DNA of 64,000 nucleotides, from assembly GCA_009701715.1 (NCBI GenBank), contig WLJO01000009.1:1-64000 (forward strand), read 5' to 3'. The notes below the pieces were generated by a model. It searched no databases, was not told the DNA's origin, and was given only the letters and a program-made list of their open reading frames with translations. Within the stretch, counting starts at the first letter, position 1. Each line of letters opens with the position of its first letter. This DNA is from Actinomycetota bacterium. GTDB lineage: Bacteria > Actinomycetota > Acidimicrobiia > Acidimicrobiales > Ilumatobacteraceae. A program made the position numbers and the translations under genes. Positions 1-64,000 of the stretch are shown in pieces.

Positions 1-51
1 CGACAACATCAACGACAACATCAACGACGACAACAACGCTGGCGTAGGCCG
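1..51. repeat. Short tandem repeat at window edge
   Basis: Two and a half copies of a 12-bp unit (CGACAACATCAA) run into more CGACAAC units. It lies just downstream of the mtnA stop. It could be the edge of a low-complexity coding region (Val/Asp-rich on the minus strand) or an intergenic repeat; the window ends too soon to tell. Confidence 0.5.
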
Positions 52-1098
52 TCAGCGTGGTGCTGCGGCCGCCATGTCCGTTGGGGCGATCCGCCCTGCG
101 GGGGTGAGGAACCCGGTAACGAATCGGGCCGGGGTCACGTCGAACCCCCAGTTCCGTGCTCGGGTTGCGGGCGGACCGACCGGACCGCCGTTCACGATCA
201 GCACCTCGTCCTCGTCGCGTTCCTCGATCGGGATCGACGCGCCATCGGGGCAACCGAGGTCGAACGTTGACCACGGCAGCGCGACGTAGAACGGCACCCC
301 GGCAACGGCCGCTGCGTATGCCTTCAGGCTCGTCCCGATCTTGTTGGCGGTGTCCCCGTTCGCGGCAACCCGATCGGCCCCGACAATCACGAGGTCCACG
401 AGGCCGTTGGTGAGGAGATGACCCGCAGCGTTGTCGACGACCAGGGTGTGCGCGATCCCGGCATCGGCGAGTTCCCACGCTGTCAGCGCCGCGCCTTGGT
501 TCCTCGGCCTCGTCTCGCTCACCCAGACGTGGACGTCGATACCCTCCGCGTGCGCCAGGTACACCGGGGACGTGGCGGTCCCGAGTTCGATGCACGCAAG
601 TCGACCGGCATTGCAGTGCGTCATCACCTGCACCTGGCGCCCGGCCTGCTGCGCCCGCTCACGGATGAGGTCGAGGCCTGCAGCGCCGATCCGGCGGCAC
701 TGATCCACGTCCTCGTCGGCGAGCACGACCGCGAAGGCACGGAGCGCCGCCTCGCGATCGCTGTCATTCAGTTCGCGGGCGACGTCCAGACAGCGCTCGA
801 GCGCCCACCGCAGGTTGACCGCAGTCGGGCGAGTAGCGGCAAGGAGGTCCGCCGCACGGTGCAGCGCGCCGAGTGAGGTGTCGCTGCGCGCTGCAAGGGC
901 CATGCCGTAGGCAGCGGACACACCGATCAACGGCGCGCCGCGGACCGTCATGTCCGCAATTCCCGCTGCCGCATTCGCGACGGTGTACCAACGTGCATGA
1001 AGCAGCGCATGCGGAAGGCGGCGCTGGTCGATCACCACCACGGGCGAATCATTGTCAGCGGATTCCCACCAGATCGTGCGGGTCGGAGCACTTGTCAC
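52..1098 (-). CDS. mtnA: S-methyl-5-thioribose-1-phosphate isomerase
   Basis: Isomerises 5-methylthioribose-1-phosphate to the ribulose form in the cytosolic methionine salvage pathway. The 348-residue product has the usual MtnA length. It carries the RGAP substrate loop (residues 53-56), the catalytic Cys162 in THCNAG and the catalytic Asp242 in GADRV followed by the conserved NGDTANKIGT stretch. The frame stays open upstream, but I chose the GTG at 1098: homology begins there (TRTIWW), and a TACAGT hexamer ends exactly 6 nt before it, so the mRNA is probably leaderless. It is divergent from the nuclease gene with only 23 bp between. No other methionine-salvage gene lies in the window. Confidence 0.93.
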   Translation of the reverse strand: MTSAPTRTIWWESADNDSPVVVIDQRRLPHALLHARWYTVANAAAGIADMTVRGAPLIGVSAAYGMALAARSDTSLGALHRAADLLAATRPTAVNLRWALERCLDVARELNDSDREAALRAFAVVLADEDVDQCRRIGAAGLDLIRERAQQAGRQVQVMTHCNAGRLACIELGTATSPVYLAHAEGIDVHVWVSETRPRNQGAALTAWELADAGIAHTLVVDNAAGHLLTNGLVDLVIVGADRVAANGDTANKIGTSLKAYAAAVAGVPFYVALPWSTFDLGCPDGASIPIEERDEDEVLIVNGGPVGPPATRARNWGFDVTPARFVTGFLTPAGRIAPTDMAAAAPR

Positions 1099-1104
1099 AC
1101 CCTG

Positions 1105-1110
1105 ACTGTA
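1105..1110 (-). promoter_or_regulatory. Leaderless -10 element of mtnA
   Basis: TACAGT on the minus strand, 6 nt before the GTG of mtnA. It overlaps by two bases (the shared TA) the hexamer of the divergent nuclease gene. Confidence 0.5.
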
Positions 1111-1114
1111 GAAC
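1109..1114 (+). promoter_or_regulatory. Candidate -10 element of the nuclease lipoprotein gene
   Basis: TAGAAC, 7 nt before the ATG at 1122. The last base is C rather than T, so this is the weaker of the two overlapping elements. Confidence 0.35.
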
Positions 1115-1121
1115 GATCGAC

Positions 1122-1667
1122 ATGGCTCGCCCCGGACAGACTGTGCTCCGCACGCTCGCTGTTGTTGCGCTGTCTGCCGCAGCAGCAATGTCCCTCTCTG
1201 GTTGCCGCGCCGGCGACACTCACGTGCCACCGACATCCTCGGCACAGGTGGTCCCGGCAAACGCAACGGTGTCCCATGTCGTCGACGGCGACACGGTGGA
1301 CCTACTGATCGGCAAGCGCCGAGTCCGCGTCCGCCTCATCGGCATCAACACCCCCGAGACCGTGGACCGGCGGCGGCCCATCGAGTGCTTCGGTCCACAG
1401 GCAAAAGACACCACCCGGTCGCTGCTGCCGCCGGGCACGGCGGTCCGGGTGGAGCGCGACACCGAGCCGCGGGACGACTACGACCGGCTGCTCGTCTATT
1501 TGTACCGCGCGGCGGACGGCCTGTTCGTCAACTACGAACTCGCGCGGCGCGGCCTTGCGGTGCCGCTGCGCATCGCGCCGAACATTGCTCACGCACCAGA
1601 CTTTGCCTCGGCTGCCCGGCAGGCCGAGCGAGAGGGTCTCGGCCTATGGTCCGCGTGCCCGCGCTAG
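1122..1667 (+). CDS. Thermonuclease-family lipoprotein
   Basis: A secreted, lipid-anchored staphylococcal-nuclease-like enzyme (181 residues) that probably cuts extracellular nucleic acid. A signal peptide ends in the lipobox LSGC with Cys28. The SNase domain follows: DGDT (55-58), RLIGINTPE with Arg71 and Glu79 matching the catalytic Arg35 and Glu43 of the S. aureus enzyme, and Arg122 in YDRLLVYLY matching Arg87. The metal-ligand Asp40 position is Asn76 here (INTPE instead of VDTPE), a variant also common in bacterial homologues. The frame is open further upstream across mtnA, but the ATG at 1122 begins the signal peptide. Confidence 0.88.
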   Translation: MARPGQTVLRTLAVVALSAAAAMSLSGCRAGDTHVPPTSSAQVVPANATVSHVVDGDTVDLLIGKRRVRVRLIGINTPETVDRRRPIECFGPQAKDTTRSLLPPGTAVRVERDTEPRDDYDRLLVYLYRAADGLFVNYELARRGLAVPLRIAPNIAHAPDFASAARQAEREGLGLWSACPR

Positions 1668-1689
1668 CCATCCCGATAGCGTCACCCTC

Positions 1690-2523
1690 GTGAGCACGCT
1701 CGCCGAACGTCTGGGATACGCGCCGGACGCCAAACTGGTCATCATCAGTTGCGACGACCTCGGCTCGTCCCACGCGGCCAATGTCGGGGTCTACGCAGCG
1801 CTGCGCGAGGGTGCCGCATCCTGCGCTTCGCTCATGGTGCCCGCACCATGGGCGCACCATGCGGCGGCGATGTACCGGGGCGACGACCTCGGGGTGCACC
1901 TCACGCTCAACGCAGAGCACCCGCTGTACCAGTGGGGCCCCATCACGCATGCGCCATCGCTTCTCTCGGGCGGCGGTGGGTTCCCCTCAAGCATCGACGA
2001 CCTCTGGGAGCACGCCGATGCCGAGGAGGTGCGGCGTGAGTGCAGGGCGCAGATCGAACGAGCGATCGTCTGGGGCGTCGATGTCACGCACCTGGCACCG
2101 CACCTCAGCGCTATCACGCTCCGACCCGAGTTCTTCGACGTGTACCTGGACCTCGCTGTCGAGTTCCGTCTCCCGATCCGCCTCCCCTCAACCGTCACGG
2201 CGGACCGGGCCGGGTTCCCCTTCCGGAGCCTTGCCGCCGAGGAAGGGATCGTGTTCCCCGACCACTTCAACCACGACTGGCGGCCGGGCAGCCGGGACCG
2301 CGTGTTTGAGGCGCTTGCGTCGCTGAAGCCCGGGGTCACCGAGATCCACGTGCAACCCGTCATCGACACCCCCGAGGTGCGCGCCATCTCCGACGACGCC
2401 GAGGGCTGGATCGATGACTACCGGCTCGTGGTGGACAACGCTGCCGACGTGCGGGCCGCCATCAGCACAGCAGGGGCCTCCCTGATCGGCTACCGCGCCC
2501 TGCGCACCGCGATGCGCTCGTAG
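1690..2523 (+). CDS. ChbG/HpnK (YdjC) family deacetylase
   Basis: A metal-dependent deacetylase-fold protein of 277 residues, related to chitooligosaccharide deacetylase ChbG and hopanoid HpnK. The family motif CDDLGSSHAANVGV (residues 21-34) supplies the metal and catalytic Asp pair and Asn, GVHLTLN contains His70, and a His-rich HLAPHLS segment follows near residue 125. The start is GTG at 1690, 22 nt after the nuclease stop; longer in-frame starts lie inside the nuclease gene. The substrate is unknown: an N-acetylated sugar is the family expectation. Confidence 0.85.
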   Translation: MSTLAERLGYAPDAKLVIISCDDLGSSHAANVGVYAALREGAASCASLMVPAPWAHHAAAMYRGDDLGVHLTLNAEHPLYQWGPITHAPSLLSGGGGFPSSIDDLWEHADAEEVRRECRAQIERAIVWGVDVTHLAPHLSAITLRPEFFDVYLDLAVEFRLPIRLPSTVTADRAGFPFRSLAAEEGIVFPDHFNHDWRPGSRDRVFEALASLKPGVTEIHVQPVIDTPEVRAISDDAEGWIDDYRLVVDNAADVRAAISTAGASLIGYRALRTAMRS

Positions 2524-2563
2524 CCTGACCATCAGCGTTCGCAGCAACGAGAACGGCCGCTGG

Positions 2564-2800
2564 CTAGCGGGTGGCGATGCGCCGGATCGCGTCGGCGGCG
2601 GCACCGGATTTGAGCACCTCGAAGAGCATTCCCGTGTGCCCCTCGGCCTTTAGGCGGCCCGACATGAACGCAACGGCCGGATCCGACGACGCCTCGGCAG
2701 CGGGAATGCTGATCACGAGCGTCGCATCGTCGGGCCCCTCGACCGCCTCGTCCTTCTTGCCGAACGACACCCGGTACTGCACGGCAGGCCCGTCCGTCAC
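2564..2800 (-). CDS. Small SCP2-like protein
   Basis: A 78-residue protein whose second half (AFMSGRLKAEGHTGMLFEVL) resembles the end of SCP2 sterol-carrier domains, which bind hydrophobic ligands. It starts at a GTG overlapping the mca stop codon (GTGA), so translation is probably coupled to mca. Much shorter than a full SCP2 domain (about 100 residues), it may be a half-domain or work with another protein. Function unproven. Confidence 0.7.
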   Translation of the reverse strand: MTDGPAVQYRVSFGKKDEAVEGPDDATLVISIPAAEASSDPAVAFMSGRLKAEGHTGMLFEVLKSGAAADAIRRIATR

Positions 2801-3708
2801 TGCACGCGCTCGCGGATGCCGACGAACAGGTCGTCCTCGAACTCGCCCTCGTTCGGCATGCCCACATGCGACTGCGCGAGCACCCAGTCCTCCCAGGGGT
2901 AAACGGCGGCCAGTTCGTCATCGTCCAGGCCGAACCACCAGGCCTCGTTCGGGTCGACCTGGGTGGCGTGCGCCCGCAGCGCGCCGGACCTCGCCCAGAG
3001 GAACTCAGCGATGTGGAGTCGCGTGGTGATCCGGTGGTCGTGGCCGGGTCGGTCCAGCCACGCCTGCTCGAACGGGGACTTGCCCCGGAGGCGCAGCAGT
3101 TCCTCGTGAACGGCGACGAGCCTCGCCTTGGACCATACCGTGTAGTACAGCTTGAGCGGTTGCCAGGGCTCGCCAGCGTCGGGGTACCACGACGCCTCCC
3201 CCGCTCGCTCGAACGCGAGCACCGAGGCCTCGTGGACCCGCACGTGGTCGGGGTGGGGGTACCCACGCTGATCGTCGGAGTAGGTGAGGACGACGTGCGG
3301 GCGCTCACGGCGCAGCACAGCAACGAGACGGCCTGCCGCATCGTCGAGCGTGGCCTGGTGAAAACAGTCCGGGTGCTCGTTCGCCGCGGAGTCCTTCATC
3401 CCGGAATCCCGATAGTCGAGCATGACGACCTCGTCGAAGCCGATGATGCGTGCGGACTCCTTGAGCTCGAGCGGTCGGAGTTCGGCGAGGCGGACCTTCT
3501 CCTCCTGCTCGCTCAGCCCATGGAACGGGCCTCCTAGCTCACGCAGCGACGGGTTCTGGAGGTCGCCCTCCTCGCCGCCGGTGCAGCAGACGAGAACCGT
3601 GCGGGCCCCCTCGGCCTTGTAGCGGGCCATCGTGGGCGCGCCCTTCGAGGCCTCATCATCGGGGTGTGCATGCACGGTCAGGATGCACAGCGGCGCCTCT
3701 TGCGACAT
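2797..3708 (-). CDS. mca: Mycothiol S-conjugate amidase
   Basis: A zinc amidase that cleaves mycothiol-toxin conjugates to release exportable mercapturic acids; the deacetylase MshB is its paralogue. The 303-residue product has the metal motif AHPDDE (14-19), the TGGEEGDLQNPSL segment and HPDH (152-155). The DAGEPW-LYY and LRAHATQVDPN segments favour Mca over MshB. Two adjacent ATGs exist (3711, 3708). I chose 3708 because TAGCCT ends 7 nt before it, fitting leaderless initiation. It is coupled to the downstream SCP2-like gene and implies a mycothiol-producing actinobacterium. Confidence 0.9.
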   Translation of the reverse strand: MSQEAPLCILTVHAHPDDEASKGAPTMARYKAEGARTVLVCCTGGEEGDLQNPSLRELGGPFHGLSEQEEKVRLAELRPLELKESARIIGFDEVVMLDYRDSGMKDSAANEHPDCFHQATLDDAAGRLVAVLRRERPHVVLTYSDDQRGYPHPDHVRVHEASVLAFERAGEASWYPDAGEPWQPLKLYYTVWSKARLVAVHEELLRLRGKSPFEQAWLDRPGHDHRITTRLHIAEFLWARSGALRAHATQVDPNEAWWFGLDDDELAAVYPWEDWVLAQSHVGMPNEGEFEDDLFVGIRERVQ

Positions 3709-3715
3709 CATCCTC

Positions 3716-3721
3716 AGGCTA
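3716..3721 (-). promoter_or_regulatory. Leaderless -10 element of mca
   Basis: TAGCCT on the minus strand, 7 nt before the ATG at 3708 and 4 nt before the alternative ATG at 3711. Confidence 0.45.
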
Positions 3722-3758
3722 GCGGTGCCAGCGACACCGCTCGTCCGCACGGACGACA

Positions 3759-3764
3759 TAGTGT
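3759..3764 (+). promoter_or_regulatory. Leaderless -10 element of the PEBP lipoprotein gene
   Basis: TAGTGT, 7 nt before the ATG at 3772. No Shine-Dalgarno sequence is present. Confidence 0.5.
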
Positions 3765-3771
3765 CAGCACA

Positions 3772-4443
3772 ATGCGTTGCCGACTTGCCTTGTTCTCCCT
3801 CGCCGCCTGCACCTTCGTCGTGGGTTGTGCCAGCGACGGACGGGGACTGCGGCCGGAGAACAGCGGGACGAAGTCGATCGTCAAGGACACCACCGCACCA
3901 ACCGACGAGACAACCGACGAGTTCACCGACGAGTTCACCGACGAGATGCTGCCCGGCGAAGAGGGCGACGGGGGGGATCCGAGCCTGTCGGACCCCGAGG
4001 GGTTCGACACCATGTCGATGAGGACTCCGTTCGCCCAGGACGCAGCCATCCCCGTCCGCTTCACGTGTGACGGGCTCAACCTCTCGCCCGCAATCACGTG
4101 GGAAGGGCTACCTGAGGGAACGGTAGAGGTGGCCATCCAGGTGGTCGATCTCGAGGCCGAGGACTACACGCACTGGGTCATCGCTGGGCTGAAGCCCGCC
4201 GCAGGCGGAATCGGTGAGGGCGAGGTGCCCGTCGGCGCGATTCAGGCAAGAAACAGCAAGGGAACCGTCGGGTACGACGGGCTATGCCCCCCGAAGGGCA
4301 GCCTCCACAACTACCTGTTCGAGGTTGACGCCCTCGACTCGGCAATCACGCTCGCCGAGGGAACCGATGTCGAGACGATGCTGCAGGCCGTCGGCGCCGC
4401 AACCATCCAGTCAACGAGCATGAGTGGAACCTTCAGCCGCTAG
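3772..4443 (+). CDS. YbhB/YbcL (PEBP) family lipoprotein
   Basis: A 223-residue exported lipoprotein with a phosphatidylethanolamine-binding-protein fold (Raf-kinase-inhibitor-like). The signal peptide ends with lipobox VVGC. It is followed by an acidic linker containing two copies of the 4-residue unit DEFT, then the PEBP domain: FTCDGLNLSPAITWEGLP, THWVIAGLKP and GYDGLCPPKGSLHNYLFEVDAL, which carries the ligand-pocket residues. Bacterial members have no settled role. It is divergent from mca and ends before a bidirectional hairpin. Confidence 0.88.
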   Translation: MRCRLALFSLAACTFVVGCASDGRGLRPENSGTKSIVKDTTAPTDETTDEFTDEFTDEMLPGEEGDGGDPSLSDPEGFDTMSMRTPFAQDAAIPVRFTCDGLNLSPAITWEGLPEGTVEVAIQVVDLEAEDYTHWVIAGLKPAAGGIGEGEVPVGAIQARNSKGTVGYDGLCPPKGSLHNYLFEVDALDSAITLAEGTDVETMLQAVGAATIQSTSMSGTFSR

Positions 4444-4473
4444 CGCTCCCGCCAGGGCACCCCGATCCCGGCA

Positions 4474-4526
4474 GATCTCGGTCTGTTCCAGGCGGGCGGA
4501 GGGGTCGCCAGGAATAGACCGAGATC
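4474..4526. terminator. Bidirectional hairpin between convergent genes
   Basis: A 16-bp stem with one mismatch (left arm GATCTCGGTCTGTTCC at 4474-4489, right arm 4511-4526) with a nested GGCG/CGCC pair in the loop. It sits tail-to-tail between the PEBP and acyl-CoA dehydrogenase genes. No U-tract is present. The arm core TCTCGGT/ACCGAGA recurs at 14495-14543 and, in part, at 23532-23565. Confidence 0.7.
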
Positions 4527-4538
4527 CTGAGGAAGGGG

Positions 4539-5864
4539 TCAGCCGTCGACACCCTCGAGGTATTCGGCGAACTTCTCGATCGCTGCCCGGCGACGCGTCG
4601 GCACATGCTCGCTCGGCACCTCGTGGGGGCGGTAGTCCTTGAGGACCTGGCGTGCCACGGTCACCTTGTGCACCTCGTCCGGGCCGTCGTAGATCCGCGC
4701 CGCACGGGCGTGGCGGTACATCGACTCGAGCGGCAGGTCCGTCGTGTAACCGAGCGAGCCGTGCACCTGGATCGCGCGATCGATCACGTTGTACAGCACT
4801 TTGGCGCCCCAAAACTTGATGACACCAATCTCCACACGCGCATCGCTGTAGTGCTTGCCCGCGGCGTGCAACTGGTCCATCTTCCACGCTGCCTGCAGGG
4901 TGAGCAGGCGGGCCGCCTGCCGCTCGGCGTAGCTCTCCGCGATGTAGTCCTGGATCATCTGCTTCTCGGCAAGGATCGAGCCGTGCGTGTACCTCGAGAG
5001 GGAGCGCTCACACATGATGTCGAACGCACGACGGCTCTGGCCGAGCCAGCGCATTGCATGATGGATACGGCCGGGCCCCAGTCGCTTCTGGGCGAGCGCA
5101 AAGCCCTGGCCGATGCCGTCCTTGCCACCGACGATCGCGTCGAACGGCACCCGGACGTTGTCGTAGATGATCTCGGCGTGCCCGCCGGGCTCTCCGGTCT
5201 TGTGATCGGGCTCACCCATCGTGGGGACATCCCGCAGGATGTTCACGCCCTTGGTCTTCGTCGGGACGATGAACATCGAGAACGCCTTGTACGCACTCGT
5301 ATCGGCATCGCCCGTGCGCGCCATCACCAGGAGGAAGTCACTCACCGAGGCATTGGACGAGAACCACTTGTGGCCGTTGATGACCCACTCGTCACCGTCG
5401 AGCATTGCGTTTGTCGTGAGCAGCGTGGGGTCCGCACCGGCACCGGGCTCGGTCATCGAGAAACACGAGCGGTACTTGCCGGCGAGCAACGGCTCCATCC
5501 AGTCCTTCTTCTGCTGCTCCGTCCCGCCCACCGCGATGAGCTCGGCGTTGCCGGAGTCGGGCGCGTTGTTGCCGAAGATCGAGGGGCCGTACGGGGTCTG
5601 GCCGAGGATCTCGTGCATCAGGCCGAGCTTCACCTGGCCGAAGCCCAGACCGCCCATGTCCGGCGGGAGGTGCGCTGCCCACAGGCCCTTCTTCTTGACC
5701 TCTTCCTTCATCGGATCGGTGATGCTCTTGAACTGCGCCCGCCCTGCATCGGAGCGCCAGTGCTCGGCGAGCGTCTCGAGGGGGAAAATCTCCTCCCGCA
5801 CGAACGTCTCCATCCAGTCCAGCTTCTTCTGGAACTCTGGCTCGGTCTCGAAATCCCATCCCAT
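4539..5864 (-). CDS. Acyl-CoA dehydrogenase family protein
   Basis: An FAD-dependent acyl-CoA dehydrogenase (441 residues) for fatty or branched acyl-CoA oxidation. Recognisable segments are MGGLGFGQ, the FAD-loop CFSMTEPGAGADP, INGHKWFSSN, and the C-terminal ARIYDGPDEVHKVTVAR. Where classical enzymes have the catalytic Glu (YEGT), this has YDGPDEVH, as in the ACAD10/11-like subfamily. A GGGGGA Shine-Dalgarno lies 8 nt before the ATG, unlike the many leaderless neighbours. It is monocistronic. Confidence 0.92.
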   Translation of the reverse strand: MGWDFETEPEFQKKLDWMETFVREEIFPLETLAEHWRSDAGRAQFKSITDPMKEEVKKKGLWAAHLPPDMGGLGFGQVKLGLMHEILGQTPYGPSIFGNNAPDSGNAELIAVGGTEQQKKDWMEPLLAGKYRSCFSMTEPGAGADPTLLTTNAMLDGDEWVINGHKWFSSNASVSDFLLVMARTGDADTSAYKAFSMFIVPTKTKGVNILRDVPTMGEPDHKTGEPGGHAEIIYDNVRVPFDAIVGGKDGIGQGFALAQKRLGPGRIHHAMRWLGQSRRAFDIMCERSLSRYTHGSILAEKQMIQDYIAESYAERQAARLLTLQAAWKMDQLHAAGKHYSDARVEIGVIKFWGAKVLYNVIDRAIQVHGSLGYTTDLPLESMYRHARAARIYDGPDEVHKVTVARQVLKDYRPHEVPSEHVPTRRRAAIEKFAEYLEGVDG

Positions 5865-5998
5865 GTTGGTTATCCCCCGCTGTACGCCGTTCCGACGAGT
5901 GGCGGCACCCCGCCGTCACGCCCCCATCATCGCCCGTCCCGAGCGACAACGTCGAACCGGATCAGTGGCGCCAGACCCGAGCCGGACCGGCAGCCACC

Positions 5999-6004
5999 TA
6001 ACCT
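5999..6004 (+). promoter_or_regulatory. Candidate leaderless -10 of the CPBP gene
   Basis: TAACCT, 8 nt before the GTG at 6013. Confidence 0.35.
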
Positions 6005-6012
6005 CGGTCGCT

Positions 6013-6654
6013 GTGGAGACGGTGCTGACCTACGTGGTGCTCGCCGTGGTCGGCGTGCGCCTGCTCACCGCCGCTCGACTTGCGCTCACGGGCCGCGGCC
6101 GCGCCACCGTGGTCGAGGTGGCCCGACGGGTCCGCTGGCGCCACGTCTGGCCCGTGCCCCTCGTGCTCACCGCCGTCGCCACGGTCGCCACCCTCCTCTT
6201 GGCGGTGCCTGGGCTCGACTGGGGTTGGTGGACGGCGATCGGTGGCCAGGGCAACCCGATTGCGGGAACGACAGACCGGACGACGGGAACCGTCTGGGAG
6301 TGGATCATCCCGCTCGCGTTCCTCCTGCTCGTCCTCCCCTCCCTGCCGCTGTTCGCGCTCGCCGAGGAACGGATGTTCCGCCAGGGCGCCGAGCAGTGGA
6401 CCTTCGCCCGTCGAGCCCGGAAGGTGCTGGCGTTCGGACTCGTTCACCTCATCATCGGGATCCCGATCGCGGTTGCGCTCGCCCTCAGCGTCGGCGGCGT
6501 CTACTTCATGAACGTCTACCTCCGCCGCTTCCGCTCGACACGCGAGCCGCGTGAGTCCGTCATGGAGAGCACCACTGCACACGCGACGTACAACGCGTTC
6601 ATCCTCACCACCGGACTCGTCCTCGTCGTCTTCAGCGCGTTCGGCGTCGCGTAG
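6013..6654 (+). CDS. CPBP family intramembrane glutamic endopeptidase-like protein
   Basis: A polytopic membrane protein of 213 residues. It carries the three motifs of CPBP (CAAX protease/bacteriocin-processing, Abi) proteins: EExxxR at 118-123 (EERMFR), a His in a FxxxH-like helix (FGLVHLII, His145) and HxxxN at 190-194 (HATYN). It has four to five hydrophobic segments. The GTG at 6013 begins the hydrophobic N-terminus; the frame is open upstream only as antisense of the acyl-CoA dehydrogenase. Target unknown. The SDR gene follows after 34 bp. Confidence 0.72.
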   Translation: METVLTYVVLAVVGVRLLTAARLALTGRGRATVVEVARRVRWRHVWPVPLVLTAVATVATLLLAVPGLDWGWWTAIGGQGNPIAGTTDRTTGTVWEWIIPLAFLLLVLPSLPLFALAEERMFRQGAEQWTFARRARKVLAFGLVHLIIGIPIAVALALSVGGVYFMNVYLRRFRSTREPRESVMESTTAHATYNAFILTTGLVLVVFSAFGVA

Positions 6655-6688
6655 GCAGGGCGGTACAGTCGGCGGAGGAGGGACCGTC

Positions 6689-7555
6689 ATGAGCACACTC
6701 GAGGGCAAGCGCATCGTCGTTACCGGGGCTACCCGTGGACTGGGTAGGGGGTTTGCGCTCGGTCTGGCCGCGGCAGGCGCGCGGCTCGTCGTGAACGGCA
6801 CCAATGCCGCGCTTGCCGAGCAGGTCACCGAGGAGATCCGCGCTGCCGGCGGCACCGCCGAACCGGTTGTCGGATCGGTGACCGACGACTCGCTCGCCGA
6901 GCGGCTCATCACCACGTGCATGGAGCGCTACGGCGGCGTCGACTCGGTGGTGAACAATGCAGGCATCGTGCGCGACCGAACGCTCATGAACATGACCCCC
7001 GACGAGTTCGACGAGGTGATCGCGGTGAACCTGCGCGGCACCTGGTCCGTCAGCCGCCACGCAGCGCGCGCGATGAAGGCCACCGGCGGGCACCTGCTGC
7101 AGATTTTCTCCAACTCGGGCTTCACCGGCTCGATCGGCCAGACCAACTACGCGGCCTCCAAGGCCGGCGTGATGGGGATGCTCTACGCGTGGGACGTTGA
7201 GCTCTCCCGCTTCAACATTCGCACCAACGCGCTGTGGCCGATTGCCGAGACCGACATGACCCAAGTGGTCTTCGACATGGCCAAGAAGCGCTCCGAGGAG
7301 ACGGGCAAGCCGGTCCCCTCCGCAGCGGACCTCGGCTTCGGCACGCCGGAGACCATTGCGCCGCTCGTGGTCTATCTCTGCAGCGACCGCGCCTCACACC
7401 TGCGCAGCCAGTTGTTCACCTTCAACGGTCGCAAGCTGGCACTCTGGTCGCACCCGAAGGAGACGTGGATCGAGCGCAAAGAGTCCTGGACGCTCGACGA
7501 GCTGGACGCGGCGATGCGCAACTCCGAGGAGAAGGTGTACGTCGTGCCGATGTGA
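6689..7555 (+). CDS. Short-chain dehydrogenase/reductase
   Basis: A classical SDR of 288 residues with NAD(P)-binding TGATRGLGRG (12-21), NNAG (89-92), catalytic Ser in FSNSGF and YAASK with Tyr154 and Lys158. A long C-terminal tail (KLALWSHPKETW onward) resembles bacterial SDRs that act on acyl or steroid-like substrates. It has a strong GGAGGAGGG Shine-Dalgarno. It lies 129 bp before the hydantoinase operon on the same strand and could share its transcript. Substrate unknown. Confidence 0.85.
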   Translation: MSTLEGKRIVVTGATRGLGRGFALGLAAAGARLVVNGTNAALAEQVTEEIRAAGGTAEPVVGSVTDDSLAERLITTCMERYGGVDSVVNNAGIVRDRTLMNMTPDEFDEVIAVNLRGTWSVSRHAARAMKATGGHLLQIFSNSGFTGSIGQTNYAASKAGVMGMLYAWDVELSRFNIRTNALWPIAETDMTQVVFDMAKKRSEETGKPVPSAADLGFGTPETIAPLVVYLCSDRASHLRSQLFTFNGRKLALWSHPKETWIERKESWTLDELDAAMRNSEEKVYVVPM

Positions 7556-7684
7556 CCCGGATGTGCTCGCTCCGCAGCGGTGCTGCCGCGTCGCCTGTCA
7601 CGGCAGCGCAACTTCCGCCGAACGGTCCCGTCCGGGCCCGCCGGCCACAGCCTGATCCAACCACCGACCCCAGAGGGACACGAC

Positions 7685-9097
7685 ATGGGAATCGTCATCA
7701 AGAACGGCGCCGTCATCAGCCCGACCGGCCAGATCGCGCAGGACGTGCTCGTCGACGGCGAGATTGTCGTCGCGATGTACCTGCCAGGAACCGCTCCCAC
7801 TGACGGCCACCGTGTCATCGACGCAACCGGCAAGTACGTGATCCCCGGCGGTGTGGATGTTCACACCCACTTCGAGCTGCCGTTCGGCGGCACCGAGGCG
7901 TCCGACACCTTCGAGACCGGCACGCGCGCAGCGGCCTGGGGCGGGGTCACCACCATCTGTGACATGGCCGTGCAGCGGTACGGCGGGAACGTGTACGACT
8001 CGCTGACCGAGTGGCACCACAAGGCGGCCGAGAACTGCGCCGTCGACTACTCGTTCAGCCAGATCGTCGGCGGTATCGACGACGAGTCGCTCAAGGCGAT
8101 GAAGTACCTCACCGAGCACGAGGGCATCACGAGCTTCAAGCTGTTCATGGCCTATCCGGGCGTGTTCTACAGCGACGACGGCCAGATCCTCAAGGCGATG
8201 CAGACGGCGGCGGAGTGCGGCGCCCTCATCATGATGCACGCCGAGAACGGGATCGCCATCGACGTGCTCGTTGCCCAAGCACTCGCACGCGGTGAACGCG
8301 ACCCGAAGTATCACTCGATCACCCGCCCATCGGACCTCGAGGGTGAGGCGACACACCGGGCAATCGTGCTGTCCAAGGTGGCTGGCAACGTGCCCCTGTA
8401 CATCGTGCACATGTCTGCGTCGGAGGCACTCGACGAGGTTGCCGAGGCGCGCCACAACGGGCAGAACGTGTTTGCCGAGACCTGCCCGCAGTACCTCTAC
8501 ATGACGCTCGAGGATCACCTCGCCCAGCCAGGGTTCGAGGGCGCGAAGTACGTGTGCTCACCGCCGATCCGTTCCAAACACGATCACCGTCACCACCACG
8601 CGGACCTGTGGAAGGGCCTGCGCATGAACGAACTCGCCGTGGTATCCACCGATCACTGCCCCTTCTGCTTCAAGGACCAGAAGGAACTCGGCATCGGCGA
8701 CTTCTCGAAGATCCCCAACGGCATGGGCGGTGTCGAGCACCGGATGGAGCTCATCTACCAGGGTGTCGTGCAGGGCCACCTCTCGCTCGAGCGCTGGGTG
8801 GAGACCTGTTCCACCAACCCGGCGAAGATGTTCGGCATGTACCCGAAGAAGGGCATCATCGCCCCCGGGTCGGACGCCGACATCGTGGTGTGGGACCCGA
8901 ATGCCCGCACCGAGATCGGCTACGGCAAGAAGCACCACATGAACATGGACCACTCCTCATGGGAGGGCTGGGTGATCGACGGCAAGGTGGACACCGTGCT
9001 CTCGCGCGGCACCGTACTCATCGACAATGACCAGTACCTCGGCCGCAAGGGCCACGGCAAATTCGTCAGGCGCGGCCTGTCGAATTACCTCGTCTAG
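7685..9097 (+). CDS. Dihydropyrimidinase / D-hydantoinase, copy 1
   Basis: A binuclear zinc amidohydrolase (470 residues) that opens dihydropyrimidine or 5-substituted hydantoin rings to N-carbamoyl amino acids. All metal ligands are present: HTH (60-62), the carbamylated Lys151 (TSFKLFMAY), His184 (MMHAEN), His241 (YIVHMSAS) and Asp322 (STDHCPF). The start ATG has a GAGGG Shine-Dalgarno 8 nt away. It heads a five-gene operon whose last gene is a close paralogue. Aminotransferase and acetylating semialdehyde dehydrogenase in the operon favour a role in reductive pyrimidine or related ureide catabolism. Exact substrate not decidable from sequence. Confidence 0.92.
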   Translation: MGIVIKNGAVISPTGQIAQDVLVDGEIVVAMYLPGTAPTDGHRVIDATGKYVIPGGVDVHTHFELPFGGTEASDTFETGTRAAAWGGVTTICDMAVQRYGGNVYDSLTEWHHKAAENCAVDYSFSQIVGGIDDESLKAMKYLTEHEGITSFKLFMAYPGVFYSDDGQILKAMQTAAECGALIMMHAENGIAIDVLVAQALARGERDPKYHSITRPSDLEGEATHRAIVLSKVAGNVPLYIVHMSASEALDEVAEARHNGQNVFAETCPQYLYMTLEDHLAQPGFEGAKYVCSPPIRSKHDHRHHHADLWKGLRMNELAVVSTDHCPFCFKDQKELGIGDFSKIPNGMGGVEHRMELIYQGVVQGHLSLERWVETCSTNPAKMFGMYPKKGIIAPGSDADIVVWDPNARTEIGYGKKHHMNMDHSSWEGWVIDGKVDTVLSRGTVLIDNDQYLGRKGHGKFVRRGLSNYLV

Positions 9098-9166
9098 ACA
9101 ACCCGACCGGCCCGGGCAGCCGGGTCGGCCACGTACCCCCCGTTCCCTCACGTCTCAGGAGACACC

Positions 9167-10651
9167 GTGAATCGCATCAGCCATTGGATCGACGGCAAGG
9201 TCGTCGAGAGCACATCAGGTCGCTCCGGCATCGTCTACAACCCCGCCACCGGCGAGCCGCAGTCCACCGTGGATTTCGCGAGCGATGCCGAGGTGGATTG
9301 CGCAGTCGCCAGTGCCAGGACCGCTTTCGGGACCTGGCGCTCCACCAACCTCTCGCGCCGCGCCGAGGTGATGTTCCACATGCGTGAGCTCGTGGACGCC
9401 AACCGCAAGGAGATCGCGACGCTGCTCTCCGGCGAGCACGGCAAGGTGCTCTCGGACGCGCTGGGCGAGGTGGCCCGCGGGCTCGAGAACATCGAGTTCG
9501 CGTGCGGCATCCCCGCGATGATGAAGGGCGGCTACAGCGAGCAGGTTGCTGCCGGTGTGGACGTATACAACATCCGCCAGCCGCTCGGCGTGGTGGCAGG
9601 AATCACGCCGTTCAACTTCCCGGCGATGGTGCCGATGTGGATGTTCGCGAACGCGCTCGTCACCGGAAACACCTTCGTGCTCAAGCCGAGCGAGAAGGAC
9701 CCCTCGGCCGCCCTGTTCATCGCCGAGCTACTCAAGCAGTCGGGCCTGCCGGACGGCTGCTTCAACGTCGTCATGGGCGACCGGACTTCGGTCGACCGAA
9801 TCCTTGCGCACCCCGACGTTGCCGCTGTCTCGTTCGTCGGCTCCACGCCGATTGCTCGGTACGTCTACGAGACCGGCACCCGGAACGGCAAGCGTGTGCA
9901 GGCACTCGGCGGGGCGAAGAACCACATGCTCGTCCTGCCGGACGCGGATCTCGACCAGGCCGCCGATGCTGCGGTGAGCGCCGCGTACGGCTCTGCCGGT
10001 GAGCGCTGCATGGCCGTGAGCGTCGTGCTCGCCATGGACACGATCGCGGACGACCTCGTTGCAAAGATCAAGGACCGCATCCCCAACATCAAGGTCGGCC
10101 CGGCCAGCGAGCCCGACAACGAGATGGGGCCGCTCATCACCGGTGAGCACCGTGACAAGGTGGTTGGCTATCTCGCCGGTGCTGCCGGCGAGGGTGCAAC
10201 GGTTGTGGTGGACGGCCGCGAGGGCGTGCCCACCGAGGGTTTCTTCGTGAGGCCGAGCCTGCTCGACAATGTGAAGCCAGGCATGCGCTGCTACGACGAG
10301 GAGATCTTCGGGCCGGTGCTGTCCGTTACCCGGGTCTCCACCTATGCCGAGGGCCTGGATCTCATCAACCGCAACGAGTTCGGCAACGGCACGGCCATCT
10401 TCACGCGTGACGGTGGCGTTGCCCGCCGCTTCCAGTTCGAGGTGAACGTGGGCATGGTGGGGATCAACGTGCCGATCCCGGTGCCCGTTGCGTACTACAG
10501 CTTCGGGGGCTGGAAGGCGAGCCTGTTCGGCGACCAGCACATGTACGGCCCCGAGGGCGTCAACTTCTACACCCGCTCCAAGGTCGTCACCTCCCGGTGG
10601 CCAGACCCGACAACCAGCCGGGTGGACCTCGGCTTCCCGCAGAACCGCTGA
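9167..10651 (+). CDS. mmsA: CoA-acylating (methyl)malonate-semialdehyde dehydrogenase
   Basis: Oxidises malonate semialdehyde to acetyl-CoA (or methylmalonate semialdehyde to propionyl-CoA) with NAD and CoA. The 494-residue aldehyde dehydrogenase has PFNFP with Asn150, catalytic Cys281 in GERCMA, and QALGGAKNH where ordinary ALDHs have the general-base Glu; loss of that Glu is the hallmark of the CoA-dependent MMSDH subfamily. The start is GTG at 9167 with AGGAGA upstream. In this operon it most likely consumes malonate semialdehyde made from beta-alanine by the aminotransferase two genes on. Confidence 0.92.
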   Translation: MNRISHWIDGKVVESTSGRSGIVYNPATGEPQSTVDFASDAEVDCAVASARTAFGTWRSTNLSRRAEVMFHMRELVDANRKEIATLLSGEHGKVLSDALGEVARGLENIEFACGIPAMMKGGYSEQVAAGVDVYNIRQPLGVVAGITPFNFPAMVPMWMFANALVTGNTFVLKPSEKDPSAALFIAELLKQSGLPDGCFNVVMGDRTSVDRILAHPDVAAVSFVGSTPIARYVYETGTRNGKRVQALGGAKNHMLVLPDADLDQAADAAVSAAYGSAGERCMAVSVVLAMDTIADDLVAKIKDRIPNIKVGPASEPDNEMGPLITGEHRDKVVGYLAGAAGEGATVVVDGREGVPTEGFFVRPSLLDNVKPGMRCYDEEIFGPVLSVTRVSTYAEGLDLINRNEFGNGTAIFTRDGGVARRFQFEVNVGMVGINVPIPVPVAYYSFGGWKASLFGDQHMYGPEGVNFYTRSKVVTSRWPDPTTSRVDLGFPQNR

Positions 10652-10661
10652 AAGGCCACGC

Positions 10662-11681
10662 ATGAAGTTCGGTGTCGTACTCCAGACCAACCCGCCCGCG
10701 TCACGCGTGGTGGAACTGGCCAAGAAAGCAGAGAACCAAGGCTTCCAGTACGTGTGGACCTTCGACTCCCACCTGCTCTGGGAGGAGCCGTACGTGATCT
10801 ATTCGGCCATCCTTGCCGAGACCCGCAAGGTGATGGTCGGGCCGATGGTCACCAACCCGGCCACCCGGGACTGGACCGTTACCGCGAGCGTCTACGCCAC
10901 GCTCAACGAGATGTTCGGCAACAGGACCATCTGCGGCATCGGCCGCGGTGACTCCGCCGTTCGGGTCACCAACGGTGCGCCCGCCACACTGGCCACGCTC
11001 CGCGACTCCATCCACGTCATCCGGGAGCTCGCGAACGGGCGCGAGGTGGAGTACAAGGGGGCAACGCTGCGGTTCCCCTGGTGCCAGGGCAGCGAGCTTG
11101 ACGTGTGGGTGGCCGCGTACGGGCCCAAGGCGCTCGCCCTCACCGGCGAGGTGGGGGACGGGTTCATCCTGCAGCTCGCAGACCCGGATATCACCGCCTG
11201 GTCCATCAAGGCCGTGAAGGATGCTGCCAGCGCGGCCGGCCGGGACCCGGACAGCGTAAAGATCTGTGTCGCAGCGCCGGCGTACGTGGGCACCGACGTG
11301 GCCCACATGCGAGACCAGGTGCGCTGGTTCGGTGGCATGGTGGGCAACCACGTCGCCGACATCGTCGACCGGTACGGGACCAACGGTGGCGCAGTGCCCC
11401 AAGCGCTCACGGACTACATCAAGGGCCGCCAGGCATACGACTACAACGAGCACGGGCGTGCGGGGAACTCCCACACAACGTTCGTTCCCGACGACATCAT
11501 CGACCGCTTCTGCATCCTCGGCACTCCCGCGCAGCACATTGCCCGCTTGCAAGAGTTGAAGGCCATGGGTGTCGACCAGTTTGCGATCTATCTGCAGCAC
11601 GATGGCAAGGACTCCACCCTTGAGGCATACGGCGAGCACATCATCCCGGCTGTTGCCGAGCGAGTGATCGCCAAGTCGTGA
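10662..11681 (+). CDS. Luciferase-like (LLM) F420-type oxidoreductase in the hydantoinase operon
   Basis: A 339-residue TIM-barrel protein of the bacterial luciferase-like superfamily, close in style to F420-dependent methylenetetrahydromethanopterin reductase-like proteins (MKFGVVLQTNPPASRVVELAKKAE start, GIGRGDSAVR flavin/F420 phosphate loop, VAAYGPKALALTGEVGDGF). It begins 10 nt after mmsA and is followed by the aminotransferase, so it belongs to the operon. Its reaction is unknown. It could reduce or oxidise the ring substrate (dihydropyrimidine level) with F420, replacing a step usually done by another enzyme. It lacks close resemblance to RutA. Confidence 0.85.
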   Translation: MKFGVVLQTNPPASRVVELAKKAENQGFQYVWTFDSHLLWEEPYVIYSAILAETRKVMVGPMVTNPATRDWTVTASVYATLNEMFGNRTICGIGRGDSAVRVTNGAPATLATLRDSIHVIRELANGREVEYKGATLRFPWCQGSELDVWVAAYGPKALALTGEVGDGFILQLADPDITAWSIKAVKDAASAAGRDPDSVKICVAAPAYVGTDVAHMRDQVRWFGGMVGNHVADIVDRYGTNGGAVPQALTDYIKGRQAYDYNEHGRAGNSHTTFVPDDIIDRFCILGTPAQHIARLQELKAMGVDQFAIYLQHDGKDSTLEAYGEHIIPAVAERVIAKS

Positions 11682-11715
11682 CCCTGTCCCCCAACGATCT
11701 ATTTGGAGAACTTCA

Positions 11716-13065
11716 ATGAGCAACGTCGAATCCCGCCCCTCTATCGCCAAGACCGACGACCGCACCCACGTGTTCCATTCGTGGTCGGCACAAGGACTCA
11801 TCAACCCCGTCGTCATTGCCGGAGCCGAGGGCTCGTGGATGTGGGACGAGGACGGCAAGCGTTACCTCGACTTCTCGAGTCAGCTCGTCAACGTGAACAT
11901 CGGCCACCAGCACCCCAAACTCGTGAAGGCCATCCAGGACCAGGCCGCCAAGTTGTGCACCATCGCGCCGTCGTTCGCCAACGCCGAGCGTGGTGAGGCA
12001 GCGCGACTCATCGCCGAACTCGCCCCGGGCGACCTCAATATGGTGTTCTTCACCAACGGGGGCGCCGAGGCAACCGAGAACGCCATCCGCATGGCGCGAG
12101 TTCACACGGGTCGGCACAAGATCCTCACCACGTACCGCAGCTACCACGGTGCAACAGCCGGGGCGATGACGATGACCGGCGACCCGCGCCGATGGGGAAG
12201 CGAACCAGGCATCCCGGGAATCGTGCGCATATGGGGCCCCTACCCGTACCGGTCTGCGTTCCACGCGACGAACGAGGCCGAGGAGTGCCAACGAGCGTTG
12301 CAGCACATCGAGGACACGCTCATGGTGGAGGGCGCACACACCGTCGCAGCGATCATCCTCGAGACCGTCGTGGGAACCAACGGCATCCTCGTACCGCCGG
12401 ACGGCTACCTCCAGGGCGTGCGCGACATCTGCGATCGCTACGGAATCGTGATGATCTGCGACGAGGTGATGTGCGGTTTCGGTCGATGTGGCGAGTGGTT
12501 CGCCGTGGATCGTTGGGGCGTCACCCCTGATCTCATCTGCTTCGCCAAAGGCGTGAACTCGGGCTACCTGCCGCTGGGAGGCGTGGCTATCTCGCAGCGC
12601 ATTGCCGACACATTCCGTGAACGCCCGTACCCAGGCGGGCTCACGTACTCGGGGCACCCGCTCGCGTGCGCGTCGGCGGTTGCGAGCATCAAGATCTTCA
12701 AAGAAGAGGGCATCGTAGAGAACGCCAAGCGACTCGGCGACGACATCATCGGACCGGCACTGCACGAACTCGCGAAGAAGCACCCGTCCATCGGCGATGT
12801 ACGCGGCCTCGGCTGCTTCTGGGCCGTCGAGCTCGTGCGCAACCGCGAAACACGCGAGCCGCTCGTGCCGTTCAACGCCTCCGGCGCCGCCGCCGGGCCG
12901 ATGAACGAGGTGGTTGCGGCGTGCAAGGCACGGGGTCTCTGGCCGTTCAGCCACTTCAACCGCATCCACGTGTGCCCGCCGCTCACCACCCCCGACGACG
13001 AGGTGAGGATGGGTATCGCGATTCTCGACGAGGCCCTCGCGGAGGCTGACAAGTACGTAGTGTGA
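11716..13065 (+). CDS. Class III aminotransferase (beta-alanine/omega-amino acid type)
   Basis: A PLP-dependent transaminase of 449 residues. Key elements are the NGGAEATENAIRMAR cofactor-phosphate loop, YRSYHGAT, ICDEV with Asp249, and FAKGVNSGYLP with the PLP Lys278. It resembles taurine- and beta-alanine-pyruvate aminotransferases. In context it should convert beta-alanine (from N-carbamoyl-beta-alanine) to malonate semialdehyde, the substrate of mmsA. A GGAGAA Shine-Dalgarno precedes the ATG. The last four bases overlap the next gene (GTGA). Confidence 0.9.
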   Translation: MSNVESRPSIAKTDDRTHVFHSWSAQGLINPVVIAGAEGSWMWDEDGKRYLDFSSQLVNVNIGHQHPKLVKAIQDQAAKLCTIAPSFANAERGEAARLIAELAPGDLNMVFFTNGGAEATENAIRMARVHTGRHKILTTYRSYHGATAGAMTMTGDPRRWGSEPGIPGIVRIWGPYPYRSAFHATNEAEECQRALQHIEDTLMVEGAHTVAAIILETVVGTNGILVPPDGYLQGVRDICDRYGIVMICDEVMCGFGRCGEWFAVDRWGVTPDLICFAKGVNSGYLPLGGVAISQRIADTFRERPYPGGLTYSGHPLACASAVASIKIFKEEGIVENAKRLGDDIIGPALHELAKKHPSIGDVRGLGCFWAVELVRNRETREPLVPFNASGAAAGPMNEVVAACKARGLWPFSHFNRIHVCPPLTTPDDEVRMGIAILDEALAEADKYVV

Positions 13066-14486
13066 GTTCTCGTATGGGAACCCTCATTGCGAACGGCACG
13101 GTGATCAGCCCCACAGGGCGCATCGCACAGGACGTCCTCGTGGATGGCGAGCGCATCGTGGCGCTCTACATCCCGGGCACCGGCCCGCGAGATGGCCACC
13201 GCGTCATCGACGCCACCGGTAAGTACGTCATCCCCGGCGGCATCGACGTGCACACGCACCTCGACCTCCCGCTCGGGGGCACGGTGGTATCGGACAACTT
13301 CGAGACGGGCACCATCGCTGCGGCGTGGGGCGGTGTTACCACCGTGGTCGACATGGCGGACCAGCACACCGGGGAGAGCGTGCACGACGGGCTTGCCGAG
13401 TGGCACGAGAAGGCCGCCGGCAAGTGCGCTGTGGACTACTCCTTCACGCAAATGATCAGCACGCTCGACGACGAGTCGCTGAAGGCGATGGACTACCTCA
13501 CCGAGCACGAGGGCATTACGAGCTTCAAGTTCTTCATGGCCTATCCCGGTGCTTGCTACAGCGACGACGGTCAGATCCTGCGGGCGATGCAGCAGGCTTC
13601 CCACAACGGCGGGCTCATCATGATGCACGCCGAGAACGGCATCGCCATCGACGTGCTCGTGGCCCAGGCACTCGCACGCGGTGAGACCGACCCGAAGTAC
13701 CACTCGTTCACACGTCCACCAGAGTTGGAGGGCGAGGCGACGCACCGCGCCATCGTGCTGTCGAAGGTTGCCGGCAACGTGCCGCTGTACATCGTGCACA
13801 TGTCGGCCGCCGAGGCACTCGACGAGGTGGCAGAGGCACGTCACAACGGCCAGAACGTGTTCGGCGAGACCTGCCCGCAGTACCTGCACCTCACCCTCGA
13901 GGGCACGCTCGACCGCCCGGGTTTCGAGGGCGCGAAGTTCGTGTGCTCACCGCCACTGCGCTCCAAGCACGACCACCGCAACCACCGCGCGGACCTGTGG
14001 AAGGGGCTGCGCATGAACGAACTCGCCGTGGTGGCCACCGACCACTGCCCGTTCTGCTTCAAGGACCAGAAGGAACTCGGCCGCGGCAACTTCGCGAAGA
14101 TCCCGAACGGCCTCGGCGGTATCGAGCACCGTCTCGAACTCATCTATCAGGGCGTTGTCGCCGGTGAACTGAGCCTCGAGCGATGGGTGGAGACCTGCTG
14201 CACCACCCCGGCGCGCCTGTTCGGGCTGTTCCCCAAGAAGGGCATCATCGCCCCCGGCTCCGATGCGGACATCGTGATCTGGGACCCGAACCGCAAGACC
14301 GAGATCGGCGTGGGCAAGAAGCACCACTCCAACATGGACTACTCGGTGTACGAGGGCACGATCATCGACGGCCGCATCGACACCGTGATGTCACGCGGCA
14401 CCGTGCTCGTGGAGAACGACCAGTACTTCGGCCGGCCCGGTCACGGGAAGTTCCTGAAGCGCGGCCTCTGCAACTACCTCGCCTAG
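13062..14486 (+). CDS. Dihydropyrimidinase / D-hydantoinase, copy 2
   Basis: A paralogue of the gene at 7685, with the same ligands (HTHLDLP, TSFKFFMAY carbamyl-Lys, MMHAEN, YIVHMSAA, ATDHCPF) and long identical stretches. The open frame starts at GTG 13062, overlapping the aminotransferase stop (GTGA, likely coupled). The ATG at 13074 aligns with the start of copy 1 and is the alternative; neither has a good Shine-Dalgarno. Two co-operonic copies suggest either different ring substrates (dihydrouracil versus hydantoin or dihydrothymine) or a heteromeric enzyme. No beta-ureidopropionase is in the window. Confidence 0.92.
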   Translation: MSSRMGTLIANGTVISPTGRIAQDVLVDGERIVALYIPGTGPRDGHRVIDATGKYVIPGGIDVHTHLDLPLGGTVVSDNFETGTIAAAWGGVTTVVDMADQHTGESVHDGLAEWHEKAAGKCAVDYSFTQMISTLDDESLKAMDYLTEHEGITSFKFFMAYPGACYSDDGQILRAMQQASHNGGLIMMHAENGIAIDVLVAQALARGETDPKYHSFTRPPELEGEATHRAIVLSKVAGNVPLYIVHMSAAEALDEVAEARHNGQNVFGETCPQYLHLTLEGTLDRPGFEGAKFVCSPPLRSKHDHRNHRADLWKGLRMNELAVVATDHCPFCFKDQKELGRGNFAKIPNGLGGIEHRLELIYQGVVAGELSLERWVETCCTTPARLFGLFPKKGIIAPGSDADIVIWDPNRKTEIGVGKKHHSNMDYSVYEGTIIDGRIDTVMSRGTVLVENDQYFGRPGHGKFLKRGLCNYLA

Positions 14487-14494
14487 CCATCCGG

Positions 14495-14543
14495 GTTCTC
14501 GGTTTACCCCGGGCGGACAAGTCGCCCGAGGTAAACCGAGAAC
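14495..14543. terminator. Bidirectional hairpin ending the hydantoinase operon
   Basis: A perfect 14-bp stem (GTTCTCGGTTTACC at 14495-14508, complement at 14530-14543) continues into an inner CGGGCG/CGCCCG pair. It lies between the convergent hydantoinase and surface-protein genes. It shares the TCTCGGT/ACCGAGA arm core with the hairpin at 4474-4526. Confidence 0.8.
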
Positions 14544-14556
14544 GTCGGGGCTACCG

Positions 14557-17500
14557 CTACAGGTTGCCCCAGTCCACGTGATACGTGCTGTCGGACCAGG
14601 GGACGTCAACGCTGATGCGCACGCCGCCGACGAAGTCGCCGGTGGTGTCGAGGAAAAAGCTCAGCCACCCATTCAGGCGACCCGTGTCAATGTGGCACGA
14701 GAGGCTGAAACTTGCGTAGGTACTGGAGATCACCACACCGACGTTGATGCTGAAGTAGACGTCCTCGTTGTAGCGGTAGTAACCACCGCAGCACTTCTTC
14801 TTGTCCACGTCGAGGTGGCGGTACATCTGCACCGAGTAACTGCCCTGAAGCCTGTCGTTCGCCCAGGACAGGAGCAACGTCTTCTTGGTTGAGCCGCTCG
14901 TGTAACTCGACGTGTGTTCGAACGAGATACCGAAACCTGCCGACACGATGCCTTTGCAGTTGATGTTCAAACTGGAGCCACCGAAGGTTGTGCCATCGGG
15001 AAGCTTGGCGTTGTCGCCCGGTCCGAGGAGTGTGTACGTCGACTTCGACAGCGTGAAGACACCGTCCACTGCCGTATTCAGGGTGGCACATGACGAAGGA
15101 TCGCTCGAGACGCTGCCGCTCTGCTGGAAGTGCAGCTTGATCAGCTTGAAGCCGGCCTGTTGCGAACTGCTGGTGGGGGTGTTCCCGGAGGTATCACGCA
15201 GTTGCTCCGAGGAGGTCGGACCGGACGTCTGCGCGCCGAGACCACCAGCGAGCGAGGCTGGATCGCAGTATTGGTGGTTACTGCTGGTGTCCGTGCAGAT
15301 ATCCCCGGTCACGTTCCAGTTCATCCCGCTCGGGTCGTAGCCCATGTCGGCGTGGAAAGCGAACGCACCGAAATTCACCACACCTGCAACCGCATCGAAG
15401 TTGACTTGGCTTGACGCAGCGGTGACCTTCACGTTCAAGCTCATGTTGTTGAGCGTGAAGCCGCCGAGCGTGAGGTTGGTGATGCTGGTTTTGAACACGA
15501 AACCGTCTGCACTGACCTGTGTAGCGACGTTCACCGTTGCGCTTCCGAATTGCGCAGTGAACGAAAAGCCGGCGAACGCCTCCGGCAGCGAGAGGGTGGT
15601 ACCTCCAGCGTTGATGCTGCAGCCGTTCGGGGAGATGCCCACCTGGAAGTTTGATGCCTTCATGACGCCACCGTCGATCGCGAGCGAACCGCCACCCGGG
15701 TTGCTCGTGAACGAATAGGCGAAGCAGGGGTTGGTGTAGCTGATGTCGAACCCGAGGTTGCCGAGCAACCAGTCGGTGTCGTCACAGGTGCCCGTACACG
15801 CCATCACGCTCTTCGTCGTGCTTCCGTTCGGGTCCATGTAGCTGGTACTCGCGTAGGCGAGCGACGGCGACCCGCCCTGGAAGCCAATCTGGCCGGTGAG
15901 GCTCCAGAGATTCAGTCCATTGATCCCGAACATGTCCGGTACGAGATAGGTCGCCTGGCTGGGGTGAGCAAGGCGCGTCGACGGTGTGAGGCCGTCCGTG
16001 GTGTCTCCACCGCCGGGTGTCCCGACAGCGCTGAGCGACAGGGTGAACCCCACAGCGGGGGCGGTTGCTGCCTGCAGCGTGAGGCTCGACTTCACCACCC
16101 GGGCGCTCGACCCGTAGCCGAGCGTCACATCGCTCTGCGTGCCGAGGGTCATGGAGAGGCCCTGTCCGACGCCTGCCGACAGACCGAGCGTCATCTGCTG
16201 CACGCTCACCTTGAACGGCTCGTTACCGAAGTTGATGGTGACCGGCACGGTGCCCTGGAGCGCGATGGAGTTCGACGTGACCTGACCGGTGACGTTGATG
16301 CTGAGCGGGTTCGACCCAAGACCGAGTGCTGACCCAACGAGGCCAGGCAGGTTCGCCTTGCCGCCGAGCGAGAGCGTGGACGGGAACAGTTTGGTTGCCA
16401 CACCGCTGAAACTGATCGCGCCGGGAATGCCACCATCGGGCAGCGAGATCTTGCCGATGTCTGCCGCACTCAACGTGCTCCAGCCGAAGCCCTTGATGTC
16501 GGTGCTCGTCCCGCTCGGTGCGGTGCCGCCGCTCAGGGTCATACCCGAGCCGAGGCCAACCTGGCCAAGAACGATGCCAGCAGGGGTCCAGCGAAGACAT
16601 CCGCCCGTGGCCTCGTTCACGAGGGACGGAACCGTGATGGCGAAGTTGCCGCACAGTTCGAGATTCGTGCCATTGCTGAGCGCCGAGGTGTCGGGCATCA
16701 CCATGTTCGGGTCCCACAAGTCGCTGCGCGAACCGCGCCAGACGGTCAGGAGCGGTTTGCTCATCGACACGCTCGCGCCGGCGACACTGAGGGATGCCGA
16801 AGCATTGGCTGCGCCCTCGAGCCGGGCCCACGTGCCGTCGATCGTCACGCCACCGGCGAGGTTCACCGTCGGGAGGCCCGAGATCGCGAGCGAACCGCTG
16901 GGCAGACCGAGATATAGCTTGTCGCCGGACGGACACTTCGTCGAGTCACCGAACGGACAGGTGTTTCCGAGGGAGAAGTTGGTGGTGAGCGAGGCACCCG
17001 TGGCGATCGGCCACGTGACCGTCGTACCCGTGAGGTTCCAGGTAATCGTGCCGCTGGCATCGGCGATCGTGCCCGAGAGAGTGGACGGGTCGACCGAAAT
17101 ACCTGTCGTACCGACCTTGAAGGGCTGAACGGTGCCGGACGCGACCGTGAGCGACCAGTTCGACCCGTCGGTAATGGTGGCGCTCACGTTGACACCGACC
17201 GAGCCACCGATCGTCACCGTTCCCGTCCCGGAGAACGACCCGTCACTGTTTTTGGAGATCGTCATCGACGTGATCGCAACGTTGGGCCCGAGCTGAACAC
17301 TGCCGGCCGAGATGCTCTTGGCGGGGAACTTCGCGAGGAGTTCCGCTGCTGCGGCGCCGACGATGGCGCTCGTCGATGGAGCACTGGGGCCGGTTGCGCC
17401 CGTCGCACCGGTTGCGCCCGTGATCGATCCGAATCTCTCGCTCGTTGCGCCGAGCACGACGGCGATCGTGGCGCCGACAACGACCACGCCGCCGACAACC

Positions 17501-17628
17501 GATCCCCAGAGGATCTTCTTGCGGCGACGGTCCTGGCGGCTCGACGTACGTCCGCCCCCGGCCACGCCGCCTTCCTGCATCCCGGTCAGCCCCGAACCCA
17601 GTGGCTTTTCGTCCATCATGTGCCCCAT
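14557..17628 (-). CDS. Large anchored surface protein with collagen-like motif, unknown function
   Basis: A 1023-residue protein I do not recognise. A basic cytoplasmic N-terminus (SRQDRRRKK) is followed by one membrane segment (residues 39-62), a short collagen-like (GAT)n stretch at 71-80 and a very long Ser/Thr/Gly/Asn-rich extracellular part. That part looks beta-rich, with repeated phrases such as ITWNLTGTTVTW, NLTLGGFTLNNMSLNVKV and VNFGAFAFHADMGYDPSGMNWNVTG. Scattered Cys pairs (TCDDTD-, DICTDTS-, KKKCCGG) could form disulfides. N-in/C-out anchoring is inferred. No catalytic motif was seen. It is the last gene of a group with a winged-helix protein, a zinc-ribbon protein and PrsW. Confidence 0.85.
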   Translation of the reverse strand: MGHMMDEKPLGSGLTGMQEGGVAGGGRTSSRQDRRRKKILWGSVVGGVVVVGATIAVVLGATSERFGSITGATGATGATGPSAPSTSAIVGAAAAELLAKFPAKSISAGSVQLGPNVAITSMTISKNSDGSFSGTGTVTIGGSVGVNVSATITDGSNWSLTVASGTVQPFKVGTTGISVDPSTLSGTIADASGTITWNLTGTTVTWPIATGASLTTNFSLGNTCPFGDSTKCPSGDKLYLGLPSGSLAISGLPTVNLAGGVTIDGTWARLEGAANASASLSVAGASVSMSKPLLTVWRGSRSDLWDPNMVMPDTSALSNGTNLELCGNFAITVPSLVNEATGGCLRWTPAGIVLGQVGLGSGMTLSGGTAPSGTSTDIKGFGWSTLSAADIGKISLPDGGIPGAISFSGVATKLFPSTLSLGGKANLPGLVGSALGLGSNPLSINVTGQVTSNSIALQGTVPVTINFGNEPFKVSVQQMTLGLSAGVGQGLSMTLGTQSDVTLGYGSSARVVKSSLTLQAATAPAVGFTLSLSAVGTPGGGDTTDGLTPSTRLAHPSQATYLVPDMFGINGLNLWSLTGQIGFQGGSPSLAYASTSYMDPNGSTTKSVMACTGTCDDTDWLLGNLGFDISYTNPCFAYSFTSNPGGGSLAIDGGVMKASNFQVGISPNGCSINAGGTTLSLPEAFAGFSFTAQFGSATVNVATQVSADGFVFKTSITNLTLGGFTLNNMSLNVKVTAASSQVNFDAVAGVVNFGAFAFHADMGYDPSGMNWNVTGDICTDTSSNHQYCDPASLAGGLGAQTSGPTSSEQLRDTSGNTPTSSSQQAGFKLIKLHFQQSGSVSSDPSSCATLNTAVDGVFTLSKSTYTLLGPGDNAKLPDGTTFGGSSLNINCKGIVSAGFGISFEHTSSYTSGSTKKTLLLSWANDRLQGSYSVQMYRHLDVDKKKCCGGYYRYNEDVYFSINVGVVISSTYASFSLSCHIDTGRLNGWLSFFLDTTGDFVGGVRISVDVPWSDSTYHVDWGNL

Positions 17629-17721
17629 TCTTTACACCCCAGAACAAGGAAGCACCCGGTCCGAATCCAACAATTGCTCGTGGACCGTACAACATAGGGA
17701 ACCGATGCCCCAGAAGTGTGA

Positions 17722-18072
17722 CTAGAGACCGCCGAGACTGGACCAGACGCCGCCCGGTGGCAAGCGGCTCGAGCGCCAGCCGGCGATCGCGCGCAGGCGC
17801 CCGTCGGCTTTCTCCACGAGGCCAATGAGCGTGAGTCGGCCTACCTCGACATTCACGTCCTCAACAGTCATCTCGAGTGCCGCTGCGGTCTCCTCAACCG
17901 TGGGCGGAGAGTCGGCGCGCAGGAGGTGCCGGACGATCTTGCGCTGTTCAGCAGGCAACTCGAGGAGCGCCGCCATGTTCATCGTGGGCTTGGACTCAGC
18001 GGACTCAGCGGCCTGGATCTTGTCCGAGAGCCCGCTGAACAGCCCTGCGCCGGGAACCTTCTGCTCGCTCAT
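17722..18072 (-). CDS. Winged-helix domain protein
   Basis: A 116-residue protein with a central winged helix-turn-helix (LPAEQRKIVRHLLR, TVEETAAALEMTVEDVNVEV, GRLTLIGLVEKADGRLRA), so probably a DNA-binding regulator or domain-level adaptor. Its ends carry short GLFSGLS (N-terminal) and GVWSSLGGL (C-terminal) motifs, like repeats in the tail of the neighbouring PrsW. The ATG overlaps the stop of the upstream zinc-ribbon gene by 4 bp. It may control the surface protein 93 bp downstream. Confidence 0.75.
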   Translation of the reverse strand: MSEQKVPGAGLFSGLSDKIQAAESAESKPTMNMAALLELPAEQRKIVRHLLRADSPPTVEETAAALEMTVEDVNVEVGRLTLIGLVEKADGRLRAIAGWRSSRLPPGGVWSSLGGL

Positions 18073-18275
18073 CGCAACTCCGGCATAGCAATCGGCTCGG
18101 GCTGCGGGCGGCAGGCGCCGCACCACAGTGCCCCGCCGACGACGATCGCCTTGGTGGGGTCTGCTGCAAACAGCCCGATGATGTACGGCAGCGGCTGCTG
18201 GTGCGATGAGCAGACAGCCCGCCCGCAGAACCGGCAACAACCCCGTGCAGTTTCATCGCATTGGGCGCACAACAT
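18069..18275 (-). CDS. Small zinc-ribbon protein
   Basis: A 68-residue protein with paired metal-ligand sites: CAQCDE, CCRFCGRAVCSSH and WCGACRP, a B-box or treble-clef-like arrangement. A hydrophobic middle (IIGLFAADPTKAIVVGGAL) could touch the membrane. It has a strong AGAGGAGG Shine-Dalgarno and is translationally coupled to the winged-helix gene. Function unknown. Confidence 0.75.
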   Translation of the reverse strand: MLCAQCDETARGCCRFCGRAVCSSHQQPLPYIIGLFAADPTKAIVVGGALWCGACRPQPEPIAMPELR

Positions 18276-18380
18276 GGCGTCCTCCTCTGGTCAACCAACT
18301 CTGCGCCGAACGTCGCGGCCCGACGACTGTTTCCTCACGGTATCGCGCCCGCCCGTCCCGGGCAGCACCCTGTGCCCCGG

Positions 18381-19511
18381 CTACTCCTGGTCCGCCTGTG
18401 GCGGGTTGTTCACCGCACCCCACAGCCCGCCCGAGGGGGGTGGCAGCGTGTTGCCGGCCGGTGGCGGCAGATCGTTCGTGGTAGCGCCGAGGTTCGCCCA
18501 GAGTCCCGCGGGTGCGCCCGCTCCAGCCGTATCGGTAACCGACGCACCGAGGTCCGCGAACAGGCCGGACTCCGAGGGGTTTACCGGCAGGTGAGAGCGC
18601 AGCCACATCATCGGGAACACACCGATTCGGCGCCGCAGGTCGTCGGCCTGTTCGGTGAGCGCTGCGATGCCCCGGTCATCGCTTGTCCCGCCACGGCTGA
18701 GGATGCCGATGCGGCGCTGAAGCGCGATGAGGTCGCCGGCAGCCTCGCCGGCAGCCGAGCCGAATCGGTGCTCGAACTCGTCGAGCAGGTCATCCACCGA
18801 ACTGCCACCCGCAAGTGCCACCTGCTCGCTCGCGCTGAGGCCACGGGCCTCCATGTCCTTGCGGGCCCAACGGGCCGACACCGGGATACCGAGCGCCACG
18901 ATGCCCACCGCGTAGACGAAGGCCAGCACGCCAACCAGTGTGATGATGAGGGCCGAAGGCTGCGACACGCGGGTGAGCCGGTTGAAGCCCGAATGGATGC
19001 CCATGGCGAGGGCAAGGCCCGCAACAAACAGGCCGACCCGGGTGAGGATGCCGCGTCTGGCGGCGGCGGCGAGGGCAGCGCCAACGATGGCGCTGCACCC
19101 GGCGTGCATGAGGCTGGCGGAGGTAACACGCGCGAAAGCGAGCGAGACCGCTTCAGCCTTGTTGCGATCGAGGTACACCCAGTTCTCCCGGATGGCGAAC
19201 CCGGTACCCGCAGCGAGACCGATCACCGCTCCATCGACGAACCATGAGCAGCGGCGCATGCCCGTGAGCACCGGCGAGAGCAATGATTTGCCGATCTCTT
19301 CGATGATCGGTGCACCCACCACGAACAGCGAGGCCAGCGTGAACTTCCGGGCCCACGCATCGTTGACGTCCACGATGAGCCAGGTGGAGCCGAACCCCCA
19401 CAACAGACCGATTGCGATCAGCGGAGCGGTACGCCATCCCCCGCGCCCGAGTGCCACGATGCCAAGCAGCAGCACCACGGGCACGATGGTGGCAATGAGG
19501 GTACCTGTCAC
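18381..19511 (-). CDS. PrsW family intramembrane metalloprotease
   Basis: A polytopic membrane protease (376 residues) of the PrsW family, which in Bacillus cuts an anti-sigma factor. It has the family signatures APIIEEIGKSLL (EExxK), GAVIGLAAGTGFAIREN, a His in SLMHAGCSA and HSGFN. A soluble C-terminal region (about 130 residues) contains GLFADLG, GLWANLG and GLWGAV motifs and Pro-rich spacers. The GTG at 19511 has AAGGTGGG 5 nt upstream; longer in-frame starts lack this. The nearby winged-helix, zinc-ribbon and surface-protein genes make a signalling or surface-processing role plausible. Confidence 0.83.
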   Translation of the reverse strand: MTGTLIATIVPVVLLLGIVALGRGGWRTAPLIAIGLLWGFGSTWLIVDVNDAWARKFTLASLFVVGAPIIEEIGKSLLSPVLTGMRRCSWFVDGAVIGLAAGTGFAIRENWVYLDRNKAEAVSLAFARVTSASLMHAGCSAIVGAALAAAARRGILTRVGLFVAGLALAMGIHSGFNRLTRVSQPSALIITLVGVLAFVYAVGIVALGIPVSARWARKDMEARGLSASEQVALAGGSSVDDLLDEFEHRFGSAAGEAAGDLIALQRRIGILSRGGTSDDRGIAALTEQADDLRRRIGVFPMMWLRSHLPVNPSESGLFADLGASVTDTAGAGAPAGLWANLGATTNDLPPPAGNTLPPPSGGLWGAVNNPPQADQE

Positions 19512-19670
19512 GTTCCCACCTTCGCCGGGTCCAGACGTCAGGGTTGCGTGGCCGGCGACCATTCTGGCAAGGAGGAGACCCGTCACGTTTCGGAGCATAG
19601 GGCGTGGTGGCCGACGGCGAAGGATGCCGAGGCCCAAAGGCGGCCGGGCGGCGATACCGTCTCGGGCGTC

Positions 19671-19976
19671 ATGGCCGAAGTTGTCGATGTCACCGTGGAC
19701 CGCCAGCATTCCGTCAGCGTCGTGTACGACGACGGTGTGACTGCTGCCTTCGCTCTCGACGAACTGCGTCGGGCCTGCCCCTGCGCCGGATGCCGTGGCG
19801 CTCGCGAGCAGGGCCGCGAACCGTTCGCGCTCCCGGCGGGCTCGCTAGGGCCGACCATCACCGATGCGGAACTGGTTGGGGCCTGGGGACTGTCGGTTCG
19901 GTGGTCCGATGGACACGAGGCCGGCATCTACTCGTGGGACGCCATGCGTCGCTGGCACGACGGACTGCCTGCGTGA
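19671..19976 (+). CDS. DUF971 domain protein
   Basis: A 101-residue protein made of one DUF971 domain, as found at the N-terminus of gamma-butyrobetaine hydroxylases and in stand-alone form. Conserved CPCAGCRGA supplies a possible metal site, followed by GAWGLSVRWSDGHEAGIYSW. GATACCGT precedes the ATG by 10 nt. It overlaps the rhomboid gene by 4 bp (GTGA), so the two are likely cotranslated. Role unknown; stand-alone DUF971 proteins are often linked to Fe-S handling. Confidence 0.82.
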   Translation: MAEVVDVTVDRQHSVSVVYDDGVTAAFALDELRRACPCAGCRGAREQGREPFALPAGSLGPTITDAELVGAWGLSVRWSDGHEAGIYSWDAMRRWHDGLPA

Positions 19977-20884
19977 GTTCGCTCCCGCCGCCACCGCCAC
20001 CGCCGGTTGCGCCGCCCCCGCCAGGCAGCAGCGGCCCCGGCCACGAGGCCACCACCTGTTTCCGCCATCCGAACCGGCCGGCCTTCCGCCGATGCACCCG
20101 TTGCGAGAGGACTGCGTGCAACGACTGTCTGATCAGTGGTTCGGTCGGATCGCTCTGCCCCGACTGCGCAAAGGTCGGGCGGCCCGCAGCACCGGAACGG
20201 ATCAGGCGCTGGAACGCCACCCGTGGCGGCAATGCGGGCACCTTCTTGCTCATTGTGGTCAACGTCGCCGTCGGCGTCTACACATTCAGTTCCCCACTGT
20301 GGAGACGCACGATCCACCGCGGCGAATACGACCTCGCCGTGAACCGGTACTTCGTCGACAAGGGCGAGTGGTGGCGACTGATCACCTCCGGCTTCACCCA
20401 CTTCGGGGTCGCTCACCTGTTGATGAACATGATCAGCCTGTACTTTCTCGGCAGGTTCGTGGAGCCCGCGCTCGGTCGCATCAAGTTCTTTGCGCTCTAC
20501 TTTGCGTCGCTGCTCGCCGGTACGGCGGGGGCGCTCATGCTGCAACCGAGCCTCGGGCTGACCGCAGGCGCGTCGGGTGCGATCTTCGGCCTGCTCGGTG
20601 CCTCCGCCGTCGGGCTGCGCCAGCGCGGTGTGCCCCTCATGCAGTCCAGCATCGGCACGATGATCCTCCTCAACCTCGTGCTCACGCTCACCATCGGAGG
20701 GATCTCCATCGGGGGCCATCTCGGAGGGCTCGTGGGCGGCGCCGCGTGCGGCGCAGTGATGCTCGCTCCTCACCACCGTCGCCTGCCCCGCTGGGCGGCA
20801 TGGGCGGCGCCCGTGGCGGTCGCAGCCATCTCGGTCATCATCGCTCTCGTCGTGTCGCGGCACGGCATGAACAGCTTCCGCTGA
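19973..20884 (+). CDS. Rhomboid family intramembrane serine protease with zinc ribbon
   Basis: A 303-residue rhomboid. The N-terminus is a Pro-rich stretch and then a B-box-like zinc ribbon (CFRHPN, CTRCERTACNDC, CPDC; residues 29-65). The membrane domain has HxxxHxxxxHxxxN-like helix 2 (FTHFGVAHLLMNM, Asn152), GASG with nucleophile Ser201 and catalytic His249 in GGHLGG. Cytosolic placement of the zinc ribbon is expected. The GTG start overlaps the DUF971 stop. Confidence 0.9.
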   Translation: MSSLPPPPPPPVAPPPPGSSGPGHEATTCFRHPNRPAFRRCTRCERTACNDCLISGSVGSLCPDCAKVGRPAAPERIRRWNATRGGNAGTFLLIVVNVAVGVYTFSSPLWRRTIHRGEYDLAVNRYFVDKGEWWRLITSGFTHFGVAHLLMNMISLYFLGRFVEPALGRIKFFALYFASLLAGTAGALMLQPSLGLTAGASGAIFGLLGASAVGLRQRGVPLMQSSIGTMILLNLVLTLTIGGISIGGHLGGLVGGAACGAVMLAPHHRRLPRWAAWAAPVAVAAISVIIALVVSRHGMNSFR

Positions 20885-20953
20885 GCCCCGTCACACCCCC
20901 AGCGTAGGTTGCGTGGCAGCCGGCTTCCCCGAGTTCCAACCCGGGAGGTCACC

Positions 20954-21433
20954 ATGTCCCGCCGCCGTAACCCTCACCGTGCCAGTCATCGCCCGAGCCG
21001 CTACACCACTGCGGTCGGGCCCGCCCAGCGCACACCCGTACGAAATCTCGAGCAGGCCCTTGCCCACGTAGAACTCGTGCTCACCGAGCCGCTCAGCCGT
21101 GAAACGGCTGCATTGTTCGTTGACGCGGACTACCTCCCACTCCTGTGCATCGTGGTGGAGGGCGCAGCCCGCCCCGACGACGTACTCGGCATCGCCGACC
21201 TCGCCGCTGTGGTCGGCGAGGAGCAGGAGGCCACACACGTCTTCCTCGTCACGTCCCGACCCGGCCAGGGTTTCGAGGTGCAGGACGTGCAGCGATGGTT
21301 CCTGCTGGACCACCTCATCGGCAGTGTCGGCGTGGAACTGCTCGAGTGGTTCGTGTGCAACGAGCAACTGCAGGTAGCAGTCTCACCGTTGGCCGGCGAA
21401 CCGTCGCGATGGCCGGATGTCTCACCACCCTGA
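20954..21433 (+). CDS. Conserved hypothetical protein
   Basis: A 159-residue soluble protein with a basic N-terminus and an alpha/beta body (DADYLPLLCIVVEGAARPDDVLGIADL, THVFLVTSRPGQGF, WFLLDHLIG, LLEWFVCNEQ). I do not recognise the family; the layout resembles JAB/RadC-like proteins only loosely, without their metal motif. A GGGAGG Shine-Dalgarno supports the ATG. It is probably the last gene after DUF971-rhomboid. Confidence 0.6.
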   Translation: MSRRRNPHRASHRPSRYTTAVGPAQRTPVRNLEQALAHVELVLTEPLSRETAALFVDADYLPLLCIVVEGAARPDDVLGIADLAAVVGEEQEATHVFLVTSRPGQGFEVQDVQRWFLLDHLIGSVGVELLEWFVCNEQLQVAVSPLAGEPSRWPDVSPP

Positions 21434-21455
21434 TGGCCCCCGGTGGGTCGCAGCG

Positions 21456-21767
21456 CTACTCGATGCGCTCGGCCTCCGGGTACTGAATGGCGCCGAAGCC
21501 TTCCCTGCGTTGCGCCGGCGTCAGCCGCAACCCGGCCGTCTGCAGGCGCCGCAGCAGTTCCCTGCCGGCTACCTCCGAGGCGCCGGCAACCACCGCAACC
21601 GGGCGCAGGTCCTCGGGGATGTCGTAGTGGTCACCCTGAAAGCCGCGGCGCGGGATCCCGAGGTTCTCCGCAAACTCGTGCAACTCGTCGAGACTGGTGT
21701 CGCTCACCATGTGGCACCAGCGCCGGCCCTTGAACCACCAGATCGGTTCGTCAACAAAGATGGCCAC
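21456..21767 (-). CDS. DUF4031 domain protein
   Basis: A 103-residue protein matching DUF4031: VAIFVDEPIWWFKGRRWCHMVSD-type start, ELHEFAENLGIPRRGFQGDHYDIPE, ending in VAGRELLRRLQTAGLR. The family is common in Actinobacteria and proposed to be nuclease-like or cyclic-nucleotide related, without proof. The GTG at 21767 is chosen because homology begins there. Confidence 0.8.
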   Translation of the reverse strand: MAIFVDEPIWWFKGRRWCHMVSDTSLDELHEFAENLGIPRRGFQGDHYDIPEDLRPVAVVAGASEVAGRELLRRLQTAGLRLTPAQRREGFGAIQYPEAERIE

Positions 21768-21806
21768 GCCCCACAGGATGTCACGTAGACCGCTCGCCGT
21801 GCGACG

Positions 21807-22949
21807 ATGTGGTCTGTGGACGCACCGATTTCCGGATACTGCGAGCCGCGTTTCGCAGCAGTGCGTGACGCATTCGTCGCGAACTTCGCAGAGCGGGGTG
21901 AGGTGGGTGCTGCGGTCTCCATCATCGTCGCTGGCGAGGTGGTCGTTGACCTCGTTGGTGGCTGGCAGGACGAGGCGTGCACCATCCCTTGGCAGGCCGA
22001 CACCCTGGTGAACTTCTATTCGGTCGGCAAGGCGCTCGGCGCGACGCTCGTGCTGCAACTCGTCGACGAGGGGGTGCTCTCGCTCGACACACGAGTTGGC
22101 GAGTTCTGGCCCGAGTTCGCCGAGGGTGGCAAGGAGGCCGTCACCGTTCGCCATGCGCTGTCGCACCAGGCGGCCGTACCGGCGATCCGCACACTGCTCA
22201 CTGACGATGACCTCTGGCAGTGGGAAACCATGACCGCTGCGCTTGCAGCAACTCCTGCATGGTGGCCCATCGGCACCCGCCACGCCTATCACACGAACTC
22301 CTACGGTCACCTCGTGGGCGAGATCGTCCGGCGCGTCACCGGAGAGATGCCCGGCGCCCGCTTCGCGCGCCTTCGGGCTGAGCGCGGGCTCGACGTGTGG
22401 TTCGGTGTCCCCCACGAGGAACAACTCCGTTGCGCCGAGGTGATCTGGGCACCGCGTGGTGCACTCGCCCCGTCGGTGTTCGACGGTCTGGAGGGCGATC
22501 TCCTGATGAGCGCCCTTGCGCACTTCAACCCGCCGGGTTACTCGTCGATCGGTCTCGTCAACACACCCGAGTGGCGGGCGAGCGGTATCCCCTCCACCAG
22601 CGGTCACGGCACGGCGAGGGGTGTGGCTGCGTTCTACGCAGCACTGCTCGGCGACGATCCGCTGTTGTCCCCCGCGCTGCTGCACGAGGCATCGCACCCG
22701 CAGTCCATCGGGTACTGCCCGATGCTCAACGACGAGATGTCGTTCGGCCTCGGCTTCCAGCCCACCACAGCGCGCCGGCCCTTCAGCCCAGGCCCGAACA
22801 GCTTTGGCCACTTCGGCACCGGCGGCGCTGTTGGCCTCGCCGATCCCGACACCGGTGTGGCACTCGGCTACGTGATGAACCACGTGATCCCAAGGTGGCA
22901 GAGCAGCCGCAACCGGGCGCTCATCGACACGCTCTACACCTGCCTGTAA
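21807..22949 (+). CDS. Serine hydrolase, beta-lactamase/esterase (EstB-like) family
   Basis: A class C beta-lactamase-fold hydrolase (380 residues) without signal peptide, so probably a cytosolic esterase. It has SxxK at 72-75 (YSVGK), YxxN around Tyr161 (YHTNSYG) and HFGTGG as the third motif. ATG 21807 or GTG 21816 could be used; neither has a clear ribosome-binding site. It resembles EstB-type carboxylesterases more than peptidoglycan enzymes. Confidence 0.86.
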   Translation: MWSVDAPISGYCEPRFAAVRDAFVANFAERGEVGAAVSIIVAGEVVVDLVGGWQDEACTIPWQADTLVNFYSVGKALGATLVLQLVDEGVLSLDTRVGEFWPEFAEGGKEAVTVRHALSHQAAVPAIRTLLTDDDLWQWETMTAALAATPAWWPIGTRHAYHTNSYGHLVGEIVRRVTGEMPGARFARLRAERGLDVWFGVPHEEQLRCAEVIWAPRGALAPSVFDGLEGDLLMSALAHFNPPGYSSIGLVNTPEWRASGIPSTSGHGTARGVAAFYAALLGDDPLLSPALLHEASHPQSIGYCPMLNDEMSFGLGFQPTTARRPFSPGPNSFGHFGTGGAVGLADPDTGVALGYVMNHVIPRWQSSRNRALIDTLYTCL

Positions 22950-22964
22950 CCCCGCCGAGTTGCG

Positions 22965-23195
22965 TCAGTGGGCGCAGGCACAACCGCCGCCGCAACCACC
23001 CATCGGTCGGGGGGCGGGGGTGGGGGCAGTACCGTACGAACCGGCCGACGCGCCGACCGAGGCAAACGCTGACAACAGCTTCACCGTGTTGGCATGACCC
23101 TGGGGGCACGGCGCAGGTGCACCGGATTCCGACATTGAGCGGCGCACCTCGAAGGTGTTGTCGCAGTCCTTGCAGCGGTACTCGTAGAGCGGCAC
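22965..23195 (-). CDS. FmdB-type zinc ribbon protein
   Basis: A 76-residue protein with the FmdB regulatory-type start PLYEYRCKDCDNTFEV and a second ligand pair (CPQGH), then a Gly/Cys-rich tail GGCGGGCACAH. The start is GTG at 23195, preceded by a leaderless TACACT element. Function in the family is unclear (regulatory or metal binding). Confidence 0.83.
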   Translation of the reverse strand: MPLYEYRCKDCDNTFEVRRSMSESGAPAPCPQGHANTVKLLSAFASVGASAGSYGTAPTPAPRPMGGCGGGCACAH

Positions 23196-23201
23196 CCCTG
23201 A

Positions 23202-23207
23202 AGTGTA
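23202..23207 (-). promoter_or_regulatory. Leaderless -10 element of the FmdB-type gene
   Basis: TACACT on the minus strand, 6 nt before the GTG. Confidence 0.45.
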
Positions 23208-23239
23208 TGCCTTGTCGTCAAGGTGATTGACTGTTGGTG

Positions 23240-23530
23240 ATGCCCCAGATCGCCACCCGCCCCGTCGAGACGGTTGAGCCCGACACCCAAGACGTCACCC
23301 AGACCGGGGAACCCGTCGTGGCGCACATCGTGAGAACCGACCCCGGCGAGAGCGCCGCAGCCAAGGTCCTCGAGGCCCGCATCTACGGAACCCCGCTGGA
23401 AGCGCTCTGTGGCCACGTCTGGGTGCCCTCCCGGGACCCGAAGCAACTGCCGCTGTGCCAGAAGTGCAAGGACGTCTACGAGATGTACCGGTCCTTCAAC
23501 GAGGGCCTGCCCGACCGCCCCAACGAATAA
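23240..23530 (+). CDS. DUF3039 domain protein
   Basis: A 96-residue actinobacterial DUF3039 protein, with the conserved region EALCGHVWVPSRDPKQLPLCQKC containing Cys/His metal ligands. TTG (23234) and GTG (23237) in the same frame directly precede the chosen ATG. No function is known. Confidence 0.82.
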   Translation: MPQIATRPVETVEPDTQDVTQTGEPVVAHIVRTDPGESAAAKVLEARIYGTPLEALCGHVWVPSRDPKQLPLCQKCKDVYEMYRSFNEGLPDRPNE

Positions 23531-23531
23531 C

Positions 23532-23565
23532 CCCGCTCGTTCCCGGTACCGAGAACAACGGCGGG
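23532..23565. terminator. Bidirectional hairpin between DUF3039 and dnaE2
   Basis: Nested inverted repeat: outer CCCGC/GCGGG and inner GTTCCCGGTACCGAGAAC (imperfect palindrome at 23539-23556). It sits between convergent stop codons. Confidence 0.6.
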
Positions 23566-23566
23566 A

Positions 23567-26500
23567 TTAGCGAAAGTTGCGGCTGGCGGTTGCTGCTGCG
23601 AGGGAAAGGGCCTCGATGCGCTCGGCCACCACGTTCACCACACCCTCGCTGCGCTCGAGCCTGCCGGACACGAGCAGTGCACCCGCATCACGGGCCACCG
23701 CCCGGTGCCGCTTCCAGCACCCCTTGGAGACCACCACGTTCATCAACCCGGTCTCGTCCTCGAGGTTCATGAACGTGGTGCCCTGCGCCGTCATCGGCCG
23801 TTGCCGGTGCGTCACTACCCCGGCGATGAGCACCTTGGACCCGGGCTCGGCAGTGCGCAACTGCTCGGCCGTGCGCACACCGCGGGCAGCGAGCGCCTCA
23901 CGCACAAATCGCGTGGGATGGCCATCAGGCGACACCCCGGTTGCCCAGAGGTCCGCTACGGCCATGGCCTGCTCGTCCATCCCTGGCAGACAGGGAGCCT
24001 GCACACCCGAGACGATGCCGGGCAGTCGTCCGGGTCTGGACTCGTTGACCGCGCCCGCTGCCCACAGTGCCTCGCGACGGGACATGCCAAAGCAGGCGAA
24101 TGCACCGGCCGTGGCCAACGACTCCAGTTGCACGAGTGTCAGCGCGGGCACGCGGCGCACGAGGTCCTCCGCGGTCGCGAACGGCTGTCCTGCCTCGATG
24201 GCCCGCGCCACCGCATGACTCACACCACGAACCGACGACAGGGCAAGACGAACCCCAAGCCCCTGCTTGGACGGATCGGGGCCCCCTTGTGAGGCGTTGT
24301 GCGGCTCGAGTGTGGCAAGTGCCCGCGACGCGTTTACGCATGGCTGCAGCGTGACCACCCCGTGGCGACGCGCGTCTTGCACCAACGAGTGCGGCGACCA
24401 AAAGCCCATCGGTTGCGCGTTGAGCAGCGCTGCACAGAATGCAGCAGGTTCGTGATACTTGATCCACGACGATGCATAGACGAGATAGGCGAACGACACC
24501 GAGTGGCTCTCGGGAAAGCCGTAGTTCGCGAAGGCCGCCATCTTGGCGAAGATCTCGTTGGCAACCCCCGGGGTGATGCCACGTTCGTGCATGCCGTCGT
24601 AGAGACGCTCACGCAATCGCTCCATGCGCGTACGCGAACGCTTCGACCCCATCGCCTGGCGCAACTGGTCCGCCTCGGACGGGGTGAAACCGGCGACATC
24701 GATGGCCATCTGCATCAGCTGCTCCTGGAACAGCGGGACACCCAGTGTCTTCGCGAGCGAGTTCTCGAGCAGCGGATGCAGATAGGTAACCGGTTCGAGA
24801 CCGTTGCGACGCCGGATGTAGGGGTGCACCGAGCCGCCCTGAATGGGGCCGGGACGGATGAGTGCCACCTCCACGACGAGGTCGTAGAACGTGCGCGGCT
24901 TGAGGCGGGGCAACGTGGCCATCTGTGCGCGTGACTCCACCTGGAACACGCCCACGGTGTCGGCACGGCAGAGCATGTCGTACACCTCCACCTCCTGCGG
25001 GATGCTTGCGAGGTCGATCTGGTATCCGCGGTGCTCCGCGATGAGGTCGACCGCATAATGCAGCGCGCTGAGCATGCCAAGGCCGAGCAGGTCGAACTTC
25101 ACGAGTCCTGCCGCGGCGCAGTCGTCCTTGTCCCACTGCAGCACGCTGCGGCGCTCCATGCGGGCCCACTCCACCGGGCATACCTCGATGATTGGCCGGT
25201 CGCAGATGACCATGCCACCCGAATGGATACCGAGATGACGGGGGAAGTCCTCTACCTGCGCAGCGAGGTCGAGCACCGCGTCCGGGATGTCGTGGGCCGG
25301 GGTGCCATCGGGGTTCCGCTGTGCTGCCGTGGATGCCACAGATCCCCACGCATCGACCTGCTTGCTCCACGCATCCTGCTGGCCGGGGGCGAACCCGAGT
25401 GCACGCGCCATGTCCCGCACGCTCGAGCGCGACCGGTAGGTGATGACATTGGCCACCTGTGCCGCATGGTGGCGGCCGTAGCGCGCATACGCGTACTGGA
25501 TGACCTCCTCGCGACGGTCCGACTCGATGTCGATGTCAATGTCTGGCGGGCCATCACGCTCCGGCGACAGGAAGCGCTCGAAGAGCAGTCCGAGCGACAC
25601 CGCATCGGCCTTGGTGATGCCGAGCGAGTAGCACACTGCAGAGTTCGCAGCGCTGCCACGGCCCTGGCAGTAGATGTTCTCCCGTCGACAGAACTCGACG
25701 AGATCCCACACCACGAGGAAGTAACCGGGAAAGCCGAGTTGCTCGACGATGCCCAGTTCACGGTCGATGGTTGCCCACGCGCGGGCGCGCAGCGACGAGG
25801 TTTCGTTCGCGAACGGTCGCTCGCCGTAGCGGCGGCGCGCGCCCTCCTCGGTGACATGGCGCAGGTACTGCATCTCGTTCATGCCGGCGGGGCACGGGTA
25901 CGGGGGCAACTGCGGCGCGATGAGCGCGAGGTCGAACGCTGCGGCGCGGCCGAGGTCTGCCGCCGCCTGGACCACGCCGGGGTAGCGGGCGAAGCGTCGC
26001 GCCTGCTCCGCCCCGGAGCGGAGGTGGGCGAACGAGGTGGCGGGCAACCACGGGTCAAGATCGTCGAGACTGCGGCGTGACCGCACCGCAGCGAGTGCGG
26101 TGGCGAGCGTGCGCCGAGAGGGTGTTGCGTAGTGCACGTTGTTGGTTGCAACTGCTGTCAACCCCTCGCGCATCGCCAGTTCCGCGAGCGCGTCGTTGCG
26201 GTGCGAGTCCATCGGGTCGCCGTGGTCCCACAGTTCCACCGCCACGCGGTCACGGCCGAACGCGTCGATGAGTGTGTGCAGTTCGCGTCGCGCCGCACGC
26301 GGCCCGTCGCTCACGAGTGCCCGGGGCACCACACCCTTGCGGCACCCCGTAAGTACCCACCAGTGACCCGCGCCCGTGTGGGCGAGATCCGCGAGCGAGC
26401 AGCGCGGTGCCCCCTTCTCGCCGGCGAGGTGACCGAGGCTGAGTGCGCGCGACAGCCGTGAATAGCCCTCGGGACCGTCGGCAAGGAGCACGAGGTGTTC

Positions 26501-27022
26501 ACCGTGAGGATCGGGCTGCGGGGTTGGGGGTGTTGCACCCCGGGTGACCTGGCGCTGGGTTGCTGCCTCGTCCTGGGCGAGCCGACGATGCCGGTCCAGA
26601 CCCTCAACGAGCGTGACCTCAGCGCCGAACACCGTGGGCAGGCCCACGGCCCGTGCTGCCTCCGCAAGGCGCACCGCGCCGTAGAGACCGTGATGATCGG
26701 TGAGCGCCAATGCCTCCAGCCCGAGGCGTACGGCCTCCTCCACGAGTTCCTCGGGATGCGAGGCCCCGTCGAGGAACGAGAAGTTCGAGTGGCAGTGGAG
26801 TTCCGCATAGGGCACGGCCGGCGCCGCAAGACCCCTGCCTGGCGTGGGGTCCGGATCAACCAGTCCCGGGTGCGGCTCGTAGGGCTGGCGCTTGCGGCTC
26901 CACGCCGGGCCATCACCACCGGCGTTCCAACTGGGACTACCGGGGGCGCGCCCATCGGGCCGGCGACCGGACAGTTTGGTCTCGAGTTCGCTCCACGGCA
27001 TGGCCGGGTTGTTGAAGCCCAT
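23567..27022 (-). CDS. dnaE2: Error-prone DNA polymerase III alpha subunit
   Basis: A translesion polymerase of the C-family, 1151 residues, which with ImuA/ImuB carries out SOS mutagenesis in actinobacteria. It begins MGFNNPAMPW like other DnaE2 proteins. An N-terminal PHP domain (ELHCHSNFSFLDGASHPEE, LTDHHGLYG), the palm Asp cluster PDIDIDI, a helix-hairpin-helix region and a C-terminal OB fold (KVLIAGVVTHRQRP) follow. The ATG at 27022 is chosen because the SOS promoter lies at 27029-27070; the longer frame to 27076 would start upstream of that promoter. No imuA, imuB or lexA is in the window. Confidence 0.95.
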   Translation of the reverse strand: MGFNNPAMPWSELETKLSGRRPDGRAPGSPSWNAGGDGPAWSRKRQPYEPHPGLVDPDPTPGRGLAAPAVPYAELHCHSNFSFLDGASHPEELVEEAVRLGLEALALTDHHGLYGAVRLAEAARAVGLPTVFGAEVTLVEGLDRHRRLAQDEAATQRQVTRGATPPTPQPDPHGEHLVLLADGPEGYSRLSRALSLGHLAGEKGAPRCSLADLAHTGAGHWWVLTGCRKGVVPRALVSDGPRAARRELHTLIDAFGRDRVAVELWDHGDPMDSHRNDALAELAMREGLTAVATNNVHYATPSRRTLATALAAVRSRRSLDDLDPWLPATSFAHLRSGAEQARRFARYPGVVQAAADLGRAAAFDLALIAPQLPPYPCPAGMNEMQYLRHVTEEGARRRYGERPFANETSSLRARAWATIDRELGIVEQLGFPGYFLVVWDLVEFCRRENIYCQGRGSAANSAVCYSLGITKADAVSLGLLFERFLSPERDGPPDIDIDIESDRREEVIQYAYARYGRHHAAQVANVITYRSRSSVRDMARALGFAPGQQDAWSKQVDAWGSVASTAAQRNPDGTPAHDIPDAVLDLAAQVEDFPRHLGIHSGGMVICDRPIIEVCPVEWARMERRSVLQWDKDDCAAAGLVKFDLLGLGMLSALHYAVDLIAEHRGYQIDLASIPQEVEVYDMLCRADTVGVFQVESRAQMATLPRLKPRTFYDLVVEVALIRPGPIQGGSVHPYIRRRNGLEPVTYLHPLLENSLAKTLGVPLFQEQLMQMAIDVAGFTPSEADQLRQAMGSKRSRTRMERLRERLYDGMHERGITPGVANEIFAKMAAFANYGFPESHSVSFAYLVYASSWIKYHEPAAFCAALLNAQPMGFWSPHSLVQDARRHGVVTLQPCVNASRALATLEPHNASQGGPDPSKQGLGVRLALSSVRGVSHAVARAIEAGQPFATAEDLVRRVPALTLVQLESLATAGAFACFGMSRREALWAAGAVNESRPGRLPGIVSGVQAPCLPGMDEQAMAVADLWATGVSPDGHPTRFVREALAARGVRTAEQLRTAEPGSKVLIAGVVTHRQRPMTAQGTTFMNLEDETGLMNVVVSKGCWKRHRAVARDAGALLVSGRLERSEGVVNVVAERIEALSLAAATASRNFR

Positions 27023-27027
27023 GATGG

Positions 27028-27039
27028 GAACATATGTTC
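27028..27039 (-). promoter_or_regulatory. SOS box 2 (LexA site) overlapping the dnaE2 -10
   Basis: GAACATATGTTC, a perfect 12-bp palindrome matching the actinobacterial/Gram-positive SOS core GAAC-N4-GTTC. It ends 6 nt before the dnaE2 ATG and covers its -10 element (TATGTT, 27029-27034). Confidence 0.85.
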
Positions 27040-27058
27040 GTACAGGGGTCTCTGTCAA
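27029..27058 (-). promoter_or_regulatory. dnaE2 promoter, leaderless
   Basis: TTGACA (27053-27058) and TATGTT (27029-27034) with an 18-nt spacer. The -10 ends 6 nt before the ATG, so transcription should begin at or next to the start codon. Confidence 0.8.
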
Positions 27059-27070
27059 GAACAAATGTTC
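27059..27070 (-). promoter_or_regulatory. SOS box 1 (LexA site) abutting the dnaE2 -35
   Basis: GAACATTTGTTC read on the minus strand (GAAC-N4-GTTC), directly next to the -35 TTGACA. Together with box 2 it brackets the promoter. Confidence 0.8.
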
Positions 27071-27072
27071 GG

Positions 27073-27942
27073 TCACGTTATCCCGAGGCCCTCGATCTCA
27101 CGCACGGTCACCGGAGCGGTTCGCGTTGTGCGCAGCGGGCCCGCCGGGCCACCCGCCCCCGTCGATGCACGCCAGGAAACCGACCAGACAATGCTCAGCC
27201 GTGCGGTGAACGACCGACCATTCGCAGCGATGGCGGACGAGTGAGGGTAGGCATAACTGCAGTCCGAGGGCGAGGGGACACCGTCGCCGAACGCAACGAG
27301 CCAAGGCACCCCGGGGCCCACGCACGTCACCGGTCCGCTCCCCCACGCTCCGTCACCGGGATCGAACTCCAGCCGAATGGGGACTGCCGTCGTCGTCACC
27401 CAAAGCGGTCCGGTAGGCGTGGGGATCCACGCCGTGATGCTCACCGGCCGCCACACCGTCGCGTCCGTCCAGAACCAGGTACCCACCGTCACCACAGCCC
27501 GGCTCGACGGCGGTGCCGTCCGCAGTGCCGGCCGGGGCAACCAGCGCGTCAGCAGGCTCGAACTCCATCGGTTGATGACCGTCGGCGGCACCTGCGGCAC
27601 CCACACGAGCCGGTTCCCCGATGGACACACGCTGACGTACAACCGGTAGTTGACGCCGGCGATCACGCGAGGGGGCGGCTCCCCACCGGGCAGACCACCG
27701 AGGTCCGAACTGCCGAGGAAGGCGGACCACGCGCAGTCCGACCGAGTTCCCGCCCACTCTCCCCAGTAGTACGAGACACCTGCCCAGATGCCACCGGGTT
27801 CCGTCGTCCCTCCACCGCTCGTGCTCGCCCACGCGATCACCGCCACCGGGACCACGAGCGTGATGGCCGCGAACAACGCGCAGATCGCGAGCGTTGCGAG
27901 GGTGACGGCGAGACGCGTCACACGGCGGTGGACGGTGGGCAC
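27073..27942 (-). CDS. Single-pass membrane protein, unknown
   Basis: A 289-residue protein with one N-terminal membrane segment (LAVTLATLAICALFAAITLVV, about residues 11-31) and an extracellular Trp-rich domain (WAGVSYYWGEWAG, NRLVWVPQVPP, GTWFWTDATVWRPVSITAWIP). I do not recognise it. GTG 27942 has GGGGAG 5 nt upstream and is preferred; GTG 27921, overlapping the upstream stop as GTGA, is the alternative. It pairs with the upstream lipoprotein, which it overlaps. Confidence 0.7.
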   Translation of the reverse strand: MPTVHRRVTRLAVTLATLAICALFAAITLVVPVAVIAWASTSGGGTTEPGGIWAGVSYYWGEWAGTRSDCAWSAFLGSSDLGGLPGGEPPPRVIAGVNYRLYVSVCPSGNRLVWVPQVPPTVINRWSSSLLTRWLPRPALRTAPPSSRAVVTVGTWFWTDATVWRPVSITAWIPTPTGPLWVTTTAVPIRLEFDPGDGAWGSGPVTCVGPGVPWLVAFGDGVPSPSDCSYAYPHSSAIAANGRSFTARLSIVWSVSWRASTGAGGPAGPLRTTRTAPVTVREIEGLGIT

Positions 27943-28571
27943 CGGTTCTCCCCAGGCCAGAACTCGAGCTCGACGATCTCGCTGCGTCGCCACACACCGT
28001 CGCGCAGCACGAGCGAGTGACGGGCACGGCGTGAGACCAGCAGATCGTTCCACACGATGTCGTCGTCGGTCCGACGTGTACCCCGGCTGTCCATCTGCCA
28101 ACTGCCGTCCACCTCGCAGAGCGTGATCTCGACACGGGTTGGCGAGGCGTGAACAACCCGTTCCGGCACGACGTACGTAACCGATGGCACGATGCGCGCC
28201 ACCAGTGAGTTCGACACGTAATAGCGAACGACAGCTGCAAGGGCGCGGTAGGCCTGGGATCCTCCGGTGGCCCAGCGCGAAACGTCGCAACGGGTCGGCA
28301 GGCGCAGACACTCGTTGACACCCTGCTGAACCTCCTGCAGCCCGACTACCACGGGGTCGGGAGGCAGCACCGACCCGGTGGCAGCGGGGGCTGCAGGGAC
28401 GGAGTCGACGGAAGGAGGGATCGACTCCGGAACATGCACGGCAACGACGGGGGGCGTCGGCCGTACGGGGGACAGGACGGGGTCCGCGCTGCTCGCGGCG
28501 CGGCCCGAACAACCGGTGAGCGCAACCCCAACGAGAGCGACGGCCACGAGCGATACACGGTTCGGTGTCAT
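27918..28571 (-). CDS. Lipoprotein, unknown
   Basis: A 217-residue protein with signal peptide and lipobox LTGC, a Pro/Ala/Val-rich spacer and a C-terminal domain (RYYVSNSLVARIVPSVTYVV, RVEITLCEVDGSWQMDSRG, DDIVWNDLLVSRRARHSLVLRDGVW) that looks like an NTF2-like or Mce-associated-type fold. This matches a common actinobacterial pattern, but the assignment is tentative. It is coupled to the downstream membrane-protein gene. Confidence 0.7.
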   Translation of the reverse strand: MTPNRVSLVAVALVGVALTGCSGRAASSADPVLSPVRPTPPVVAVHVPESIPPSVDSVPAAPAATGSVLPPDPVVVGLQEVQQGVNECLRLPTRCDVSRWATGGSQAYRALAAVVRYYVSNSLVARIVPSVTYVVPERVVHASPTRVEITLCEVDGSWQMDSRGTRRTDDDIVWNDLLVSRRARHSLVLRDGVWRRSEIVELEFWPGENRCPPSTAV

Positions 28572-28789
28572 GGGACGCAGCGTGGACCGTTGATCCTGCG
28601 GGGACCAGCGAACCGGCGACAAATGGGGCGGATGACCCAGCCCGAGGCGGCAGTGATGGAGACGCTTCATACCCCCACTGGGTGCACGGGCATACCGGAA
28701 CGGAAATCAGCACCCGGACGCGTAGCACCGGGGGCAGCGTGCATGTACCGGTGGGGCCGATCACGCGAGGGTTGGCTAGCGTCGCCCGC
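28572..28789. other. Divergent intergenic region
   Basis: 218 bp between the divergent lipoprotein and glycosyltransferase genes. Apart from the glycosyltransferase -10 element I see no RNA gene, repeat or clear operator. Confidence 0.5.
28777..28782 (+). promoter_or_regulatory. Leaderless -10 element of the GT4 gene
   Basis: TAGCGT, 7 nt before the ATG at 28790; no Shine-Dalgarno. Confidence 0.45.
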
Positions 28790-29938
28790 ATGCGCGTCGC
28801 CATGCTCTCGTGGGAGTACCCGCCGCTCGTCGTAGGTGGCATCTCCGCTCACGTCGAGGGGCTGGCCCAGGCATTGGTGCGTGCCGGGCATGAGGTGGTG
28901 GTGTTCTCGCTCCATCACGCCGACGTGCCCGACGACATCACTGTCGACGGCGTACGCGTCCTGCGCGCGCGGACCGACCTCCCGTGGATTCCCGAAGGGG
29001 ACCTCGTCGCCCGGATGGCCTCGGCCAACCACCAGATCGTGCAGCTCGCAGCACAGCTCGACACCTGGCGCCCCGACGTCGTGCACGCCCACGACTGGCT
29101 CGTTGCGTGGGCGGGCGACACCCTGCGGGCGCTGTGGGGTATTCCCCTCGTCGCAACCATCCACGCAACCGAGCGGGGTCGTCATGGCGGTCACCTCCCG
29201 CCCGGTATGCCGGCCGCCATCAACGCTGCCGAGTGGTGGCTCACCTATCAAGCACGCGAGGTCATCTGCTGTTCGCGCTTCATGGCTCGCGAGGTGGTGG
29301 ACGGGTTCGACCTGCCGCTCGACAAGCTGCACCTCGTGCCCAATGGGGTCGATCCGCGCCTGTGGGCACCAGCAGCGCCGAACGGGGCCGGCCGGGAGCC
29401 ACTCGTGCTCGCGTGGGGTCGCGTGCAGTACGAAAAGGGCTTTCAGGTGCTGGCGAGCGCAATCGCCCTCCTTCGCCAGCGCGTTCCGGGTATCCACTGC
29501 GTGATCGCCGGCCGCGGTTCGTACCTGCCGGACCTGCAGTCCCACATCGACCTCGAGGGCGTGTCCGACATCGTGCAGCTCGCCGGCTTCGTGCCGGACA
29601 CCGACCTTCGCACCCTGCTCCACCGGGCGGGCTGCGCCGTCATCCCGTCGCTCTACGAACCGTTCGGCATCGTGGCGCTCGAGGCGATGGCAGCAGGGGC
29701 GCCAACGATCGTCGCCCGTACCGGCGGCCTCGCAGAGATCCTCGACGGCACGGGCGCTGGGCTGCTGTTCGAGCCGGGCTCAGCCGAGGAACTCGCCTCG
29801 GCGATCGAGAAGGTACTCACCGATCCTGCCGCCGCAGCCGCGCTCACATCCGCATCGGCGGACCTCCTCGGTGAGCACTATTCGTGGGACGCCATCGCCG
29901 TGTCCACCCTCGCGGTGTACGCACAGGCACTGCGCTGA
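28790..29938 (+). CDS. GT4 glycosyltransferase, glycogen-synthase/GlgM-like
   Basis: A retaining GT-B glycosyltransferase (382 residues) with N-terminal WEYPPLVVGGISAHVEGLA, VVHAHDWL, PNGVDPRLW, GRVQYEKGF and the E-x7-E donor motif (SLYEPFGIVALEAMAAG). It matches actinobacterial alpha-1,4-glucan synthases of the GlgA/GlgM type. It lies 23 bp before the alpha-glucan phosphorylase, so the pair probably handles alpha-glucan (glycogen or maltosyl-phosphate-linked) synthesis and breakdown. Confidence 0.86.
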   Translation: MRVAMLSWEYPPLVVGGISAHVEGLAQALVRAGHEVVVFSLHHADVPDDITVDGVRVLRARTDLPWIPEGDLVARMASANHQIVQLAAQLDTWRPDVVHAHDWLVAWAGDTLRALWGIPLVATIHATERGRHGGHLPPGMPAAINAAEWWLTYQAREVICCSRFMAREVVDGFDLPLDKLHLVPNGVDPRLWAPAAPNGAGREPLVLAWGRVQYEKGFQVLASAIALLRQRVPGIHCVIAGRGSYLPDLQSHIDLEGVSDIVQLAGFVPDTDLRTLLHRAGCAVIPSLYEPFGIVALEAMAAGAPTIVARTGGLAEILDGTGAGLLFEPGSAEELASAIEKVLTDPAAAAALTSASADLLGEHYSWDAIAVSTLAVYAQALR

Positions 29939-29961
29939 GCGGCGATACCGTTCGGGTTTCC

Positions 29962-32400
29962 ATGCAGGCAACTCACCGCTTCTTCGTCGCCCCGAGCATC
30001 CCGATCCCACTCGCTGGCCTCACCCGGCTCGCCGCGAACCTGCACTGGACATGGGACGCCCCCACCCAGGACCTCTTCGCGCGCTTGGACCCCAAGGTGT
30101 GGGCGGCAACCGCCGGTAACCCGGTTGAGTTCCTCCAACGGGTCAGCCCGCAGCGATGGGCCGAACTGGCAGACGATCGGTCGGTGGTGGCAGAGGTGGC
30201 AGCACGCGCCGATGTGCTCGAGGCAGCCATCCACCGCCCGGGCTGGTTCTCCCACCGGGCGGAGTCGCCGTTGCGCCTCATTGCGTACTTCTCGCCCGAG
30301 TTCGGCCTCTCCGAGACGCTGCCGCAGTACTCGGGTGGGCTCGGCGTGCTCGCCGGCGATCACCTGAAGGCTGCATCGGACCTCGGCATCCCGCTGGTCG
30401 CGGTCGGTCTGCTCTACCGGCAGGGCTACTTCCGCCAGCGGCTCGACGCAGAGGGCTGGCAGCGGGAGAACTTCCCGCAGCTAGATCCCCGGGCGATGGC
30501 GCTCACCGATACGGGCATCACGGTTCCGGTCCGCGTGGCGGGCTCGCACGTTGAGGTTGCCGTCTGGCGGGTCGACGTCGGGCGTATTCCGCTGTACCTG
30601 CTCGACACCGATGTCGAGGGCAACACACCCGAAGACCGGCTCATCACCGACCGCCTCTACGGCGGCGACGTGGACCACCGACTCCGTCAGGAGACCGTGC
30701 TCGGCATCGGTGGAGTGCGCGCACTGCGGGCACTCGGCCTTTCGCCGCAGGTGTTCCACACCAACGAGGGACACGCCGGCTTCCTCGCGCTTGAGCGCAT
30801 CCGCGAGCACGTGGCAGCGGGTCTGCCCTTTGCCCATGCCGTGGAGGCGGTCCGTGCCGGGGGCCTGTTCACCACGCACACCCCGATCCCGGCTGGGATC
30901 GACCGCTATGCGCCGGAGCTCATGAACAAGTTCTTCGGCGAGTTCTGCGGCGAGCTCGGCTGCTCGTTCGACGAGCTCATGGCGCTCGGGAGGGACGGCG
31001 AGACACCCGAGGCGCCGCGGTTCAACATGGCAGCGCTCGGCCTGCGGATGTCGGCGCGCTCGAACGCCGTCGCCTCGCTCCACGGGGACGTGAGCCGCCG
31101 GATGTTCGCGAACCTCTGGCCGGGTGCGCTCGAGCAGGAGACGCCGATCACCTCGGTCACCAACGGCATCCACTCCAAGACGTGGGTGTCGCCCCGCATC
31201 GACGCGCTGCTCTCGCGCAGCGTCAACCCGATCTGGGACGGTGCCGACGCCGCCGTGTGGTCCCGTGTGCACCACATGGATGAGCGCGAGCTCTGGGAGG
31301 CGCGTCGTCACGGGCGCAACGAACTGGTCGGCTTCGTTCGCGACCGCCTGCAAGCAGATGTCCTCGACCCGGATGCCCTCACCATCGGGTTCGCGCGCCG
31401 CTTCGCCACGTACAAGCGCGCCACGCTGTTGCTCTCGCAGCCCGACCGGCTGCGCAGGATGCTGCTGTCTCAGGAGCGGCCCGTGCAGTTCGTCTTCGCG
31501 GGCAAGGCGCACCCCGCCGACGAGCCGGGCAAGACAATGATCCAAGCGATCGAGCAGTTCGCCCGCGAACTGGATGTTGCGCACCGCTTCGTCTTCGTGC
31601 AGGACTACGACATGCACGTTGCCCGCATGATGTATCAGGGCTGCGACGTTTGGCTCAACACACCGCGACGGCCGCTCGAGGCGTGCGGAACGTCCGGTAT
31701 GAAAGCAGCGATGAACGGGGCCCTCAACTGCTCCATCGCTGATGGCTGGTGGGCCGAGTGCGCCGACGGCCTCAACGGCTGGGTGATCACCTCGGCCGAC
31801 GAGGACCCGGACCCAGCGCGACGCGACCTGCGCGAGGGGTTGAACCTGTTCAACATCCTCGAGGGTGACGTTGTGCCGACCTTCTACGACGGCACTCCCC
31901 CTTCACGCTGGATCGCCAGGATGAAACACGCGTGGGCAACGCTCGGGCCGTTCGTGACCGCCTCACGCATGGTGAAGGACTACACCACCGGGCTGTACGA
32001 ACCCGCTGCCGCGCAGTCGGACCGCTTCACCGCCAACCGCGCCGAGGTGGCATCCTCCGTTGCCGACTGGAAGGCCAACGTGGCGCGGCAGTGGTCAGCG
32101 GTGCGCATCACGGCGTTCGAGGCAGAGCACGGCAAGGCGTCGGCCGATGTCCACCTCGGCGTGCTCGATACCGACGACGTCTCCTGCGAGCTCGTGCACG
32201 GTCCGGTGGACGCGAACGGAACCCTGCTGCACGCCACGGTCGAGCGCCTCGGTCTCGTCGACGTGCAGAACGGCGCCGCCCGCTTCGCGGGAACCTTCGG
32301 CCCGACCGCCGCGGGTTCCTACGGCGTGAGCGTCCGGGTTCGCGCGCACCACGAGGAGCTCACCAACCCGGTTGAGACGGGCCTCATCACCTACCGGTGA
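29962..32400 (+). CDS. glgP: Alpha-glucan (glycogen/maltodextrin) phosphorylase
   Basis: Phosphorolyses alpha-1,4-glucan to glucose-1-phosphate. The 812-residue product has EFGLSETLPQYSGGLGVLAGDH, HTNEGHAGF, TTHTPIPAG, VTNGIHSKTWV, VFAGKAHPAD and the PLP-binding Lys581 in CGTSGMKAAMNG. It has an N-terminal DUF3417-type segment (LTRLAANLHWTWD) typical of the bacterial GlgP subfamily. The start ATG is preceded by GCGATACCGT at 10 nt. Its last 14 bp overlap the convergent enoyl-CoA hydratase gene. Confidence 0.95.
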   Translation: MQATHRFFVAPSIPIPLAGLTRLAANLHWTWDAPTQDLFARLDPKVWAATAGNPVEFLQRVSPQRWAELADDRSVVAEVAARADVLEAAIHRPGWFSHRAESPLRLIAYFSPEFGLSETLPQYSGGLGVLAGDHLKAASDLGIPLVAVGLLYRQGYFRQRLDAEGWQRENFPQLDPRAMALTDTGITVPVRVAGSHVEVAVWRVDVGRIPLYLLDTDVEGNTPEDRLITDRLYGGDVDHRLRQETVLGIGGVRALRALGLSPQVFHTNEGHAGFLALERIREHVAAGLPFAHAVEAVRAGGLFTTHTPIPAGIDRYAPELMNKFFGEFCGELGCSFDELMALGRDGETPEAPRFNMAALGLRMSARSNAVASLHGDVSRRMFANLWPGALEQETPITSVTNGIHSKTWVSPRIDALLSRSVNPIWDGADAAVWSRVHHMDERELWEARRHGRNELVGFVRDRLQADVLDPDALTIGFARRFATYKRATLLLSQPDRLRRMLLSQERPVQFVFAGKAHPADEPGKTMIQAIEQFARELDVAHRFVFVQDYDMHVARMMYQGCDVWLNTPRRPLEACGTSGMKAAMNGALNCSIADGWWAECADGLNGWVITSADEDPDPARRDLREGLNLFNILEGDVVPTFYDGTPPSRWIARMKHAWATLGPFVTASRMVKDYTTGLYEPAAAQSDRFTANRAEVASSVADWKANVARQWSAVRITAFEAEHGKASADVHLGVLDTDDVSCELVHGPVDANGTLLHATVERLGLVDVQNGAARFAGTFGPTAAGSYGVSVRVRAHHEELTNPVETGLITYR

Positions 32401-33160
32401 AGCCGGCCTTGCCCGGTCCGCTCTCGAGGAAGCTCTTCACGCCGATCTTGCTGTCCTGCGTGCGGAACGACTCCACGAAGAGCCGTTGCTCGAGGAGCAG
32501 ACCGTCTGCCAGCGACAGCGAGAGCCCCTGGTCGATCGCCTGCTTGCAGTAGGCGCCCGCCACGAGTGCTCCCTTGGCCACCTCGGCGGCAAGGCCGAGC
32601 GCACGCTCGTGCAACTGCTCGTTCGCCACGACCTCGTCGGCGAGTCCGATACGGAGTGCCTCGTCAGCCTTCACCTGACGGCCAGTGATGCACAGTTCCT
32701 TGGCCCGGGAGGCGCCCACCGCGCGTGCGAGCCGCTGCGTGCCACCACCTCCGGGGATGATGCCGAGCAGGATCTCGGGCTGGCCGAATACCGCACGCTC
32801 GCCGGCGATGCGATAGTCGCAAGACAGCGCGAGTTCGCAGCCGCCGCCCAGCGCGTACCCACTCACCGCAGCGATGACGAACCGCGGGATCGCAGCGACC
32901 GCGTCGAGGGCCCTGTGGAAGCGCGCCGTGATCGGACCGGCCTCGTCCGGACCACCGAACTCGGAGATGTCCGCGCCCGCAGCGAAGATCCGCTCGCCGC
33001 CGGTGACGACCACGGCACCCGGGGGGTTGACCGTGAGATCGAGGGCTGCTGCGTGGATCTGGTCCAGCAGGTCGGCCTTCAGCGCGTTGACCTTCGGATT
33101 GTTGAGGGTGAGGACGGCAACCCCGTCGGGTCGGCGCTCGAGATGGACCAGTTCGCTCAT
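32387..33160 (-). CDS. Enoyl-CoA hydratase/isomerase family protein
   Basis: A crotonase-fold protein of 257 residues: oxyanion-hole segments FAAGADISEF and GYALGGGCELAL, and PEILLGIIPGGGGTQRL with the catalytic Glu positions. Likely hydrates enoyl-CoA in beta-oxidation. It has its own TAGTCT element 7 nt before the ATG, although it follows meaB by 10 bp on the same strand. Confidence 0.92.
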   Translation of the reverse strand: MSELVHLERRPDGVAVLTLNNPKVNALKADLLDQIHAAALDLTVNPPGAVVVTGGERIFAAGADISEFGGPDEAGPITARFHRALDAVAAIPRFVIAAVSGYALGGGCELALSCDYRIAGERAVFGQPEILLGIIPGGGGTQRLARAVGASRAKELCITGRQVKADEALRIGLADEVVANEQLHERALGLAAEVAKGALVAGAYCKQAIDQGLSLSLADGLLLEQRLFVESFRTQDSKIGVKSFLESGPGKAGFTGR

Positions 33161-33167
33161 GGAAGCG

Positions 33168-33173
33168 AGACTA
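33168..33173 (-). promoter_or_regulatory. Leaderless -10 element of the enoyl-CoA hydratase gene
   Basis: TAGTCT on the minus strand, overlapping the meaB stop region, 7 nt before the ATG at 33160. Confidence 0.45.
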
Positions 33174-34127
33174 CGCGCCCACGCCCCGCAGCATCTCGTC
33201 CGCCGCTCCCCACGGGTCCAACTGACGGGCCGCAACACCGTCCTCCAGACGGTCCCAACGGTCGCCCGTGCAGATCTCCCGGGCGCGCAGCTCGAGCCGA
33301 CGGACGATGATCTCGCGCAGCTCGTCCCGGAGCCGGCGCTGGCGACGCTTCTGCAGTTCCCCGCTCGCCGTGATGTGCTCGCGGTGCTCGGTGACAGCCG
33401 CCCAGAACGTCTCGATCCCGTCGTTCTGCGAGGCGACCGTCGGGATGATGGGCGGACGCCAGTCCCCCAGTTGCGACAGCTCCAGCATCTGCTCGAGGTC
33501 CCGACGGGTCTCGTCGACCCCCTTGCGGTCCGCCTTGTTGATCACGAAGATGTCCGCGATCTCCATGAGCCCGGCCTTGTTCGCCTGCACGGAATCGCCC
33601 CAACCCGGGTTCACGACCACCACAGTCGTGTCGGCCTTACCGGCGATCTCCACCTCGACCTGACCGACACCGACGGTCTCGATGAGCACGAGTTCGTGGC
33701 CGAGTGCATCGAGCAGTCGGACCGCCTCGGGCGTGGCGAGCGACAGGCCGCCGAGGTGACCACGTGTGGCCATCGAGCGGATGAACACGCCGGGATCGGT
33801 TGCGTGGTCCTGCATGCGCACGCGGTCCCCGAGGATCGCCCCGCCGCTGAACGGCGAGGACGGGTCGATGGCGAGCACCGCTACCTCGCGGTCAAGTGAA
33901 CGGATGTGGCCGATCGTTGCGCTGGTGAGCGTGGACTTGCCCGCACCCGGCGCTCCGGTGAGCCCCACCGTGTAGGCGTTTCCGCCGAGGGGGTACGACA
34001 GCCGTCCAACCTCGCGAGCACTCTCGCCGCCCCGCTCGATCAGCGACAGCAACCTCGCCATGGCGGCGCGATCACCTGCCCGTGCGGCGTCGAACAACTC
34101 CTGGGGTGACCGGTCCTTGCGTGCCAT
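33171..34127 (-). CDS. meaB: MeaB/ArgK-type G3E GTPase (mutase chaperone)
   Basis: A GTPase that protects and reloads adenosylcobalamin-dependent acyl-CoA mutases. The 318-residue product has P-loop GAPGAGKST (58-66), the DPSSPFSGGAILGDR switch region, the ETVGVGQVEVE G3 motif and NKAD. No methylmalonyl-CoA mutase is in the window. It follows the NifU-like gene by 8 bp, so the two are cotranscribed. Confidence 0.93.
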   Translation of the reverse strand: MARKDRSPQELFDAARAGDRAAMARLLSLIERGGESAREVGRLSYPLGGNAYTVGLTGAPGAGKSTLTSATIGHIRSLDREVAVLAIDPSSPFSGGAILGDRVRMQDHATDPGVFIRSMATRGHLGGLSLATPEAVRLLDALGHELVLIETVGVGQVEVEIAGKADTTVVVVNPGWGDSVQANKAGLMEIADIFVINKADRKGVDETRRDLEQMLELSQLGDWRPPIIPTVASQNDGIETFWAAVTEHREHITASGELQKRRQRRLRDELREIIVRRLELRAREICTGDRWDRLEDGVAARQLDPWGAADEMLRGVGA

Positions 34128-34135
34128 AAGGACGC

Positions 34136-34360
34136 TCAGACTGCCACGACTTCGGTGACGCCATCGACTCGGTCGCGCATGATGCGCTCGACACCGGCCT
34201 TGAGCGTCTGCGAGGACGCAGGGCAGGAAACGCACGCCCCGACGAGGCTGACCGACACCACCCCGGTTACCTCATCCACGTCACGCAGCACGATGTCGCC
34301 GCCGTCTGCCTGAAGAGCAGGGCGAATGGCTTCGATCGTCTCTTCGACTTGCTGGCGCAT
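34136..34360 (-). CDS. NifU C-terminal domain (Fe-S scaffold) protein
   Basis: A 74-residue NifU-like domain with IRPALQADGGDIVL and the cluster motif CVSCPAS (CxxC), ending GVERIMRDRVDGVTEVV. It acts as an Fe-S cluster scaffold or carrier. The ATG at 34360 is preferred to a TTG three codons upstream. It heads a nifU-like/meaB operon. Confidence 0.88.
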   Translation of the reverse strand: MRQQVEETIEAIRPALQADGGDIVLRDVDEVTGVVSVSLVGACVSCPASSQTLKAGVERIMRDRVDGVTEVVAV

Positions 34361-34415
34361 GGGAAGCAAAGGGTAGCGGTCCAGAGGACGACTGCGATGC
34401 TGGCCTGCGTGTCCC

Positions 34416-34421
34416 TAGATT
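34416..34421 (+). promoter_or_regulatory. Leaderless -10 element of a small membrane-protein gene
   Basis: TAGATT, exactly 6 nt before the ATG at 34428. Confidence 0.45.
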
Positions 34422-34427
34422 GAGCCC

Positions 34428-34595
34428 ATGATTGCCCATGCAGGGAAGTTCACCTGGGACGAGATTCTCATCGTCCTAGCCCCGCTCATCGTGATTGCGG
34501 CCCTGCTCTGGCGGGCCCGACGGCGAGTCAGGGATCAGCGGATGCGTTCAATGTCGGCGCCCAAGGACGCCAACCTGCCCACCAAGTCGTCGTAG
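34428..34595 (+). CDS. Small membrane protein, 55 residues
   Basis: A short frame beginning [20 protein letters not shown], with one clear membrane helix ([16 protein letters not shown]) and a basic tail ([10 protein letters not shown]). The leaderless TAGATT element and the membrane-helix/positive-inside layout support a real gene. Its last 61 bp run antisense into the murA 3' end. Function unknown. Confidence 0.55.
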
Positions 34596-35836
34596 CCGCG
34601 GTCCACGTGGTGGACGTCGCTGATCAGCGTCTCGCCCACCGCCGCCAATCCGGCCACGACGAGCGCTGCGCCGGCGCGGATGTCCGGTGCGCGGACGGGC
34701 GCACCCTCGAGTGCGGTCACCCCACGGACCACAGCGTGATGCCCATCGGTGCGGATATCCGCACCGAGTCGCTGAAGCTCCTCCACGTAGCGGAAGCGGC
34801 CCGGGTACAGGTTCTCGGTAACGATGCCGACGCCGTCGGCGACGGTGAGCAGCGTGACCATGAGCGGCTTGTAGTCGGTGGCGAACCCCGGGTACGGCAG
34901 TGTCTGCACGTCGAGCGAGCGCAGCCGACGGCTGTCTGCGTACACGAGGATGCCGTCCTGCTGGGGCGTGGCCTGGACACCCATCTCGCGGAGTCGGCGG
35001 AGGTACATCTCCATGTGCTCGGCCCTCGCGCCGCGCACCACCACCTCACCCTGACAGACCGCCACGGCCGCCAGATAGGTGGCGGCCTGTACACGGTCGG
35101 CCACCACGGCGTGGTTTGCCGCGGACAGATCGCCCTGGGGAACCCCGTGCACATACAGCGTGGGCGACCCGACGCCCTCGATGGACGCACCCATGGAGTT
35201 GAGGAAGTTGCAGAGGTCTGCCACCTCGGGTTCGCGGGCGGCGTTGTCGATCACCGTCGCTCCCTTGGCCACGACGGCCGCCATCAAGATGTTCTCGGTG
35301 GCCCCGACGCTCGGGAAGTCGAGCGTGATATCGGCTCCGTGTAGTCCCTCTGTCCGCGCCTCGATGTATCCACGGCGCAGTTCGAACGTGGCGCCGAGCG
35401 CCTCGAGCCCCTTTAGGTGCATGTCGATCGGTCGCTTGCCGAAGTCGTCGCCGCCCGGCATCGATACCCGCGCCACACCGCACCGCGCAAGCAGCGGGCC
35501 AAGCACCACGATCGACGCCCGGATGCGCTCGACGAGTTCGTACGGCGCCTCCGGCGTGATCGAGCCGCTGTTCTCCATCACGAGCACGCCCGGGCGGGCG
35601 GGGTCGAGGTAACTGGTGACACCGAGCGCAGCGAGCAACTCGCCCATCGTTGCGACGTCGTCGATACCTGGCACGTTCGAGATCTCGTACCGACCGTTGG
35701 TCAGCAGGGTTGCCGCCATGAGCTTGAGCACCGAATTCTTGGCGCCCGGCACGGTGACCTCGCCCTCGAGGGGTCCGCTGCGTCGGGCGACGATGTACCC
35801 GGGAGAGCGGGACATATGTGACGAATCGGTTACCAC
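34535..35836 (-). CDS. murA: UDP-N-acetylglucosamine 1-carboxyvinyltransferase
   Basis: Catalyses the first committed step of peptidoglycan synthesis in the cytosol. The 433-residue product has [14 protein letters not shown] with the catalytic Lys, and the loop [16 protein letters not shown]. Asp130 replaces the Cys (Cys115 in E. coli) that fosfomycin alkylates, as known from mycobacterial MurA, so intrinsic fosfomycin resistance is expected. The GTG at 35836 is preferred over ATG 35815 because TACTCT ends 6 nt before it. It is divergent from the MFS gene across 22 bp. Confidence 0.95.
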
Positions 35837-35842
35837 TGGCCC

Positions 35843-35848
35843 AGAGTA
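35843..35848 (-). promoter_or_regulatory. Leaderless -10 element of murA
   Basis: TACTCT on the minus strand, 6 nt before the GTG at 35836. It shares two bases (TA) with the MFS element on the other strand. Confidence 0.6.
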
Positions 35849-35852
35849 TGCT
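35847..35852 (+). promoter_or_regulatory. Leaderless -10 element of the MFS gene
   Basis: TATGCT, 6 nt before the GTG at 35859. It mirrors the murA element around the common TA. Confidence 0.6.
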
Positions 35853-35858
35853 CTACCC

Positions 35859-37409
35859 GTGCGGTCTCGCGCTGGACGCCCCCTCGTTCAGCACCTGAGC
35901 CCGGGTTCCGCGGGGCTTGAACAGGCCCTTCAACCTCGGGACGACCTGCTTCTCGAGCGTGAGACCGAGCAGGGAGTGTTCGTGCAGGCCCACGGCCCGT
36001 TCGTTCACTACCAGCGCACTGTCACCATCAGCGGCGACGGCGCCACACAGGTCATCCGTTATCGGCTTCGCCTGCCTTGGTTCGGCTGGTTCTACGGACC
36101 GTTGGTTCGCCGTGCCCTGAAGCACCGACCGACCGCCGACCGGCCCGCCGGGCTCCAGCCGTGGTGGGCCCCGGGGGACCGACTCGACCAGCGTCAGGTG
36201 CTCGTGCTCGGCCTGCTCGCCGCCGCGTCGATGTGCAGCACATTCACCAACACCATTTTCACGCAGTTCGCCCACAAGGCCACCGATGCGTTCGGGGTCG
36301 GGAGCACGGGGCAGGGCGTGGCCGGCGCGATCGTCCGGGCCGGCGTGGTGATCGTGCTCCCGTTCGCGTTCCGGGCGGATCACATCGGTCGACGCCGCGT
36401 GATGCGCTGGCTCGTCGTTGCTGCGCCCGTTGTCTGTTCACTCGGCGCGCTCGCACCGAACTTCCCGAGCCTCGTCGTCACCCAAACGATCGGTCGTCCG
36501 CTCGGGCTCGCTCTCGACCTGCTCATCGCGGTCGTCGCCGCCGAAGAGGTACCGAGGAACAGCCGGGCCTACGTGGTGAGCGTAATCGCGATGGCGGGAG
36601 GCATCGGCGCCGGGTTATGTGTCTGGATGCTCCCGCTCGCGGGACTCGGCACATGGGGCTGGCGCATCCCCTTCGCGGCGACGCTCATCTGGCTCGCTGT
36701 TGCGGTCTCGATCCGCAGGCACCTGCCCGAGACAGTTCGTTTCGTCGCCGTACATGCCGAGGCACCAAGACTTCGCACACCGCGCCTCAGCACCATCTCG
36801 CTCATCGCGTTCCTCACCAACCTCTTCCTCGCACCGGCATCGTTCTTCCAGAACCGATTCCTCGAGCAGGAACGTGGCTACTCCAATCTCGGTGTCACGC
36901 TCTTCACGGTGTTCACGGCGATGCCGTCGGGCATCGGTCTCCTCATCGGCGGTGCACTGGCGGACCGGCACGGCCGGCGCGGGATCGGCGCGGCCGGCAT
37001 CCTGGTCGGGGCGCTGCTCATCCAGTCCTCGTTCATGATCGCGGGCGCACCGATGTGGGGTACGGCGCTCCTCGGTGGCATCTGTCTCGGGATCGCGGTT
37101 CCTGCACTCATGGTGTACCGGACCGAGCTGTTCCCCACGGGGAACCGGGGACGGGCCGGGGGGATCGTCACAACATCCAGCCTGCTCGGCGGGAGCATCG
37201 GGCTCGTCGTTACCGGACAGTTCCTCGACCGCGGGCACTCGTACGGCTCTGTGCTCGGTGTGCTGTCGCTCTCACAGATCGTTGTGGCCCTGCTCATCAT
37301 CCGACGACTGCCGGAATCCGCACACCGTGAACTCGAGGACCTCAACCCCGAAGACCTCAATCCGGTTCGGCTGGCGCCGGGCGGCGCAGCCGGGTCCGTT
37401 ACGGGCTGA
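35859..37409 (+). CDS. MFS transporter with N-terminal soluble domain
   Basis: A 516-residue major facilitator. About 105 residues before the first membrane helix form a soluble region ([40 protein letters not shown]) that looks like part of an SRPBCC/START-like fold. About 12 helices follow, with the MFS A-motif-like DHIGRRRVM and its second-half counterpart [10 protein letters not shown], typical of sugar/proton symporter-type MFS proteins. Substrate unknown. The GTG start is set by the leaderless element. It overlaps the convergent J-domain gene by 11 bp. Confidence 0.85.
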
Positions 37410-38091
37410 GGATCCTTCGCGCCTCGCCGAGGTCCGAGATCAGCTTCGCCGCAACCGCCGAGTCGCCGCCCGCATCGGGGTGCGCGTCCCGCACGCGGAG
37501 CCGGAAGCGTGACGTCACTTCCTTCTTCGGCGGCTTCACGGTCCCGGGTGGGAACCCGAGCAGGTCGAGTGCCCACGCAGTGGGATTGGTGACGGCCGTG
37601 AACGAACCGGAGGCACCACCGAGGAACGACGAGATGAATGCCTCGCCGAGCGGCCCCCTCCACCGATAGGCGCGACGCAGCGACGGCGCAACGACGCGGC
37701 GTGCGGTGGCATCGAGTCGCTCGAGCGCGTAGATCGCCCCGAGCACCTGCTGGAGCGGGGACCCCTGCCCGCGGAACTCGAAACTCAGTTGATCGCCGTC
37801 ACTGATTAGCGAGTGCAGCGAGCGGGCCAAGCCATGACGGTCCGCCTGATACCGGTGGCGGAGGCGGGGCTGGGCGACGCGTTCCCCGCGCTCCACCTCG
37901 GCGAGCAGTCGGTGCACGTCAGGAGCAAGGTCGTCGTCGATGTCTGGCGCGTGGGCCGCGACCACGGCTCCAAGCAGCAGCCCGCCGACTCCCGGGGCCG
38001 GGTCTGCCGGAAGGACGAGGTGGCCGAGGGAGACCCGACGTGTCGGCGCAATCGGTCGGGAGTGCCACACTTCGAGCTCGGCCAGCAGCAC
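37399..38091 (-). CDS. Protein with C-terminal J-domain-like motif
   Basis: A 230-residue protein ending in a partial J-domain ([35 protein letters not shown]) with the HPD motif that stimulates Hsp70 ATPase. The upstream 190 residues are not recognised and may bind a client. The GTG at 38091 has TAGCGT 8 nt upstream. A cochaperone role is inferred from HPD alone. Confidence 0.72.
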   Translation of the reverse strand: MLLAELEVWHSRPIAPTRRVSLGHLVLPADPAPGVGGLLLGAVVAAHAPDIDDDLAPDVHRLLAEVERGERVAQPRLRHRYQADRHGLARSLHSLISDGDQLSFEFRGQGSPLQQVLGAIYALERLDATARRVVAPSLRRAYRWRGPLGEAFISSFLGGASGSFTAVTNPTAWALDLLGFPPGTVKPPKKEVTSRFRLRVRDAHPDAGGDSAVAAKLISDLGEARRILSP

Positions 38092-38099
38092 GACGCCAA

Positions 38100-38105
38100 A
38101 CGCTA
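38100..38105 (-). promoter_or_regulatory. Candidate leaderless -10 of the J-domain gene
   Basis: TAGCGT on the minus strand, 8 nt before the GTG at 38091. Confidence 0.35.
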
Positions 38106-38148
38106 TCGGTCCGTTTCGGGTGACCGCTCCGCCCGTTCGGCGGGTCGA

Positions 38149-39177
38149 TCAGCGGCGCACGATGTCCCGGGCCACCTCGCCGAGACGCTCGTAGTCCCGA
38201 GGGTTTCGGTCGAACATCGCCGCCCCGTAGTAGAGGACCACACGGGACGCAACGCCTGCATACCGGTCGACGAGGGTGTCTGCCAGATCGTCCCACGTGG
38301 CGGTGACGATGAAGTGATCGAGGAGGTCATCGGTCACCACGTCTGCCATGCCCTGCACGTCGCCGGCCTTCTGGCGCTCGCGGATCCTCGCCGTGGTGTC
38401 CGGGTGACCGATCTGCTCGAAGATGAACGCGTAGTTCGGCGTCGAGCCGTAGAACGACACCTGCTGGCGGGCCATCTCCCGCCAGCGCTGCTGCTCCTCG
38501 CGCGAGTCGCCCACCACTGTGAACGTCGGCACGATCAGCTGCACCGAGCCCGGTGCGCGGCCCGCCTCGGCGAGCCCGGCGGCGACGGTGTCGACCACCG
38601 TCCCACGCAGGTACGCGTCCGTGTTGATCGGGTGTACGTGAACGCCGTCAGCGACCCGGCCCGCCATGCGCAGCATCCACGGGCCAACGGCCGCAACGTC
38701 GATCGCGGGGTCGGGCAGGCCGATTGGGCCGGGTGACCAGGCCTTGGGCAACAGCGACATCTTCGTGAAGCGACCCTCGAAGTTGAACGGCTCGCCACGA
38801 AATCCCGCAAAGCAGGCCCGCACGGCCTGCACGTAGTCCTCGAGACGCGGACCGGGCGGATCGAAAGGAACGCCGAAGCGTCGTTCCACGTGCGCTCGCA
38901 CCTGCGTACCGAGCCCGAGGCGGAAGCGGCCACCACATGCCTCCGCAATCTCCCACGCCGTGGACGCCGTGATCATCGGACTGCGCGGGAACGCCACCGC
39001 GACACCGGTGGCGAGATCCAGTTCCGGCTCGGCGAGGGCCGACGCGGCGCACGCAAGGTATGCCGTCCGGCCGGTCTCGGTGAGCACGAGTCCAGAAAAA
39101 CCGGCCGCCTTGGTTGCCCTTGCGAAGTCCTGCATCGAGCGCAGCGACCTGCCCCCGGTCATCACATCGACCTGCAT
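38149..39177 (-). CDS. LLM-class F420-dependent oxidoreductase
   Basis: A luciferase-like TIM-barrel enzyme of 342 residues (MQVDVMTGGRSLRSMQDFARAT start, FRLGLGTQVRAHVERRFGVPFDPP, VAAVGPWMLRMAGRVADGVHVHP). It matches a group of predicted F420-dependent oxidoreductases found in actinobacteria. A strong AAGGAGGGGAT Shine-Dalgarno sits directly before the ATG, contrasting with the leaderless neighbours. Substrate unknown. Confidence 0.86.
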   Translation of the reverse strand: MQVDVMTGGRSLRSMQDFARATKAAGFSGLVLTETGRTAYLACAASALAEPELDLATGVAVAFPRSPMITASTAWEIAEACGGRFRLGLGTQVRAHVERRFGVPFDPPGPRLEDYVQAVRACFAGFRGEPFNFEGRFTKMSLLPKAWSPGPIGLPDPAIDVAAVGPWMLRMAGRVADGVHVHPINTDAYLRGTVVDTVAAGLAEAGRAPGSVQLIVPTFTVVGDSREEQQRWREMARQQVSFYGSTPNYAFIFEQIGHPDTTARIRERQKAGDVQGMADVVTDDLLDHFIVTATWDDLADTLVDRYAGVASRVVLYYGAAMFDRNPRDYERLGEVARDIVRR

Positions 39178-39201
39178 ATCCCCTCCTTGGTCCGTCCTCA
39201 G

Positions 39202-39220
39202 CCTGCCAGATGCCGGCAGG
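39202..39220 (-). terminator. Weak hairpin after the zinc-ribbon acidic protein gene
   Basis: A CCTGCC/GGCAGG stem with a 7-nt loop lies just after the 39227 stop codon and before the next gene. It has no U-tract, so termination here is uncertain. Confidence 0.35.
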
Positions 39221-39226
39221 TGGGGT

Positions 39227-40069
39227 TCAGATCAACGGGCGCAGGAGCGCGTAAAGGTTGGACGCGACCTCCTCGATCTCGTCGGTGTCCTCCGCCACCG
39301 CATCGGCGAGGTCTTCGCCCAGTTCGAGCATCTGCATCCACAGGTTCGGGTCCACTCCGAACGGCGGTTGCGCAGGCTCTGCGGCGTCGAGGGCCTCGAG
39401 CAACTCGGCGTACTTCGTGGCATCCACCTTGCCCTTGCGCATGCGTTCCGCCGTGAGGAAGAGCACCGAGGCGATATCGGCTGGATCGATGTGGTGAGAC
39501 GATTCCGAACGTGGCTCGACGCCGTCCATTTCGTCGAGGATGGCCTCTACGTCTTCGTCACGGTCGGTCGGCACCACGAGCAACTCACCCTCCCAGCGGT
39601 GCGCGATCCCTATCTCCACGAGCCGTTCGACGAGTTCCATTCGTCGCGAAGAGTCCCATCCATCGAGCGAGAACTCGGTGTCGCCGCCGGAGGTGTCGCC
39701 GACCGACTCGGGGTCCGCCGACTCGGCGTCCTCCTCGGCGAGCATCTCACGCTCCTCTTCCTCCACCAGATCGAACTGGTCCTCGATTCGCTCGAGCATG
39801 CGGTCCGCCGATTCCTCGTGGACCTCGGGGATGATCAAGTCGGTGCCGTCCCACAGGTGGGGCAGACCAGACTCGGCGAACGCGATTGCGGTCTCGGTCT
39901 GGGCGTCGATCGGCCAAGCCGACAGGTCGTACACGACCTGCTCATCCTCGTCGAGGAGCCGAATGTCGATGTCCTCGCCGGGTTCCACGAGTGCAACACC
40001 GCAGTGGTTGCAGGACTCCTTGAAGTCGAGGTACTCCGCACTACAGAGCGGACACACGCGGATGGACAT
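39227..40069 (-). CDS. Acidic protein with N-terminal zinc ribbon
   Basis: A 280-residue, strongly acidic protein. The N-terminus has CPLC and CNHC (zinc ribbon, residues 6-24). Two related segments (VYDLSAWPIDAQTETAIAF with LPHLWDGTDLIIP, and SSRRMELVERLVEIGIAH with HRWEGELLVVP) look like a duplicated small domain of about 60 residues. Function unknown. TAGTGT lies 7 nt before the ATG. Confidence 0.75.
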   Translation of the reverse strand: MSIRVCPLCSAEYLDFKESCNHCGVALVEPGEDIDIRLLDEDEQVVYDLSAWPIDAQTETAIAFAESGLPHLWDGTDLIIPEVHEESADRMLERIEDQFDLVEEEEREMLAEEDAESADPESVGDTSGGDTEFSLDGWDSSRRMELVERLVEIGIAHRWEGELLVVPTDRDEDVEAILDEMDGVEPRSESSHHIDPADIASVLFLTAERMRKGKVDATKYAELLEALDAAEPAQPPFGVDPNLWMQMLELGEDLADAVAEDTDEIEEVASNLYALLRPLI

Positions 40070-40076
40070 GCAAAGG

Positions 40077-40082
40077 ACACTA
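40077..40082 (-). promoter_or_regulatory. Leaderless -10 element of the acidic zinc-ribbon gene
   Basis: TAGTGT on the minus strand, 7 nt before the ATG at 40069. Confidence 0.45.
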
Positions 40083-40118
40083 CCCCTCGCGTCAATCAGG
40101 TCACCGCTGCAGTGGCAA

Positions 40119-41885
40119 TCACACGATGCGTGCGACGAACTGCTCGGTGAGCGCGTACTCTGCCGCCTGATTCACCGGCTGACGGAACCCGTGCCCCTCG
40201 CCCTCGAACACGTGAAGCTCCACATCGCGGTGCAGTTCCGCCGCCCGCCGCGCGAACTCGATGCTGTTCGCAACCGGCACCACCGGATCGCTGTCGCCGT
40301 GCAGAATGAGCACGGGCCGGGCGATGAGCGCGGGGTCGACCACCACAGGCTCGTCGCCCACGAGCGTGTCGTTGTAGTGCGCTTCGAACCGGTGCGTGGC
40401 CCCGGCCAGCACCGCGGGGTCGGTCACCGGGTACACAACAGCCGCGCCCGCAGCGAGTTCGGGGTTCGCAATCAGCACGTTGAGCGCTGTGTAACCGCCC
40501 GCCGAGCCGCCCATGAGAACGGTCCGCTCCCTCGTCCCCCACCCGAGTGCCTGTGCGTACGCAATGGTGGCCGCCACGTCGGCCGTATCGACACTCCCCC
40601 ATCGACCCCGCATCGCCTGCTGGAATGCGCGACCGTGCCCGGTGGAGCCACGGTGATCGGGCACGAGCACTGTCCACCCGCGTGACACCCAGAACGTGAC
40701 GCGCGGCATGAACGTCACCTGCCACTGGTCGGTCGGGCCACCGTGCACCCAGCAGATGAGACGACCCTCGGCGCGGGCCACCGGGTCCGCAGGTCGGTAG
40801 GCACGCGCGGGTACGCGGGCCCCCTGGTAGGTGCTCACCTCGATGAGTTCGGGCTCGACGAGGTGTTCCTCCACCTGCGACCACTCGGCGACGGGGCCGA
40901 CGGCAAGCGTGGTACGAAACCACGCAGCCCCGTCCGCGTTTGTATCGTATGCAACAGCCTGCGTCGGCGTGCGCCCGCCCGTGCGCAGTGCCGTTACGCG
41001 GTAACCGACCCACCTCAACTGGCCGTGAACGCCCTTGGCCACCTCCGTCACCGCACCGGTCGACACGTCCACCACCACGAGGCGGCCGAACCCGGACTCG
41101 TTGCGGTTGAGCACCACGCGCGCACCGTCGGGAGACACCGCGAACGAGCGCTGGCCCGGGCCCCAACCGGGTCCGGCATGCTCGTGTCGCTCGTCGAGCA
41201 CGGTCCTGCCGTCGCGACGGATGTTGAGCCACCCGGTCGAGTCGGAAACGTCCCAGAGCGCACCGTCGGTCGAGAAGCGGGGCTGCTGCACCTGCTGCGG
41301 CGCTGTCGGGGGGACCCGTTCGGGCTGGGTGCCCGACAGTGGTGACCAACGAACGGTGAACGACTCGTCCCAAGACATGTTCGGGACGTCCCACCCCTGC
41401 CACACCAGTTCACGGCCATCCGGCGACCACGCGGGGTCGGTGACGAAATCGGATCCGTCTGCAACCAACAGGTCCGCATCACCGCCGTCGACACGAACCA
41501 CGTGGACCGCCGCGAGGTCGACAACGAACGCAACACTGCACCCGTCCGGCGAGACGGCCGGTGAGGTGACCTCGTGCCCGGTGTCGAGCGCGGAGAGGGC
41601 ACGGCGTTCGCCGGTGAGTAGGTGCAGCCAGACCTGTCCATCGACGGCTGCGTACACGAATCCCGACGAGTCGGGCAGCCAGTCGGCGCACCCGCCACCG
41701 AGGCCACGCGCGAGCACGGGCCCAGGATTGACCGAGAGCACCCGCTCCGGGCCCCCGTGCGACGGCACCAGCAGCATCCCGCTCCGGCCGGCAGTGCGCA
41801 CACCGATGAGGACCGACTGACCGTCTGGGGAAGGACACGGTTCGGAAAGCTCCCTACCGGAGAGGCACAGATTCACGTTGATCAT
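40119..41885 (-). CDS. S9 family (prolyl oligopeptidase-like) peptidase
   Basis: A 588-residue cytosolic serine peptidase with an N-terminal TolB/WD-like beta-propeller (repeated [36 protein letters not shown] blades) and a C-terminal alpha/beta-hydrolase domain. The triad is Ser461 in GGSAGGY, Asp in HGDSDPVVP and His in GEGHGF. It resembles acylaminoacyl-peptidase/DPP-like proteins. There is no signal peptide. Confidence 0.9.
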
Positions 41886-41893
41886 CGGAGGGC

Positions 41894-41899
41894 ACCGTA
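41894..41899 (-). promoter_or_regulatory. Candidate leaderless -10 of the S9 peptidase gene
   Basis: TACGGT on the minus strand, 8 nt before the ATG at 41885. Confidence 0.35.
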
Positions 41900-41914
41900 G
41901 CGACCGTGCGGTGT

Positions 41915-41920
41915 TACGTT
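41915..41920 (+). promoter_or_regulatory. Leaderless -10 element of glpX
   Basis: TACGTT, 6 nt before the GTG at 41927. Confidence 0.5.
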
Positions 41921-41926
41921 CTTGTC

Positions 41927-42919
41927 GTGCCCGAACGTGAATCCCCCAGCCGGAACCTCGCCCTCGAACTCGTCCGTGTTACCGAGTCGGCGGCTCTCGC
42001 AGCGTCACGCTGGATGGGCCGCGGTGACAAGAACGGCGCTGATGGTGCTGCCGTCGAGGCGATGCGCACGGTGCTGTCCACCGTGGCGATGGACGGCATC
42101 GTGGTGATTGGTGAAGGCGAAAAGGACGAGGCGCCGATGCTCTACAACGGCGAGATGGTCGGCGACGGCACGTCACCCAAGTGCGACGTGGCAGTGGACC
42201 CGATCGATGGCACCACGCTCACCTCACTCGGCCGGGGCAACGCGCTCGCGGTGATCGCCGTGTCGGACCGCGGCACGATGTTCAACCCCGGCCCGTGCGT
42301 GTACATGGAGAAGATCGCTGTCGGGCCGGAGGCCGCCGGCGCGATCGACGTCACCGCGTCACCCACGCAGAACCTCCGCTGGATCGCGAAGGCCAAGGGC
42401 ACCCAGGTTCGGGACCTCACCGCAGTGGTTCTCGACCGCCCGCGGCACAGCGAACTGATTGAGGAGATCCGCGAGGCGGGCGCGCGGATCCGGCTGATCA
42501 CCGACGGCGACATCTACGGAGCCATCGCCACCTGCTGGCCCCGTGCCGGCGCAGACGTGCTCTTCGGCATCGGCGGAACTCCGGAGGGCGTCACCGCCGC
42601 CGCGGCGCTGAAGTGCATGGGCGGCGAGATCCAGGGCAGACTCTGGCCGCGCAACGACAGCGAGCGCCAGGCCGCGATCGAGGCCGGTTACGACCTCGAT
42701 CGCATCCTCACCACCGATGACCTCGTGCAGGGCGACAACTGTTTCTTCGCCGCCACCGGCGTCACCGACGGCGAACTGCTCCAAGGCGTCCACTTCGAGG
42801 GCCGCATCGCCACCACGCAGTCCCTCGTCATGCGCTCGAAGTCCGGCACGGTCCGCCTCATCACGTCTCGCCACCGACTCGACAAGCTGAAGGACTTCGC
42901 GTCCGTCGACTACGCCTGA
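41927..42919 (+). CDS. glpX: Class II fructose-1,6-bisphosphatase
   Basis: Hydrolyses fructose-1,6-bisphosphate in gluconeogenesis. The 330-residue product has [32 protein letters not shown] and the metal motif DPIDGTT (91-97), then [14 protein letters not shown] and [14 protein letters not shown]. This is the usual actinobacterial FBPase. The GTG start is set by the leaderless element, giving [13 protein letters not shown] as the N-terminus. It ends 4 bp before the convergent HNH gene. Confidence 0.95.
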
Positions 42920-42923
42920 TCGA

Positions 42924-43988
42924 CTAGCCCTCGCAGGCCACCCCATCGCGATCCCGGTCGAGGCCCGTGCGATAGCCCGGTTCCCCCTCGCGCAGTGGCG
43001 CGGCACCCGCGGCCCGTGCGGCAGCACAGTTCGCGAAGTACACATCGCCACCACCCACCCCGGCATCGTTCGTCGGCACGCTGTCGACGGCACCACCCGA
43101 GCCTGCCGCAGGCACGTCCACCGGCGGTGCGGTCGGTGCGGGCACCCGCAGTCCCGGACACTGCGAGGTCAACAGGTTGCGCACCCGCCCGAACTCACTC
43201 TGATCCATTGAGAGGTTCCAGCGAACCTTGATGGACACCCAATCACCGAGATAGGTACACACGAACGACGACATAGGTAACCAGTTCGACGGGTCCTTGT
43301 CACTCTTGGCCCGGTTGGAGTTGTCGCTCACCGCCCTCAACGTTCGAGGATCGGTGAGGTCGTTCGCGTACAGGCGCCGGGCGGTCGGCGACCAGTCCCA
43401 AGCACCCGAATCCCACGCCTCCTTGAGGGCGACAACGTGATCGATGTCGATCTCGGAAGGGAGGGTCTCCTGCCAACCGTCGTAGACCGAGTACCAGTCC
43501 CCCTCCACCACCCGGCAGCGGTACGGGTCGCGCTGCACCAGGGACGACGAGTCGCGTGTCAACACTTCGGCACGGGTATCACAGCCGTCTCCGTCGAGGT
43601 CCACCCAGTGCTCGAATAGGCTCCGCTGGTAGCCGGCACCGTGTTCGTTCTCCACCACGATCCCAGCGAGCAGATCGAGCACCAGCACCGTCCCGTCCGG
43701 GGCATCGGTGCTCGAGGTTGCCTGCTGACCCGTCGGCGAGGGTGCTGTGGAGGGCCGGGTGGACGACGACTGCGTGACACGCGTGGAAGCCACCGCCACG
43801 GTCGTGCTGGGGGCCGTATCGGGCCCGCCCGGCGCAAGGGTGGCGAGGACCGTGCCGCTGGCGACCGTGCTGGTTGCAGCCCTGCCGCCGGAACACGAAA
43901 CGAGCACGGCCGAAGCGAGCGCGAGCGCGACGCGGATCAGTCGGCGCTCCAGCACGGGCGCGCGGAGCGGGCCCCTCGTGATCGACAT
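42924..43988 (-). CDS. HNH-type nuclease lipoprotein with Excalibur domain
   Basis: A 354-residue surface lipoprotein (lipobox LVSC) with a Ser/Thr/Pro-rich linker, a GmrSD/HNH-like nuclease domain containing EIDIDHVVALKEAW and SNRAKSDKDPSNWLP, and a C-terminal Excalibur calcium-binding domain (VYFANCAAARAAGAAPL, DRDRDGVACEG). Probably an extracellular nuclease. It follows the flavin-binding gene by 13 bp on the same strand. Confidence 0.86.
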   Translation of the reverse strand: MSITRGPLRAPVLERRLIRVALALASAVLVSCSGGRAATSTVASGTVLATLAPGGPDTAPSTTVAVASTRVTQSSSTRPSTAPSPTGQQATSSTDAPDGTVLVLDLLAGIVVENEHGAGYQRSLFEHWVDLDGDGCDTRAEVLTRDSSSLVQRDPYRCRVVEGDWYSVYDGWQETLPSEIDIDHVVALKEAWDSGAWDWSPTARRLYANDLTDPRTLRAVSDNSNRAKSDKDPSNWLPMSSFVCTYLGDWVSIKVRWNLSMDQSEFGRVRNLLTSQCPGLRVPAPTAPPVDVPAAGSGGAVDSVPTNDAGVGGGDVYFANCAAARAAGAAPLREGEPGYRTGLDRDRDGVACEG

Positions 43989-44001
43989 CGGGTGGGGCGC
44001 G

Positions 44002-44382
44002 TCAGTCCAGTCTCACGCCGACGCAGTCCGAGCCGCACGACCCTGCTTCCGGCGACCCGGCGTCGGCGGGTGCCGGTCGGTGCAGCACCGCCTTTGTCGG
44101 CCGCACCTCAACAACCTCGCCTGACGCGCTTGCGGCCCCATCGGCGATGAGGCTGTACCCGCCCGCCTCGGCAGGGGGCCACACGAGGCTCACGCCGTTC
44201 GGTCGCGCCGAAGCGTTCGACGCTGTGCGCCGACCCACTGTTGCGCGCAGAACGCCGTTCACGAACACCGGGGTGACGGCGACAGCGTGCGGTCGGCCGT
44301 CATCGCTCACGGTGAGGAGATAGGCGTAGGGACGTTCGGCCATCGCCTCGGCGAGACCCTCAACCGGTACCGGGATGCTCAT
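44002..44382 (-). CDS. Split-barrel (pyridoxamine-phosphate-oxidase-like) flavin/F420-binding protein
   Basis: A 126-residue split-barrel protein (PYAYLLTVSDDGRPHAVAVTPVFVNGVLRA, SLIADGAASASGEVVEV). The fold binds FMN, F420 or heme; which one is not decidable. GGAGGAG lies upstream of the ATG. It is in an operon with the HNH lipoprotein. Confidence 0.78.
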   Translation of the reverse strand: MSIPVPVEGLAEAMAERPYAYLLTVSDDGRPHAVAVTPVFVNGVLRATVGRRTASNASARPNGVSLVWPPAEAGGYSLIADGAASASGEVVEVRPTKAVLHRPAPADAGSPEAGSCGSDCVGVRLD

Positions 44383-44460
44383 CGCTCTGCTCCTCCAACG
44401 CCGTCGTCGGAAAGGCCGACGTCGCCCCCACGACTGTAGGCGCTTACTGTCGTGGGCACC

Positions 44461-45255
44461 ATGCGTCCCGAACCTGTTGCACACTGGGTCGACGCACTCG
44501 AGACCTGGGGCATCCCGACGGAGATCCTCGAGCAGGCCCCGCAGTCGCCGTGGATCCACCCCGTACAGACCTTCCGGCCGGAGGGAAACCTGTACGTCAA
44601 CACCCCGTCTCGACTCCGCGCGCTCGAGGCCCTCGACCGCCTGCCTCCCGGTGCGGAGCGGTCCGTACTCGATGTTGGCTGCGGCGGCGGGCGCGCCGCA
44701 TTCGGCCTCACCCCACCGGCGACGCGCGTCATCGGTGTCGATCATCAGCAGGGGATGCTCGACGTGTTCGCTGCCGAGGCGGAACGGCGCGCCGTTGCGT
44801 GCTCGACGGTGCTCGGCGACTGGCCAGAGGTCGAGCAACAGACGCCGGCCTGCCCGGTCGTTACCTGCCACCACGTCGTGTACAACGTCGCGCCACTCAC
44901 CCCGTTCGTTGAGGCACTCAACCGACACGCCACCGCCCGGGTGGTGATGGAACTGCCGCAGCAGCACCCCCTCGCCGTGCTCTCGCCGATGTGGCTGCAC
45001 TTCTGGGGCCTCGAACGGCCCACATCACCGACAGCGGAGGACGCTCTCAACGTGGTGCGCTCGCTCGGGCACGACGCTCACCTCGAGCAGTTTGAGGTAC
45101 CGGTCGGTCACCGGTCGGTTACCGACGAAGGCGTGCAGTTCACGCGCATTCGTCTCTGCCTACCCGCCGCACGCGACGCGGAGATCCGCGAGTACCTGCT
45201 CACCCACCCGGCAGGCAGCCGATCGCTCGCCACGATCTGGTGGGATGCCCACTAG
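44461..45255 (+). CDS. SAM-dependent methyltransferase
   Basis: A class I methyltransferase (264 residues) with the SAM motif VLDVGCGGG (69-77) and motif II-like VIGVDHQQGMLDVF. Substrate unknown. A GTG at 44452 in frame is an alternative start; TACTGT at 44445-44450 would place transcription start between the two, so the ATG is preferred. Its stop overlaps that of the convergent LLM gene by 4 bp. Confidence 0.83.
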   Translation: MRPEPVAHWVDALETWGIPTEILEQAPQSPWIHPVQTFRPEGNLYVNTPSRLRALEALDRLPPGAERSVLDVGCGGGRAAFGLTPPATRVIGVDHQQGMLDVFAAEAERRAVACSTVLGDWPEVEQQTPACPVVTCHHVVYNVAPLTPFVEALNRHATARVVMELPQQHPLAVLSPMWLHFWGLERPTSPTAEDALNVVRSLGHDAHLEQFEVPVGHRSVTDEGVQFTRIRLCLPAARDAEIREYLLTHPAGSRSLATIWWDAH

Positions 45256-46280
45256 GCCCGGGCGGCCTCGACACGGGCGCGCACCTGCGGCACCACCTCG
45301 CGGGTGTACCGCAACAGGTTCGGGGTGATCGAGTGCGGCAGGATCCCCGGCGCCGAGCCCCACGAGACCACGTCGGTGAACCCGTTGTCGAGGATGAACG
45401 AGGTGAGTTCCTCCACGCAGGTCGCCACGTCACCAATAATCGGTCGCTGCGGGATGCGCTCCTTACCGGTCAGGTTCCCCGCCGAATCCGGTCCCGCCTC
45501 CTCGCCGAGTTTCGCGTACACCGCCACGCGGTAACGCTCGGCCTGACGCAGCGGGGGCCAGTCGCGCTCGGGGTCGTCGGTGACGAGCACGCTGCGGATG
45601 ATCCCGACGCGCCGGTCGTCGGGCTGTTGGCCAGCCGCGAGTGACGCAGCACGCCATTCGTCGAGCACCACGCTCGCGTCGCCCTGCGGCAACACGTTCA
45701 CACCAAAGCGAACGGCGCGAGCCACACTCGCGGCACTCGTGGTGGCGAGCCAGATCGGCGGTCCACCTGGTTGGACCGTGTGCGGCGTGATGTGCACGTC
45801 GTCGAACTGGTAGCGCTTGCCGCGGAACGAGAACCGCTCACCACTCCACGCCAACTGCAGGATCTGCACCATCTCCTCGGTGAGCGACACGCGGTTCTTC
45901 AGCGGGATACCGAAGGCACGGAACTCGTGCGGTGCGTACGCAAGCCCGAGGCCGATCTCCATCCGGCCGTTCGAGATTTGGTCGAGCACTGCAACGTCCT
46001 CCGCGAACCGCAGGGGGTGCTGGAACGGGGCCAGCGCGACGTCGGTGGAGATGCGCATGCGCTTGGTGATCGCTGCCACCGCGCCGGCAACGGGCACCAC
46101 GCTGGGCAGATACCCATCGTCCATGAAGTGGTGCTCGCTGAACCAGGTCATGTCGAGGCCGGCCTCGTCGAGCATCGCGACCTGTTCGAGCGTCTCGCGG
46201 TAGACGTCCTGCATGGTGTGCGCGCTGCCGGGCGGACAACGAAAGTCGTGGACTACTCCGAAACGGACGGGCGGTGTCAT
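45252..46280 (-). CDS. LLM-class flavin/F420-dependent oxidoreductase
   Basis: A 342-residue luciferase-like protein (RFGVVHDFRCPPGSAHTMQDVYRETL, TWFSEHHFMDDGYLPS, GRMEIGLGLAYAPHEFRAFGIP, PPIWLATTSAASVARA). EHHF and the long alkanal-monooxygenase-like layout could equally mean FMN as cofactor. TACTGT lies exactly 6 nt before the ATG. Confidence 0.85.
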   Translation of the reverse strand: MTPPVRFGVVHDFRCPPGSAHTMQDVYRETLEQVAMLDEAGLDMTWFSEHHFMDDGYLPSVVPVAGAVAAITKRMRISTDVALAPFQHPLRFAEDVAVLDQISNGRMEIGLGLAYAPHEFRAFGIPLKNRVSLTEEMVQILQLAWSGERFSFRGKRYQFDDVHITPHTVQPGGPPIWLATTSAASVARAVRFGVNVLPQGDASVVLDEWRAASLAAGQQPDDRRVGIIRSVLVTDDPERDWPPLRQAERYRVAVYAKLGEEAGPDSAGNLTGKERIPQRPIIGDVATCVEELTSFILDNGFTDVVSWGSAPGILPHSITPNLLRYTREVVPQVRARVEAARA

Positions 46281-46286
46281 GACCAG

Positions 46287-46292
46287 ACAGTA
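46287..46292 (-). promoter_or_regulatory. Leaderless -10 element of the LLM gene
   Basis: TACTGT on the minus strand, 6 nt before the ATG at 46280. Confidence 0.5.
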
Positions 46293-46337
46293 CGCGGCGC
46301 CACGCCTCGGGAAAGGGGGCGCGCACGGGGGTAATTC

Positions 46338-46354
46338 CCGACCAATTTTGTCGG
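46338..46354. promoter_or_regulatory. Inverted repeat upstream of the peroxiredoxin gene
   Basis: CCGAC/GTCGG arms flank an AT-rich CAATTTT core and a CTTTT follows. This is the least GC-rich stretch in the divergent region. It could be an operator or a small hairpin in a 5' leader. Confidence 0.3.
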
Positions 46355-46434
46355 CTTTTCGGGTTTCCCCGGATAGAACGGGGTTGTATCCCGTCGGTCT
46401 TCACGGACCGCGGGCACCTCAAGGAGACCTCTTC

Positions 46435-47070
46435 ATGGCAATTCGACTGGGCGACGAAGCACCCGATTTCACGGCGGACACCACGCAGGGGACGATCCAC
46501 TTCCACGACTGGCTCGGCGACTCGTGGGGTGTGTTGTTCAGCCACCCGAAGGACTTCACGCCGGTGTGTACCACCGAACTGGGCTACGTCGCGAGGATCA
46601 AGCCCGAATTCGACCGACGGAACGTGAAAGTGATCGGGCTCTCGGTGGACGCTGTGGACTCCCACGTCAAGTGGGAGCAGGACATCGCCGAGACCCAGGG
46701 CACGGCGGTCAACTTCCCCATGATCGGTGACCCGGACCGCACGGTGTCCAATCTCTACGACATGATCCACCCGAACGCGAGCGACAGCTTCACCGTTCGC
46801 TCGGTATTCGTGATCGGGCCCGACAAGAAGGTGAAGCTGACGATCACCTACCCGGCATCGACCGGTCGCAATTTCGACGAGATCCTGCGGGTGATCGACT
46901 CGCTGCAGCTCACCGCGAAGTTCAAGGTGGCAACCCCTGCGAACTGGCACGACGGTGACGACGTGATCATCGGTGCTGTCGTGTCCGACGACGATGCGAA
47001 GAAGCTGTTCCCGCAGGGCTGGACCGCCGTGAAGCCGTACCTGCGCATGGTCAAGCAGCCGGGCAGGTAG
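46435..47070 (+). CDS. 1-Cys peroxiredoxin (Prx6 type)
   Basis: A thiol peroxidase of 211 residues that reduces H2O2 or organic peroxides. The only Cys in the protein is Cys45 in FTPVCTTE; the long C-terminal extension with WHDGDDVIIGAVVSDDDAKKLFP defines the Prx6 class. A single-Cys enzyme needs an external thiol (mycothiol, thioredoxin or an AhpD-like partner). AAGGAGA precedes the ATG, with a leader of up to 150 nt. Two AhpD/CMD-family genes lie within 1.5 kb. Confidence 0.93.
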   Translation: MAIRLGDEAPDFTADTTQGTIHFHDWLGDSWGVLFSHPKDFTPVCTTELGYVARIKPEFDRRNVKVIGLSVDAVDSHVKWEQDIAETQGTAVNFPMIGDPDRTVSNLYDMIHPNASDSFTVRSVFVIGPDKKVKLTITYPASTGRNFDEILRVIDSLQLTAKFKVATPANWHDGDDVIIGAVVSDDDAKKLFPQGWTAVKPYLRMVKQPGR

Positions 47071-47092
47071 CACCCGGGGGGAACCGGACGGG

Positions 47093-47596
47093 CTACGCCT
47101 TCACCCAGTTCTCCTCCACCCAGGCGCGCACAGCGGGGGCGAGGTATGAGAGGTACTCGCCCGGGTACTCCCGGATGAGCGTCGCCGAGATGGGCACCGC
47201 GCTGCGGTCCGGGTCCACCACCACCGCCTCTGCGCCGAGGCGCCGAGCCAACTCGTCGATATAGAAGTCGGACGAGAACACGGCGTGCGGCCCGTCATCG
47301 GGGAACGGCCACTTGGAGCGGAACAGGTCGATCCACTGGGCCCACAGTTCCTCGTCGTCGAAGTTCGTCTCGAGGTTGTGGTGCACCTCCACGACGGTTG
47401 CCTCGGGGGTCATGTCCTGGAGCCACTGCGCGCGTAGGGCGCCGGGCACCACCTCACCGTCCCGTGTGTTCACGAACACGACCAGGCGCTCGCAGCGCTG
47501 TGCCGCCCAGCCGATCACGAAGCGGTGGCCGAGGTGTGGTGGGCAGAAGCGGCCGACAATCAGGCCGGTTCGATAGCGGTCGTCGATCTCAGACAT
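47093..47596 (-). CDS. NadR-type nicotinamide/nicotinate-nucleotide adenylyltransferase-like protein
   Basis: A 167-residue nucleotidyltransferase: GRFCPPHLGH (15-24) is the (H/T)xGH active-site region and ISATLIRE the ISxTxxR phosphate loop. VFSSDFYIDELARRLGAEAVVVDPDR matches the NMN adenylyltransferase domain of NadR; the kinase domain is absent. It should make NAD from NMN. Its ribosome-binding site GGAGGGG is buried in the hairpin at 47599-47645. Confidence 0.83.
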   Translation of the reverse strand: MSEIDDRYRTGLIVGRFCPPHLGHRFVIGWAAQRCERLVVFVNTRDGEVVPGALRAQWLQDMTPEATVVEVHHNLETNFDDEELWAQWIDLFRSKWPFPDDGPHAVFSSDFYIDELARRLGAEAVVVDPDRSAVPISATLIREYPGEYLSYLAPAVRAWVEENWVKA

Positions 47597-47598
47597 GG

Positions 47599-47645
47599 CC
47601 CCTCCATGATTGCCGATCGGTCCTGCCCGATCGGCGATGGAGGGG
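47599..47645 (-). promoter_or_regulatory. RBS-sequestering hairpin between the selenoprotein and NadR-like genes
   Basis: Two 9-bp stems stack: CCCCTCCAT with ATGGAGGGG (outer) and GCCGATCGG with CCGATCGGC (inner, 6-nt loop), separated by a small internal loop. On the minus-strand transcript the 3' arm contains the Shine-Dalgarno of the NadR-like gene. It may act as terminator, attenuator or translational switch. Confidence 0.6.
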
Positions 47646-47646
47646 A

Positions 47647-48147
47647 CTAGCTACCGGGAGAGGGGATGACTGTGACATCCATCTGCTCGGGCTCGAGACC
47701 GAGCACGATCAACACCTTCGAGAGCCCGTGCACGAGTGCGAGCCCCACGCCGATCTCCACAATCTCGGGCTCGGAGAACTCCGCCCGCAGCGCTGCCTGC
47801 TGCTCGGGGGACGGGGCACCCGTCTCGTTGAGATACGCATCGGCGAGGATCAGGGCCCGCTTATGACGCTCCGGGAGTCCGCTGTCGGCCCACTGATCGG
47901 TGATCTGCTCGACGAGCTCCTCCGTGAGCCCTTCTTGCCTCGCGACCGCGAAGCGCAGCTTCTTTCAAAGACCGCAATCGGTGATGGTGGCGTTGCGCAG
48001 TCGCGCAACCTCCTTGATGGACTGCTCGACGAGGCCGTGGCTCCAGAAGTGTCCGTAGAGGTCACCGTAGGGCGTGCTGGAGAAGTACTCCGCTACGGCA
48101 TTGATCGGCTTGCCGTCGGCGTCCCGAAGACGGGGCGAGGTGGACAT
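47647..48147 (-). CDS. AhpD/carboxymuconolactone-decarboxylase family selenoprotein (in-frame UGA)
   Basis: A 166-residue reading frame with one internal TGA at 47965-47967 (residue 61), ending at TAG 47647-47649. Before it: EYFSSTPYGDLYGHFWSHGL and EVARLRNATITDCGL. After it, in the same frame: KKLRFAVARQEGLTEELVEQI, the continuation expected for the family. The UGA thus sits at the second Cys of the CxxC redox centre, giving Cys58-Gly-Leu-Sec61. No restart codon follows the UGA closely, and a SECIS-like hairpin does. AhpD-like selenoproteins with CxxU are known from marine metagenomes. The ATG overlaps the stop of the upstream CMD gene by one base (TGATG). Likely a thiol oxidoreductase. No sel genes are in the window. 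Confidence 0.85.
47937..47954 (-). promoter_or_regulatory. Bacterial SECIS-like element
   Basis: Ten nucleotides after the UGA, GCUUCGC pairs with GCGAGGC (7 bp, one G-U) around the apical loop GGUC. Spacing and the GGU loop match the fdhF SECIS that binds SelB in E. coli. Confidence 0.75.
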
Positions 48148-48581
48148 CAGATTCCTTCCACTGCGAAAACCCGGCGGAACTTGGTGAATCCGTCGAGCAT
48201 GGCGATGTTCATGAGGAGGGCAACGGTTCCCTGTTCGCCGAGCAGGTGCTGGAGGCGAAGGATCTGGTCGTCGGTGATCGAGTGGTGATCGATGAGGAAG
48301 GCCTCACACACCTCGATCGAGGTGCGCTCCACGTCGGACAGTGCAGCGTGCGAGTACCAGTTGGTTGCCTGGTCCACGAGTTCCGGATCCGCGGATGCCA
48401 CGTACCCCTCGTTGCGGAGCAACTGGGCTGCGCGGATCTCCAGCAGCGTGCGCAGCCGGGGCCCAATGCTCGCTGCGGCGTGCGAGTCGAACGCCTCGAG
48501 ATGCCCGGCGAGGTCCGGGCGCAATGCCAGAAGACTCTCGGCCGACGAGTCCGCAGCCGCGTTGATCCACGTTCCCCCCAT
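48147..48581 (-). CDS. Carboxymuconolactone-decarboxylase-like (AhpD fold) protein without CxxC
   Basis: A 144-residue helical protein related to the CMD/AhpD family (RTLLEIRAAQLL, DVERTSIEVCEAFLIDHHSITDDQILRLQ, ALLMNIAMLDGFTKFRRVF). It has a single Cys (VCEAF) and no CxxC, so it is probably a structural partner or a non-redox member. It is translationally linked to the selenoprotein gene downstream and led by a TACGCT element. Confidence 0.78.
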   Translation of the reverse strand: MGGTWINAAADSSAESLLALRPDLAGHLEAFDSHAAASIGPRLRTLLEIRAAQLLRNEGYVASADPELVDQATNWYSHAALSDVERTSIEVCEAFLIDHHSITDDQILRLQHLLGEQGTVALLMNIAMLDGFTKFRRVFAVEGI

Positions 48582-48587
48582 GTCCGG

Positions 48588-48593
48588 AGCGTA
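48588..48593 (-). promoter_or_regulatory. Leaderless -10 element of the CMD/selenoprotein operon
   Basis: TACGCT on the minus strand, 6 nt before the ATG at 48581. Confidence 0.5.
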
Positions 48594-48612
48594 CCGAATC
48601 GGGCGGCCGCCG

Positions 48613-49233
48613 TCAGCCGGGGGGCACAAGCGCCACACGGGCGTCCAGACAGGCCTGACGCACGCAGCAACCCTCGAAATGATCATTGGTGAGCCCCATG
48701 GCCTGCATGAACGCGTACACCGTGGTTGGTCCCACGAACGACCAACCGCGCTTCTTCAGGTCCTTGGACATCGCTGTCGAGGCCGGGGAGACCGAAGGGA
48801 TGGGGAACGCGCCCCCGGCAGGACGGTACGGCTCGGCCTCGAAGCGCCACACGTAGGCCGCCAGCGACCCGAACTCCTCGGCGAGCGCAATCACCCGGCG
48901 GGCGTTGTTGATCGTCGACTCGATCTTGCCGCGGTGGCGGACGATCCCGGCGTCGCCGAGGAGGCGCTCGACATCGTGCCCACCGAAGTTCGCCACTGCG
49001 AGTGCATCGAAGCCGGCAAAGGCGGACCGGAAGTTCTCGCGCTTGCGCAGGATCGTGAGCCACGACAGGCCCGACTGGAAGCCCTCGAGACACAGTTTCT
49101 CGAACAGCCTGCGGTCATTGAGCACCGGACGACCCCACTCCGTGTCGTGGTAGTCGCGGTACTGCGCGTCCGGACCGGCGCCCCAGGTGCAGCGCTCGAG
49201 CCCATCCTCAGCCGCCCTGAGCCAGTCGCTCAC
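48613..49233 (-). CDS. tag: DNA-3-methyladenine glycosylase I
   Basis: Removes 3-methyladenine from alkylated DNA. The 206-residue product has RCTWG and DYHDTEWGRP near the N-terminus, GFQSGLSWLTILRKRENFRSAF, and NDHFEGCCV; the first Cys, the two His and the late Cys form the zinc snap of Tag. The GTG at 49233 overlaps the cyclase stop (GTGA), so the gene is coupled to the regulator upstream. Confidence 0.93.
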   Translation of the reverse strand: MSDWLRAAEDGLERCTWGAGPDAQYRDYHDTEWGRPVLNDRRLFEKLCLEGFQSGLSWLTILRKRENFRSAFAGFDALAVANFGGHDVERLLGDAGIVRHRGKIESTINNARRVIALAEEFGSLAAYVWRFEAEPYRPAGGAFPIPSVSPASTAMSKDLKKRGWSFVGPTTVYAFMQAMGLTNDHFEGCCVRQACLDARVALVPPG

Positions 49234-52200
49234 GACTGCGTCATCGTCGACTCGAAAACGCGTCGCCACCCGTGCAGCGGGACGTCGAGCTCGAGACCCT
49301 GCCCGGCCTCGCGCTCAGGATCGACGATCGAGCGGGCAAGTGCGATAACTGCCTTCGCCACGACATCCCCGGTGCGCACCGCTATCGCATCCGCGCGGTC
49401 CAGCGCGTTGACGGCGGCGCGCGGTGATCCGGTGCGAGCGTGCGCGAGCGCAGCACCGACTCCCGCGTACACGTGATCGAGGTAGCTGGCTCCGTAATCG
49501 GCCGACACGGCAGCCGAACGCGCCAGCGCCGCGTCGAACTCTCCGAGGCTCACGTCCACGAGCACCCGTACCGATGTGAGGTACGCGTACGCCACACCGG
49601 CTACCGCGGTTTCCGCCTGCTCAAGGCAGCGCAGCGCATCGTCGGGACGGCCGAGCTGTACCAGACCGAGTGCCCTCGCTACCCACGCCTCGCTGGTGAA
49701 CCCGATACGGGCGCGGTCGTTGTCGACGGCGAGCTCGGCGGCGCGGACTGCCCGGTCCGACTCGCCCAACTGCGCAGCGCTCGCCGCCTCGGTGAGCAGC
49801 ACGAGCCCCTGCATCTGGTACACATCGCCGAGGAGGTGCATCTCCTCCACCGTACGTTGGTGCGCCGAGGCCCGGCCGAGCGCTGCCGTCGCCCTGGTGA
49901 GCGGGGCGAGCGCGAGCAGTTCACCGAAACCATCGCCCATGCGCTTGAACCGCGTCCGCGCCGTCTCGCCCTGCTTGAGTGCGTCCTCGGTACGCCCGCG
50001 CCAGAGCCAGAGGTTCGCCTGGAGGGACTGCATCATCCCCGCCGCCCAGTCGTCACCGCGATCGAGTGCTTCCTCGAGCACCCGGTCCGCCAGTTCACTC
50101 GCCTCGTCGGTACGGCCTTGGTAGTAACGGACATAAGCCAGCAGACCCTGCACCCAGCCGAGACCACCGCGATCGCCCATGGCCGTCATGCTGCGCTGAG
50201 CGAGGTCGAGGCGCGCCTCGGCCTGCACAAGGTCGCCCGAGATGAACGACAGCCATGCCCGGTGCCACTCCACCCAGGCGAGCCCGATCGCGTCCGCACC
50301 ACCTTGGGTAAGCCGCTCCGCCTCGTCGAGCAACTGCTCCGCGAGGTGAAGATCCCCGCCAAGGAGTTCGACGAACGCTCGGTCACGCAGTGCCCGCGCG
50401 AGCCGCAGCGGCTTGCCGACCTCACGGAACAGCCGTACTGCCTCGGAGAACTCGCCGCGCGCGCCGGGCAGGTTCCCGCTGAGGCGCACGACCGTTCCGA
50501 GGATCCGTCGGGCCTCGGCCTCGGACTCGAGGTCCCCGAGCAGTGCGCTGGAACGCAGCACCCGGTCGAGGTCCGCCCGTGCGCGTGCGATATTTCGCTG
50601 CTCGGCGTGCGACGCCGCCCGGATCAGGCAGAGGCGGAGCATCGACGGCACCCTCGCATCGTCGACCTCCTCGCCAAGCAGGTCGAGACCCCGTGTGGCG
50701 AGACGGACGGCAGACCGCATGTAGTGCTGCTCGGACGCGCGCTCCGCGGCGAGGGTCAACCACCTCACGGCTCGGTCGACGACGTCGCCCGGCACGCCCG
50801 ACACGGGCCCGAGTTCCGCGACCAGTTCGGCAGTGGTGGCGTAGTGGTGTGCGATCTCGTCCCGGTTGGCCGTGCCCTCCCGTGTTGTCTCGTTCGGGCC
50901 GCCCGATCCCGAGAGCAACACGAAGCGCTCGTAGATCATTGCGAGCGACTCCGCGATCCCGTAGTGCCGGACGGCGCGAACTGCCTTGGTGAGTGTGTTG
51001 TACGCGACGTCCCTCACGGACTGCGAACGGAAGCTCCAGCGCCGGCCTTCACGCGCGAGCAACCCGGCGTCCACGAGCGCATCAAGCGTCGAGCTGTCTC
51101 CGTGCTGCCCGAGTGCCTCCGCGAAGCGGAGCAGTGCCGTCAGCGAACCGGAGGCGCCAAGCACCGCTGCGTTGTCGAGCATCGCCCGCTGGTCCGAGGT
51201 CAACTGGTCCAGGCGGGCCGACACCAGTGTTCGCAGGGAGTCCGGCAGGTCGCCGACGTGCCCACCGTCCGCCACGAGCGTTGCGAGTTCCTCAAGGAAC
51301 AGTGGATTGCCGCCACTCCGGTCATACAGCGAGGCAACGATTGCCGAATCGGCCGAGTCGCCGAGGATTGCTGCTGCGAGCTGTTCGGTGGACGATCGGT
51401 CAAGGGGCTCGAGCCTCAGGTGGAGCGACGTGAACAGCGGGCTCATCGGGGGCCACGCAACCTCCACGTCGGGGCGCGCCGTTGTGAGCAGCACGAACGG
51501 CAGGTTGGCGAGGTTGGTGAGTAACTGCTCCAGCAGGTTGAGCACCACCGTGTCCGCCCAGTGGACGTCCGCGATAGCGAGGAGCAGCGGGCCCCGGTTG
51601 CACCGGGCGTGCAGCACCGTGATGAGGGCACGAGTGAGTTCCTCACGTGCCCGAACGGCATCGAGACGGTCGAGGGCCGAGGGCTGTCCGACGAGGTGGA
51701 GGAACGCGTCGCCGATCCGCACGATCTCCGGATCGTCGTCGGAGCGACCGAGCAGTTCCGCCGCGCGCTGCATGCCCGTGCGCCGGACGCCCTCCGCCTC
51801 CATGTCACCGAGACCGAGCGCATCGCTGAGCGCCGTTGCGATCGGCCACCACACGTTTGCCTCGCCGTACGCAACGCACGCCCCGACGAGCACGGAAAGC
51901 CCGTGGGCCTCGCGAGCGGTTCGCACAATCTCCTCCGCCAGACGGCTCTTGCCGACGCCACCCTCACCGTCAATCGCCACGAGCAGCGCCTTCTGGCGTG
52001 CCACCGCATACGCAACACCGGAGAGCAGCAGTTGCGTCTCCTCGGCACGGCCGATCATTGGGGTGGAGCGCTCCCGGCGGCGGCGCCCGGGCCGCAGGCT
52101 CACCTCCTCCGCGAGCCACGCGTCGATCGACTGCTCGCGCCCGCGTGGGGTGAGGGACTCGAACCACGAGTAGCGGATGGGACGGTCCGTGAGCACCTTG

Positions 52201-52730
52201 GTGGGCTGGCCGACGAGCACTCGACCGGGTGGCGCCTCGGACTGCAGCCGGGATGCGGTGTTCACCACGTCGCCCATCGCCGTGTAGGCACCGCCCGCGC
52301 GGAAGGCGCCGACGAGCACCTCCCCGGTATTGATGCCGATGCGCATCTGCAGACCGGAGACCGCCTCACGGTTGTGATCGCTCAGCGTTTGCTGCATCTT
52401 CAGCGCGGCGCGGACGGCCCGCTCGGCATCGTCGTCGTGCGTGATCGGCGCACCGAAGAGCGCAACGATGCAGTCGCCGATGATCTTGTCCACGTGCCCG
52501 CCGAAAAGGACCACGTCCTCCACCATCTTCTGGAAGATGCCGTCCACGAGTCGCTTCACCTGCTCAGGGTCTGCGTGCTCGGACAGTGTGGTGAACCCGA
52601 CGATGTCCGCGAATAGGACCGTGACAACGCGCCGTTCCTCACCGAGCGCACTGCTCACCTCTGCACCGCAGCCCGGACAGAAGCGGGCACCGTCTGGCGC
52701 GAACGCCGAGCAGGAAGTGCAGGTCAACAT
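49230..52730 (-). CDS. Class III adenylate cyclase / AAA ATPase / TPR multidomain regulator
   Basis: A 1166-residue protein. Order: zinc ribbon (CTSC, CPGC; 4-21), class III cyclase domain (about 33-205) with metal Asp42 (FADIVGFT) and Asp86, adenine-selecting Lys82 and Asp154, and transition-state Asn157 and Arg161, so catalytically complete; then a STAND/AAA ATPase with P-loop GEGGVGKS (255-262) and LLAIADVHWAD; then a long TPR-like helical region. This architecture is frequent in actinobacteria and mycobacteria and may couple cAMP synthesis to an unknown signal. It is followed by the coupled tag gene. Confidence 0.92.
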   Translation of the reverse strand: MLTCTSCSAFAPDGARFCPGCGAEVSSALGEERRVVTVLFADIVGFTTLSEHADPEQVKRLVDGIFQKMVEDVVLFGGHVDKIIGDCIVALFGAPITHDDDAERAVRAALKMQQTLSDHNREAVSGLQMRIGINTGEVLVGAFRAGGAYTAMGDVVNTASRLQSEAPPGRVLVGQPTKVLTDRPIRYSWFESLTPRGREQSIDAWLAEEVSLRPGRRRRERSTPMIGRAEETQLLLSGVAYAVARQKALLVAIDGEGGVGKSRLAEEIVRTAREAHGLSVLVGACVAYGEANVWWPIATALSDALGLGDMEAEGVRRTGMQRAAELLGRSDDDPEIVRIGDAFLHLVGQPSALDRLDAVRAREELTRALITVLHARCNRGPLLLAIADVHWADTVVLNLLEQLLTNLANLPFVLLTTARPDVEVAWPPMSPLFTSLHLRLEPLDRSSTEQLAAAILGDSADSAIVASLYDRSGGNPLFLEELATLVADGGHVGDLPDSLRTLVSARLDQLTSDQRAMLDNAAVLGASGSLTALLRFAEALGQHGDSSTLDALVDAGLLAREGRRWSFRSQSVRDVAYNTLTKAVRAVRHYGIAESLAMIYERFVLLSGSGGPNETTREGTANRDEIAHHYATTAELVAELGPVSGVPGDVVDRAVRWLTLAAERASEQHYMRSAVRLATRGLDLLGEEVDDARVPSMLRLCLIRAASHAEQRNIARARADLDRVLRSSALLGDLESEAEARRILGTVVRLSGNLPGARGEFSEAVRLFREVGKPLRLARALRDRAFVELLGGDLHLAEQLLDEAERLTQGGADAIGLAWVEWHRAWLSFISGDLVQAEARLDLAQRSMTAMGDRGGLGWVQGLLAYVRYYQGRTDEASELADRVLEEALDRGDDWAAGMMQSLQANLWLWRGRTEDALKQGETARTRFKRMGDGFGELLALAPLTRATAALGRASAHQRTVEEMHLLGDVYQMQGLVLLTEAASAAQLGESDRAVRAAELAVDNDRARIGFTSEAWVARALGLVQLGRPDDALRCLEQAETAVAGVAYAYLTSVRVLVDVSLGEFDAALARSAAVSADYGASYLDHVYAGVGAALAHARTGSPRAAVNALDRADAIAVRTGDVVAKAVIALARSIVDPEREAGQGLELDVPLHGWRRVFESTMTQS

Positions 52731-52880
52731 GCTTGCGACCGCCAGTCACCTGCCGTGGCAGCCGGGGGGCGGAGATCCGGATGCATGAGCGCGATCGTAC
52801 GCTGCCGGCCGCCCGCGGCGGGGATTGAAATATTGGGTCGCAGCGGATGGAGTCAGGCAGACCGGGGCGAGACTGTACGC
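52731..52880. other. Divergent intergenic region
   Basis: 150 bp between the cyclase and ABC genes. It holds a locally AT-rich TTGAAATATTGGG near 52825. No clear promoter hexamer at leaderless distance or RNA was seen. Confidence 0.4.
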
Positions 52881-53633
52881 ATGTCCACCCCCACTTCCCA
52901 ACCGGTTGCTACCGCCGCCGCTGGCTCCGTCGATGCCGTGAAGGTGTACGGCAAGGGTGGTACCGAGGTCCGGGCGCTCGACGGGGTCACCGTGTCGTTC
53001 GAGCGCGGCCGCTTCACCGCCATCATGGGCCCGTCCGGGTCCGGCAAGTCCACCCTGATGCACTGCCTCGCCGGGCTCGATCGGCTCAGCGGCGGCAAGG
53101 CCTACATCGGTGACGTCGATGTCTCCGGCCTGAACGACAAGCAACTAACCATGCTGCGCCGGGACCAGGTCGGGTTCGTCTTCCAGTCGTTCAACCTCGT
53201 GCCCACGCTCACCGCACTCGAGAACATCACGCTGCCGCTGGCGCTCGGCGGCCGCAAGCCAGATCAGCAGTGGCTCGACCGTGTGATCGATGCCGTCAGC
53301 CTGCGCCCCAGGCTCTCGCACAAGCCGAGCGAGCTCTCCGGCGGGCAGCAGCAGCGGGTTGCCGTAGCCCGGGCGCTCGTGACCCGTCCGCAGATCATCT
53401 TCGCCGACGAGCCCACCGGCAACCTGGACTCGCACTCGAGTACGGAGATTCTCGAGTTCATGCGGCATGCGGTGGACGAATTCGGCCAGACGATCGTGAT
53501 GGTCACCCACGACCCGAGCGCCGCCAGTCATGCCGACCGCGTGGTGTTCCTCGCCGACGGGCGCGTGGTCGACGAGATGGAGTCCCCCACCGCCGAGCGA
53601 ATCCTGGACCACCTCAAGCGCCTGGGCGGCTGA
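52881..53633 (+). CDS. ABC transporter ATPase, MacB/LolD type
   Basis: A 250-residue ATPase with Walker [10 protein letters not shown] (50-58), the Q-loop [12 protein letters not shown], signature [10 protein letters not shown] and Walker [17 protein letters not shown], typical of mechanotransmission (MacB/LolD/FtsE) transporters. It ends 2 nt before its permease gene. Confidence 0.93.
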
Positions 53634-53635
53634 CC

Positions 53636-56185
53636 ATGCTCCGAATCGCCCTGAAGGGCGTGCTCGCCCGCAAGACGCGCCTGTTGCTCACATCGCTCGC
53701 CGTCATGCTCGGCACCGCGTTCCTCACCGGGACCACCGTGTTCACCGACACGATCAAGGGCACGTTCGACAACCTCTTCTCGAGCGTCTTCGCGAATGTC
53801 GATGCATACGTCCGGTCCAGCGACGTCATCGAACAGGACTTCGGCGACGCACAGCGCGGCAAGATCTCCGGAACGCTCGTCGAGCAGATCCGCGAGGTCC
53901 CCGGCGTCCTCGCTGCAGAGGCCTCCGTCCAGCAGTTCGCGGTCATCATCGACAAGCAGGGCAAGCCGGTCGGTAAGCCGGGCGGCGGTCCACCGACCTT
54001 CGGCGCCACGGTCGGCAGCGACACCATCGGCTTCTGGCGCTTCGAGACCGGACGTGCCCCGCGCGACGGCACCGAGATGGCCGTCGACGTCAACTCCTTC
54101 GGGCGCGGCAAGTTCGCTATCGGCGACCGCATCAAGGTCACTGCCGTGGGAGGCACCCGGGAGTTCACCCTCGTCGGGGCGGCACACTTCGGCACTGTCG
54201 ACTCGCCGGGGGGTGCAACGTTCGCCCTTTTCGACGACCGGACGGCCGCAGAGTTCCTCAACGGCAAGCAGGATTCGTACGACGCGATCGTCGTCCGGGG
54301 CGACGGCAGCGTGTCGGAGACTGAACTCGTCGACCGGATCCGGCAGACGATCGGGACCACCGGGGTCGAGACCATCACCGGCAAGGCGATTGAGGAAGAG
54401 AACAAGAGCGATATCCAGAAGGGACTCAGCTTCTTCTCGGTGTTCCTCACCGTGTTTGCGTTCATCGCGCTGTTCGTCGCCACGTTCGTCATCTACAACC
54501 TGTTCTCGATCACCGTCGCGCAGCGCCGACGCGAGAACGCGCTGCTGCGCGCCGTCGGCGCCAGCCGCAGGCAGGTCACCTTTGCACTGCTGGTCGAGGC
54601 ATTCGTGATCGGCCTCGTCGGCTCCCTGATCGGGCTCGTCTCGGGAGTTGGCCTCGCTGTCGGTCTCCGCAGTCTGCTCAGTGCGGCGGGGGTGGATCTG
54701 CCGTCCACCGGCGTGAGCCTGCGCGGCAGCACCGTGGTCACCACACTGTGCGTCGGTTTGCTCGTCACCGCAGCGTCGGCGCTCCTGCCGGCGATCCGGT
54801 CGAGCAAGGTGCCGCCCGTCGCCGCACTCCGGGACGAGGCGATCGAACCTGACGCGTGGTCCCGCTCACGCCTCATCTGGGGCGTGCTCCTCCTCGGTGT
54901 CGGTATCGCGGGCGTCATGGGTGCCCTGTTCGGCGGCAAGCTCGTACTCCTGGGCCCAGGTGCACTCGGGCTCTTCACGGGGCTCTTCGTGCTCGGACCC
55001 CTCGTTGCCGGTCCACTCGCACGCCTCGCAGGGATCCCCTTGCGCTCGCTGCGCGGGATCACCGGCCAGATGGGCGCCGAGAACGCTGCGCGGAACCCGA
55101 AACGTACGGCCCGGACGGCTGCTGCCCTCCTCGTCGGGGCGGCCCTCGTTGCAGCCGTGACCGTCATGGCCAGCTCCATCAAGACCTCAGTCCGGGCGAT
55201 CTTCGCCGATCAGTTCCAGGGGGACCTCACGGTTACCGTCAAGTCCTTCGGCTTCGGCGGCCTCCCGATCACCCTCGCCCCGGCGTTGGGTCAACTCCCC
55301 GAGATCGAGGTGGCAACCGGGGTCGGCATTGCCGTCGCAAAGCTGCCCGAACGCTCCAAGGGCACCACCGTCACCGTGGTGGATCCGTCCACCGTGTCGG
55401 CGCTGTTCGACCTGAAAGTCGTTCAGGGCTCGCTCACCGACCTCGACCGTGCCTCCATCGCGTTGAGCAGGAAGAAGTCCGAGTCCTTAGGCAAGGGGAT
55501 CGGCTCCACCATCACCTTCTCGTCGCTCGGGGGCGCCCAGCGTGACCTCCGGGTTGTCGCCGTGTACGAGGAGGACACGCTCGCTGGCGGGTTCACCGTG
55601 TCCCGGGAGGTGTTCGATGGCGCTGACGACAACCTCTTCGACTTCGGCGTGTACATGCTGAAGAAGGACGGCTTCAGCGACACCGCTGCGAAGTCCGCTG
55701 TCGACGCGGTGGTACAGGAGCTTGCGCCAATCGGGACCACCAAGACCCGGGTGGAGTACATCGACAGCCAGGCCAAGCAGGTCGACCCGCTGCTCAACCT
55801 CATCTACGGATTGCTTGCGCTGTCCGTTGTGATCGCGGCGATCGGCATCGTCATCACGCTGCTGCTGTCTGTCTACGAACGGCGCAGGGAACTCGGCCTC
55901 CTGCGGGCCATCGGGATGACACGTTCCCAAGTCCGCTCGAGTATCCGCTGGGAGGCACTCATCGTCACCCTCATCGGAGCGGTCGAGGGCGTTGCAATCG
56001 GGCTCGCCCTCGGGTTCGCCGTCGTCGCGGCACTGAAGGACCAGGGCCTCAACCAGTTCTCCGTGCCGATCATCCGCATGGCATCGATCTTCGTCATCGC
56101 CATCGTGCTCGGTGTGCTGGCCGCAATCATCCCGGCACGGCGCGCCACGAAGGTCAACGTGCTCGAGGCCATCTCCACCAACTGA
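53636..56185 (+). CDS. FtsX/MacB-type ABC permease
   Basis: An 849-residue permease with two FtsX domains. An N-terminal helix (LLLTSLAVMLGTAFLTGTTVF) is followed by a large extracytoplasmic MacB-PCD-like domain, three helices, a further helix pair, a second extracytoplasmic domain and a C-terminal three-helix FtsX domain ending IIPARRATKVNVLEAIST. Such systems export lipoproteins, lipids, peptides or drugs, or drive envelope events. Substrate unknown. Confidence 0.92.
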   Translation: MLRIALKGVLARKTRLLLTSLAVMLGTAFLTGTTVFTDTIKGTFDNLFSSVFANVDAYVRSSDVIEQDFGDAQRGKISGTLVEQIREVPGVLAAEASVQQFAVIIDKQGKPVGKPGGGPPTFGATVGSDTIGFWRFETGRAPRDGTEMAVDVNSFGRGKFAIGDRIKVTAVGGTREFTLVGAAHFGTVDSPGGATFALFDDRTAAEFLNGKQDSYDAIVVRGDGSVSETELVDRIRQTIGTTGVETITGKAIEEENKSDIQKGLSFFSVFLTVFAFIALFVATFVIYNLFSITVAQRRRENALLRAVGASRRQVTFALLVEAFVIGLVGSLIGLVSGVGLAVGLRSLLSAAGVDLPSTGVSLRGSTVVTTLCVGLLVTAASALLPAIRSSKVPPVAALRDEAIEPDAWSRSRLIWGVLLLGVGIAGVMGALFGGKLVLLGPGALGLFTGLFVLGPLVAGPLARLAGIPLRSLRGITGQMGAENAARNPKRTARTAAALLVGAALVAAVTVMASSIKTSVRAIFADQFQGDLTVTVKSFGFGGLPITLAPALGQLPEIEVATGVGIAVAKLPERSKGTTVTVVDPSTVSALFDLKVVQGSLTDLDRASIALSRKKSESLGKGIGSTITFSSLGGAQRDLRVVAVYEEDTLAGGFTVSREVFDGADDNLFDFGVYMLKKDGFSDTAAKSAVDAVVQELAPIGTTKTRVEYIDSQAKQVDPLLNLIYGLLALSVVIAAIGIVITLLLSVYERRRELGLLRAIGMTRSQVRSSIRWEALIVTLIGAVEGVAIGLALGFAVVAALKDQGLNQFSVPIIRMASIFVIAIVLGVLAAIIPARRATKVNVLEAISTN

Positions 56186-56207
56186 CGCGTGCAAACGGCA
56201 GCCGCAC

Positions 56208-56213
56208 TACGTT
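56208..56213 (+). promoter_or_regulatory. Leaderless -10 element of the split-barrel F420 gene
   Basis: TACGTT, 7 nt before the ATG at 56221. Confidence 0.45.
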
Positions 56214-56220
56214 CGACAGC

Positions 56221-56613
56221 ATGCCCTACGACCCGAAGAACCTCCCCGAGGAGGTGGTCGCGTTTCTCAACGAGCGCCACCTGGCCACGCTCACCACGAT
56301 GCGACCCGACGGCTCCCCCCACGTCGTCCCGGTGGGTTTCGCCTGGGATGACCGCGTCGGCCTCGTGCGGATCATCACGTTCGCCCCCTCGATCAAGGCA
56401 AGAAACGTGCTACGGGGTGGGACGCGTGCCGCAGTATCACAGGTGGACGGCGGCCGATGGCTCACCCTCGAGGGCGTTGCCCGCCTGACCGATGACCCCG
56501 CCGACGTTGCCGCAGCGGTGGCCGGGTATGCGGCCCGCTACCGCCAGCCGAGCGAGCGCATCGACCGCGTCGCGATCGAGATCGGCGTGGATCGCGTGCT
56601 CGGTCGCGCCTGA
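56221..56613 (+). CDS. PPOX-class F420-dependent oxidoreductase
   Basis: A 130-residue split-barrel enzyme (LPEEVVAFLNERHLATLTTM, GSPHVVPVGFAWDD, KARNVLRGGTRAAVSQVDG) typical of F420H2-dependent reductases of the FDOR-B group. Substrate unknown. Its last 76 bp are antisense to the nei2 3' end. Confidence 0.85.
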   Translation: MPYDPKNLPEEVVAFLNERHLATLTTMRPDGSPHVVPVGFAWDDRVGLVRIITFAPSIKARNVLRGGTRAAVSQVDGGRWLTLEGVARLTDDPADVAAAVAGYAARYRQPSERIDRVAIEIGVDRVLGRA

Positions 56614-57533
56614 TGCTCGTGCTGCCCGGAGCGTGACCAGCGCTGGTCACGCTCGTCAAGGTACAGCTCGGCTGCTTCCTGTTCTGCGTCCATAGCGCGC
56701 GGCCGCACGAGCCCGGTGGGTGTCACCTCGGTCAGCATCGCCGACTTCGGCGCCGCCTGACACGTTGGGCACCAATAGGTTGCGCGCATGTGCTCCCCGG
56801 TGCGTTGCACCTTCACCGCAGCGTTGCAGCGCGGGCACGGCAGCCCGTTGCGGCCGTACACCGCGAGACCGCCGGGTGTATCGGGGGCAGTGACGCGTCG
56901 CGTGCGCATACGATTTTCCTGCAGCATCCGTGCAGCCGTCTCGATTGCCATGCGACGGGTTGCGAGGTCCACGTCCCTGATAGCCCGGAACGGGCTGATG
57001 CCGCAGTGCCAGAGCACCTCACTCTTGTACACGTTGCCTACACCGCAGGCGATCCGTTGGTCCAGCAGCACTTCGGCGATCGGCTCGTTGCTGTCGGCAA
57101 AGCGATCGATCCGGTCGAGGCACCCATCGATGTTCGGAGCATCCTTGGTCAGGTCGGGGCCAAGGTGACCGAACCCCGGGTGACGCCGCTTGTCGAAACT
57201 GCGGTAGCACTCGACGGTCGGTGCGTTGAAGCACACGGCCTGCCACTGGTCCACGCCTATGGCCACCACCATCTCCCGCTGCGGCCTGCGCCAGCGTTCG
57301 CCCGGGTGGTAGAGGTGCCACGAGCCGGTCATGCGCATGTGGGTGTGCAGCACGACCCCGTCGTCCCAGGCGAACTCGAGGTGCTTGCCGAAGCTCTCGA
57401 TCTCCTCGATGACCCGACCCACCTGCGGCTGCACGCCATCGAGACTCTGGGAGTCGAACGACAGCATGGGCCGACCGACCAGCGCCGTACGGAGAGCCGC
57501 TGCAGCGCGGTAGATGGTGTCACCCTCGGGCAT
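56538..57533 (-). CDS. nei: Fpg/Nei family DNA glycosylase (Nei2-like) with unusual tail
   Basis: A base-excision glycosylase/AP lyase. It starts MPEGDTIYRAA with Pro2 and Glu3 as catalytic residues, has H2TH residues near ACGVGNVYKSEVLW and a zinc finger (Cys233, Cys236, then CPTC). At 331 residues it is about 60 longer than usual Nei2. The extra C-terminus (after VRPRAMDAEQEAAELYL) is encoded through a 26-bp palindrome and antisense to the F420 gene, so the natural stop was probably lost. TACGCT lies 7 nt before the ATG. Confidence 0.9.
   Translation of the reverse strand: MPEGDTIYRAAAALRTALVGRPMLSFDSQSLDGVQPQVGRVIEEIESFGKHLEFAWDDGVVLHTHMRMTGSWHLYHPGERWRRPQREMVVAIGVDQWQAVCFNAPTVECYRSFDKRRHPGFGHLGPDLTKDAPNIDGCLDRIDRFADSNEPIAEVLLDQRIACGVGNVYKSEVLWHCGISPFRAIRDVDLATRRMAIETAARMLQENRMRTRRVTAPDTPGGLAVYGRNGLPCPRCNAAVKVQRTGEHMRATYWCPTCQAAPKSAMLTEVTPTGLVRPRAMDAEQEAAELYLDERDQRWSRSGQHEHQARPSTRSTPISIATRSMRSLGWR
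56629..56654. terminator. Perfect 26-bp palindrome
   Basis: Each 13-nt arm is GAGCGTGACCAGC read inward, with no loop bases. It lies 15 bp after the F420-oxidoreductase stop and inside the nei2 3' coding end. Most likely a terminator stem for the plus-strand gene; a palindromic protein site is possible. Confidence 0.55.
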
Positions 57534-57540
57534 TGGTGGC

Positions 57541-57546
57541 AGCGTA
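57541..57546 (-). promoter_or_regulatory. Leaderless -10 element of nei2
   Basis: TACGCT on the minus strand, 7 nt before the ATG at 57533. Confidence 0.45.
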
Positions 57547-57583
57547 GATCAATGCTCAGTTCAGGTGGTGAACCCCATCCGTT

Positions 57584-57611
57584 CACGAGATGATGAGCAC
57601 ATGATCTCGTG
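57584..57611 (+). promoter_or_regulatory. Inverted repeat spanning the DUF1990 start codon
   Basis: CACGAGAT (57584-57591) and ATCTCGTG (57604-57611) flank the ATG at 57601. In RNA it could form a hairpin at the start site, or act as an operator. Confidence 0.35.
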
Positions 57612-58215
57612 GCGTGCTCCCTCCCCGTCACAGATGGATCGCTTCGTGCGCAAGTGCTCGGCAACCGGTTTCAACACCCCCCTCGGCCTCACCGACGGCA
57701 CCGAGCCAGCACGCTGGTTCGTCGACGACGTCGACGCAATCCTCGGGGTCGGCCCGGAAGCGTTCGCGGCGGCTTCCGATGCGATGCGCTCGTGGGCGCA
57801 GATGGACCTTCCGTGGTTCCGTGTCCACCACCCGGAGTCCATACCGCTCGAGCCCGGAGTGGTGGTTGCCTACGCAATCCGAGTTGCCGGCCTCTGGATG
57901 CCGTTCGCCTGCCGGATCGTGTCGGTCACCGACGAGACCGGGCCCGACGGCTCCCGACGCTTCGGTTTCGTGTACGCCACCATCGGTTCTCACGCAGCAC
58001 AGGGCGAGGAGCGATTCCTCGTGACGTTCAACCCCCGGTCCGGTGAGGTCCACGGCTCCATCCGAGCCGTGTCGCGCCCGGCTCGCTGGTTCGTCTGGAT
58101 CGGTCTGCCTGTAGCCCGCAGGGCACAACGGCTGTTCAAGCCCGAGGCACTGGCGGCGCTCGCCGCGTCAGTGCGCCACCGGTTGGCTCAGGACCGCAGC
58201 ACCAGACCGCGATAA
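57601..58215 (+). CDS. DUF1990 family protein
   Basis: A 204-residue protein of the DUF1990 family (SRPBCC-like fold): ALRSW-type helix SDAMRSWAQMDLPWF, GVVVAYAIRVAGLWMPFACRIV, RRFGFVYATIGSHAAQGEERFLV and ARWFVWIGLPVARRAQRLF. The function is unknown. Its 3' end overlaps lhr by 28 bp. Confidence 0.85.
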   Translation: MISWRAPSPSQMDRFVRKCSATGFNTPLGLTDGTEPARWFVDDVDAILGVGPEAFAAASDAMRSWAQMDLPWFRVHHPESIPLEPGVVVAYAIRVAGLWMPFACRIVSVTDETGPDGSRRFGFVYATIGSHAAQGEERFLVTFNPRSGEVHGSIRAVSRPARWFVWIGLPVARRAQRLFKPEALAALAASVRHRLAQDRSTRPR

Positions 58216-61200
58216 CCGTCCACGAAGCCCACCCGCTTGAGCGGGGCCACCACCTCGGGCCCGGTCTCAGCGATGGTCTGCCCGTCCACCTTGCGGATCT
58301 CGAGGCTGCGGAGGCGCCCGTCCTTCACGAGCGAGGCGAGCGCGTCCGCCCAGCGCTCGTCGTTGCGCGCAGCGCCGAACACCACCAGGTGGTGCCCCCG
58401 CCGGTCGTACCACGCCTGCGGCAACCCGTCAGCTAGGACCACCATCGCGCCGGCACTGCGCGTCGGCCGTCCGCTGTTGTCGGGCCACGACAGTGCTGCT
58501 CCGTATGGCTGCGCCGGATCGGTTGCGGCGAGCACGAGCGGGCCCGATGGTGCCTCGGGTTCGCGGAGCGAGCGCAGTCGGTCCACCGCGCCGGGCAGCG
58601 CGAACTGGGCAGCACCGAGGCCGGCGACGAAATAGCCGCGCCTCACCTGGCCGCGCTCCTCGAGCACCTTGAGGATGCCGTATACCGCGGCGAATCCGCC
58701 CGCTGCACCCTCGGCAATTACGGCCTCCCGGGTGACGATGCCGTGGCGCTCCAGCAGTTGCAGGGCGTTCGCGTGGGACGCAGCCGTCGGGGTAGGAACG
58801 GGCTCGAGAAGCGGCGCAACGAGCGACCAGCGACCGGCCCCAGAAGCGGGCCCGATCGACGACAGGCGTCCGGGCCGGGGGCGACCGCGGAAGCGCAATC
58901 CCGGCGCCTGGGAGCGTGAAGGCGCCTTGCGCGCCTTGCCGGCGAGGAACGAGCGCAGCGGTGTCATCGAGTCGTTGGTGACCTCTCCGGCCCACACGAG
59001 GTCCCAGAGCGCCGTGAGTACCTCAGCCTCGGTGGCCGGTGCCGTACCGGCACGTAGCTGCGACCAGAAGCTCGCCCCCTGCTGCGCGAGAACGGAACGG
59101 ACGGCGTCGTGCACAACCCCAGCGGGCGGGTCGACGGGTTCGAGCCCGGCACCGAGCAGCGCAAGCTGATCGCGGAAATACACGCGCACGCGGCCGTCTG
59201 ATGCCCCGATCGCACCTGCCCCGAGCCAGACCACCTCCCCAGCGGCACACAACTCGTCGAGGTCGGAGGGTCGGAATCCCCGTACCCGCGCCGGGAGTAC
59301 CTCGGTCTCGAGCACCGTGGCAGGTAGTGCCGCCCCCTGCAGCAGCCCAAGCGCCTCCACGAGTCGGTCGAGGCTCGTGCCGCCACCGCGGGCGCTGTCG
59401 TTGGCCCGGATCCCGTGCCACTCGGGGAGAAAGCGTGCGAACACCTCCTGCTCGACGGGCTCCACCTCACGGCGCAGCGCTGCCAGCGAGCGTCGCCGGA
59501 GCTGACGCAACACCTCAGCATCGCACCACTCCCGCTCATGCCCCTCGGGCCGGAACTCGCCCCGGACCAACCGGTCCTGCGCCTCGAGCGCACGGAGCGC
59601 TCCCACCACGCGCTCCACGGGGACCGCGAGGCGACGGGATACGCCGTCCGCGAGGAACGGGCCGTGCGTGCGCGCATAGCGGCCCACGAGGTCCTCGAGC
59701 GGGTGCACCACCGGGTCCGTGAACGCGACCGGTAGGCCCATCGGCAGCGCGCAGCCGAGCGCGTCGCGGTACCTCGCCGCATCCTCGGCAGCGACGAAGC
59801 GTTCCTCGCCGCCGATCCGTACCGCGATCGCCCGTCGCTCCCGGAGCAGCGTCGCGAGCCACGGTGCCCCGTCACCCTCGCAGCGCACGTCTACCTCCGC
59901 TGCCGACAGGTCCCCGACCTTGCGGAGCACGTCGTGCAACTCGTCGGCGCTGCGCGCCCTGCGGCCGTCCACGAGGCACTGCAGCTCCAGCTCGAGGTCT
60001 GCGAGTACCCCCGGATCCAGCAGTTCCCGCAGTTCCTCGGCGCCGAGCAGTTCCCGTAACAGGTCGCGGTCGAGCGCGAGGGCTGCGGCACGTCGCTCGG
60101 CGAGCGGCGCGTCCCCCTCGTACATGTACGCAGCGATCCAGTTGAACAGCAGGCTCTGGCTGAACGGCGAGGCCCTCGGCGTGTCGACCGAGACGACACG
60201 GAGCGCCCGGCTGCGCAACTGACCGAGCACCTCCCGCAGCGCAGGCACGTCGAACACGTCCTGCAGGCACTCGCGGCTCGTCTCGAGCAGGATCGGGAAC
60301 GTCGGGTACTTGGCAGCCACTGCAAGCAGGTCCGCCGCACGCTGCCGCTGCTGCCACAGCGGGGTGCGTTGGTCCGGGCGCCGGCGCGGCAGCAGCAGGG
60401 CACGCCCCGCACACTCCCGGAACCGGGCGGCGAACAGCGACGTGGTGGGCAGCGTGGACACCACCAGTTCGTCGATGTCGTCGGGGTCGATCAGCAGTTC
60501 ACCGAGCGGCACGTCCTCGGCGGACTCCGGGAGACGGATGACGATCCCGTCGTCGCCCCACATCGTCTCCACAGGCATGTCGAAGCGCTCCGCGAGGCGG
60601 CGCTCGATCGCCATCGCCCACGGGGCGTGGACGGGTGTGCCGAACGGCGACAGGATGCACACGCGCCAGTCGCCGATCTCGTCCTTGAAGCGCTCCACCA
60701 CGACGGTGCGGTCGTCGGGCACGGCTCCGGCGGCCTCCTGCTGCTCCCGGAGGTACAGCACCACATTGCTCGCCGCGAGCGCGTCGAGGAAGTAGTGCTC
60801 GCGGAGCCGCTGCAGCGCGGCGGCATCGGGAAGGTCGCGAATCTCCCGAATGAACGCTCCGAGTGCACGACCGAGCTCGAGCGGTCGACCGGGCCGGTCC
60901 CCGCGCCAGAAGGGCATCTTTCCCGGCTGGCCCGGCGCTGGGGTGACGACAACGCGCTCGAACGAGATGTCCTCGATGCGCCACGTGCTCGCGCCGAGCA
61001 GGAAGGTCTCGCCCGGCCTGCTCTCGTACACCATTTCCTCATCGAGTTCACCCACCCGGGTGCCGTCGGGCAGGAACACGCCGAACAACCCCCGGTCGGG
61101 GATGGTGCCGCCGTTGGTGACGGCGAGTCGCTTCGAGCCGTCGCGCGCACGGATGACGTCACCGATGCGGTCCCACACGATGCGAGGCCTCAGCTCACTG

Positions 61201-62702
61201 AACTCCTCGCTCGGGTAGCGGCCGGCAAGGAGGTCCAGAACGTTGTTGAGCAGCTCATCGCTCAACTCCGCGAAGCACGCGCAGCGGCGCACCAGCGCGG
61301 CGAGGTCCGCCGTGGCGCAGTCCCCCATCGAGACGTGTGCGACGATCTGCTGAGCAAGTACGTCCAACGGGTTGCGCAGGTACCGGGTGTGCTCGATGAG
61401 CCCGTCGTGCATGCGGCGCACCACAATCGCCGCCTCGAGCAAGTCGCCGCGGTGCTTCGGGAAGATCGTCCCCTTCGACGGCTCGCCAACCGAGTGACCC
61501 GCACGTCCGATGCGCTGCAGGCCCCGGCTCACCGCGCCGGGAGACTCCACCTGCACCACGAGGTCAACCGCCCCCATATCGATGCCGAGCTCGAGGCTCG
61601 ACGTTGCCACGAGCGCTCGCAGGCGCCCGCTCTTCAGGTCATCCTCAATGATGACCCGTTGTTCACGGGCCAGCGAGCCGTGGTGTGCCTTCACCAGGTC
61701 ACCGGCCGCACCACCAGAGAGTCCCTGCTCCTCGGCAAGCTCGTTCAGCCTCGCTGCGAGCCGCTCCGCCTGACGCCTCGCATTACAGAAGATGATGGTG
61801 GAGCGATGCGTCTGGATGAGTTCGAGGATGCGCGGGTAGATGCTCGGCCAGATGGACGTGCGCGTGGTGGACAGCGCACTGGTTGCCGGCCCCGAGCGCA
61901 GTTCGGTGACCTCCTTGCCGAGTGCGCCCATGTCCTCCACCGGCACCACGATGTCGATCTCGAGCGCCTTGCGCACACCGGCATCCACGATGGCCACCGG
62001 GCGTGCAGTGCCCGGCGCGGAGAACCCGCCAAGGAAGGCTGCGGTCTCCTCCAGCGGTCGCTGCGTTGCTGAGAGGCCGATGCGCTGCGGAGGGCGTGCG
62101 GTGATCAGTTCCAGTCGCTCGAGGCTAAGGGCGAGGTGTGCACCGCGTTTGGTGGGGGCGAGTGCGTGGATCTCGTCGAGGATCACCCACTCGACGTTCG
62201 CCAGCGTCTCGCGCGCAGATGACGTGAGCAGCAGGTACAAGCTCTCCGGTGTCGTGATCAACAGGTCGGGCGGGTTGCGCAGCATGCGCTGGCGGTCCCT
62301 CGCGGGCGTGTCGCCCGTGCGCAGGCCCACGGTCGGCTCGATGAACGGCACCCCGAGGCGCTCGGCGGCAAGCTTGATCCCCTGCAGGGGCGCCCTCAGG
62401 TTTTTCTCGATATCGAACGCGAGCGCCCGCAGCGGCGAGATGTACAGCACGCGGGTGCGCGCCCTGGTGTCGGGGGCCGGGGTGGTGACGAGCCGGTCGA
62501 TTGCACCGAGGAACGCAGTGAGTGTCTTGCCCGAACCCGTCGGGGCACAGATGAGTGTGTGCTCGCCCGCCATGATCCGCGGCCAGCCCTGCACCTGGGC
62601 CGCAGTGGGCTCGGGGAACGATGTTGCGAACCAAGTGCCCACAGCCGCTGAGAACGCCCCGAGTACCGGGTGTCGCGGCGGCGTGGGATCGGGGCGCTCC
62701 AT
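58188..62702 (-). CDS. lhr: Lhr-type ATP-dependent DNA helicase, long form
   Basis: A superfamily 2 helicase (1504 residues) translocating on single-stranded DNA and linked to repair in mycobacteria. Walker A APTGSGKT (53-60), DEIH (176-179), SATQRP motif III, the RIGRAGH motif VI, then the Lhr winged-helix core and the long C-terminal domain (LLPRRRPDQRTPLWQQRQRA, VRVYFRD, RGYFVAGLGAAQFALPGAVDRLR). The length is that of full Lhr. TAGCCT lies 6 nt before the ATG. Confidence 0.95.
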   Translation of the reverse strand: MERPDPTPPRHPVLGAFSAAVGTWFATSFPEPTAAQVQGWPRIMAGEHTLICAPTGSGKTLTAFLGAIDRLVTTPAPDTRARTRVLYISPLRALAFDIEKNLRAPLQGIKLAAERLGVPFIEPTVGLRTGDTPARDRQRMLRNPPDLLITTPESLYLLLTSSARETLANVEWVILDEIHALAPTKRGAHLALSLERLELITARPPQRIGLSATQRPLEETAAFLGGFSAPGTARPVAIVDAGVRKALEIDIVVPVEDMGALGKEVTELRSGPATSALSTTRTSIWPSIYPRILELIQTHRSTIIFCNARRQAERLAARLNELAEEQGLSGGAAGDLVKAHHGSLAREQRVIIEDDLKSGRLRALVATSSLELGIDMGAVDLVVQVESPGAVSRGLQRIGRAGHSVGEPSKGTIFPKHRGDLLEAAIVVRRMHDGLIEHTRYLRNPLDVLAQQIVAHVSMGDCATADLAALVRRCACFAELSDELLNNVLDLLAGRYPSEEFSELRPRIVWDRIGDVIRARDGSKRLAVTNGGTIPDRGLFGVFLPDGTRVGELDEEMVYESRPGETFLLGASTWRIEDISFERVVVTPAPGQPGKMPFWRGDRPGRPLELGRALGAFIREIRDLPDAAALQRLREHYFLDALAASNVVLYLREQQEAAGAVPDDRTVVVERFKDEIGDWRVCILSPFGTPVHAPWAMAIERRLAERFDMPVETMWGDDGIVIRLPESAEDVPLGELLIDPDDIDELVVSTLPTTSLFAARFRECAGRALLLPRRRPDQRTPLWQQRQRAADLLAVAAKYPTFPILLETSRECLQDVFDVPALREVLGQLRSRALRVVSVDTPRASPFSQSLLFNWIAAYMYEGDAPLAERRAAALALDRDLLRELLGAEELRELLDPGVLADLELELQCLVDGRRARSADELHDVLRKVGDLSAAEVDVRCEGDGAPWLATLLRERRAIAVRIGGEERFVAAEDAARYRDALGCALPMGLPVAFTDPVVHPLEDLVGRYARTHGPFLADGVSRRLAVPVERVVGALRALEAQDRLVRGEFRPEGHEREWCDAEVLRQLRRRSLAALRREVEPVEQEVFARFLPEWHGIRANDSARGGGTSLDRLVEALGLLQGAALPATVLETEVLPARVRGFRPSDLDELCAAGEVVWLGAGAIGASDGRVRVYFRDQLALLGAGLEPVDPPAGVVHDAVRSVLAQQGASFWSQLRAGTAPATEAEVLTALWDLVWAGEVTNDSMTPLRSFLAGKARKAPSRSQAPGLRFRGRPRPGRLSSIGPASGAGRWSLVAPLLEPVPTPTAASHANALQLLERHGIVTREAVIAEGAAGGFAAVYGILKVLEERGQVRRGYFVAGLGAAQFALPGAVDRLRSLREPEAPSGPLVLAATDPAQPYGAALSWPDNSGRPTRSAGAMVVLADGLPQAWYDRRGHHLVVFGAARNDERWADALASLVKDGRLRSLEIRKVDGQTIAETGPEVVAPLKRVGFVDGYRGLVLRS

Positions 62703-62708
62703 GTCTGC

Positions 62709-62714
62709 AGGCTA
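62709..62714 (-). promoter_or_regulatory. Leaderless -10 element of lhr
   Basis: TAGCCT on the minus strand, 6 nt before the ATG at 62702. Confidence 0.45.
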
Positions 62715-62879
62715 TGACTCAGGTGTGGCGGAGATCCCCGGAGGCTCGCCCTTCCCGAGGCCCCACTCGGCGCCGGTGGCGTGCAGATAGGAGAGGACGG
62801 CGCTCGCCCGGAGGGGAGAGAGCGACGAGTCCGGCCCGAACGCCAACATTTGCGACGACCCGATCAGCGCGCACACCAT
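62712..62879 (-). CDS. Possible small protein upstream of lhr
   Basis: A 55-codon frame starting MVCALIGSSQMLAFGPDSSL and ending ATPES, with strongly G/C-biased third positions. It stops 9 nt before lhr; its TAG stop is also the first part of the lhr TAGCCT element. There is no clear ribosome-binding site. It could be a small gene, a relic fragment or chance. Confidence 0.3.
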   Translation of the reverse strand: MVCALIGSSQMLAFGPDSSLSPLRASAVLSYLHATGAEWGLGKGEPPGISATPES

Positions 62880-62931
62880 CAGAGGGCCAATCGTCCCCCG
62901 GCGGGTCTGTGAGCGGGGACACCCGCTCGGG

Positions 62932-62937
62932 TACCTT
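62932..62937 (+). promoter_or_regulatory. Leaderless -10 element of the DUF1295 gene
   Basis: TACCTT, 7 nt before the GTG at 62945. Confidence 0.45.
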
Positions 62938-62944
62938 CGATCCC

Positions 62945-63823
62945 GTGAACACCAAGGCGAAGTCGATGCTCGGCGTGCTGCTCCTCTACGTCATTGCCGT
63001 CGGTGCGGGAATCGCCACCTTCGCTGGCCTGCGCGACCTCCACCCGCTCGTATCGGTACTGATTGCTGACCTCGCGGCGACCGTGGTGGTCTTCCTTGGG
63101 TCCGTCGTCGCACGGAACTCGAGCATGTACGACGCCTACTGGTCGGTGATCCCGCCGTTCATCGCCTGGGCCTTCGCCGTGGAGGGTCAGCACATCCCCG
63201 TCGGCCGCACGGTCCTGCTCATGGTTGCCCTGAACATCTGGGCCGTTCGCCTTACGGCCAACTGGGGCCGGGGCTGGTCCGGGCTCCGGCACGAGGACTG
63301 GCGCTACGTCATGCTGCGCAAGGACGCCAAAGTTCCCGGCTGGATCATCGACCTCAGCGCAGTACACCTGTACCCCACGCTGCAGGTGTGGGTTGCGTGC
63401 TTCGGGATGTACGCAGCGCTCTCGCTCGGCACCGAGACGCTCAATGCGCTCGACTGGATCGCCGCGATCGTGGTCGCACTCGCCGCCCTGCTCCAGTTCG
63501 TCGCCGACGAACAGATGCGCAAGCACCGGCGCACCAACCCGACGGTCCCCTGTCGGTCCGGGCTGTGGGGTATGTCACGCCACCCCAATTACTTCGGCGA
63601 GGCCACCGTCTGGTGGGGGATCTGGCTCTTCGGTGTTGCGGGGAACCCGGCCAGCTGGTGGTGGACGTTGATCGGTCCGGTCTCCATGAGCGGCCTGCTC
63701 CGCGGGGCGTCCACGCCGATGATGGACAAGCGCTCGATCGAGCGCAGGCCCGGGTACGAGGTGCTCATGCGGGAACTCCCCGCGATGGCACCGATCGGGC
63801 GCCGCCTCTTTGTGCGACACTGA
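62945..63823 (+). CDS. DUF1295 (steroid 5-alpha-reductase-like) membrane protein
   Basis: A 292-residue polytopic membrane protein of the DUF1295/isoprenylcysteine-methyltransferase-like superfamily. The C-terminal signature GLWGMSRHPNYFGEATVWWG and the preceding ADEQMRKHRR are characteristic of this NAD(P)H- or SAM-linked reductase/methyltransferase fold. Substrate probably a lipid or steroid-like compound. The GTG start is chosen from the leaderless element. Confidence 0.85.
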   Translation: MNTKAKSMLGVLLLYVIAVGAGIATFAGLRDLHPLVSVLIADLAATVVVFLGSVVARNSSMYDAYWSVIPPFIAWAFAVEGQHIPVGRTVLLMVALNIWAVRLTANWGRGWSGLRHEDWRYVMLRKDAKVPGWIIDLSAVHLYPTLQVWVACFGMYAALSLGTETLNALDWIAAIVVALAALLQFVADEQMRKHRRTNPTVPCRSGLWGMSRHPNYFGEATVWWGIWLFGVAGNPASWWWTLIGPVSMSGLLRGASTPMMDKRSIERRPGYEVLMRELPAMAPIGRRLFVRH

Positions 63824-63851
63824 GTTCCACCATCATCCCGAAGGATCTGTC

Positions 63852-64000
63852 ATGCCCCGATTCATGCTCAATGGCACGTACACGCAAGCCGGTATCTCCG
63901 GAACCATTTCCGAGACGCTCACCGCACGCACCAAGGCCGTGAAGAAGCACGTCGAGGTACTCGGCGGAAAACTGCTGGGCATGTACTGGAGTACTGGCTC
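63852..64000 (+). CDS. GYD domain protein, truncated by window end
   Basis: The first 49 codons match the GYD domain (MPRFMLNGTYTQAGI, KKHVEVLGGKLLGMYWSTG), a small ferredoxin-like fold of about 95 residues of unknown function. AAGGAT precedes the ATG. The rest lies outside the window. Confidence 0.8.
   Translation, partial: MPRFMLNGTYTQAGISGTISETLTARTKAVKKHVEVLGGKLLGMYWSTG

Follow-up and report, generated by a model that had tools for sequence, protein, structure and literature searches.

The gene at positions 47647-48147, on the minus strand of the window (the whole 64,000-nucleotide stretch of DNA that was analysed), very probably encodes a selenoprotein, with selenocysteine (Sec) at residue 61 read from an in-frame TGA. 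Judging from its sequence, the gene appears to be of a known kind, the AhpD/CMD-like proteins with a CxxU active site, and to be new within it both as a subfamily and as a two-component variant. The features discussed below are as follows.

47647..48147, minus strand: gene for the putative Sec-containing AhpD/CMD-like protein (166 aa; Glu46, Cys58, Sec61)
48147-48145, minus strand: ATG start of the Sec gene
47965..47967, minus strand: in-frame TGA, predicted Sec codon 61, in the TGA/Cys column of homologues
47937..47954, minus strand: predicted SECIS hairpin, 7-bp stem with a GGUC apical loop
47649-47647, minus strand: TAG stop of the Sec gene, 105 sense codons after the TGA
48147..48686, minus strand: degenerate AhpD/CMD-fold partner gene without CxxC, upstream of the Sec gene
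47093..47596, minus strand: NadR-like nicotinamide-nucleotide adenylyltransferase gene, conserved neighbour
46435..47070, plus strand: 1-Cys-type peroxiredoxin gene, convergent conserved neighbour, start chosen at MAIRLGDEAPDF

The in-frame TGA and its conservation

An earlier note on this DNA had described one in-frame TGA at codon 61 followed by a proper stop 105 codons further on. These coordinates and counts are correct; what the note did not mention is the strand, which is minus. The plus strand also has a long open frame over 47647-48147. With the TGA read as U, the frame of the Sec gene runs ...RLRNATITDCGLUKKLRFAVARQEGLTEEL..., and its active-site motif becomes Cys58-Gly-Leu-Sec61 (CxxU). 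Homologues were collected by a scan of a genome collection and by whole-genome searches, with both sides of the TGA covered. As the note had supposed from the family-like protein on either side, these homologues span the codon, and dozens of genomes have exactly one in-frame TGA in the corresponding column. The column of codon 61 is TGA in 35 near-homologue loci from Acidimicrobiales, the window gene counted, although a few genera account for many of these, so that they cannot be counted as 35 separate events. In two close homologues the column encodes Cys, by TGC in L023 and by TGT in L100, which agrees with the placement of the TGA at the second Cys of the redox CxxC; aligning the fused translation with its homologues, a check that the note had proposed, thus gives either Cys or Sec at the X position. 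The invariant positions of alignment A1 are Glu46, Arg49, Cys58, and Cys/Sec61.

In comparison with the nearest relative, dN/dS of the Sec gene is 0.13 before the TGA and 0.06 after it; with the next-nearest relative, the values are 0.17 and 0.21. Because the same-column TGA recurs in dozens of genomes and the downstream dN/dS is 0.06, the observed features of the gene are confirmed to be far beyond chance. It could be argued that the gene is dead, or that the TGA is a sequencing error for a true Cys codon: the two close homologues do have TGC or TGT, and a tRNA-Sec gene is missing from the assembly. However, the same TGA is present in 34 other near-homologue loci, the part past the TGA is under purifying selection, the codons of the hairpin described below are frozen, and the Sec machinery is present in the genome, all of which makes this explanation highly improbable. 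A pseudogene or a sequencing error at 47965-47967 is refuted by the conservation of the TGA across multiple genomes.

Only 3 of the 396 genomes in a phylum-wide sample had a match at 1e-12; therefore, the close Sec-AhpD family appears to be confined to Acidimicrobiales within this sample. Several relatives (G002, G003, G014, G020, and G029) have, in addition, a more distant AhpD-like homologue that contains an in-frame TGA of its own, and thus more than one Sec-AhpD paralogue is probably encoded in each of these genomes. The sole match of a plasmid search was a distant homologue (28.6% identity) on a plasmid of Novosphingobium sp. PP1Y (NC_015583.1:612877-613296). This stretch has no listed gene, which is possibly meaningless, because the gene table of the plasmid is incomplete.

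The SECIS hairpin

According to the published model, a bacterial SECIS element has a stem of 4-16 bp, a loop of 3-9 nt with a G in its first two positions, a distance of 16-37 nt from the UGA, and an MFE <= -7.5 (PMC13188914). The window hairpin lies within all four of these constraints: its stem has 7 bp, its loop is the 4-nt GGUC, the UGA-to-loop distance is 17 nt, and the hairpin alone folds at -10.2 kcal/mol. The MFE structure of the window's own 48 nt after the TGA is a different fold; the 7-bp hairpin is the consensus of the group of sequences that we call group A. All seven pairs are formed in 22/22 group A sequences, 11-28 nt past the TGA, with a loop of GGUC or AGGU. Exchanges are seen at five of the pairs (C-G/T-A/T-G, G-C/A-T, and T-A/T-G), and in two of these pairs both bases have been replaced (G-C to A-T and C-G to T-A). 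The local MFE of group A has a mean z of -2.74 against synonymous recodings. The fractions from synonymous shuffling of individual sequences are modest (median 0.067); what makes the case strong is the sequences taken together, along with codon identity. In eight f1-family sequences, every same-residue comparison at codons 65-70 gives identical codons, versus 0.48-0.51 elsewhere.

The Cys homologues L023 and L100 lack the hairpin, with 3/7 pairs formed on average. This observation also bears on another reading of the TGA, namely that it is a real stop, which ends a 60-residue protein and leaves the downstream part unmade or expressed separately. Without Sec-tRNA, the mRNA would indeed terminate there; however, the codon lies inside the conserved CxxU active site and its helix, the Cys forms have an uninterrupted frame, and it is precisely these forms that have no hairpin. 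We therefore regard a real stop as very unlikely.

Group B, which consists of the fused forms of the protein (see below) together with L024, L084, and L095, does not have the group A hairpin. A different, weaker hairpin with a CGUGA loop was found 18-36 nt past the TGA, but since some group B sequences break it, this assignment is less certain. Within one gene family, SECIS placement appears to differ between clades (11-28 versus 18-36 nt), which amounts to a natural experiment on SECIS placement.

Selenocysteine machinery

The search of the genome for selA, selB, selD, and a tRNA-Sec, which the earlier note had recommended, succeeded for the three protein-coding genes. All of them are above cut-off (393, 271, and 349 bits, respectively), selA and selB are adjacent (C34:95146-97388), and selD is on the same contig. 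The tRNA-Sec, however, was not found in the 96-contig draft, where the Rfam model, ARAGORN, and an anticodon/T-loop pattern returned ordinary tRNAs only, nor was it found in the regions around selAB and selD. It is present in 11/11 relatives searched, two of them from the same genus, and the 2.2-kb contig that carries selC in the nearest relative, a congener, has no match in the window's draft. The simplest reading, which is not proven, is that the missing tRNA-Sec is an assembly gap. In the order sample, selA was identified in 31 of the 36 genomes with the close TGA form (36 being a count tallied by hand from two lists) versus 234 of 397 genomes overall (Fisher p 2.5e-4). The selD gene (L045, G000:C34:18945-19889) has an in-frame TGA of its own in the active-site motif GAG-U-ACKLG, with a strong hairpin after it; SelD of this genome is itself a selenoprotein, of a known type.

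The TGA/Cys column, the covariation of the SECIS together with the frozen codons, and the presence of selA, selB, and selD in the same genome uphold the Sec reading that the earlier note had put forward. An altered code, in which TGA is read genome-wide as tryptophan or another residue, is barely conceivable and was rejected: TGA terminates the overlapping upstream gene at 48149-48147, the homologues have Cys rather than Trp, and the Sec machinery is present. That SelB and Sec-tRNA would decode UGA61 as selenocysteine, directed by the downstream hairpin, is well supported.

Fold, active site, and family membership

The best sequence matches among solved structures are Atu0492 (2gmy) and PA0269 (2o4d, 2ijc, and 7xw1). 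A model of the Sec protein built from seven sequences (pLDDT 73, moderate confidence) matches the same PDB entries, with a best E of 1.7e-5, 18 chains at E <= 0.001, and a probability of 1.00. The model has the all-helical AhpD fold, with the Glu and the CxxU in adjacent helices (42-56 and 59-71). Sequence and model both suggest that Cys58 and Sec61 form a CxxU redox pair at the start of the active-site helix, and that Glu46 occupies the position of the AhpD proton-relay glutamate. The five-residue relay (Glu, Cys, His/Tyr, Cys, His) is incomplete: its positions are Glu46, Cys58, Leu60, Sec61, and Arg65, where Leu60 and Arg65 replace His/Tyr and His. Because Arg65 is found at the position of AhpD His137, the activity may differ from that of AhpD. 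By analogy with the family, we infer a function in thiol-disulfide or peroxide reduction; most likely, the protein would cycle between reduced and selenenylsulfide states and would thereby reduce either peroxides or a disulfide in a partner protein, e.g., a peroxiredoxin.

The match to the Pfam CMD model (PF02627) has 21.7 bits (E 2.1e-4), just under the gathering threshold of 23 bits. The scores for NF053654 (31 versus 310 bits), NF041047 (20.2 versus 110), and TIGR01926 (15.2 versus 81.8) are far under the curated cut-offs. NF053654 (GroundWater_YciW, YciW-related (seleno)protein) is the NCBIfam model matched by 21/22 family members, and by its own rule the window protein is not a member. 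The family would add a selenoprotein subfamily outside the current named models, and in dozens of Acidimicrobiales genomes standard annotation would call such a gene two fragments or a pseudogene.

An inactive AhpD-fold partner

The TGA stop of the gene directly upstream (48149-48147) shares 1 nt with the ATG of the Sec gene. Its translation probably starts at an internal ATG at 48581 (MGGTWIN), not at 48686. No Pfam match was found for the partner protein, and its homology was assessed by profile-profile comparison and fold search. The partner profile matches the Sec-domain profile with an hhalign E of 9.8e-19, and the best matches of the partner model (pLDDT 80, moderate confidence) are AhpD structures, with a probability of 1.00 and E of 0.002-0.02, none reaching 0.001. 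Profiles and model indicate that the partner is an inactive AhpD-fold paralogue of the Sec protein.

In nearly all stand-alone Sec forms from Acidimicrobiales, the gene immediately before the Sec gene is a related partner gene, which usually overlaps it by 1 or 4 nt; such a gene also adjoins the Cys forms. By the length filter used, no partner was detected at L092. In ten loci (L078-L083, L088, L090, L098, and L099), the Sec protein is a single chain of ~290 residues, in which the partner is fused C-terminally to the Sec domain; the profile of the C-terminal halves of seven fusions matches the partner profile (E 2.9e-15). Where the upstream flank of the fused loci is known, the preceding gene resembles the C-terminus of leucyl-tRNA synthetase.

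Because the partner precedes nearly all stand-alone Acidimicrobiales Sec homologues and ten loci have it joined to the Sec domain in one protein, a two-component pair of active and inactive AhpD is suggested. In its full form, this proposal is a two-component selenoenzyme, in which a Sec-AhpD subunit and an obligate inactive paralogue would form a hetero-oligomer with a Sestrin-like active/inactive architecture, the two proteins being co-translated from overlapping genes and, in another lineage, joined as a single chain; we give it an even chance of being right. In view of the gene overlap and the fusions in other lineages, the upstream paralogue would most likely assemble with the Sec protein as a structural or regulatory subunit. 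On the other hand, the Sec protein may be real and its upstream paralogue an operon neighbour only, with the Sec protein homo-oligomeric like PA0269. AhpD-like relatives do form homo-hexamers or trimers (PMC3141380), and no partner gene is found beside L026 or the proteobacterial L012-L014, which have other neighbours. Yet nearly all stand-alone Acidimicrobiales forms have the 1- or 4-nt overlap, and the two domains are fused in ten loci; the operon-neighbour reading thus seems rather unlikely, if possible. The consistent pairing with an inactive paralogue offers a testable bacterial pair of active and pseudo-AhpD, the architecture proposed for Sestrin ancestry.

Other neighbouring genes

The NadR-like gene is possibly on the same transcript as the Sec gene. 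This gene and the 1-Cys peroxiredoxin are conserved beside the pair in f1 relatives, and this conserved neighbourhood may reflect a gene order inherited from a common ancestor rather than a functional link. That the 1-Cys peroxiredoxin might be a redox client of the Sec protein is offered as a hypothesis only.

Comparison with known systems

AhpD-like and CMD-domain CxxU selenoproteins have been known since 2005 through surveys of Sargasso Sea and GOS data (PMC1088965, PMC2398784), as the earlier note stated for marine metagenomes, and they were still tabulated in 2026 (PMC13188914). Its wording of a "new" selenoprotein therefore does not hold for the kind, but it does for the subfamily and for the inactive AhpD-fold partner, which it did not notice. 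Compared by description, not sequence by sequence, the survey proteins share with the window protein the AhpD/CMD relationship, the CxxU motif, a directly downstream bacterial SECIS, and Cys homologues, whereas the window subfamily was found in Acidimicrobiales, has scores well under those required by the named NCBIfam models, and comes with an inactive paralogue. In a limited literature search, we found no Sec AhpD that is accompanied by an inactive partner, whether as a separate protein or as a fusion; AhpD is not mentioned in the deep-Sep paper.

By both sequence and fold, PA0269 and Atu0492 are the closest solved structures, and their CxxC aligns with the window CxxU. The relay of PA0269 consists of Glu36, Cys48, Tyr50, Cys51, and His55 (PMC3141380); Glu36 corresponds to Glu46 of the window protein, whereas His55 is Arg65. 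Both proteins are homo-oligomeric and have Cys where the window protein would have Sec. AhpD from Mycobacterium tuberculosis shares the fold and the spacing of Glu118, Cys130, and Cys133; however, it is a weak structural match, its His132 and His137 are not conserved, and it has Cys instead of Sec.

Finally, Sestrins have been described, as have fused AhpD dimers of bacteria in which one domain is cysteine-less (PMC11429811). Like the Sec forms, they combine a redox-active AhpD-fold domain with an altered one, and the order in Sestrins, with the redox-active domain first, is that of the fused Sec forms, a likeness of architecture only. What would set the window pair apart is the Sec active site and the encoding of the two domains by separate genes, with the inactive one first.
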